A stretch of 28,041 nucleotides of DNA from a virus: positions 13,413 to 41,453 of the IMG/VR virus record IMGVR_UViG_3300005294_000847; one strand, 5' to 3'. Positions 1 through 28,041 of this stretch are shown one piece after another. Position numbers and translations under genes: made by a program. The notes beneath the pieces were generated by a model. It was not told the DNA's origin. It searched no databases and worked only from the letters and a program-made list of their open reading frames with translations. Numbering within the stretch: the first letter of the stretch is position 1; the number at the start of each line of letters is the position of its first letter.

Positions 1-13
1 GTGTGGAGCCGGA

Positions 14-316
14 TTAACTCTCGGATTTCCCTAAACCCACAGGCTGGCCCTTGCCCCAAACCTCAGTGAATGGGATGACTTCCTCCTGCGAAAGGTCACG
101 GAAGTCTTCAAGCACGGTTTCATCAACACCAGCACCAGAGAGCCATGTGATGATTTTGGAGATATTCCCTCGCTCCATGGCCTCGATGATTCCGAGCGGC
201 ATCTGCTCGAACGAAGGAAGCTCGAACGGCTCATTGAATCCCTCGTATTCGAACTTGACGAAGGTGTACTGCTTAGCGGTAGAACGTCCGCCCTTACGGG
301 TCTTAGAGACAGGCAT
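14..316 (-). CDS. Tail assembly chaperone (first frame, G-like)
   Basis: Probably the short form of the tail assembly chaperone, which in lambda-like siphoviruses (G/GT) helps the tape measure protein nucleate tail-tube assembly. The 100-aa product begins MPVSKTRKGG; an upstream in-frame ATG at 373 is rejected because AAAGGG lies just before the ATG at 316. No catalytic motif is expected or seen. Identity rests on position directly downstream of the major tail protein (with one inserted endonuclease gene), small size, acidic C-terminus, and a perfect G_GGT_TTA slippery heptamer five codons before the stop. After a -1 slip the reading frame stays open to the window edge, so a longer fusion product is likely. 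The tape measure gene should lie just outside the window. Confidence 0.75.
   Translation of the reverse strand: MPVSKTRKGGRSTAKQYTFVKFEYEGFNEPFELPSFEQMPLGIIEAMERGNISKIITWLSGAGVDETVLEDFRDLSQEEVIPFTEVWGKGQPVGLGKSES
32..38 (-). promoter_or_regulatory. -1 programmed frameshift slippery heptamer
   Basis: On the minus strand the bases read GGGTTTA, in register with the chaperone codons as G_GGT_TTA. This fits the X_XXY_YYZ rule. The zero frame stops at 14-16. The -1 frame continues with codons for REIRELIRLH and has no stop before base 1. Confidence 0.75.
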
Positions 317-341
317 GGTCAGCCCTTTCTTGTTAAACAGC

Positions 342-369
342 AAGACCCCCACCAGATAATGAGGGCCTT
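342..369 (-). promoter_or_regulatory. Stem-loop upstream of chaperone gene
   Basis: Nine-pair stem (AAGGCCCTC with GGGGGTCTT, two G-U pairs) around a 10-nt loop. It ends 10 nt before the AAGAAAGGG ribosome site of the chaperone gene. There is no strong T-tract, so it is probably not a terminator. It belongs to the hairpin-before-SD family seen across the window. Confidence 0.5.
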
Positions 370-383
370 GCATGATTGTTTGG

Positions 384-959
384 TTATCGGTCTAAATTGT
401 TGTGAGTGAACAGCTCAAGCCTTTTCAGGCGAGCCGCTTCACCAGCTTCTTCGGGAGTGTCAAAGTATCCCGCATAGTAGCGCTTGCCGTTGTGTCCAAC
501 GCGAGCTCCCCACTTTTGCTTGCTACTGTTCCAGATTGCTCCACGAATACCAGAACGGCTCGTAGACTGCGCACCTAGAACGTTTTCCCGGTTTTGCTTG
601 TTTGTTGCCAAGCGTAGATGATCAGGGTTTACGCACGAAGTGTTGTGGCAAATATGGCCAATAAACAACCCTTCGGGAATCTCACCCTTGGCCCATTCGT
701 AGGAAAGCCTATGCGCTCCAGCGTTAGTTCCGTTCAGCCTCACGCATCCATACCCATCAGGGAAAGTTGCGCCGGTCCAAACCCAGCAACTGCCGGACTT
801 ATCAACTTTTTGCCAGAAGCGTTCTTCCAGTGATAAATGCTGTCCGCCGAGGGGCTTTAGACCCTTCCCCTGCCGATGCTGCCAGTAGTGACTATCGCAA
901 AGGCCTAGTGTCCTGCACGGCTTTGTGCATCCATCAAACGAACAGGTAGACTTGGTCAT
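384..959 (-). CDS. HNH homing endonuclease with AP2-like DNA-binding domain
   Basis: Free-standing HNH homing endonuclease of the HNH-AP2 type, expected to cut DNA at a cognate site and spread its own gene. The 191-aa protein has an N-terminal Cys/His cluster (C6, C11, C15, C21, H24) resembling a small zinc finger. The HNH core follows, with HICHN at 102-106 and NPDHL at 111-115. A C-terminal AP2/integrase-like segment (about 137-180) contains RGAIW, KWGARV and YAGYFDTPEEA. The ATG at 959 has AAAAGGAG upstream. The gene sits between the major tail protein and the chaperone, a junction normally without an insert, so it looks like a later arrival in the late operon. No sign of an intron or intein was seen. 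Domain calls are by motif recognition. Confidence 0.87.
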   Translation of the reverse strand: MTKSTCSFDGCTKPCRTLGLCDSHYWQHRQGKGLKPLGGQHLSLEERFWQKVDKSGSCWVWTGATFPDGYGCVRLNGTNAGAHRLSYEWAKGEIPEGLFIGHICHNTSCVNPDHLRLATNKQNRENVLGAQSTSRSGIRGAIWNSSKQKWGARVGHNGKRYYAGYFDTPEEAGEAARLKRLELFTHNNLDR

Positions 960-983
960 ATCGACTCCTTTTCAGTCGGTCAC

Positions 984-1014
984 AACCCCGGAATGTTAGA
1001 GCATTCGCGGGGTT
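984..1014 (-). promoter_or_regulatory. Stem-loop before the homing endonuclease gene
   Basis: AACCCCG and GAATG on one arm pair with CATTC and CGGGGTT on the other, with one bulged G and a 6-nt loop. It ends 11 nt before the AAAAGGAG site of the HNH-AP2 gene. It could hide that ribosome site on read-through transcripts or act in RNA processing. Confidence 0.55.
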
Positions 1015-1037
1015 CTTTAATTCTCTAATTCTACCAG

Positions 1038-1085
1038 AAAAAGAACCTATTTCCCGGTGCGGAGCTGACCAACACGCACCGGGAA
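1038..1085 (-). terminator. Intrinsic terminator after major tail protein gene
   Basis: A perfect 11-bp inverted repeat (TTCCCGGTGCG at 1051-1061, CGCACCGGGAA at 1075-1085) with a 13-nt loop starts 12 bases after the tail protein stop. Read on the minus strand it is followed by ATAGGTTCTTTTTC. The T-run is slightly displaced, so termination may be partial, which would let tail protein outnumber downstream products. Confidence 0.75.
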
Positions 1086-1097
1086 GTAGGAGATTAT

Positions 1098-1658
1098 TTA
1101 CGGAACAACCGGGCCATCAACGAACGAAATCGCCTTTACGCCGTTAGCGTCCGGGAAGGCCTCGATGTTTACCTCGTACCTAATTACTTCTGAGTGTACG
1201 AAAGTTACATCGCCAGAAGTCGAAAGCTGACCATCCTTGATGTACTCTCGGATCTTCGTAGTACCGTCTGCCATGTCAATGACGAACGACTTGCGCGCAG
1301 GCATTTTGGCGGTATGGTTTACCTTGACCTTGCCAGCAGTGACAGTAACATTTGCGTCGCCATGAATCAGCTTCAACACGTCCGCATTAGCGGACTCAAG
1401 GAACTCAAGAGTGTAGGTCAGGCTGTGTTCGGTGCGGACGACCTTTACAACGTCTCCACCCCAGGCCATTACCTTATCGTCGGAAGCGTCGGTAGTACGA
1501 GTGACACCTCCGTCTCCCACATATCCCGCCTTGATCCATGCTGGGTCTAGTGCAGTAGTTGCATCTGTCGGTTCGGCCACGGTCTTATCACCGAACAGCA
1601 CACCGCCGGTAGCGGTTACAGGAGCACCAACGAGCACATTCTGTGTACCAGTTGCCAT
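1098..1658 (-). CDS. Major tail protein
   Basis: Putative tail tube subunit that polymerises around the tape measure protein in the virion. The 186-aa product begins MATGTQNVLVGAP; this start has a perfect AGGAGG eight bases upstream, so in-frame ATGs at 1697 and 1679 are rejected. The sequence is rich in beta-prone, Gly/Thr/Val stretches and has the 'WGGDVVKVVRTEHSLTYTLE' style region typical of actinophage tail tube proteins. No Ig-like C-terminal domain is visible. Its position after the tail terminator and before the chaperone, its own hairpin-SD leader, and a strong terminator right behind it all fit a highly expressed structural gene. Confidence 0.82.
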   Translation of the reverse strand: MATGTQNVLVGAPVTATGGVLFGDKTVAEPTDATTALDPAWIKAGYVGDGGVTRTTDASDDKVMAWGGDVVKVVRTEHSLTYTLEFLESANADVLKLIHGDANVTVTAGKVKVNHTAKMPARKSFVIDMADGTTKIREYIKDGQLSTSGDVTFVHSEVIRYEVNIEAFPDANGVKAISFVDGPVVP

Positions 1659-1673
1659 GATTTGCCTCCTAAA

Positions 1674-1713
1674 GGGCATAAGAAAAAGCCCAACCACAAA
1701 CGTGGTCAGGCTT
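1674..1713 (-). terminator. Hairpin/T-tract/SD leader of major tail protein gene
   Basis: AAGCC and ACCAC pair with GTGGT and GGCTT (1686-1713), followed on the minus strand by TTTCTTATGCCC, then AGGAGG and the tail protein ATG. It has the form of an intrinsic terminator, but stands directly before a ribosome site. The box CTTATGCC recurs before other genes. An in-frame ATG in the box would add MPFRRQI, but has no ribosome site. Confidence 0.6.
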
Positions 1714-1727
1714 CGAAAATTGTTTGG

Positions 1728-2138
1728 TTAGATAGCGGGAATCTGGGTTGTTGACGCTCTGAAACTCAGTTCCACAGTGAAGGAGTAACCCGGCGTGCGA
1801 GTCTCCGAGTCGGGCTGGAAAGTAGGACGCTGAACAGTTCGCAAGAAAATCACGCCAGCCTCCTCGAACGGCCACTGACGAATCAGGCCATGCAACTCAC
1901 GAGCAACCCTAGAAGCTTCCATGCCGTCAGCATGCGAAACCTCCACCGTCACCCGCGCATCATCAAGCACAACGTCCCGCTCGCCCCGGCCACCAGTGTC
2001 CACCACCGTCACCAGCAGCGGGCCCCACTCCCAACCAGGCGGCACATCCATGAACGGGCCAGCCTCAAAAGGAACATACTTGCCAAGGAACGCCACAGCA
2101 CGAACAACCGGGTCCTGAAAGAGAATGATTTCAGGCAT
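1728..2138 (-). CDS. Tail terminator / tail completion protein (putative)
   Basis: Probable tail terminator, which caps the tail tube and joins it to the head connector. The 136-aa product starts at an ATG overlapping the upstream stop (TGATG) with GGGAGGG before it; a TTG one codon earlier is possible. The protein has alternating beta strands and ends in 'SFTVELSFRA', a pattern common in minor capsid/tail-terminator proteins of this class. There is no diagnostic residue, so the call is mainly from synteny: it lies between the gp10-like protein and the major tail protein. It is translationally coupled to the upstream gene. Confidence 0.6.
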   Translation of the reverse strand: MPEIILFQDPVVRAVAFLGKYVPFEAGPFMDVPPGWEWGPLLVTVVDTGGRGERDVVLDDARVTVEVSHADGMEASRVARELHGLIRQWPFEEAGVIFLRTVQRPTFQPDSETRTPGYSFTVELSFRASTTQIPAI

Positions 2139-2392
2139 CAATCCCTCCCAGCGTCGAGTGCTCTCAAAAGTGCATGGTGCTTCCTGTTATGAAAGTGCGC
2201 GTGCCCTGTAGCCATCACTGACACAGCGCCACGCGGATCTTCCAAAACCAGCTCCGTGACCTTATAGCCCATCGCCTCACCACCAGCAGCCGCCGCAATC
2301 TTGTCGCCACGACGCTTCAAATCAGCGCGAACCTCCGGCAAATTGCGGATCTGCTCAAACACGCCCCGATTGAACTTGAGTTTGCGAGCCAT
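2138..2392 (-). CDS. HK97 gp10-like neck/minor tail protein (putative)
   Basis: Small head-tail joining protein of 84 aa, starting MARKLKFNRG. It is basic at the N-terminus and carries 'LKRRGDKIAAAAGG' followed by a His-rich tail (ATGHAHFHNRKHH). The pattern 'basic helix, Ala-rich helix, then beta segment' is what actinophage gp10-like proteins show. It is part of the connector/neck set and is coupled on both sides: its ATG overlaps the stop of the head closure gene (TGATG) and its own stop overlaps the next ATG. Function is inferred from order and size. Confidence 0.6.
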   Translation of the reverse strand: MARKLKFNRGVFEQIRNLPEVRADLKRRGDKIAAAAGGEAMGYKVTELVLEDPRGAVSVMATGHAHFHNRKHHALLRALDAGRD

Positions 2393-2727
2393 CAGCCAGT
2401 CACCCGCTTCAACTTCACCTCAGTACGGAAAACGGAAGCTGTGAAGAAATTACGCACAGGAGGCGCGTAACCCTCAACACCGAACCGCTGCCCATAAACC
2501 GTGAACTGATCAAGATGACTGATCGTCAACCCAGGAGGCAGAAACAAGACGCGCTCAACAACATCCCGCTCAGCAGACATATTGCGTGGTTCATCAGCGG
2601 CAGCCACATCTATCCCAACATCCTCAACGAGAACATCCTGATAGACCGGAACCTGCGCACCCTGCGGGTTACGCTCATTCCTAAGCCACTGGTGACGAAT
2701 CACCTGCTCACCCTGAACCTGCAACAT
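2392..2727 (-). CDS. Head closure (stopper) protein, putative
   Basis: A 111-aa protein expected to seal the connector after packaging and give the tail a docking surface. It starts MLQVQGEQV at an ATG overlapping the upstream stop (TAATG). Most of the chain is beta-rich, with 'VERVLFLPPGLTISHLDQFTVYGQRFGVEGYA' style strands as in SPP1 gp16-like stoppers: a predicted barrel in which the ligand rule 'G..Y.V.G' recurs. Called from fold pattern and synteny (adaptor, stopper, gp10, terminator). Confidence 0.6.
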   Translation of the reverse strand: MLQVQGEQVIRHQWLRNERNPQGAQVPVYQDVLVEDVGIDVAAADEPRNMSAERDVVERVLFLPPGLTISHLDQFTVYGQRFGVEGYAPPVRNFFTASVFRTEVKLKRVTG

Positions 2728-3245
2728 TACGGCCCCCAGTTCAACTTGTACGGCTCAAGCAACGCCATCTCAGTCGCAAGCAAAGGGATAGACGCAACCG
2801 AACCGCCAGCAGCCGCATAGGTTACCGACTGCGTGCCGGCTCTCTGCGAAACAACGTTCCCCGAAGGGTTCATTGCCGCACGAGAAGCAATGCCAGCAAT
2901 TAGTGCACCAAGCTCCCCAGCGTCCTCATAGCCATGCGTGAGCTCTACAGACACCGACCGATACTTCTTAGGCCAGCATCCGCCGTCCTTGCGCGACAGC
3001 AAGCCCGCCTCAGACCAATCGGCCTCAGCGGGAGAACCGTCAACGAGGACCGCAGACACCGAAACGATATGCTTCGACTTGATCTGCAAAACTTCGCCAC
3101 CATTGCCGTCAACAATCAACGTCTCAGTGTGCTCGGGGGTAACATGCCAACCGCAGTACCGGCGCACAGCACTAGTCGCCGCATCAATCCAGAACTGATC
3201 ATCAGTTGGGGCCGGCTTACTCGTCAGTATCGGAGGTAGAGACAT
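2727..3245 (-). CDS. Head-tail connector adaptor (gp6-like), putative
   Basis: Adaptor ring protein that binds below the portal (HK97 gp6/SPP1 gp15 class). 172 aa, ATG at 3245. The N-terminal part (DDQFWIDAATSAVRRYCGW) is the usual adaptor opening helix, in which a short helix and 'RYCGWH' precede a beta insert. C-terminal helices include ALIAGIASRAAMNPSG. The gene overlaps the upstream 58-aa gene by 29 nt and the downstream gene by TAATG, so translation is coupled. The family match is by pattern and position. Confidence 0.68.
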   Translation of the reverse strand: MSLPPILTSKPAPTDDQFWIDAATSAVRRYCGWHVTPEHTETLIVDGNGGEVLQIKSKHIVSVSAVLVDGSPAEADWSEAGLLSRKDGGCWPKKYRSVSVELTHGYEDAGELGALIAGIASRAAMNPSGNVVSQRAGTQSVTYAAAGGSVASIPLLATEMALLEPYKLNWGP

Positions 3246-3393
3246 TAGCCTTCACCTTCCCGCGACGAGCCTTGTTCGGCACCTTGATCGGCTCCTGAAC
3301 ACTAATCGGCTTAGCGCCAACCCGCTCAGCAGTTTCCTTATCCAGTTGCACCTGGTGAGGAATGTTCCCGATCAGAATTTCGTAGATTTCCAT
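3217..3393 (-). CDS. Small conserved-position protein after capsid gene
   Basis: A 58-aa ORF beginning MEIYEILIGNIPHQVQ, with AGGAAGGA eight bases before the ATG. The product is short and Lys-rich toward the end (PNKARRGKVKAN) and closes with an acidic tail (STSDTDE). Many actinophages carry a small protein of this kind between the major capsid protein and the adaptor; its role is unknown to me. The good ribosome site, clean reading frame and 29-nt overlap with the adaptor gene support it as real. Confidence 0.72.
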   Translation of the reverse strand: MEIYEILIGNIPHQVQLDKETAERVGAKPISVQEPIKVPNKARRGKVKANVSTSDTDE

Positions 3394-3414
3394 CAGATAT
3401 TCCTTCCTGATACA

Positions 3415-3449
3415 CCAGTGGGGCCACCCCGAAAGATGACCCCACTAGG
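3415..3449 (-). promoter_or_regulatory. Stem-loop between capsid and 58-aa gene
   Basis: CCAGTGGGG (3415-3423) pairs with CCCCACT-A-GG (3440-3449, one bulged A), leaving a 16-nt loop. There is no T-tract after it, so it is not an obvious terminator. It ends 6 nt before the AGGAAGGA ribosome site. It may protect the capsid mRNA 3' end or tune expression of the next gene. Confidence 0.5.
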
Positions 3450-3460
3450 TAACTGGATAA

Positions 3461-4687
3461 TTAGCCGGCGACCGGTGCGGTGCTCGATAGGGTTACCTTC
3501 ACGAAAGCGGAAGGTTTACGCACGGCCAAGGCGATACGCTCCTCGGCGCGAACCGAAATACGGTTGTAGTTGAAGTCATCCTCGTTCGAGTTAGTAGCTT
3601 CAACACGCACGCCACCCTTGCGGTAAACGGTTGCACCCTGCTTGCCAGCACCAACTAGGACGGTGCCCTGAGCGATGGCAGAGGTAACAACGGTGTTCTG
3701 GCCCCAGATACCCGGCGCGGCGTTGACCGAACCGTTGCCGTAAGCGCCAGTGAAGAAGCCGCCGGCGAAGTACTGGCCGTTGGCATCCTTGGACAGGCGC
3801 AGGGTCTGGTAATCAAGCGGGTTGATCACAAGACCGTCAGCAGTCAAACCGGTAGCGGTCTGAACCTTGGTCAGCGCACGGAAGATCGCATCCGCATTGT
3901 CAGTGTTATCAGCAGCGGCTTCGGTCTGCACGCCCACACGGTTTAGCAGGCCGCGAAGGTTCGGCGAAGTGCCCGAGCCATTCAGGAGCTGAGCCTCTTC
4001 GAACATGACCAGATCGTAGAGCAGGCGACCGTTGATCTCCGAAACCAAGAACGGCAGATCTTCCGCCATCTCGTCGTTGATCTTGATGCGACCGGCAATC
4101 TTGGTCAGCGCATCGTTGACCTGATCGTAGGTGTAGTGAAGCTGTGGCTTGAGGCCACCCTCGGCAACAGCTTCGAAAGCGCCTTCTTTCAGCGCTTCCA
4201 CGTAGTACGTGATCGAAGTTGCGGTCAGAGTGCCAGTGCCAAGCCATGAGGCGATGGTTGGACGCTCACGGAAACCCTGAACGACAGTCTGGTCGATCTG
4301 TGGGTGCAGAGCGCCACCGTCGGCAAGAGCGTGCGAATCGCCGGCAGCCTTGAACTCCTGAGCGCCCAGCGAGAAGCGCTGAGACGAACCCTTGAAGTTC
4401 GCCAATTCCTGACCGAATGCCTTTACGGCATGGTCACCAATGGTCTTAGCCTGCACAGTTTCTTCCTTCTTCTTCTCGGGCATCTTTACAGCGCCCATAG
4501 CGTCAAGCTTTGCCTGCGCCTCGTTGGCCTTTAGGATCTGCTCATCGAAGGACTTAACCTCGGTGATCAGGCCGTCAATTTCTTCGACCTGCTCCGGGGT
4601 GAGATCCACACCAGCAGACTTAGCGGTTTCAGCGATGCCACGTGCCTTCACGGCTGCGGCCTCGCGCTTTTCCAAGAGAGTAGCCAT
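3461..4687 (-). CDS. Major capsid protein (HK97 fold)
   Basis: Main shell subunit of the icosahedral head. 408 aa, ATG at 4687 with AAAGGAG upstream. Residues 1 to about 110 are a charged, helical delta/scaffold domain (EKREAAAVKARGIAETAKSA), normally removed by the prohead protease encoded next door. The rest has HK97-fold landmarks: an N-arm, 'FRERPTIASWLGTGTLT', the spine-helix region 'KIKINDEMAEDLPFLVSEI', an A-domain with 'LLNGSGTSPNLRGLLN', and a C-terminal strand 'ATVYRKGGVRVEATNSNED' followed by RAEERIALAVRKPSAFVKV. Length is ordinary for a capsid protein with a fused scaffold. The gene is intact, in contrast to portal and terminase. Confidence 0.93.
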   Translation of the reverse strand: MATLLEKREAAAVKARGIAETAKSAGVDLTPEQVEEIDGLITEVKSFDEQILKANEAQAKLDAMGAVKMPEKKKEETVQAKTIGDHAVKAFGQELANFKGSSQRFSLGAQEFKAAGDSHALADGGALHPQIDQTVVQGFRERPTIASWLGTGTLTATSITYYVEALKEGAFEAVAEGGLKPQLHYTYDQVNDALTKIAGRIKINDEMAEDLPFLVSEINGRLLYDLVMFEEAQLLNGSGTSPNLRGLLNRVGVQTEAAADNTDNADAIFRALTKVQTATGLTADGLVINPLDYQTLRLSKDANGQYFAGGFFTGAYGNGSVNAAPGIWGQNTVVTSAIAQGTVLVGAGKQGATVYRKGGVRVEATNSNEDDFNYNRISVRAEERIALAVRKPSAFVKVTLSSTAPVAG

Positions 4688-4706
4688 GATGGCTCCTTTC
4701 GGTTAT

Positions 4707-4724
4707 GCCCTAAATGGTTAGGGC
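4707..4724 (-). promoter_or_regulatory. Stem-loop before the capsid ribosome site
   Basis: Perfect 7-bp stem GCCCTAA/TTAGGGC with a 4-nt loop. It contains the protease stop codon and ends 7 nt before the AAAGGAG site of the capsid gene. A ribosome finishing the protease would melt it, so it could couple the two genes. Confidence 0.55.
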
Positions 4725-5429
4725 GTTTATGAGTGCGAGTGCTGCATCCGGGTTTTTACGCGCCTTGACTTCTAAGTGGTCCTCAGCCTTGGCGGTTTCC
4801 CGCTCCTCAGCCTTGCCACTCTTCGGCTCCTCGCCGCTAACATCCGAATTGTCAGACTCAATCGAAGACAAGATTTCCCCCAGCGCCTCATGCGCTGCTT
4901 TGATCTTGGATTCGTTTTTGGCCGAAATAGTTCGACCAGCCTTGCTACCAGTTTTGACAGCAAGAAGTTCTGTTTCCTGATTGGCCCCTACTGGAACAAT
5001 CGACACCTCATGGAGTTTCAGCTCTTGCAACTCCATGTGGCCGCCCTCCCAAGGACCGCCACCAACTTCGGCTTGTTTCACCACGTCGTACATAAACGAC
5101 ATTTGAGAAACGCGACCCTCTTTGATCAGCCGGTGCACCTGAGCGCCCTTTGCCGAATCAAGATCAAGCTGACCTTTAACGCGCAAACCGTGGTCATCCT
5201 CAAGGATTTCCACGGTCTTACCAATGTTCATGTCAGGATCATCGGTTCGATGCTGCCAGTAGATCGGGAACTGCCGGCCAGCGATAGTTGAAGTGAAAGC
5301 ACCCTTGGCAACCACATCGCCATAAGAATCCTTATTGCCGAACACTGACGCGTAACCTATAAACTGCCCATCAGACAGGCCATCGCCCTCAGACTTAATC
5401 TCAGCTACGGTCGCTTTAAGTTTTGCCAA
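4710..5429 (-). CDS. HK97-family prohead serine protease
   Basis: Capsid maturation protease (peptidase U35 type) that cleaves the capsid delta domain and itself in the prohead. 239 aa from a TTG start at 5429; no in-frame ATG exists until Met67, and GGAGGT stands seven bases upstream of the TTG. Landmarks are 'GYASVFGNKDSYGDVV' near residue 25, the catalytic His in YWQH (H60), SQMSF with the likely nucleophile Ser at 108 or 111, and the closing motif LHEVSIVPVGAN (139-150). A Lys/Glu-rich tail from about 170 is typical. The gene overlaps the portal reading frame by 25 nt. Confidence 0.9.
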   Translation of the reverse strand: MAKLKATVAEIKSEGDGLSDGQFIGYASVFGNKDSYGDVVAKGAFTSTIAGRQFPIYWQHRTDDPDMNIGKTVEILEDDHGLRVKGQLDLDSAKGAQVHRLIKEGRVSQMSFMYDVVKQAEVGGGPWEGGHMELQELKLHEVSIVPVGANQETELLAVKTGSKAGRTISAKNESKIKAAHEALGEILSSIESDNSDVSGEEPKSGKAEERETAKAEDHLEVKARKNPDAALALINALTI

Positions 5430-6945
5430 TTTGGCACCTCCAAAATAAGCATGTTGAAAACGTGCCCAGGATTATCGAGGTCAGCATCGAGCCGGGACTT
5501 AGTATGGTCGTTCAAAAGGGTTGCGATTGATCCTGCATCAGGAACGCCGGCTACCGACAAATCAGCTTCAAGCTCACGCTTCCACCGGCCACCATCCCAA
5601 CCCTTCGCAGAAATTACCGACTGCTGACGAACTAGGCATTTACGCCATAACTCCGCAACAGCTTTCTCGGCTTCCTCCACCGTTTCCACAGCTTCGGTAG
5701 ATCCAGAGTCAGGAGTTCCAAGGTTCAGCGGAACAATCAGAGCATCCCCGCCATCAATCTTTGGGAGGTTCTGCAAGCGCCGCGCCTCATTACGAGTCAT
5801 CCAAGGTCCACCGACTGACGAAGAGATAACCGCTGCCTGCTCTTCGAACGAGCCACGCAACTTCGCCTCAACGTTGAACTCCAAGAACACGCCAGCAGGA
5901 GCCCCGACGAGTGGTAGCAAGAAAGCGTTCAACCGGGACTCGATCATTGCGATGATCGGCCCCAGCGTGTCGCCGTAAAGACCGCGCCGAAACTCGCGAA
6001 CATTCGAATAGTTCGCGTTATCCAACAAGCCGATCATCGTCGGGTTCACGTGATAAACCTGCGCAACAGTAGCCAACGAAAGCTTCGTCGAATCCGCCCA
6101 CTGCTCATCAGCAGACGAGAAGCCGATACGCTTCACATCCATGCCATCCTCAAGCAACGGCATTCCGCCAGCGCGAGAACCCCTATCGCCCGTGAAAGCT
6201 TCAAGCATTTCTGTGAATCGCTTGCGAGCCGAACCATCCCACGACGGGGCATCCTTCGGACGAGTCACAAACGAACCAATGCGACCATTCTTCTTCCACA
6301 ACTGCTTGCGGTGCACACGCGCATGATGCTGCTCTTCAAGCGTGAGACGCAGCGTCTCAACAGGCGAAGTAGAACATGTAGGATCGCCGGGGGGTCCAGC
6401 CTTCGAACTCGATCACTTCGTCAGCAGTGAAACTCAGTTTCTTCGCCATCGTTACCGGGTAACGCAACAACGAACTCATTCGAACCGTAGAACGAAGTAG
6501 CCTTCGAATGAACCCAACCAGCAGGCAGGTTATAAACCGAGAAGCCCTCCGGGCGGTTCATGTCCGGCGCACACCACAAGTAAGCTCGATCATAAAGAGC
6601 AATGTCGCCAACCAGCGCAAGAATCAAGTCGTAGCGGGTTTGTCGAGCATTCGGCTTCGAAATAATACTCGAAACACTATCCCCACGCACACGCTCATTC
6701 GAATCACCATTAGCCATAAACGTATGAAGACCAAGCTGGGCAATGTTGCGCGCAAGGAAATTAACCACAGTCCGCAAATGAGGCTGATTAGTCCACAGTT
6801 CTTCAATTGACTTATTGTCCAGAGACGACTCAGAAGACTCATTCATCGACCAATGCACCTGAGTCTGACCATCGAAACGCTCCGTAGTCATTCGCCCAGA
6901 AGATCCGCCACGAATCAGCCTGGTAAACGCATCCAATACACTCAC
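5405..6945 (-). pseudogene. Portal protein, broken by two +1 frameshifts
   Basis: HK97-family portal: the dodecameric vertex ring through which DNA enters. Reading starts at GTG 6945 (VSVLDAFTRL), five bases after the terL stop. The first frame runs to a stop at 6421 just after 'GNDGEETEF'. Dropping one T of the TTT at 6430-6432 continues as TADEVIEFEGWTP. Dropping one C of the six at 6389-6394 continues as GDPTCSTSPVETLRLTLEEQ, then HRKQLWKKNGRIG and the rest to 5405. The repaired join gives EFTADEVIEFEGWTPGDPT, a classic portal sequence, and exactly 513 codons. As written only two fragments would be made: about 175 aa and, if a start exists, about 300 aa. Either the prophage is defective or these are homopolymer sequencing errors. 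Confidence 0.88.
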
Positions 6946-6949
6946 ACGC

Positions 6950-8558
6950 TCACCACCATTTGTCGTAATCTTGCCCATACGCCGTAGAGGCAACAGGAGT
7001 CTTATCAAGCATTTCTAAACCCCACAGGGCTTCCGTCGCAGCACAAAGAGGCGCAACATCGACAGGCGACTTAGCACGATTCCAAGCCCAAGTCTCACCT
7101 AAGCTCTTCTTTACTGCTTCACCCATCGCCAGCAGCAATGCCGGCTGATTAGTGAAGCGGACTGTTCCGTTCATAACCCGGTCATAAAACTGTGAACAAG
7201 AGTTCGTCAGGTCAGTACCCTGACAGGCGCGAACCTCAGTGCCTTCTTGTTCGATGTACTCGATCAAAGATGAAGCAGGAGCGCCACGGCCCTGAACCAC
7301 AACCGAATCAGGCGTGAACTCAAGCCCACCCGCAAGCGTCTTAGCAACCCACTCAGTGCCAGCACGCTGAGCAATGATCTGCACCAGCGGAACACCAGCA
7401 GGCGTATAACCGGCCACCGCAAAGTAAGTCATCGAACGGTCATGTGAAGTGTCAACAGCAAGAACCAAAGGAGACTCAGGATCAAAGTCAGCAGAATCGT
7501 CAACGCACGCAGCAATAGCCTCCGCAGAGAACGGGCCATCAGAAGAAGCTACAACCCACTGGCAAAGATTCTCAGTGCGGAACACGTGCTCCGGCACCCC
7601 GTCATCGCCACCAGCACCAACGAGAGCGACCTTAGAGGCCATCATCTCCTCGGTAACGTATGCAATTCCCGTTCTCGTCCTCATAGCCCATAGACGGGTT
7701 AGCCCAAGCCCAGCCGTCACGGTCGTGAATATCGCAATCATCAGGTGCGGACCACTCGAACAAGCCCATTGTGGTGTCGTGAGAGTTTGCGAAATCCTCA
7801 ACGGATTTCACGCCAGACTCAACATACTTTTCCCAGTCAGCAATGCGATCCAAGCCCTGCTTGCGCAAGCCACGCAAAACAGCAGACTTCGCAGTGCCAG
7901 CATTAGACACTGCTATGGTCTGCGGTGAGAAGCGAGCATTCGTAGTGTTGGTCAACGCCGACCAGGACTCCCAATCGCGCTGCTGGCGAAGCTCATCAAA
8001 AGCAAGATCAGTAACCGACAACCCACGGCCACCATCGTCCGAAGCCGCCTCGCACTTATAGCGGGCACCATTCGTCAGCTCCAAGAACTTATTGCCGTTC
8101 ACATTGGACTTGCGCTCAATGTACCGGCGTGCACCCGAACGCTGCATCGCCTTTACCGTCAAATCCAAGATCTCCTCAGCCGCACCCAACTTGTGAGCAG
8201 CGCCAAGGATCAGCGCCGGCTCATCTTCCGGGCCCTCCCACATCAGCATCCGCCACAGAAGGCGAGTAGACATGATGAACGACTTCCCGTTCTGGCGAGC
8301 GACCAACAGAAGAACAGTCTTGAACCGCAACTTCGGGAACGTGTCACTCGAAAATGAACCCAACGCCAACTCAAGCGAATGAATCAAAAACCACTCTTGC
8401 CAAGGATGCAAATGGCGGCCAGCAATCTTAGCGGCCTCAATAGCCTCGAAACCAAGTGAAGTCTCAGGAGTAAGCTCACGTAACGGCTTAGTCCACAAAC
8501 GCGGAACAGTACTACCCAGCCGCCCGCTTCTTGGCTTCACGCTTGCGCTTGAGTTCAT
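6950..8558 (-). pseudogene. terL: Terminase large subunit, broken by one +1 frameshift
   Basis: DNA-packaging motor: N-terminal ATPase and C-terminal nuclease. From ATG 8558 (GTG 8540 is an alternative; neither has ideal ribosome-site spacing) the frame shows VARQNGKS (Walker A, about 86-93) and LAFDE (Walker B, about 185-189), then reads WAWANPSMGYEDENG before running into a wrong-frame stop at 7632. Dropping one G of the GGG at 7668-7670 joins it to IAYVTEEMMASKVAL and the nuclease half, which includes VLAVDTSHDRS and ends YDKWW at 6950. The repaired gene is exactly 536 codons. It overlaps terS by 47 nt. As for portal, decay and sequencing error both fit. Confidence 0.9.
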
Positions 8559-8856
8559 CAACAGGGTCAACCTCCACAGCCTTATCGCCGGTCAGCGCCC
8601 GACGCGAGCCAGGAGTCAAGCCCAGCGCCTCGCAATAACGCAAGAACGTAGGCAAGGAAGTGTTGTCATTAGCCGGAACCTTAGGTCGAGACTCAGTTTC
8701 AGAAGCATCCTCAAGAGCCCAATCAACGATCTGATCCCACGCATCAATCTTTCGAGCCAACGCCAACCCAGCAGAAACAGCCGCAGCATCCGCGCCCTCA
8801 GAATCAATATGCTTCGCAGCGGCAACCGCAGCAAGGAAACTCTCGGAAACATTCAC
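8512..8856 (-). CDS. terS: Terminase small subunit
   Basis: DNA-recognition subunit of the packaging terminase. 114 aa, ATG at 8856 with AGGAGG upstream. The N-terminal half is helical and Ala-rich (FLAAVAAAKHIDSEGADAAAVSAG). The C-terminal half carries 'LPTFLRYCEALGLTPGSRRAL', a signature of actinophage small terminases, and a basic end (ELKRKREAKKRAAG). It directly precedes terL and follows an HNH gene, the usual order in HK97-like packaging modules. Intact. Confidence 0.85.
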   Translation of the reverse strand: MNVSESFLAAVAAAKHIDSEGADAAAVSAGLALARKIDAWDQIVDWALEDASETESRPKVPANDNTSLPTFLRYCEALGLTPGSRRALTGDKAVEVDPVDELKRKREAKKRAAG

Positions 8857-8981
8857 AAGAACCTCCTGCTACATTGTTTGGTACAATCACGCACGCGACC
8901 CCGGATCAAAATGGCGGGGGGAGAGAACAGGGGCACCCGGGATCTGTCCGTCGGAAATACTTGGTAGTGGCGTTTGGGCCC

Positions 8982-9281
8982 CTACCCTTTGAGCCAGTTG
9001 CGTTTGAGTGTTCCGAGTCCGCCGACCTGCATTTTGTTTGACCGTTTGTTGTTGCATCGGCGGTGACTTGCTCGGAAGTTTGCGGGGTCTTCGGCGTGTT
9101 CGGGGTGCGTGGAGCGCGGGTATAGGTGGTCTAGTTCGAAGGCTTCGTCGTCTGGCCATGGGATGGTGTAGTCGATGGGCATGGAGCATAGCCAGCATTG
9201 CGCTTGCTTGTCGCTGCATGCGTCAAGGAAGGCTTTGCGTAGTTGGCGGTATCGTCTGCTTGTTTGTCCGTCGCCTGCCAT
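8982..9281 (-). CDS. HNH endonuclease of the packaging module
   Basis: HNH nuclease adjacent to terS; in HK97-like phages this partner works with the terminase in cutting DNA at cos ends. 99 aa from ATG 9281 (MAGDGQTSRRYRQL), with a GAGGTGGTGGTGAG purine stretch upstream; an in-frame GTG at 9308 is less likely. The motif order is C29-x2-C32, ELDH at 49-52, DPANFRASHRRC at 65-76, then NNKRSNK. Length suits the family (about 100 aa). A 125-bp gap separates it from terS, a place where a cos site is often found, but I saw no decisive cos signature. Confidence 0.88.
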   Translation of the reverse strand: MAGDGQTSRRYRQLRKAFLDACSDKQAQCWLCSMPIDYTIPWPDDEAFELDHLYPRSTHPEHAEDPANFRASHRRCNNKRSNKMQVGGLGTLKRNWLKG

Positions 9282-9745
9282 ACGCTCACCACCACCTCTT
9301 GTTGTCACCCACGCTGGTTGTCCGGTGCCAGCGTGGGCAACGTTGCGCCGGTCTAGTAGCCGTCGCGCTACCCTTTGCAGGTTGTGACGGTAACTCGCCT
9401 GACTCGCATCTATGGTTGGCTCAGGGTTACCGTCAGGAATGATCGGGCAGGTGTCGCTCGATTACCTTGAAGATCAAGCGCTAGTCGCTTGGCCGGTAAT
9501 GTCGTGGCGATCCTTCACTCATTGGAGTGTTGACCCGTCGTGCGCTACCCGGTCACGAACCGGCGAGGACATACCTAGTAGCGCTTGCCCACGCACAGTT
9601 TGGGGTCTGTGGTCTGAGCAATTGGCGGTGTTGTTCTGGCAGAAACCGCAGTCTGCCCTCATGCCGTTTGGGCATAAAAAATGAGCCCCAACCTTTTGGT
9701 TGAAGCTTCTCGCTTTGGATACACGTATCCGCAGTTGACTCAAGA
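9282..9745. other. Gene-poor, structured junction between early and late regions
   Basis: About 460 bases without a convincing gene. It holds several stem-loops: CCCACGCTGG/CCAGCGTGGG (9308-9337, perfect 10 bp); TGACGGTAAC/GTTACCGTCA (9385-9435, 31-nt gap); ATTACC..CAAGCG/CGCTTG..GGTAAT (9461-9500); GCGCTAC..CCGG/CCGG..GTAGCGC (9542-9584); and the early terminator (9675-9707). Two overlapping short minus-strand frames (ending at 9519 and 9553) lack ribosome sites. The late promoter ought to be here, but I could not point to good -35/-10 boxes. Confidence 0.5.
9675..9707 (-). terminator. Intrinsic terminator closing the early operon
   Basis: AGC-TT-CAACC pairs with GGTTG-GG-GCT around AAAA (9684-9707), followed on the minus strand by CATTTTTTATGCCC. 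It begins about 38 bases after the stop of the last early gene, at 9746. It carries the same TTATGCCC box found after other hairpins in the window. Confidence 0.75.
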
Positions 9746-10333
9746 TTAACAGTCATCTGGCGCTAGTGCAACCAGCAACCATCCCATTTCCTTTTGTCCT
9801 TTCCATGTGGCGGTGCATCCTTTGCATTCGACTGACCATTCGCTTGGTGGGAGCAGTGTGTCATTGTCTAGCCAACAGTCTGCGTAGAGGCATGTTTCGC
9901 GCTCTGTGCCGAATACTTTTTGTTGGCATGATGGGCAGGTTATGCCATCTAGCCGGCGTAGTTTCTTTGGCCTGAGCATGGTTTCGATTTCTTGTTTCGC
10001 CCATTCGAGCTTTTCGGTGAACCATAGTTCCCAGTCTGCTTCGTGAGGGTTCTTGCCGATCAGTTCAACGCATGTCTCAAGTGTTGGCGGGCTTTGTCCG
10101 AAGCGGTCGGAGTATCCGGGCTTGATGGTCTCGTCAATCTTTTTCAGTAGCTCTAGTGCTGTGGCGTTTACTAGGATGCGTTGCTTGCTGGTAGATCCTC
10201 CTGCGCCTGTGTCTGATGATCCACTAACTGCATCCCGCAGTTCAGACAGTAGCGACGGAACTTTACCGATGCGCCCACCGATTGACTTGAGGTGCGGTTC
10301 GGTTAGCTCTTGCGCGAGTGAACGTAGGGTCAC
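9746..10333 (-). CDS. Zinc-ribbon phage protein, function unknown
   Basis: 195 aa from GTG 10333 (AAGGAG upstream; GTGA overlap with the previous gene). The N-terminal part (TLRSLAQELTEPHLKSIGGR) and middle helices are followed by a C-terminal zinc-ribbon: CPSCQQ near 135, CLYADC near 148 and ECKGC near 170, i.e. CxxC...CxxxxC...CxxC. 'WELWFTEKLEWAKQEIETML' is a helical linker. Proteins with this layout recur in actinophages near the early/late border, but I know no tested function; nucleic-acid binding is a reasonable guess. It is the last gene before the early terminator. Confidence 0.75.
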   Translation of the reverse strand: MTLRSLAQELTEPHLKSIGGRIGKVPSLLSELRDAVSGSSDTGAGGSTSKQRILVNATALELLKKIDETIKPGYSDRFGQSPPTLETCVELIGKNPHEADWELWFTEKLEWAKQEIETMLRPKKLRRLDGITCPSCQQKVFGTERETCLYADCWLDNDTLLPPSEWSVECKGCTATWKGQKEMGWLLVALAPDDC

Positions 10334-10668
10334 GGCTTCTCCTTCAACGCTCGTTCAAAGGCTTCGAGTTCTAGCTCTGTCCTTCGCTTGACTTCTCGCT
10401 TCTGTTGCTCAATTTCTCGGCGCACCTGTTCGAGCATTTCTTCTTCCTCAACACTCTTGTCATAGGTGTTGGATGCTCTGATGTAGGCAGCTCCCACAGG
10501 CCAGATAAGACCTAGAAGCACGCTGGTTGCGAGTACGAATGATCGATCCCTGTAGGCTTGTCGCTCATCCATTGCCGCGAGTCGCACCACGGCTAGCTTT
10601 GGCGTGACCATTAGCCATCCGATGCCGAGATAGCCGATGATGCTTACCCAAACGATTAGCGCGGTCAT
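10330..10668 (-). CDS. Small membrane protein with C-terminal coiled coil
   Basis: 112 aa. Two predicted membrane helices: residues about 4-22 (LIVWVSIIGYLGIGWLMV) and about 45-62 (FVLATSVLLGLIWPVGA). A long charged helix follows (VEEEEMLEQVRREIEQQK...ELEAFERALKEK), likely a cytoplasmic coiled coil. The ATG at 10668 overlaps the upstream stop (GTGATGA) and has GGAGG seven bases before it. It is not recognisably a holin, and sits in the early operon away from lysis genes. Function unknown. Confidence 0.75.
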   Translation of the reverse strand: MTALIVWVSIIGYLGIGWLMVTPKLAVVRLAAMDERQAYRDRSFVLATSVLLGLIWPVGAAYIRASNTYDKSVEEEEMLEQVRREIEQQKREVKRRTELELEAFERALKEKP

Positions 10669-10850
10669 CACTTCCCCTCCTGGATGGTGATTGGGGTGTT
10701 GGGGTTGACGAGGATTTGTTCGAAGTCGGCGAAGAGTATGGCAACTTGTTCCCCGTCGTGCTCTACGTTGATGACCTTGGATTCCTGACCGTTGAAGATC
10801 AGCGTCTTCCCAACGTGCAGTCCTGAGAGTTCTTTGGCGGTGATGTTCAC
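10668..10850 (-). CDS. Small hypothetical protein
   Basis: 60 aa from GTG 10850, chosen because AGGAGG lies eight bases upstream and the start overlaps the previous stop (GTGA); an ATG at 10904 would overlap far into the upstream gene. The sequence (VNITAKELSGLHVGKTLIFNGQESKVINVEHDGEQVAILF) suggests a small beta-barrel such as an SH3/KOW-like fold: 'V.N...V....DG....ILF'. No function recognised. Its stop overlaps the next ATG. Confidence 0.7.
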   Translation of the reverse strand: MNITAKELSGLHVGKTLIFNGQESKVINVEHDGEQVAILFADFEQILVNPNTPITIQEGK

Positions 10851-11164
10851 TTGGTTCCTCCTAGTGCCTTTGGCGGGTAGTCGCCTAGTAGCTTGTGTTC
10901 CCATGGGCGTTTAGGGTCGAGCCCTTGTGCGCGCTTCAGGTGGTCGATAGTTTCTGGTTGGCTCATCGTGTATTCGGCCAGTTCGAGGATTCGTTTTTCG
11001 CTGAGTTCGCTTACGTACATTGCCCGCCAGACGAGTTTTTGCGAGCCGATGATTTTCTTTTTGCGCAGTTGCAGTTCGTACCAGCGAATTGATGAGTTGT
11101 ATCGGACGCTCCAAAACAGTCCTTCTGGGAGTTCGGGAAGCCCGGCTTTTGGGTCGATGTTCAT
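10847..11164 (-). CDS. Hypothetical protein
   Basis: 105 aa, ATG at 11164 with AAGGAAG upstream. The opening 'MNIDPKAGLPELPEGLFWSVRY' and the following basic stretch (WYELQLRKKKIIGSQKLVWRAMYV) resemble many uncharacterised actinophage proteins in which a short substrate-like beta hairpin precedes helices. No catalytic motif or cysteine pattern. Coupled to the next gene by a GTGA overlap. Confidence 0.7.
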   Translation of the reverse strand: MNIDPKAGLPELPEGLFWSVRYNSSIRWYELQLRKKKIIGSQKLVWRAMYVSELSEKRILELAEYTMSQPETIDHLKRAQGLDPKRPWEHKLLGDYPPKALGGTK

Positions 11165-11186
11165 GGTTTCTTCCTTGTTTTCGTGG

Positions 11187-11357
11187 TTACAACGTTTTAG
11201 TTGTGTGCGTGTGGGAGTGTTCTGCTTGGCTGGTTGCGCCTTCTGGTTGCGGCTCGTTGTATTCGCCGCTACCAGTCCAGAACCTTGTGATGAGCACGAT
11301 CCCGCAGACTATGTTCACTAGCAGGTTGAGCGCTACGAGGGCGATTAGTAGGGTCAT
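11187..11357 (-). CDS. Small single-pass membrane protein
   Basis: 56 aa starting MTLLIALVALNLLVNIVCGIVLI: one strong N-terminal hydrophobic segment (about 2-24), then a polar tail ending in a His/Thr stretch (AEHSHTHTTKTL). The ATG overlaps the stop of the exoribonuclease gene (ATGA), which decides the start; the open frame extends upstream, but inside that gene. Role unknown. Confidence 0.72.
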   Translation of the reverse strand: MTLLIALVALNLLVNIVCGIVLITRFWTGSGEYNEPQPEGATSQAEHSHTHTTKTL

Positions 11358-11845
11358 TTTGCGTCTACCTCTCGGATGATGTGGTGGTACATGGCCTTGA
11401 CGTGGCGTGCGTCTTGGAGGGCATCGTGAGCGCCTTTCTCCTGCGTTGGTAGTCGGGTGATGCCTGTCCATGCTGATAGCGCTCGCACGTCGTTGGTGTA
11501 CTGCGGGATGGGTGCTGGTACGTCGATCATTCGCCCCCAGAGTTGCGACAGCACGAGGTGGTCATAGGATGCGAACCATGCCCATAGGTCCGGTGGAGTA
11601 CCGCTAGCCGTAAGGAATGCGTACACCTCGTCACGAATCTGCGTCTTGGGCTTCCAGAACTGTTCGTCTGGTAGTTGCTTGATGACGTTTTCGCGCAACC
11701 AAGGCTGAGTGTCGTTGATCCATTCGAAGGGTGCTTCTGCGTTGACGCTGTAGTGCATGCGGCCGTCTTCGGCAACGATGCCGATGCTGATCAGTTCGAC
11801 CGAGTGCCCGTCGTCGTAGAACTCGGTGTCATAGAAATACTTCAT
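11354..11845 (-). CDS. RNase AS-like 3'-5' exoribonuclease
   Basis: DEDDh-type 3'-5' exoribonuclease resembling mycobacterial RNase AS (Rv2179c), which prefers adenylate-containing RNA tails. 163 aa from ATG 11845 (ATGA overlap with the upstream stop). It carries YFYDTEF with the metal ligands D6 and E8, 'HSVELISIGIVAEDGR' (strand 2), WAWFASYDHLVL with D95, and the catalytic HDALQDAR with H140 and D145. All four acidic ligands and the His are present, so it should be active. Length equals that of the family. Its role in the phage is likely turnover of host or early RNA. Confidence 0.9.
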   Translation of the reverse strand: MKYFYDTEFYDDGHSVELISIGIVAEDGRMHYSVNAEAPFEWINDTQPWLRENVIKQLPDEQFWKPKTQIRDEVYAFLTASGTPPDLWAWFASYDHLVLSQLWGRMIDVPAPIPQYTNDVRALSAWTGITRLPTQEKGAHDALQDARHVKAMYHHIIREVDAK

Positions 11846-12066
11846 CTCGCTGGTATCCCGTCTTTGATTTGGTTGGTGTCGCGGTCGTAGTAGGTGTTTG
11901 CTAGCACCCTTTCCGCGTGCTGGCAGTCGTCTAGTACGTCGCGGACTCGCACGCATTCGGCGTATGCGAGTTCGGGGTTGTCAGGATTCCCGGCCTGCAT
12001 GATGAGCATCTGTCCGAGCATGAGCGCATACGTTCCAAGCGGTGACTCTTCAATGCGGTAGGTCAT
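11842..12066 (-). CDS. Hypothetical protein
   Basis: 74 aa, ATG at 12066 with AGGAGAG upstream. Helical throughout (SPLGTYALMLGQMLIMQAG, then NPELAYAECVRVRDVLDDCQHAERV). No family recognised. Its stop overlaps the start of the RNase AS gene and its start overlaps the previous stop, so it belongs to a coupled run 12508 to 11187. Confidence 0.7.
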   Translation of the reverse strand: MTYRIEESPLGTYALMLGQMLIMQAGNPDNPELAYAECVRVRDVLDDCQHAERVLANTYYDRDTNQIKDGIPAR

Positions 12067-12236
12067 TTCCGTTCTCTCCTTTTGCGTCGTTGCAGTCGTG
12101 CGGTGTGGGCGGTTTGGGCGTAGTAGGCGTCAGGACTGGCACCCATTCCGGCTCGCTCCCAGTTGGCATGCAGTCGGCCTTCCATGCGGATCGACCTCTC
12201 AATCGCTACCCGGTACGTGCGGCGGGTGAAGGTCAT
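12063..12236 (-). CDS. Small basic hypothetical protein
   Basis: 57 aa, very basic, starting MTFTRRTYRVAIERSIRMEG and ending QRRKRRERK. Both its start and its stop form ATGA overlaps with the neighbours. The charge suggests nucleic-acid binding, but nothing more can be said. Confidence 0.68.
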   Translation of the reverse strand: MTFTRRTYRVAIERSIRMEGRLHANWERAGMGASPDAYYAQTAHTARLQRRKRRERK

Positions 12237-12508
12237 TTGGTGGGCTCGGTTTTCCAGCTGACATGAACACGTGTATGCCCGGCGTCCTTCCCTACTGCGA
12301 ACCTTCCATCTACGCGAATGGTGGCGTTTTCAGGTGCGCCCTGATCTTCGAGAAGTTGGATCATCGCCTTGAGATCCTTAATGCTTGCCTTGTCACGATG
12401 CAGGGTTAGCATGTGGTCTACTGCTAATCGCTTTTTATCTAGGGTTAGTTGCTCTTGGCGTTCACTGGTGATAATCAGCGCTTCGCCGAGGTCTTGAATG
12501 TTTTCCAT
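12233..12508 (-). CDS. Hypothetical protein
   Basis: 91 aa, ATG at 12508 with GAAAGG eight bases upstream. The first 55 residues are helical (ERQEQLTLDKKRLAVDHMLTL), followed by a beta segment (NATIRVDGRFAVGKDAG). The gene begins just downstream of a hairpin/T-tract element and starts a coupled run of small genes. No function recognised. Confidence 0.7.
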   Translation of the reverse strand: MENIQDLGEALIITSERQEQLTLDKKRLAVDHMLTLHRDKASIKDLKAMIQLLEDQGAPENATIRVDGRFAVGKDAGHTRVHVSWKTEPTK

Positions 12509-12521
12509 AGTGTTGCCTTTC

Positions 12522-12555
12522 GTTGCATAAAAAGAGCGCCACGATTGAGGCGCTC
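12522..12555 (-). terminator. Intrinsic terminator / leader hairpin after methyltransferase gene
   Basis: Perfect 7-bp stem GAGCGCC/GGCGCTC (12534-12555) with an 8-nt loop, followed on the minus strand by TTTTTATGC. It starts 34 bases after the methyltransferase stop and ends 12 nt before the ribosome site of the next gene. Confidence 0.72.
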
Positions 12556-12589
12556 AGGTGGTGCGGTTACTTGTTGTCGTGTGCTTTGG

Positions 12590-13768
12590 CTAGATGGTCA
12601 CTCGGTTGACTCGACACTGGATCAGTGGAATGTAGTCGGTTTCGCGTTCGATGCCGATTACGTTGTATCCCTCGATTAGTGCGGCTTCGATGGTGGTTCC
12701 TGATCCTGCGAATGGGTCGAGTATGGTTCCGCCTGCGGGGGTTACCAGCTTGGCCAGATACCGCATGAGGGCTAGTGGCTTCACGGTTGGATGGGCCACG
12801 CCGTCCACGTTCGGACGCTCCGACTTCGGCGCCTTTGCCACGTAGAAGAATCGGCTGGCCCCGCCGGAGTCTGTCCGGTGAGCTTCTAGCCCCTCCTGTC
12901 CCTTGAACTTCCCATGCGATGTCCTAGACTTGTCGGCTCCTCTGGATTTGGAGAACGCCCCCGCGCTAAGGGTCCCACTCTGCTCGTCCAGCAGTTCGGC
13001 GGTGTGCTCGTCGAGGATGACGTTCGCAGGCCAGCGACCAGCGGTGCTCGCGGCGGTCGTTTCGCGGTGCCTTTCGACGGTCTCACCCATGATCCCGGCA
13101 CGCTTTCCGTGGGGGCCGGTTGACGGCTTCCCGGCCGGCTCGTCGTGAGCCACCCGGCAAGCGTCCACGTTGATTGCTCCGGTTCCATGCTCTAGTACGT
13201 TGCCCGCCACGGTCCCCGTGAACGGCTTCCGAGCCATGACCGCCGGTTCATAGGCGGGCTTCAGCGCGGTTCCCCAGCCCTCCCACTGCTGGGCTTCGGA
13301 GGTGCTCTCGCCCTCGCGGGTGAGTTTGTTCTTGGTTACGTTGTAACCACCTCGCCCGTCATCGCGCATGAAGCCGACGCCGGAGGCGGGGCTGGCGGAG
13401 AACTTGACTCCGGCCATCTTGTCAATCGCCTTGGAAATATCATGCGACTTCGGGAATCCGGAGCCGTAGAGCCAGAGCACGCCGTCGCGGATTTCGAACC
13501 CTGCATCCTCGATAGCAACAGCGAGCCGATGCCATGTTCGGGTTCCGCCAAATGCGAGGATGTGTCCACCGGGTTTTAGGACTCGAAAGCATTCCCGCGC
13601 CCATTCCTCGCCAGGTGGCAGCGCGTCCCACTTCTTTCCCATGAAGCCCAGCCCGTATGGCGGGTCGGTCACGATCGAGTCCACGCTGCCTTCTGGCATG
13701 GTTCGCATGGTTTCGATGCAATCCCCGTGATGCAGCGTCACGTAATCATCTTGGTAGTACGGTTTCAT
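12590..13768 (-). CDS. DNA methyltransferase (N6-adenine/N4-cytosine class, orphan)
   Basis: SAM-dependent amino-methyltransferase. 392 aa from ATG 13768 (MKPYYQDDYVTLHHGDC). Catalytic motif DPPY at 35-38 comes first; the SAM-binding motif DPFAGSGTT (351-359) comes last, with about 310 residues between, which is the beta-type motif order. HPTVKP (326-331) before motif I is typical. An open frame extends upstream to 14089, but that part is Arg/His-rich out-of-frame reading of the preceding gene and is rejected. No restriction endonuclease is adjacent, so it probably protects phage DNA or regulates it. Target sequence unknown. Confidence 0.9.
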   Translation of the reverse strand: MKPYYQDDYVTLHHGDCIETMRTMPEGSVDSIVTDPPYGLGFMGKKWDALPPGEEWARECFRVLKPGGHILAFGGTRTWHRLAVAIEDAGFEIRDGVLWLYGSGFPKSHDISKAIDKMAGVKFSASPASGVGFMRDDGRGGYNVTKNKLTREGESTSEAQQWEGWGTALKPAYEPAVMARKPFTGTVAGNVLEHGTGAINVDACRVAHDEPAGKPSTGPHGKRAGIMGETVERHRETTAASTAGRWPANVILDEHTAELLDEQSGTLSAGAFSKSRGADKSRTSHGKFKGQEGLEAHRTDSGGASRFFYVAKAPKSERPNVDGVAHPTVKPLALMRYLAKLVTPAGGTILDPFAGSGTTIEAALIEGYNVIGIERETDYIPLIQCRVNRVTI

Positions 13769-13770
13769 TG

Positions 13771-14049
13771 TTATTTCGCCTCGCGTGCTTTGGCGAGTCG
13801 TTCGGCGGCTGCTTGGCGTTGTTCGTCGCTCATGTTGACTTGGCGTTTGAATCCGGTGAGCGGGTCGAAGTTTTTTTCGTGGACCCGGTATTGCGCCCAT
13901 TCGTTTTCGTTGGTGATGAGTTCGGCGCGTCCGGCTTCTACTTCGCGATTCAACCGGCTGATGTGTTTCTGCCGGTTTGATCCGATGTAGTAGCACCGGT
14001 CTGCTTGGATTCCGGTGACGGTGGTTTCTGATTCTTCGAAGCTGGCCAT
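13771..14049 (-). CDS. Hypothetical protein
   Basis: 92 aa, ATG at 14049 with AAAGGAG upstream. It contains DRCYYIGSNRQKHISRLNREVEAG and ends in a helix (DEQRQAAAERLAKAREAK). The stop lies two bases before the methyltransferase ATG, so the two are almost certainly co-translated. Function unknown; a partner of the methyltransferase is possible by position only. Confidence 0.7.
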   Translation of the reverse strand: MASFEESETTVTGIQADRCYYIGSNRQKHISRLNREVEAGRAELITNENEWAQYRVHEKNFDPLTGFKRQVNMSDEQRQAAAERLAKAREAK

Positions 14050-14072
14050 TTCGTTGGCTCCTTTGGTGTTTG

Positions 14073-14089
14073 GTGACTGTCATGGTCAC
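14073..14089 (-). promoter_or_regulatory. Stem-loop upstream of gene at 13771
   Basis: GTGAC/GTCAC 5-bp stem with a 7-nt loop. It ends 8 nt before the AAAGGAG site and overlaps a TGTTTGGT (minus: ACCAAACA) motif copy at 14067-14074. Weak on its own; listed because it fits the recurring pattern. Confidence 0.3.
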
Positions 14090-14154
14090 GAGAGTTTGGG
14101 TAAGTGGTGTTTTGCGAGTACTTGGCTGCGCGTCGCTCTACGGGGCGCAGGAGG

Positions 14155-14514
14155 CTAACCAGCGGGTGCTAGCCGTTCGAACGTGAACACGATTGCAGGA
14201 TCACCCTTACCGCCGTACCTGTGATCCGGTCCGTGAACATGATCGAAACTGTCATCAACCAGCAAACCGGCCTCCACGAAACCATCGACCACACTTTTGG
14301 TCGTATCAGCAAGGTTGTTCGGGTCAAAACGTCCCCGGCGTGGTTTCCAAATGTGCGCCACAATCCTGACCGGCGTTGGCATAGCGCTCATGCCGCGAGC
14401 TGCCACGAAGCCAGCCAGCCGCCACTGCTTCACCAGGTTCGCCTTCGCCATATGGTGGTAACGCTTATTCGAATTAATGAAGTCACACGGCGCAGGAATG
14501 CGGATCTCGATCAT
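14155..14514 (-). CDS. rusA: RusA-like Holliday junction resolvase
   Basis: Endonuclease that resolves four-way DNA junctions formed in phage replication and recombination. 119 aa, ATG at 14514 with AAGGAG upstream. It carries the RusA pattern: a substrate-binding start (INSNKRYHH), then RFDPNNLADTTKSVVDGF with D64, N67, K73 and D77, then LLVDDSFDHV with D87, D88 and D91. These match the conserved acidic and lysine residues of the family. Overlaps the upstream small zinc protein by 32 nt. Intact. Confidence 0.9.
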   Translation of the reverse strand: MIEIRIPAPCDFINSNKRYHHMAKANLVKQWRLAGFVAARGMSAMPTPVRIVAHIWKPRRGRFDPNNLADTTKSVVDGFVEAGLLVDDSFDHVHGPDHRYGGKGDPAIVFTFERLAPAG

Positions 14515-14719
14515 GTTTCTCCTTGCAGTGTTTGGTTATTCCGTCGAGTTGCCGGCGGACTAGCTCTCGTTGCTCCCTGCGGTGGGCAGTGAGACTGTCC
14601 TGGCACTTGTTGCATAGTCCGTCGCGGGTTAGGCACTTCCAGCACTTGCCACGCCACGGATCGTTACGCCGCACAAGCCACCCGTCGTAGAGTGGGCGGC
14701 AAGTTTCGCAGAGATTCAA
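14483..14719 (-). CDS. Small Cys-rich (zinc-ribbon) protein
   Basis: 78 aa from TTG 14719: the start overlaps the previous stop (TTGA) and has GGGAG upstream; the open frame upstream lies inside the neighbour. Cysteines are arranged as CETC near the N-terminus and CWKC...CNKC near 30-40 (LNLCETCRPLY, GKCWKCLTRDGLCNKCQ), which looks like one or two zinc knuckles. Nucleic-acid binding is likely, but the function is unknown. Confidence 0.68.
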   Translation of the reverse strand: MNLCETCRPLYDGWLVRRNDPWRGKCWKCLTRDGLCNKCQDSLTAHRREQRELVRRQLDGITKHCKEKHDRDPHSCAV

Positions 14720-14979
14720 AACAATCTCCCTAGTTCTTCCGCGGCTGGCTCTACGTCGGCCCAGTCTGATTCGGTCCATGAGTAATGCGATTCGTCGTTT
14801 GGTCGGTCTGGGTTTGCGAGCCAGTAGCGCGTTATTCCTTGCTGCCCGCCATAGTTTTCGGTTACGCCGCGAACGAGCATGATCTTCGCCGGCTTGTAGA
14901 TCCGGCTTTTCGGTTGCGCGTCCATCGGCTGGTAGATCGTATGGCGCACAAGATCACCAACTGCCGGCAGATACGTCAT
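14716..14979 (-). CDS. Hypothetical protein
   Basis: 87 aa starting MTYLPAVGDLVRHTIYQPMD. The chosen ATG overlaps the stop of the preceding 44-aa gene (ATGA) and has GGCGGCGAG upstream. The chain looks like a small beta barrel (VGDLVRH...KPAKIMLVRGV...GITRYWLANP) with an acidic C-terminus (DWADVEPAAEELGRLF). No function recognised. Confidence 0.68.
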   Translation of the reverse strand: MTYLPAVGDLVRHTIYQPMDAQPKSRIYKPAKIMLVRGVTENYGGQQGITRYWLANPDRPNDESHYSWTESDWADVEPAAEELGRLF

Positions 14980-15110
14980 TGCTCGCCGCCAACAGAAAAG
15001 CCACCGTCTTGGACAGTGGCTTGGTAGTTTCGGCATGTGGCTTCGAGTTCGATCAGGTACTCGGCCATCACTTCTCCGAGTCGCATGGGCTCGGCTAACT
15101 TTTCTCTCAT
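14976..15110 (-). CDS. 44-aa coupled small protein containing a terminator-like hairpin
   Basis: ATG at 15110 overlaps the DnaB stop (ATGA) and its own stop overlaps the next ATG (ATGA), so it fits exactly between two genes. Product MREKLAEPMRLGEVMAEYLI..., mostly one helix. Its 3' third contains a near-perfect 11-bp hairpin (14998-15022) followed by TTTTCTG, i.e. an intrinsic-terminator shape inside a translated frame. Translation of this frame would be expected to disturb the hairpin. Confidence 0.62.
   Translation of the reverse strand: MREKLAEPMRLGEVMAEYLIELEATCRNYQATVQDGGFSVGGEQ
14992..15022 (-). terminator. Terminator-like hairpin inside small gene
   Basis: AAGCCACTGTC pairs with GACGGTGGCTT (one G-U) around a 3-nt loop, then TTCTG. 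Same AAGCC..GGCTT shape as the hairpins at 1686 and 21964. Lies 19 bases before the next gene's ATG. Confidence 0.55.
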
Positions 15111-16366
15111 TGGTTCAACCCCGGATCATGTGCGTTCGAATAATGGCCTTGGAATATGAGCTGCAGCGAGCCGGTTCGTCCTCGTCGGTTCTTGGCTACA
15201 GCGATTTTCATGTCTACGCTGGCTTCTCCGTACGGTTCGCGGTGCAGAAGAAGCACAACGTCCGCGTCTTGCTCGATTGAGCCTGATTCGCGCAGGTCTG
15301 ACATTTGCGGGAGCGCGTCGGTTCGGTTGGTACTGTTTCGATTGAGCTGCGACAGGACAACCACCGGGACCGAGTACTCCATTGCGAGGATCTTTAGCTC
15401 ACGCGACATGTCCGAAACGAACTCATGGCGCGGTCGGCGATCATTGTTCGGCTGCGACATGAGCTGCAGGTAATCAACGACAATGCCGGCTAACGGCTTG
15501 CGTCGGTGCGTGGATCTGATGAACCGCTTGATCTCAGTGATGGTTGACGCGGGTCGATCAAGCACTGCGAGCGGTCGAGTGGTTTGCGCTTGAGTCCATG
15601 ACGCGATCTTTTGCCAGTCGGCAGGCTGCAGGCTTCGTTCCATGAAACGGTTCATCGGTATTTTGAGTTCGTTCGCCATGATGCGCAGGTTCAAATCGTT
15701 GCGACTCATCTCCAAGCTGATAAACGCCACAGATCCTTGAGTGAGCATCGCTTGAGCAAGCTGCACGGCTATTACTGACTTGCCCACTGCAGGCCTAGCT
15801 CCTACGACGTACACGGCTCCCGGCTGCAGTCCGTTGATGAGGTCGTTCAGTTGCGGCCATGCGGTCGGTATGGCGCGCACTTCTGATTCGAGCAGGTCAA
15901 TGGTTTCTTCAAGCGTCTCAGCAAGGAAAGTGACTGGCGCTGAGGCTTCTTTCGCTGCAGCATCATCGAGTGTTTTGCGCGCTTCCTCCACGACTTCCGG
16001 TGAGCCGCCATTACTTTCGGCTAGTTCGTGAATTTTCCTTCCTGCCTGCATTAGCCGGCGTGCGATGGCTGCTTGGGTGACGATGTTCGCGTAGTGTCCG
16101 ACGTTCGCTGCAGTGGGCGTAGTCTCCATCGCTTTCGGCAACAGTGCAGGATCAACCCGTTCGCCTGCAGCTTTCAAGTACCCGCCAACGGTCACCATGT
16201 CCACAGGTTGCCCGGCAGTTTTCATTGCGGCCATTGCGCGGTGAATCTTCTCGTGGAGCGGTTGCACGTAGTCTGCAGGATCAAACTCAAGATCATCGAG
16301 CACTGATCCGCGTGAGAGTAGAACGGCTCCGAGGATGGATAGTTCAGCGTTGTCGAGGTCGGACAC
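15107..16366 (-). CDS. dnaB: DnaB-type replicative helicase
   Basis: Hexameric 5'-3' helicase that unwinds the phage replication fork. 419 aa from GTG 16366, with GAAAGGAG upstream. The N-terminal domain (about 1-110: NAELSILGAVLL...DMVTVGGYL) is the DnaB-N fold. The RecA-like motor has Walker A GARPAVGKS (189-197), SLEM (217-220), Walker B VVDYLQLM (296-303), LSQLNR (338-343) and LRESGSIEQDAD (358-369). Slightly shorter than cellular DnaB, as usual for phages. Its leader contains a hairpin that overlaps the stop of the initiator gene. Loading is likely done by the upstream initiator. Confidence 0.95.
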   Translation of the reverse strand: MSDLDNAELSILGAVLLSRGSVLDDLEFDPADYVQPLHEKIHRAMAAMKTAGQPVDMVTVGGYLKAAGERVDPALLPKAMETTPTAANVGHYANIVTQAAIARRLMQAGRKIHELAESNGGSPEVVEEARKTLDDAAAKEASAPVTFLAETLEETIDLLESEVRAIPTAWPQLNDLINGLQPGAVYVVGARPAVGKSVIAVQLAQAMLTQGSVAFISLEMSRNDLNLRIMANELKIPMNRFMERSLQPADWQKIASWTQAQTTRPLAVLDRPASTITEIKRFIRSTHRRKPLAGIVVDYLQLMSQPNNDRRPRHEFVSDMSRELKILAMEYSVPVVVLSQLNRNSTNRTDALPQMSDLRESGSIEQDADVVLLLHREPYGEASVDMKIAVAKNRRGRTGSLQLIFQGHYSNAHDPGLNQ

Positions 16367-16391
16367 TAGGGGCTCCTTTCGGGTATAAGAA

Positions 16392-16419
16392 AACCGCTAG
16401 GGGCTATCCCCATGCGGTT
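16392..16419 (-). terminator. Hairpin/T-tract/SD leader of dnaB
   Basis: AACCGC-AT-GGGG pairs with CCCC-TA-GCGGTT around a 4-nt loop, followed by TTCTTATACCC and then GAAAGGAG. The initiator stop codon (16404) lies inside the hairpin. It carries the CTTATACC variant of the recurrent box. Confidence 0.62.
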
Positions 16420-17255
16420 GCTTGTTTCGGTTGTGCTTTGGTGAGCCACATTGTGAAGGCTGCATTCCAGTTGGCTGCTCGTCGGTCGTGCGCTTCGGCA
16501 TGGAGTTTGAACGCTTCGGCTACTTCGGTGACGTTCAAGTTTTTCTCTCTTGCGCGCCGCTCGTGTTCTGCAGTTGGTGACCAGTTTGCTGGTATTGCTA
16601 TCGATGGTTTTTTCCTTGTCTTCTTTTCCTCCTCTGCAGGTGACTCAGAATCGAAGCCGACAAAAGAAGTATTAGTAGTAGTAGCTGTAGTAGTAGAAGT
16701 AGGCAAGGCTACGGCTTGGTCGCCGCTTTGGGTTGCTGGCGACCCCGTAGGCAGGGGTAAAGCTTGGGCGCCGCTTAGGGTAAATGCGTTTATGTCCTGC
16801 CCTTCGTTCTTCAAAATGGAAACGACCTTCGGTGACTTCCAGGCCGCCCACTCAGGATGTTCCACAACTAGCCTGTGCAACTCGTAGGCGATAATGTCTT
16901 GGATTTTCTTGGACGATATCGTGGCGTAGGCGTTTGCCATCGAAACGGAAAGCTTCGGCTGCTTGAGGATGCCGTCATGGCGAAGGTAGGACCGTATAAC
17001 TACTTCTTCGGACTCTTCGTCAACGAAGATAAATCGTGCCTTTTGTAATACTTCTGCGTCGCGGCTAATGCTTTCCCTCGTGGTGTCCGGCGAGAACATG
17101 GACAGTCGCGCCGGCCGCCAGTCCACAACTCCCGCGTAAGTGATCGACGGGTGAGATAGCAGGAGCAGGTATAGGTATTTTGCGGACTGTGGCAGTTCCC
17201 TCCAATCTCGATCTCCCCACAGGCTAGTTCCAATATTCGCTTGCTCTCGTGCCAC
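16404..17255 (-). CDS. Phage replication initiator (O/DnaD-like)
   Basis: Putative origin-binding/helicase-loading protein, by analogy to lambda O. 283 aa. The N-terminal 110 residues form a winged-helix type start (WGDRDWRELPQSAKYLYLLL, then RPARLSMFS and VLQKARFIFVDE). The C-terminal part (about 222-275: PANWSPTAEHERRAREKNLN... NWNAAFTMWL) matches the DnaT-like/phage initiator C-terminal domain. Between them is a low-complexity linker, with a 16-residue duplication (159-170 versus 175-186, both ending LPT) and a Thr tract. The corresponding DNA has 19-bp direct repeats, which makes it a candidate origin. It directly precedes dnaB. Confidence 0.78.
   Translation of the reverse strand: MAREQANIGTSLWGDRDWRELPQSAKYLYLLLLSHPSITYAGVVDWRPARLSMFSPDTTRESISRDAEVLQKARFIFVDEESEEVVIRSYLRHDGILKQPKLSVSMANAYATISSKKIQDIIAYELHRLVVEHPEWAAWKSPKVVSILKNEGQDINAFTLSGAQALPLPTGSPATQSGDQAVALPTSTTTATTTNTSFVGFDSESPAEEEKKTRKKPSIAIPANWSPTAEHERRAREKNLNVTEVAEAFKLHAEAHDRRAANWNAAFTMWLTKAQPKQATAWG
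16674..16781. repeat. Direct repeats inside initiator gene (candidate origin)
   Basis: CTTGGTCGCCGCTTTGGGT (16715-16733) and CTTGGGCGCCGCTTAGGGT (16763-16781) are 19-mers with two differences, 48 bp apart. Next to them (about 16674-16704) is a TAGTAGTAG...TAGTAG trinucleotide run. In lambda the origin iterons also lie inside the initiator gene, so this is the best origin candidate in the window. Only two repeat units are seen. Confidence 0.45.
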
Positions 17256-17257
17256 TT

Positions 17258-17632
17258 TTACCAGCTCAACTTTCCATAGTGATTTGTCGTAGTTTTCAGA
17301 GCCCCTGCCAGCGGTCCGACAAATTCGAGCAGTCGAGGATCTGATATTCCGTTGTGCGAGGGCGACTCTTGCGTGATCGCCCTCTGCTCTAAGATGTGCG
17401 CCGTTCGGCGGTCTTCATAGAGTTCGAATACAACCGTGCGTGTTATCGAAACCCAGCGCCTGCCCACGGTGCTTTTATAGTGTTGCCTCATGCGCAATTT
17501 GGGGTCTACGGTGATTCCGATATAGAGCAGATCGCCGCCATCCGTGTAGGCCCTGTAGAGCCATGCCGGTCGGTCGTCAAGTTTTGGTTGGCAGGTGCAC
17601 TTGCAGGTGCATCCCGTTGTTCCAAGTGCCAA
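17258..17632 (-). CDS. GIY-YIG domain protein (putative nuclease)
   Basis: 124 aa from TTG 17632, chosen because AGGAGG (inside the end of the previous gene) lies eight bases upstream; the open frame upstream is Arg/His-rich antisense-like reading. The N-terminus is CTCKCTC (C8, C10, C12, C14). The catalytic core is YRAYTDGGDLLYIGIT (26-41), in which AY takes the place of GIY and YIG is kept, followed by R47/R49 and H51 (KLRMRQHYKS). A Glu at LEQR and an Asn at SHNG are plausible metal and active-site residues. It is likely a repair or homing-type nuclease; small phage GIY-YIG proteins of unknown role are common. Confidence 0.8.
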   Translation of the reverse strand: MALGTTGCTCKCTCQPKLDDRPAWLYRAYTDGGDLLYIGITVDPKLRMRQHYKSTVGRRWVSITRTVVFELYEDRRTAHILEQRAITQESPSHNGISDPRLLEFVGPLAGALKTTTNHYGKLSW

Positions 17633-17637
17633 GGTTT

Positions 17638-17991
17638 TTACCTCCTTATTAGTTGCTGGATGTGCCCGGTGATGACTTGCTCTTGGTTGTCTAGGTGGTC
17701 TTCTAGGACGGCTTTGTACCCTTCGTCTTCTGGGCGGTAGTCGTCTTGGGTTTCGTCGTCCCAGAGTGACCTTGTGTGGGTTTGTGCCCGCCAGTTGATG
17801 AGTCCGAGGATGTTCATGCATGACACGTCTGATGGGCGTTGCTTGGCGAGGTTCCAAACACGGGCTTGCAGGTTGAGGAACTCGGGCTTGAAGTCGTCAT
17901 TACCGTGCTCGCGGAAGTAATCAGTGAATAGGTTTTCAATGAAAGTCACGCGGTCCTTGTAGGACAGTTCGCGACTCGTTGGCATGGTCAT
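17638..17991 (-). CDS. Hypothetical protein
   Basis: 117 aa, ATG at 17991 overlapping the upstream stop (ATGA). Acidic and helical, with YKDRVTFIENLFTDYFREHG and NLQARVWNLAKQRPSD at the front and EDEGYKAVLEDHLDNQEQV near the end. The C-terminal Cys is single, so no zinc site. Its last codons hold the ribosome site of the GIY-YIG gene. Function unknown. Confidence 0.7.
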   Translation of the reverse strand: MTMPTSRELSYKDRVTFIENLFTDYFREHGNDDFKPEFLNLQARVWNLAKQRPSDVSCMNILGLINWRAQTHTRSLWDDETQDDYRPEDEGYKAVLEDHLDNQEQVITGHIQQLIRR

Positions 17992-18647
17992 TTGAGCTCA
18001 CCTGCCAATGCGATGTAGCCGGCTACGTCCACGAGAGAGTCTTCGTGTCCGGGGGTGTTTGCTAGTCGGCTCATTTTCAACTGCACGAGCGCGTAGGCTA
18101 CGTCTTCGGCGGTGAGTGGTTCGGATAGTTTCTTGCCGAGTTGCGCGTTCCAGAGTGCTGCGATGCGTCCGAAGTTTTCTTTGGGGTGTCCGTAAGCGTC
18201 TGCCCGGTCGCCGTTGATCAGACTCTCGGCGGTGGATAGGATACGGGCACGCTCATTCTCGGCTTCCACTTCGGTGTGAACCTCAGTGTCAGGGGCAGGG
18301 GTTGGTGCGTGGCAAAGGTCGACTGGTTGATACCATCCGGAATTACCATTGCTAAAATCGACGCGGTACGGAAAGGCCTTACCTTCTATGAGGCCAATTG
18401 TTCCGATAAGTTCGCCGTGAATAATTTTTACTCGGCTGCCCAATTCAAACGGTTTATCAAATTTCATTACCACTGGTACTTCTCCTAGTCCTAGAATTTC
18501 TGAGTTTTTGAACATGCGTGCCCCGGCTTTGAATGTGAAGTCGCCTTGCCGGTTTGGGATGCCACTGTCAGTAATTTTCACGGTGATTTCCGTGCCGTCA
18601 TGGTCGTGGATGCGCACATAATCGCCGGTCTGGTATTGCTGACTCAT
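17988..18647 (-). CDS. Phage protein with C-terminal DUF6378-like domain
   Basis: 219 aa from ATG 18647, the start set by an ATGA overlap with the upstream gene. N-terminal part (1 to about 110) looks like two small barrels (GDYVRIHDHDGTEITVKI; LGSRVKIIHGELIGTIG). C-terminal part (about 135-219), with AESLINGDRADAYGHPKENF, RIAALWNAQLG, LTAEDVAYALVQLKMSRL and HEDSLVDVAGYIALAG, matches the DUF6378 family found in many phages. The family's function is not established to my knowledge; conserved His/Asp and helical shape recall MazG-like nucleotide hydrolases, but that is inference. Confidence 0.78.
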   Translation of the reverse strand: MSQQYQTGDYVRIHDHDGTEITVKITDSGIPNRQGDFTFKAGARMFKNSEILGLGEVPVVMKFDKPFELGSRVKIIHGELIGTIGLIEGKAFPYRVDFSNGNSGWYQPVDLCHAPTPAPDTEVHTEVEAENERARILSTAESLINGDRADAYGHPKENFGRIAALWNAQLGKKLSEPLTAEDVAYALVQLKMSRLANTPGHEDSLVDVAGYIALAGELK

Positions 18648-18835
18648 TTCTTTCTCGCTTTCATGACGTTGCCTACCGCTTGATTCGCGGTGTGGTCGGC
18701 GTGGGTTAGCCGTATCGGTGTTCGGATTGCGTTTAGGTGCTTCACGAGATGGCATACGCAACGCTTGTTCCGGCACATAAAGTAAGGCGCTGCACCCGCG
18801 CAACATTTGTCGCACTCCGGCTTATCGAGGGTCAC
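18644..18835 (-). CDS. Small Cys/His-rich protein
   Basis: 63 aa from GTG 18835 (GTGA overlap with the previous stop, GAGG upstream). Cys cluster CDKCCAG...FMCRNKRCVCHLVKH (about 8-32) looks like a zinc-binding treble clef. The tail is basic (MKARKK). No function recognised; part of a coupled series. Confidence 0.65.
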   Translation of the reverse strand: MTLDKPECDKCCAGAAPYFMCRNKRCVCHLVKHLNAIRTPIRLTHADHTANQAVGNVMKARKK

Positions 18836-19128
18836 TGGTTAGCCTCGGCTTTTTTGCGTGCCCGGTATGCACGGTTTTCTTCATTGACCGCATCGGCGCA
18901 TGGGTCGCAAACGGGCTCACCGTATTTCTTGTGCTGCCGATAACCAGTCATCGATCCGTGCTCACGATCAGCCACCACCGTGACTCGCCTACGCCTCGGC
19001 ACTGGAGGTTCTAGGCTGACAACCGGCTTGCCACGGTTCATCCAGTCCTTGCACACTCGGCAGTCTTCGCCGTCTGCTATGTGCTCCTTGATGCCCCTAT
19101 CGGTCGCGCAGTACATGTACCCGCTCAT
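18832..19128 (-). CDS. Cys-rich actinophage protein
   Basis: 98 aa from ATG 19128 (MSGYMYCATDRG), with AAAAGGAC upstream; the frame further upstream crosses two hairpins and is rejected. Cysteines: C7, CRVC (about 23-26) and CDPC (about 75-78). The stretch GSMTGYRQHKKYGEPVCDPC resembles the 'GYRRHKKYGEKPCEPC' motif common in actinophage and WhiB-neighbouring proteins, suggesting a zinc site and nucleic-acid contact. The first gene after a double hairpin. Confidence 0.7.
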   Translation of the reverse strand: MSGYMYCATDRGIKEHIADGEDCRVCKDWMNRGKPVVSLEPPVPRRRRVTVVADREHGSMTGYRQHKKYGEPVCDPCADAVNEENRAYRARKKAEANQ

Positions 19129-19150
19129 TTGTAAGTCCTTTTGGTTATGG

Positions 19151-19187
19151 TTTCGGGGCTGGCATCGTGTGGACGCCAGCCCCGAAA
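19151..19187 (-). promoter_or_regulatory. Strong stem-loop before gene at 18832
   Basis: Perfect 13-bp stem TTTCGGGGCTGGC/GCCAGCCCCGAAA with an 11-nt loop. It ends 8 nt before AAAAGGAC. There is no T-tract on either side. It lies just downstream of a separate terminator hairpin (19197-19224), so the two stand in tandem. Confidence 0.6.
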
Positions 19188-19196
19188 AGTGGGATG

Positions 19197-19224
19197 AAAA
19201 AAGCCAGCGCGTCATGCACTGGCT
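19197..19224 (-). terminator. Intrinsic terminator after gene at 19232
   Basis: AGCCAGTGC pairs with GCGCTGGCT (9 bp with one G-U) around a 5-nt loop, followed on the minus strand by a run of T. It starts 7 bases after the stop of the membrane protein gene. One of the best terminator candidates in the window. Confidence 0.75.
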
Positions 19225-19231
19225 GGGAGAG

Positions 19232-19471
19232 TTACTTCTTCAAAACTCTCGGAATGACTCCCGGATTTCCGAAGATGCATCGTGCCGCGTATACGGCTAG
19301 GACGAGCTGCCAGTAAGTTAGCCCAAGCTCTGGGAACCATGCGGCGGCGAACCACCAGATAATGAGGGTTCGGAATGCTAGCAGGAAGAGCATCATGAAC
19401 ACTTTCCCGAACCATCCCGCACTATCTAGCGCTGGTGAGACGATCTCTGCTTTGATGTACGACTCTGACAT
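19232..19471 (-). CDS. Small two-helix membrane protein
   Basis: 79 aa from ATG 19471 (MSESYIKAEIV) with AGAAAGGG upstream. Two hydrophobic segments: about 23-46 (GKVFMMLFLLAFRTLIIWWFAAAW) and about 52-66 (YWQLVLAVYAARCI). An in-frame ATG at 19492 (MPRKGNQ) lies in the hairpin-linked box and has no ribosome site. Flanked by a hairpin element upstream and a strong terminator downstream, so it is a transcriptional island. Function unknown; too early in the operon to be a typical holin. Confidence 0.7.
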   Translation of the reverse strand: MSESYIKAEIVSPALDSAGWFGKVFMMLFLLAFRTLIIWWFAAAWFPELGLTYWQLVLAVYAARCIFGNPGVIPRVLKK

Positions 19472-19486
19472 TTGATTACCCTTTCT

Positions 19487-19525
19487 AGGCATAAAGAAAG
19501 CACCAGTTATAAGAAACTGATGCTT
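19487..19525 (-). terminator. Hairpin/T-tract/SD leader of membrane protein gene
   Basis: AAGCATCAGTT pairs with AACTGGTGCTT (11 bp, one G-U; 19498-19525) around a 6-nt loop, followed by TCTTTATGCC and then AGAAAGGG. It follows the stop of the gene at 19545 by about 20 bases. Confidence 0.65.
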
Positions 19526-19544
19526 GGAGATAAGTTGGGGATAA

Positions 19545-19772
19545 CTACTCGCCTAAGAGGTCGCGACGACGCTTCCCCGGCTTGTTCGTTGGGGTGATGA
19601 TCGTCAGCACCCATAGCCCTAAGTAAAAGTGAGTTCTACGTTCGGACCATTCGCCCCAGTGGGACCATGAAGCTCCGAAAAGTATGTTGTCGATGCCTCG
19701 CTTGCCCCACTCGGTTCTTCCGGCGTTCCAATTGATTTCGACCTTCATGCGGGGATTATCTGCGGGATTCAT
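19545..19772 (-). CDS. Hypothetical protein
   Basis: 75 aa, ATG at 19772 with AAGGAG upstream. Trp-rich (INWNAGRTEWGKRG, ASWSHWGEWSERRTHFYLGLWVL), with a possible membrane-associated stretch near 50-62 and a basic end. It follows ssb closely and ends just before a hairpin. No function recognised. Confidence 0.65.
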   Translation of the reverse strand: MNPADNPRMKVEINWNAGRTEWGKRGIDNILFGASWSHWGEWSERRTHFYLGLWVLTIITPTNKPGKRRRDLLGE

Positions 19773-19781
19773 AACTTCTCC

Positions 19782-20324
19782 TTAGAAGGCTGGTTTGTCG
19801 TTCGGCTCGCCCCAGCCACCTTGCGGGTTAGCGTTCGACTGCCACGGATCGTTACCCTGATTCGGCGCGTTCCAACCCTGCGACGGCTGCGGGTTCTGCT
19901 GTGGTGCGGACTGCTGTGGTGGCTGGGACTGAGTGCCACCTCCACCATTGCCACCGGAACGATTCGTGCGCGTCACCTTGGCAGAAGCGAACCGGAGAGA
20001 AGGGCCGATCTCGTCAACCTCCAACTCCATGACAGTTCGATCCTCACCCTCCTTGGTGGTGTACTTGCGCTGATGCAACCGACCCTGAGCAATAACCCGC
20101 ATCCCCTTAGTCAGCGTCTCCGCAGCGTTCTCCGAAGTTTCGCGCCACACTGAACACCGGAGAAATAGCGCTTCCCCGTCTTTCCATTCGTTGCTCTGCC
20201 GGTCAAACGTGCGCGGGGTGGAAGCGATGGTGAAGTTTGCGACCGCTGATCCGCTTGGCGTGAACCTGAGCTCTGGATCTGCCGTCAAATTCCCGATTAC
20301 CGTAATTACTGTTTCGCCTGCCAT
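19782..20324 (-). CDS. ssb: Single-stranded DNA-binding protein
   Basis: Binds and protects ssDNA during phage replication and recombination. 180 aa, ATG at 20324. The OB fold spans about 1-110 with the standard opening [25 protein letters not shown] and a later [25 protein letters not shown] Gly/Gln/Pro/Asn-rich linker (about 125-170) leads to a C-terminal tail ending NDKPAF, shorter in acidic residues than the bacterial DDxPPF tip, so host partner binding may differ. Next to the exonuclease and its partner, forming a recombination set. Confidence 0.95.
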
Positions 20325-20510
20325 TTACTTGCTTTCCTTTCGGTGGTCGCCGTATATTGCGGCGATTGAGTCACTGAGAACCTTGGCTAGGTGCGCTGAT
20401 TTCACTTCAATCTCCTCGGGCATACCGTTATTCGGGCCTCGCAACTCTGCCGTCTTCGTGTATTTCAAGCCCGGATCAAGCTCGATCTGAATGGTGATCT
20501 TGTCCGCCAT
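20325..20510 (-). CDS. Small hypothetical protein
   Basis: 61 aa, ATG at 20510 (GAAGG upstream). The chain (MADKITIQIELDPGLKYTKTAELRG) begins with beta strands and ends with a helix (VKSAHLAKVLSDSIAAIYG). It sits one base before ssb and two bases after the recombination partner gene. The fold is unknown; position suggests a role in replication or recombination. Confidence 0.7.
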   Translation of the reverse strand: MADKITIQIELDPGLKYTKTAELRGPNNGMPEEIEVKSAHLAKVLSDSIAAIYGDHRKESK

Positions 20511-20512
20511 GT

Positions 20513-21106
20513 TTATTTACCTTCTTCGTTTTCGTTTTCGCGTACTGCTGCGAGGATCTTTTGCGCGTCCTCAGCGCTGATTTTGTTCGGGTGATCCCAC
20601 TGTTGGCCGATGACCTGACCGGCAGTGGCGAGCATTGCCTGTGGGTCGCCCGTATAACCGGCCTCGGTGAGCGCGTTACTGATCGCCTGCCACTGCGCAC
20701 GCCACGGCTCAGTCACCGGCTCGGATAGCACGTCTACGTGGTGTGGGACTGTTTTCTTCTGCGAAACACGCTTAGGCACAGTGAAAGCCTTCTCAATATG
20801 CGAAAGGGCGATAATCTCCACACCACCCACAGCTTGACCCGCGTAAACAACCTCAGGATTATTGACCAGCTTCACTAGTCGACCAATCCAATCGTTAGTC
20901 TCCGTGCCCCATGCCTTAGCGATAATCCGGCGCATACCCAGCGACGGAATCCAAGGTCGACCATTCATCCCCACAAGGTCAATGATGACCGGTTTGGTGC
21001 CGTCTCCCTGGCGAACGTTTTCGATGGTGGCGACGATTGGTGCGCCACTCAAGTCCGCGGCATTCAGCCTGTCGGATTTTGCTAAGAGAGTCTTTGAAAT
21101 ATCCAT
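20513..21106 (-). CDS. Recombination-module protein of unknown family
   Basis: 197 aa from ATG 21106, which overlaps the exonuclease stop (TAATG). The N-terminal 100 residues are beta-rich (APIVATIENVRQGDGTKPVIIDLVG, RPWIPSLGMRRIIAKAWG, WIGRLVKLVNNPEVVYAGQ), consistent with an OB-like DNA-binding domain. A Pro/Val-rich linker is followed by a C-terminal helical part. It lies between a lambda-type exonuclease and SSB, exactly where a single-strand annealing protein (RecT/Beta/Erf) is normally found, yet I see no RecT, Erf or Sak signature. It could be a new annealing or accessory protein. Confidence 0.62.
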   Translation of the reverse strand: MDISKTLLAKSDRLNAADLSGAPIVATIENVRQGDGTKPVIIDLVGMNGRPWIPSLGMRRIIAKAWGTETNDWIGRLVKLVNNPEVVYAGQAVGGVEIIALSHIEKAFTVPKRVSQKKTVPHHVDVLSEPVTEPWRAQWQAISNALTEAGYTGDPQAMLATAGQVIGQQWDHPNKISAEDAQKILAAVRENENEEGK

Positions 21107-21939
21107 TAGAACGTGAACTCCGTATCTGCGTAGTGGTCGATCCATACTGTTTCGGGTGCGCCTGCGATTGAGTGCAAGTACCAGCTGATGGCGTTTCCTG
21201 CGTGTGCCTCGAAAGCGCTAACTGCTTCGAGGATCACGCGGTGCCATTCGGGATCCGGGTAGACGCGTTTCACGAACAACGGCATGCCACCGCTGTAGCT
21301 CACGTAGTCGATCCATTTGCGCCCGGTGACCAGCAACCCCATTTGTAGTTGCGCGACGTTTCCGCTCGGGATTGTTCGAGTCAAGAATTGGCGTAGCTGA
21401 GTTTTCTGGTCGCGGGATTTGATTTCAATTAGGCCGTCATCGCCAACCAGTCCGTCGGGTGAATAACCTAATTTGAATCCGTGGTCATCGTTGACGATGA
21501 AGCCGACCTCAGTAACTGGCGCATGATTGTCTGCATACACGGCTCGTGCGTAAGGTTCGTCGTCCACGCCTCGCTGCATTGCCCGGTTCATCGGCATAAA
21601 TTCCACGCGCCCGGTGATCCGCTCGGCTATGAGCGTGTTCATGAGCGTGTGTGCCATGTCGCCGTTGGACACTGTAAGGGTTTGAGTGTTCTTCGCACGA
21701 GCCAATTCGGACCGGGTTGGGTGCATCGTTTTGATGCGCTTCTGCTCCCCGGCCTTAGTCGCTTTGCCCCAGCATGGCGTATCGGCCTCGGCTTGGCACT
21801 CTGGGCACTCGTAAGCTACTGCTCCTAGCGTTTCCTTGGTGACCAGTGCGCCCACGGTAGACGCTGTAACAAGGCCGCAACGGGCTTGGAGCCACTCATC
21901 GGTGCCTTGCTCTAACTTGTCATAGATCGTTGTCGCCAC
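21106..21939 (-). CDS. YqaJ/lambda-type exonuclease with a zinc-knuckle insert
   Basis: 5'-3' dsDNA exonuclease of phage recombination. 277 aa from GTG 21939 (GAGGAGG upstream). Motifs: EQGTDEWLQARCGLVTAS (10-27), AMQRGVDDEPYARAVY (120-135), LGYSPDGLVGDDGLIEIKS (158-175) with D162, E172 and K174 as catalytic residues, and AQLQMGLLVTGRKW (196-209) with Q197. Between the first two lies an insert with CPEC (45-48), C56 and H73 (HPTR), a likely zinc-binding module seen in some actinophage proteins. Followed immediately by its partner gene and SSB. Confidence 0.9.
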   Translation of the reverse strand: MATTIYDKLEQGTDEWLQARCGLVTASTVGALVTKETLGAVAYECPECQAEADTPCWGKATKAGEQKRIKTMHPTRSELARAKNTQTLTVSNGDMAHTLMNTLIAERITGRVEFMPMNRAMQRGVDDEPYARAVYADNHAPVTEVGFIVNDDHGFKLGYSPDGLVGDDGLIEIKSRDQKTQLRQFLTRTIPSGNVAQLQMGLLVTGRKWIDYVSYSGGMPLFVKRVYPDPEWHRVILEAVSAFEAHAGNAISWYLHSIAGAPETVWIDHYADTEFTF

Positions 21940-22054
21940 AGTCGGCCTCCTCGGGCATAAGAAAAGCCGAATCGTCTGATTTGGCTTGGTCGGTGATCGG
22001 GGTGCAACAACCGCAGTTCTGGTCGCACGCTTGGCTATAGGGGTGCGTGCTCAC
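21920..22054 (-). CDS. Possible 44-aa leader ORF carrying a terminator hairpin
   Basis: GTG at 22054 overlaps the stop of the preceding 52-aa gene (GTGA). The product MSTHPYSQACDQNCGCC... contains four Cys. The frame runs through the hairpin at 21964-21987 and ends 20 bases inside the exonuclease gene. Evidence that it is made is only the coupled start and open frame; it could be a leader peptide. Confidence 0.4.
   Translation of the reverse strand: MSTHPYSQACDQNCGCCTPITDQAKSDDSAFLMPEEADCGDNDL
21953..21987 (-). terminator. Hairpin/T-tract/SD leader of exonuclease gene
   Basis: AAGCCAAATC pairs with GATTCGGCTT (one A-C mismatch) around a 4-nt loop, then TTCTTATGCCC followed by GAGGAGG and the GTG start. 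Closely matches the element before the major tail protein gene in box sequence. Confidence 0.65.
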
Positions 22055-22209
22055 AACCCGCATCCTTTGCTGGTGTCTTGGTGTGTGGCGAGTCGGTCTA
22101 ACGCGAGCGCCATGAACGCGGCCTCGAACTGTTCACCGCACGCAACGCACTTGGTGGTTACAGTCGGCGCACCATGCATCGCCGCGTCGTGCTTCTCATT
22201 AGCGCCCAT
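22051..22209 (-). CDS. 52-aa zinc-finger-like protein
   Basis: ATG at 22209, overlapping the upstream gene by 11 nt. Product begins MGANEKHDAAMHGAP; CVAC (21-24), H43 and C50 with FEAAFMALALDRLATH between them form a C2HC-like layout typical of single zinc fingers. Unknown function. Confidence 0.62.
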   Translation of the reverse strand: MGANEKHDAAMHGAPTVTTKCVACGEQFEAAFMALALDRLATHQDTSKGCGL

Positions 22210-22513
22210 TGGGTTCGTCTCCTAGTAGTTGCTTGGCCTCGGTGTGCGGGCATTGCTCGCCGGGTTTCAGGTCGAGGTAGCCGTGTTCTTGGCATCCTCC
22301 GTGGTGGTCGAACCAACACGCGCCGGGGTCTGTCATGTCGCGCACAAGCTGACGCAACTGCGCCTCCCGTTCCCGCATGTGCTTTTCCAGCACCTCGGAT
22401 AGGTGGGCGCGGTATTCGGCGTTAGGTCGCCACGTACTGTCACAAGCGCAAACCGTGTCATCAGGTGCATTCGCAAGCGGACGGTGGGCTGTCAGGATTT
22501 CTTGAATGGTCAT
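22199..22513 (-). CDS. Hypothetical protein with C-terminal Cys/His cluster
   Basis: 104 aa, ATG at 22513 overlapping the upstream stop (ATGA), with GGAGGTG upstream. The middle is a long helix (AEYRAHLSEVLEKHMREREAQLRQLVRDM); the end has CWFDHHGGCQEHGYL...CPHTEAKQLL, a possible zinc site. No family recognised. Confidence 0.68.
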   Translation of the reverse strand: MTIQEILTAHRPLANAPDDTVCACDSTWRPNAEYRAHLSEVLEKHMREREAQLRQLVRDMTDPGACWFDHHGGCQEHGYLDLKPGEQCPHTEAKQLLGDEPNGR

Positions 22514-22857
22514 GGCTTCACCTCCGGGCGGTACAGCACACGGGCGGGGAGGGTGATCTTTCCGGTCGTGTAAATGTGCTCCGCGTTGGCTATTGCCCAC
22601 TCTGAGCCGACGATTGAGGACTTCTCCACCATTTGCAAGACGCATGGATCGCCGTCGAGAATCACCGAACCAGCCGGCAACTTGTCGAGTTCTTCCACGC
22701 TGTTCACTACCGGCTGGGCGACGGCGAGGTAAGCGGACACGGCGGCGCGAGCTACAGCTACGTGCATTTCCTCGGTAGGCAAATTGCCATAGACGGTGCC
22801 CATCGTCGCCTTAGCTGCCGTTTCGAGCGCGTCCGGGTTTAGCGGGGTGTTAGGCAT
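22510..22857 (-). CDS. Hypothetical protein, paralogue of the gene at 25758
   Basis: 115 aa, ATG at 22857 (TAGGAGA upstream). The first 50 residues (NPDALETAAKATMGTVYGNL, then EEMHVAVARAAVSAYL) match the product of the gene at 25758 closely, so the two share a helical N-terminal module. The rest (SVEELDKLPAGSVILDGDPCV, WAIANAEHIYTTGKITLPARVLY) is a beta domain found in many actinophage hypothetical proteins. Function unknown. Confidence 0.7.
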   Translation of the reverse strand: MPNTPLNPDALETAAKATMGTVYGNLPTEEMHVAVARAAVSAYLAVAQPVVNSVEELDKLPAGSVILDGDPCVLQMVEKSSIVGSEWAIANAEHIYTTGKITLPARVLYRPEVKP

Positions 22858-23065
22858 TGTTTTCTCCTAGTCCGAGGCGGGCGCGAATGTCAGCCCAGAC
22901 GGTTTCGTATTCGATCCCGCCACCGAACGTTTCGACGTACGCAATCAAGTTCGCTGTCCGTTGCTCGTAAGCGAGGGCGAGGGTGGCGTTTGCCCTCGTG
23001 CCTCCGGGGTTTCGCGGATCGTCCTGCGCAAATTCTTCATACGGGTTGCCGGGTAGGTTGCTCAT
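22850..23065 (-). CDS. Hypothetical protein
   Basis: 71 aa, ATG at 23065 overlapping the upstream stop (ATGA). The N-terminus is Pro/Asn/Asp-rich (NLPGNPYEEFAQDDPRNPGG); the rest is a helix (ANATLALAYEQRTANLIAYVETF). No recognised domain. Confidence 0.65.
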   Translation of the reverse strand: MSNLPGNPYEEFAQDDPRNPGGTRANATLALAYEQRTANLIAYVETFGGGIEYETVWADIRARLGLGENNA

Positions 23066-23307
23066 TTGTTTTCCTCTCCCATCTCGATTGCTTCGGCGAT
23101 CATTCTTAGGTCTTTTGCAATGTCAGCGTCATGTGGGTGCACGTCGCTTTGGGTGTCAATGTCGATTGCGAGGGTTCCCCAAACCCGGTCCACGCCGATA
23201 ACAATGGTCGTGTTGCTGGCACGTAGGGTGGCTGCCACGACGCACGCACTCCCCGAGTCGTGGCGGTTTACGGTTACGCCAGCATGAGTTGCAGGTTGTG
23301 GTTTCAT
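23062..23307 (-). CDS. Hypothetical protein
   Basis: 81 aa from ATG 23307 with AAGAGGAAA upstream; the frame is open further up, but inside the neighbour. Mostly beta (SACVVAATLRASNTTIVIGV, then VWGTLAIDIDTQSDVHPHDA) ending with a helix. Unknown function. Confidence 0.65.
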   Translation of the reverse strand: MKPQPATHAGVTVNRHDSGSACVVAATLRASNTTIVIGVDRVWGTLAIDIDTQSDVHPHDADIAKDLRMIAEAIEMGEENK

Positions 23308-23654
23308 TTGTTTTCCTCTTTCGTAGTAGTGCGCGCCATGCGGTCGGCGTAGGCGATAGCTTCGGCCCACGTGTCGAATTCTTCTGCCGGGTGAGCCCCA
23401 TGCCAGACGTGGGAATAATGCTTACCCGCAGTGACCTCGTACCGGCCACTGCACGTCCTAACATCAATCCGCTCCGTCCGATCCACCCCGTCTGACCATG
23501 TGCCGTCGATAAGGCGATAAGGGCCAGTGCGTTCGTGGTCGTATTCGCAGGTCTGGCAGTCCTCCGGGCAGTCCGTGTGGTCGATGTGCACGCAGCGTAC
23601 GCACGCGCTGCACGGCGGGCTTGCGTGGCACCGGCAGTCATGACACTCAGCCAC
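23304..23654 (-). CDS. Cys-rich protein with zinc-binding N-terminus
   Basis: 116 aa from GTG 23654 (GGTGAGGAAC upstream; 8-nt overlap). The first 40 residues are packed with Cys/His (AECHDCRCHASPPCSAC, then CVHIDHTDCPEDCQTCEYDH), enough for two zinc sites. The rest has IDVRTCSGRYEVTAGKHYSH and a C-terminal helix (DTWAEAIAYADRMART). No family recognised. Confidence 0.65.
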   Translation of the reverse strand: MAECHDCRCHASPPCSACVRCVHIDHTDCPEDCQTCEYDHERTGPYRLIDGTWSDGVDRTERIDVRTCSGRYEVTAGKHYSHVWHGAHPAEEFDTWAEAIAYADRMARTTTKEENK

Positions 23655-23862
23655 GTTCCTCACCTGCCATCCCTGCGTCGGCCAGCTTGCGAGTTTCGCA
23701 GGGGTATGCGGTGTGGCAGTTAGCGCAGATCGTGTACTTGATCCAGTTGCGTGGTTCGGCATAGTCAACGTCGTAAGATTCGGGGCGCTCGCCACGCTTC
23801 GGCTTGTGCAGTTCTTGTATCTGCTCCAACGCGGTGCGCATGACCGGGATTATGGGTTTCAT
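23647..23862 (-). CDS. Hypothetical protein
   Basis: 71 aa, ATG at 23862 (ATGA overlap). Contains CANCHTAYPCET near 47-58, a likely zinc knuckle, after a helical lead (RTALEQIQELHKPKRGERPE). Unknown function; belongs to the coupled Cys-rich series. Confidence 0.65.
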   Translation of the reverse strand: MKPIIPVMRTALEQIQELHKPKRGERPESYDVDYAEPRNWIKYTICANCHTAYPCETRKLADAGMAGEERG

Positions 23863-24176
23863 GACTGCTCACCGTCCAGTGCTTGTTTGATCATCTTGAG
23901 GTGGGTTGGGGTCAACTGGTTGACAATCGCCTCGGCCTGTTCGAGGCGGGTGATTAGGGCGAGGACGGTTGGCGGGTCGAACGTGGCGATGTGGATTGCG
24001 TCTGCCCAGTGCGGGATCTTCTCGTCATCCGCGAATTTGGTTGATGACTTCAAGGAACGCCACGCAACCTTATTGGCGATTGCAATATGGGATTCCCCGA
24101 CAGATGGATTCCAGTGCACCCACTCGCCCGGTGTTGCTTCTTCTGCGATCTTGCGCAGGTTGGTTAGGTTTTTCAC
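23859..24176 (-). CDS. Ead/Ea22-like phage protein
   Basis: 105 aa from GTG 24176 (GTGA overlap with the upstream mini-gene; AAAGGAGCG before it). LRKIAEEATPGEWVHW at the front and DAIHIATFDPPTVLALITRLEQAE near 59-82 match the Ead/Ea22-like pattern (A..ATPG.W ... DA.fIA...P..vl.LL..l) seen in early regions of many phages. The family has no firm function. Confidence 0.72.
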   Translation of the reverse strand: MKNLTNLRKIAEEATPGEWVHWNPSVGESHIAIANKVAWRSLKSSTKFADDEKIPHWADAIHIATFDPPTVLALITRLEQAEAIVNQLTPTHLKMIKQALDGEQS

Positions 24177-24262
24177 GCCGCGCTCCTTTCAATTAGTGCC
24201 CAGATCATGAATGCTACGAAACACAGTCCGGCGAGGATGAAGTCAAACTTTAGGTAGTCCAT
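24173..24262 (-). CDS. 29-aa mini membrane protein
   Basis: ATG at 24262, stop overlapping the next GTG (GTGA). Product MDYLKFDFILAGLCFVAFMI... is a single hydrophobic helix. It overlaps another mini-gene upstream by 13 nt. Supported by tight coupling and hydrophobicity; no ribosome site is obvious. Confidence 0.45.
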   Translation of the reverse strand: MDYLKFDFILAGLCFVAFMIWALIERSAA

Positions 24263-24369
24263 GCGCCGACCAAGCCGATCAGTGTTGAGCCGAACAAGAG
24301 GGTTACGAGGGCGATTGCTTCGATCCAGTAACCGGTGGGGAGGTTGTCAGCGTCAGAATGGCAAGTCAT
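24250..24369 (-). CDS. 39-aa mini membrane protein
   Basis: ATG at 24369, overlapping the upstream gene's end by 17 nt. Polar N-terminus (MTCHSDADNLPTGYW), then one membrane segment (IEAIALVTLLFGSTLIGLVG). With the 29-aa gene it forms a nested pair of small membrane proteins. Moderately supported. Confidence 0.45.
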   Translation of the reverse strand: MTCHSDADNLPTGYWIEAIALVTLLFGSTLIGLVGAWTT

Positions 24370-24862
24370 TGATTCCCGCCTTGATAGCAACAACCTCAGA
24401 CTGTGTGCGGATCAGATCAGCTTTCGACTGCAACCGGTCAGCACGCACATTCATCGCCTGAATCTTCCGACGCGCATTAGCCTCAGCAACGGGCACGAAC
24501 TCGCTGACTTCGGCCTCCATGATGGTCACCGTCGCGCCCCAACGCTCGGCACGCTTAGCACGCTCACGAGCTGCCGAACGAGACTTGAACATGCCACCCA
24601 TGTTCGGCCAAACAAACTTGTAATCATCCTCGATAAGGTCAACAGCCCACTGAGTTCCACTGTTTGCGCGATCATCCAAGAAGAACGCCCAACCACTCGG
24701 CTTCCAGTCTGGATTCTGGATCAAGGTTTCCGCGTAATCCCACGTCGAGTAACCCCACTCTTCTGGCGAATCATCAATAGCACTAAGCTCCGGGAAATGC
24801 TTCCAAAAGTTGACTTTCGCTTCGGATGGAATGTCAGTGATAACAGCTTTGTAGAGACGCAT
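24353..24862 (-). CDS. Hypothetical protein
   Basis: 169 aa, ATG at 24862 overlapping the stop of the Rha-like gene (TAATG). Contains 'GWAFFLDDRANSG', 'VWPNMGGMFKSRSAARERAKRAE' and a helical C-terminal half (AEANARRKIQAMNVRADRLQ). The middle part ('F.SRSAA..RA......GA.V.I..AEV') recalls proteins that carry an SPOR-like or phage-typical repeat fold. Function unknown. Confidence 0.68.
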   Translation of the reverse strand: MRLYKAVITDIPSEAKVNFWKHFPELSAIDDSPEEWGYSTWDYAETLIQNPDWKPSGWAFFLDDRANSGTQWAVDLIEDDYKFVWPNMGGMFKSRSAARERAKRAERWGATVTIMEAEVSEFVPVAEANARRKIQAMNVRADRLQSKADLIRTQSEVVAIKAGINDLPF

Positions 24863-25686
24863 TAGGAGGCCTTCTTGTCGTTGTAACGGGTTTCGAGGAA
24901 CGGGATAGCCTTGTGCAACGAGCCATACTCATCAACAAACTTGGCCACGTGACGCTGAATCGCCTCAGCGCCAGGAATCGTAATCTTCAACGTGTGCATC
25001 AGCTCGCCACCGAACCGCGGCACATCAGCGTTTTGCACCCGGTCAAAATACGGCTTCTTATGCGAGAACTCTGAATACCGGTTGCGGTACTCTTTCTTCT
25101 GCTTCGAATCAGACCAGCGACTACGAGACTCGGAATAGATCCACTCGGTGAAGATCAAGCATTCGCGTAGGTCCTGCTCGCCTACTTTGAGGACGCTTGC
25201 CACAGATCGGAAGCTGAGCTTGTCATCGTCTGAGCAGTACGTGTCCCAGAAGTTCACCTTTGGCGCGTCGGCCTCAATCTTGGAACTCAGTGCCAGCTTC
25301 TCGCTTTCCGACTCAAGCACCATGCGTGCAAGGTCGGATCGGGTCAGCTCGGCGGGGCGAGGCGCGCTACTGAGTTGCTGAGCCATCTTGAAGAAAGCCT
25401 CGACAAGGTTCGCCTTGAACTCTGCAACCTGATCGGTATTGCGCATGAAGGTCATGAGCAAAGTTGACTGAGGCTCATTCAGTAGGGCGACGCGAACCTG
25501 CGAGTTGTTATAACCAGCTCGCGTTTCAAACGCGACCTGTCCGAAGCGCTCCAGCTTCGCCGTGTGCGTCGAGATGCTTTCGAGAACATTCTTATGTTGA
25601 ACGCCAGCACCCTCGGCGATCTGCTCGGAACTTACAACAAGCCCGAATCCGTTGTGCTCGATGGTTGGTACAATAGGATTATTCAT
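24862..25686 (-). CDS. Rha-family/antirepressor-like regulator
   Basis: Likely DNA-binding regulator of the Rha/antirepressor type. 274 aa, ATG at 25686 with AAGGAG upstream. The N-terminal 105 residues carry the Rha pattern (VSSEQIAEGAGVQHKNVLESI, then LNEPQSTLLMTFMRNTDQVAEFKANLVEAFFKM). The C-terminal half (about 150-260) resembles a KilAC/ANT-type domain (FRSVASVLKVGEQDLRECLI, EWIYSESRSRW, LKITIPGAEAIQRHV). Such proteins modulate lysogeny or interfere with host integration factors. Its leader has an 11-bp perfect hairpin. Confidence 0.82.
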   Translation of the reverse strand: MNNPIVPTIEHNGFGLVVSSEQIAEGAGVQHKNVLESISTHTAKLERFGQVAFETRAGYNNSQVRVALLNEPQSTLLMTFMRNTDQVAEFKANLVEAFFKMAQQLSSAPRPAELTRSDLARMVLESESEKLALSSKIEADAPKVNFWDTYCSDDDKLSFRSVASVLKVGEQDLRECLIFTEWIYSESRSRWSDSKQKKEYRNRYSEFSHKKPYFDRVQNADVPRFGGELMHTLKITIPGAEAIQRHVAKFVDEYGSLHKAIPFLETRYNDKKAS

Positions 25687-25708
25687 TTTGTTTCTCCTTG
25701 AAACGACG

Positions 25709-25736
25709 AAACCCGCTAGTGACTGCTAGCGGGTTT
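25709..25736 (-). terminator. Perfect hairpin between gene 25758 and the Rha-like gene
   Basis: AAACCCGCTAG/CTAGCGGGTTT, 11 bp perfect, 6-nt loop. Reading leftward it is followed by CGTCGTTTC then AAGGAG; reading rightward by TTAC. It could terminate in either direction, though the T-tract is weak leftward. Confidence 0.6.
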
Positions 25737-25757
25737 TACTTTTGGGGTTGGGTTCTT

Positions 25758-25955
25758 CTAGTCATCGTCTACCCCGTAAAGTTCGGCGTAGGCTTGCTGG
25801 GCTGGGGTTGGAAGTGCTTGGAGATAGGCTGATACGGCGATGCGAACAACAGCAGTGTGCATTTCCTCGTCCGGCAGGTCGCTGTAGACAGTAGACATGA
25901 CAGCTTGGGATGCCAAAAGAAGCGCATCGGGGTTTAGTGCGGGTTGGTTAGGCAT
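25758..25955 (-). CDS. Hypothetical protein, short paralogue of the gene at 22510
   Basis: 65 aa from ATG 25955 with GAGGAGA upstream. NPDALLLASQAVMSTVYSDL and EEMHTAVVRIAVSAYL are nearly the same as in the product of the gene at 22510, but here the protein ends soon after (ELYGVDDD). It is a stand-alone copy of the N-terminal module. Function unknown. Confidence 0.7.
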   Translation of the reverse strand: MPNQPALNPDALLLASQAVMSTVYSDLPDEEMHTAVVRIAVSAYLQALPTPAQQAYAELYGVDDD

Positions 25956-26265
25956 TGGGGATCTCCTCATATTTCCAGAGCACAGCGTCGGGGTGCTCAT
26001 TGATCAGCTCGACAGGGGCGTTGGGCGTTGGCGTGATGGGGTATTTATCGAAGTCGTAATATGAGTCTTCAAGCCCAGAACCATTCACCCATTCACTCAG
26101 CCAGCAGTCATGACCGGTGGTTAGCTTGTGTTCCCCGCTATGGTCTCGGCAGCCGGCGGTGTCCCATTCTTCGGGTTCGCAGTTTGGACGTTTCCGGCAG
26201 TCTGCGTCAGGAGCTTCATGACATTCGATACTCAATCCGCTCACGCTGATCTTGTGCCCGCTCAT
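25948..26265 (-). CDS. Cys/His-rich hypothetical protein
   Basis: 105 aa, ATG at 26265 (ATGA overlap). Cysteines at C15, C23, C29, C39 and C54 with nearby His (IECHEAPDADCRKRPNCEPE, GCRDHSGEHK, GHDCWLSEWV) suggest a zinc fold in the first 55 residues. The C-terminal part is acidic. No family recognised. Confidence 0.65.
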   Translation of the reverse strand: MSGHKISVSGLSIECHEAPDADCRKRPNCEPEEWDTAGCRDHSGEHKLTTGHDCWLSEWVNGSGLEDSYYDFDKYPITPTPNAPVELINEHPDAVLWKYEEIPNA

Positions 26266-26666
26266 TCCCCTGCTTCCTTGCTTAGTTCGCGTGCTTTGAG
26301 GGCAATCTCAACGAAAGCATTCTTATTCGAAGGGCATGTGCGGTAAACGCGTTCTAGCTCCGCCGCGTGTTCTTCCAACTCGGCCTGCTCCTTAGCTTTA
26401 GCGGTGATGCGTTCCTGCACATCGACGACTTCCTGAAGCTTGTGCATGGCATTGAACGCGAGGACTTCGGGCACGCTCATGTCATCGGACGTGTCGCCAT
26501 ACCCCGCCACTTCTAGCACCGCCAGAGCAATAGCGGGTGCGTCGAACGAATGGAGCGTAAGGCCGCTTCGTCCGGCATCCTTGTACTCGATGCCTAAAGT
26601 AAAGTGTTTGCCTAATTCCTTCACTTGCAATTGTCTGGTTTTATCAACGCTATTGAATGTGTTCAT
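26262..26666 (-). CDS. Coiled-coil hypothetical protein
   Basis: 134 aa, ATG at 26666 (ATGA overlap). An N-terminal beta part (LGKHFTLGIEYKDAGRSGLTLHSF), a helical middle (APAIALAVLEVAGYG; SVPEVLAFNAMHKLQEVVDV) and a C-terminal coiled coil (RITAKAKEQAELEEHAAELE). No recognised function. Confidence 0.68.
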   Translation of the reverse strand: MNTFNSVDKTRQLQVKELGKHFTLGIEYKDAGRSGLTLHSFDAPAIALAVLEVAGYGDTSDDMSVPEVLAFNAMHKLQEVVDVQERITAKAKEQAELEEHAAELERVYRTCPSNKNAFVEIALKARELSKEAGE

Positions 26667-26854
26667 TTGCTTTCTCCTTGTTCGACTAGATCAATAAGCG
26701 CCACAACCACATTCGCGCTAACGACCTGCGCATAAGCGTTATAGCTTTCGACATATTCTCTGGCGGTGCAATTATCAGAGCTTGCAACAGCGAGGAACTT
26801 CTCAGCTGACTCTTTGATTGCGACCAAATCTAAGGGCTCTATTGTTTGCGTCAT
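26663..26854 (-). CDS. Small hypothetical protein
   Basis: 63 aa from ATG 26854 with GAAGGAAAAGG upstream. Acidic and helical (EPLDLVAIKESAEKFLAVAS; EYVESYNAYAQVVSANVVVA). It begins 53 nt inside the end of the previous gene, an overlap larger than its neighbours have. Function unknown. Confidence 0.62.
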   Translation of the reverse strand: MTQTIEPLDLVAIKESAEKFLAVASSDNCTAREYVESYNAYAQVVSANVVVALIDLVEQGESK

Positions 26855-27077
26855 TACCTTTTCCTTCCTCTGGATATTTCTTCTTGTACTCATCCCTCAA
26901 TGCCACATCGCGGTCTCGCCAATACCTGTAATCAGTAGCAAACGAACCAAGCCCTACACCCTTGGTAACTTTGTCCGCGACGATCACAGCAAGAAACATG
27001 TACTTAGTGGCAGCTTCTTCAATCTGAGCAACAAGTAACTTCCGATTAGCCTCAGTAACCCGATCAGCCAGATTCAC
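26802..27077 (-). CDS. Hypothetical protein
   Basis: 91 aa from GTG 27077 (GTGA overlap with the previous stop). LADRVTEANRKLLVAQIEEAATKYMF is one long helix, then VIVADKVTKGVGLGSFATDYRYWRDRDVALRDEYK. A longer form from 27119 is possible but would overlap the neighbour by 46 nt. No recognised domain. Confidence 0.6.
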   Translation of the reverse strand: MNLADRVTEANRKLLVAQIEEAATKYMFLAVIVADKVTKGVGLGSFATDYRYWRDRDVALRDEYKKKYPEEGKGNDANNRALRFGRNQRVS

Positions 27078-27358
27078 GCTGCCATCAACCTTCTCTCTAC
27101 TGACTTGTGGTGGCCACACTCGTTAGGGTTCATCACGTGAGCAACCGCCGTTTCGCCGGTAATGTCGCTGTATTCCTTGTCGTAAGCGTTCTTGATGAAT
27201 TCGGCAGCTTCAACGGCCTTGTCTTTACGGTCATTGAAGGCGCGCTCAAGACGGCGTGCAGTCTTCTTCATCTCTGAGAACGTCGCTGTTACACCGTTGA
27301 TGGCGTTATAGCGGGCAAGTTCAGTGAGGAAGTCGGGTGATGGGTTGTTTTTGGGCAT
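27074..27358 (-). CDS. Hypothetical protein
   Basis: 94 aa from ATG 27358 with AAAGGAC eight bases upstream. Helical, with SPDFLTELARYNAINGVTAT and MKKTARRLERAFNDRKDKAV, ending in NECGHHKSVERRLMAA. A weak hairpin (27377-27395) lies just before its ribosome site. Early gene of unknown function. Confidence 0.65.
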   Translation of the reverse strand: MPKNNPSPDFLTELARYNAINGVTATFSEMKKTARRLERAFNDRKDKAVEAAEFIKNAYDKEYSDITGETAVAHVMNPNECGHHKSVERRLMAA

Positions 27359-27438
27359 GACAGATAGTCCTTTACTTTCCGCAAGAAACACGGAAGGGAG
27401 GGTGAAGGGGTAATGCGGGGGTGGTGTGATGCCTAGAT

Positions 27439-27678
27439 TTAGGCGAAAGGGTCGATCATGCCGGTCTCTTCATTCACAACCGGCTTGGAGTTTTCTTGCT
27501 TGATGTAGGCGATGATCGCCTTGATATTGCTTTTGTCTAACATGATCTTGTTGCGACTGAGGCGGGTGCAGTGATTTGTTGAGATCCGGCAGTAGCGGCG
27601 AAGCTCGGTTGGTGTCATCCCAAGTTCCGGGGCCACATCCTCTGGTGACCGCCAATGGGGGAGTAGGTCTTCACTCAT
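27439..27678 (-). CDS. Helix-turn-helix protein, excisionase-like (putative)
   Basis: 79 aa from ATG 27678 (ATGA overlap with the Cro-like gene). 'HWRSPEDVAPELGMTPTELRRYCR' has the shape of a winged-helix/MerR-type or Xis-like DNA-binding helix pair, followed by 'NKIMLDKSNIKAIIAYIKQE', a possible wing and third helix. Its place as the second early gene, just after Cro, fits an excisionase or second early regulator. No integrase is in the window to confirm this. Confidence 0.6.
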   Translation of the reverse strand: MSEDLLPHWRSPEDVAPELGMTPTELRRYCRISTNHCTRLSRNKIMLDKSNIKAIIAYIKQENSKPVVNEETGMIDPFA

Positions 27679-27929
27679 GCCGACACTGCCAGTTCTTCGT
27701 CTCGACTGATCTCTGCCCGTCGCACCAGCTCGGTGAGGCTTACGCCGAGCCACTGTGCGGCTTGGAACGCTTCTTCCCATCCGAAGGTGCGTTCGCCATT
27801 TAGTCGGTAGCTCGTGGCACGCTGTGAGATATGGATGATATTGGATAGTTCGGTCTGTGTTTTTCGCTGACGACCCATCTCTGCTCGGATTTCCGAAGCG
27901 AGTAAGTCGTGCATGTTCTTAGTTGCCAT
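27675..27929 (-). CDS. Cro-like XRE-family regulator
   Basis: 84 aa. The helix-turn-helix spans about 13-65: LLASEIRAEMGRQRKTQTEL, then SNIIHISQRATSYRLNGER and GWEEAFQAAQWLGVSLTELV. First gene of the leftward early operon, opposite a divergent gene, as cro is opposite cI. No ribosome site precedes the ATG; a good promoter places transcription start at or next to the ATG, so the mRNA is probably leaderless. Expected to repress the divergent repressor and set lytic growth. Confidence 0.85.
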   Translation of the reverse strand: MATKNMHDLLASEIRAEMGRQRKTQTELSNIIHISQRATSYRLNGERTFGWEEAFQAAQWLGVSLTELVRRAEISRDEELAVSA

Positions 27930-27935
27930 GCATTC

Positions 27936-27964
27936 AATCTAGAAGTTTTCTTTTAGGAAAGCAA
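27936..27964 (-). promoter_or_regulatory. Leftward early promoter
   Basis: Reading leftward: TTGCTT (27959-27964), 17-nt spacer, TAGATT (27936-27941). The expected start falls seven bases on, at the ATG of the Cro-like gene (27929). This is the best sigma-70-like promoter I can find in the window. Confidence 0.65.
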
Positions 27965-27972
27965 CCCGTAAC

Positions 27973-28000
27973 TTGCGTTCTGTCGTAATTGTTCTAAACT
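27973..28000 (+). promoter_or_regulatory. Rightward promoter for the divergent gene
   Basis: TTGCGT (27973-27978), 16-nt spacer, TAAACT (27995-28000). The expected start coincides with the ATG at 28007, again giving a leaderless message. The related stretches CGTAACTTGCGTTCT and CGTAATTGTTCT, 17 bp apart (27967 and 27984), may be operator half-copies. Confidence 0.55.
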
Positions 28001-28006
28001 AAAACC

Positions 28007-28041
28007 ATGACGACTAGTAAGAAGCTCTCAGATATCGAACT
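28007..28041 (+). CDS. Start of divergent gene, probably the lysogeny repressor (partial)
   Basis: ATG at 28007 opens a frame (MTTSKKLSDIEL) that leaves the window after 11 complete codons. It is the only gene on the plus strand. Position opposite a Cro-like gene, with a promoter and no ribosome site, suggests a cI-type repressor. The visible part is too short to show a domain. Confidence 0.5.
   Translation, partial: MTTSKKLSDIE

Follow-up and report, generated by a model that had tools for sequence, protein, structure and literature searches.

Pairs of an exonuclease and an annealing protein are drivers of phage mosaicism and form the basis of recombineering. Seven families of phage annealing protein, RecA, Gp2.5, RecT/Redβ, Erf, Rad52/22, Sak3 and Sak4, were distinguished in a 2021 survey (PMC8093625). 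The C-terminal domain (CTD) of Redβ is described as binding both λ exonuclease and SSB, with residue K253 required both for the contact with SSB and for in vivo recombination (PMC8303780), and efficient annealing of SSB-coated strands is reported to need both the CTD of Sak80α, a Rad52-type phage annealase, and the tail of the SSB (PMC11846896).

The window, the whole stretch of 28,041 nucleotides analysed here, is part of a virus record of 43,274 bases and carries on its minus strand an exonuclease gene, the gene of an unrecognised 197-residue protein, a small ORF and an SSB gene. The sequence-only reading had likened this order to that of exonuclease/annealase/SSB operons, and the order itself is borne out by the list of open reading frames and the Pfam matches. 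The upstream partner is a YqaJ-type exonuclease (21106..21939; Pfam YqaJ, 1.3e-11; PHROG exonuclease, 5.1e-33), the stop codon of which overlaps the ATG of the 197-residue gene (20513..21106) in the motif TAATG. A 61-residue ORF that matches no family above cut-off (20325..20510) lies between this gene and the SSB (19782..20324; Pfam SSB, 2.9e-30), which ends the module and has a tail ending in EPNDKPAF. Our assessment leans slightly towards the 197-residue protein, a member of the family phrog_11517, being the second component of an exonuclease/annealase recombinase, a candidate annealing protein of a new type that stands in the place of RecT. Residues 39–82 of the exonuclease, inside its YqaJ span, also match a putative phage DNA-binding zinc finger (PF24623, 1.6e-7). 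Elsewhere in the window, the ORF at 17988–18815 contains a DUF6378 domain (1e-28) and bears the PHROG label phosphofructokinase, a doubtful name, while residues 81–123 of the 127-residue product of the ORF at 18832–19215 show a PHROG match to the C-terminal end of profiles labelled as WhiB-like regulators. Neither promoters nor terminators were in excess when scanned for.

The 197-residue frame opens at the ATG at 21106. An alternative in-frame ATG would give 210 residues and start within the exonuclease gene; the shorter form is favoured by the family alignments. The protein is 82% identical to its homologue in Arthrobacter phage 1191A, and the two genes differ at 36, 17 and 85 first, second and third codon positions over 197 codons. 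This pattern, together with relatives in 186 phage records, indicates that the ORF is a genuine coding gene. The window protein carries Arg, Ile and Leu at residues 13, 53 and 56, where Gln, Lys and Lys are found in 99%, 70% and 92% of 121 aligned rows and are retained in the close relatives from 1191A and Zucker; Q13 and K56 are near-invariant positions, and their alteration is counted against the reading that we prefer. No Pfam family was matched above cut-off, the sole row being SHOCT below it (E = 0.094), and sequence searches found neither an NCBIfam family nor a sequence relative in the PDB. The Pfam signatures of Erf, Rad52, Sak3, Sak4 and RecA were absent at E values up to 5, PF03837 (RecT core) and PF10991 (Gp2.5) gave no row up to the same value, and the SSB signature (PF00436) was also absent in the Pfam search.

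The only PHROG matched by the protein is phrog_11517 (1.6e-43), labelled "unknown function", and the profile is matched by all 121 aligned family members. Relatives are encoded in 186 of 50,697 phage records, 96 of them from Vibrio, 38 from Arthrobacter, 32 from Gordonia and 20 from elsewhere; Synechococcus and Aeromonas records also occur among the 186. Among the 60 of the 186 matches listed, the gene is annotated as hypothetical or conserved hypothetical, in some cases overlapping an annotated exonuclease. Contig scans contributed the best 80 of at least 581 relatives on viral contigs and the best 80 of 83 on genome contigs, giving 160 loci in which the named contigs include Actinomycetota, Enterobacterales and Alphaproteobacteria; with 11 annotated phages these make 171 loci, a few of them duplicates (Whack and SEN22 each occur twice). 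A Pfam scan of the 121 members returned 34 families, and among the 25 listed SHOCT was found in two members and the others in one each. As far as titles and the opening lines of abstracts show, the literature search brought up no paper describing the family, most subscription journals being outside the scope of that search. For phage ArV2 the genome paper assigns the exonuclease to ORF52 and SSB to ORF54, and the text available contained no mention of ORF53 or gp53 (PMC4205034). A resemblance to cyanophage S-CAM8 in BFVD was dropped, the S-CAM8 genome having no phrog_11517 match.

A same-strand exonuclease lies upstream in 168 of the 171 family loci, at 20 bp or less in 146 and at 136–1035 bp in 22; in the remaining three the gene starts 113–278 bp from the end of the record. 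Because the seeds of the exonuclease model were themselves neighbours of the family, this count measures linkage rather than identifying the enzymes independently; neighbours scanned singly were of the YqaJ or ExoVIII type. An annotated exonuclease is found just upstream in the 11 annotated phages, including the P22-like Lederbergvirus SEN22 of Salmonella and Brookers of Proteus, where the module is flanked by the integrase and a gene annotated as kil; MargaretKali has one small ORF between the exonuclease and the phrog_11517 gene. The exonuclease is also upstream in three further phages, in Acetobacter phage phiAX1 under the name integrase. This phiAX1 CDS (2310–3008), the partner usually found upstream, matches the exonuclease phrog_149 (1.6e-30). 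The partner exonucleases form two groups and one singleton. In the YqaJ-type group, which includes the window enzyme, all 95 rows are accompanied by a phrog_11517 protein, and in the RecE-type group of 171 rows 89 are accompanied by a phrog_11517 protein, 75 by RecT and seven by neither. The exonucleases of the window and 1191A align over just 57 residues (E = 0.002), and the tails of their partner proteins are 97.1% identical, which argues against a specific contact between tail and exonuclease.

Starting from the exonuclease, 96 loci were collected: relatives of the RecE of Gordonia phage Wizard gave 80, and relatives of the window exonuclease gave 16. They hold a phrog_11517 protein in 16 cases, RecT in 73, neither in seven and both in none; one apparent double, L268, is due to the RecT-type tail of the phrog_11517 protein itself. 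The queries came from one RecT module and one phrog_11517 module and therefore set the 16 to 73 split; the informative part is the zero. The RecE-query loci are redundant. In many of the 73 RecT loci the RecT gene is upstream of the exonuclease, not downstream. Five RecT phages served as controls; phrog_11517 was absent from all five, and the exonucleases of three of them fall outside the exonuclease model.

Other annealases were sought in 59 carrier records, a set made up of 47 of the 80 IMG/VR loci, chosen by eye for their longer contigs (28–70 kb), together with the record of the window and the 11 phages; it contains Whack and SEN22 twice, and records may be incomplete. Erf, Rad52, Sak3 and RecA were each found in 0 of 59, as was the RecT core (PF03837). 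This last model proved insensitive for actinophage RecT, matching four of the five RecT phages and only one of them above cut-off, and phrog_4171, which matched all five, was therefore added. It matched four of the 59 carriers, in every case on profile positions 261–390 of 392, that is, on the tail. For Sak4 (AAA_24) there were two matches, both below cut-off, and the Gp2.5 model matched none of the 59 and no control genome either. The AAA ATPase gene inserted between the candidate and SSB in Arthrobacter phage Zucker (5594–6805) was considered as a Sak4 and rejected, being SbcC-like (phrog_77, 1.1e-14) with its best match to phrog_1499, of unknown function. The idea that the protein occupies an annealing-protein slot, also put forward in the sequence-only reading, has thus gained ground: an exonuclease is the neighbour in nearly all loci, no locus holds RecT as well, some members share a C-terminal domain with RecT, and no testable annealase family exceeded its cut-off in the 59 carriers.

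The two proteins also appear to have traded places. The RecE of Wizard is 44.6% identical to the exonuclease of L114, a phrog_11517 partner. When the RecE-type group was thinned at 70% identity, 49 rows remained (38 with phrog_11517, seven with RecT and four with neither), and in the resulting tree the RecE of Gudmit, which is partnered by RecT, nests within exonucleases partnered by phrog_11517, with support of 94 and 99 on the enclosing forks. The RecT label requires three changes on this tree, at least two of them forced by starred branches, in a quick search with open forks. Gudmit and OneDirection, both Gordonia phages, have DNA that is 82% identical over 2.5 kb at the structural end. They match again at 69% within a hypothetical gene adjacent to the integrase, and at 67% some 0.5–0.6 kb downstream of the module. 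Between the latter two flanks one phage has an exonuclease and RecT, and the other an exonuclease and a phrog_11517 protein. The pair Frokostdame and Birdsong was dropped, having only two short nucleotide matches.

AlphaFold2 gave a model of the whole protein, from 121 alignment rows, with a mean pLDDT of 89 and a pTM of 0.69. Residues 133–196 of this model form three helices, and the C-terminal domain (residues 133–197; 20516..20710) is predicted to be of the RecT/Redβ/Sak type by Foldseek, VIA and hhalign. The best Foldseek rows by E-value for the whole model were a Cas9 complex, exosome subunits and eIF2alpha (E about 0.02–0.05), with rows for the Redβ CTD at ranks 30, 31 and 45 (E 0.36–0.62) and probabilities of 0.95, 0.94 and 0.87, the first being 6m9k_F (E 0.36, rank 30). 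In VIA the top row was the Sak80α/Stl2 complex (8qe9 chain 1A, Z 5.5, 57 residues, 2.8 Å), in which the figure legend gives chain 1B as Sak80α (PMC11846896), followed by Redβ in 6m9k (Z 5.3, 61 residues, 3.2 Å) and in 8tg7 (Z 5.2, 62 residues, 3.2 Å). A VIA Z of about 5 is insufficient alone and may reflect a common helical bundle; the match was relied on because Foldseek gave it a high probability, each of the first three VIA rows is an annealase CTD and the comparison of sequences points the same way.

In that comparison the tail of the Mycobacteroides member L107 matched the RecT-like phrog_4171 at the C-terminal end of the profile only (7e-6), a profile matched by just six of the 121 members. 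With tblastn the same tail hit 44 phage records; the protein is annotated as RecT-like or ssDNA-binding in 43 of these and has no annotation in the other. RecT tails align to those of L107, L085 and L072 with identities up to 56% and E down to 2e-17. Window-type tails (18 rows) aligned to RecT tails in hhalign at 74%, rising to 92.5% when three intermediate tails were added, against 0.1–0.2% for reversed-profile controls. As judged from these alignments, the C-domains of some members are homologous to the tails of RecT. A search with the window tail matched only eight Arthrobacter records, all homologues, and for four further family tails tblastn matched no annealase in the phage collection. 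The Enterobacterales-type tail found one Proteus homologue, the sphingomonad-type tail nothing and the Rhodococcus-type tail two records of phage Whack; the Vibrio-type tail found 96 Vibrio records, 40 of them listed, of which H114 and H151 were compared and both matches lie inside the known family gene. At the level of sequence the RecT tail therefore holds for only part of the family. Two members have no tail, Pseudoalteromonas phage TW1 (3001–3405, 134 residues) and L153 (138 residues), and both still have the exonuclease upstream; in TW1 the reading frame goes on matching the profile for a few positions beyond the stop. The C-domain resembles the CTDs of Redβ and Sak80α in predicted fold and, strongly in only some members, the tails of RecT in sequence, and is a putative partner-binding domain of this kind. 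The earlier statement that no RecT, Beta, Erf, Sak or Gp2.5 signature could be seen stands for the family models, although the C-terminal third has this resemblance.

With a RecT-type tail in only part of the family and two members lacking a tail, the conserved core is the N-terminal domain (residues 1–132; 20711..21106). All nine invariant residues, K10, S11, D12, D18, P54, R60, W66, G94 and G95, are located here. Modelled alone from 111 rows, the 121-row alignment minus 10 left out by hand, the domain reached a pLDDT of 91.5 and a pTM of 0.85. In the AlphaFold2 model residues 24–126 run in the order strand, strand, one-residue bridge, helix, strand, strand and hairpin, which fits an OB fold. 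Fold matches were weak, at best E 0.086 in Foldseek and Z 4.8 in VIA, and the many rows that we take to be of OB type include those of bacterial SSBs, RPA70N, telomere-binding proteins, the OB domains of ligase and PheRS, and CsaA; ribosomal and other rows are also among them. The domain is thus predicted, weakly, to be OB-like. In the lists for the N-domain alone no row was recognised as Rad52 or RecT, absence from a list not amounting to exclusion.

An SSB is encoded in 22 of the 59 carrier records, and no phage SSB was detected in the other 37, a point against the reading that we prefer. In 1191A the SSB gene (27987–28289) directly follows the phrog_11517 gene and is not annotated as such, the deposited record showing instead a 52-residue CDS in another frame. 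An in-frame stop divides the SSB gene of Brookers (5555–6049), each part carrying an SSB annotation of its own, and in the IMG/VR record G014 there is one stop within the SSB match.

If the protein is an annealing protein, the exonuclease would generate 3′ single-stranded tails, the three-helix C-domain may contact SSB, and perhaps the exonuclease, and so bring the protein to the single-stranded tail, and the OB-like N-domain would bind this strand and promote its annealing to the complementary one. As the tail stays constant while the exonuclease changes, SSB would seem the more likely contact. Such a contact would also fit a recombination mediator which, like λ Orf or RecO, binds SSB through its C-domain and passes the exonuclease-made tail to host RecA, without being the main annealing protein. 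RecO has an OB domain and binds SSB, a combination that the predicted protein recalls. RecA was undetected in all 59 carriers, so that of the host would serve, and the fold of the Redβ CTD is described as similar to that of λ Orf, an SSB-binding mediator (PMC8303780). A mediator, however, would have no need to avoid RecT, with which the protein never occurs in the 96 exonuclease loci; the protein also holds the place of RecT between homologous flanks, and the two members without a C-domain retain their exonuclease neighbour. We regard this role as rather unlikely.

The close linkage to the exonuclease, with 146 of the 168 neighbours within 20 bp and a TAATG overlap in the window that makes coupled translation likely, is what might be expected of an accessory factor, the other option of the sequence-only reading: an OB-like DNA-binding subunit acting in processivity, loading or end protection with no part in annealing. 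That closely similar proteins are paired with barely alignable exonucleases, that exonucleases of at least two groups have a family member as partner and that some members have a RecT-type tail make such a factor distinctly improbable. A passenger gene unrelated to recombination, or a plain extra SSB, would suit the OB-like prediction and the lack of a known function, yet it would account for neither the exonuclease linkage nor the exclusion of RecT nor the C-domain, and in the window a true SSB is encoded nearby while the 197-residue protein has no SSB family match; this we consider very improbable indeed. An annealing protein is the most economical reading, given an OB-like core that contains all the invariant residues, the lack of any locus shared with RecT and the lack of another annealase above cut-off. 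We would give an even chance to the wider proposal that phrog_11517 should be added to the seven as an eighth family of annealing proteins, with a predicted OB-like core often fused to a RecT/Redβ/Sak-type tail, and that it has traded places with RecT beside the exonucleases in phages and prophages of Actinomycetota, Gammaproteobacteria and Alphaproteobacteria. If this were true, it would explain recombination in phages that have such an exonuclease and no recognised annealase, it would provide new recombineering candidates for actinobacteria, acetic-acid bacteria and vibrios, where good ones are few, and the partner-binding tail would be a module common to unrelated annealing cores.

Compared with the described systems, the protein shares with Gp2.5/DUF2815 the setting of phage recombination and, by a weak prediction, an OB-like domain, but PF10991 is unmatched and the window has an SSB nearby, whereas gp2.5 neighbourhoods are described as without ssb (PMC8093625). 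With RecO and λ Orf the likeness is one of description, through the OB domain and SSB binding of the former and, in the latter, a fold similar to that of the Redβ CTD. In VIA the predicted C-domain superposes on the C-terminal helical bundle of Sak80α (Z 5.5), although the window protein has no Rad52 match and its N-domain is predicted differently. RecT/Redβ differs in its core, which is matched in the phrog_11517 protein by neither PF03837 nor, for actinophages, phrog_4171, and which in Redβ comprises 177 residues for annealing (PMC9512822), as against about 130 in the predicted OB-like N-domain; the two proteins were never found together. In common with RecT/Redβ, the phrog_11517 gene adjoins a phage recombination exonuclease, the tails are homologous by sequence in some members, and the predicted fold of the C-domain is like that of the Redβ CTD.
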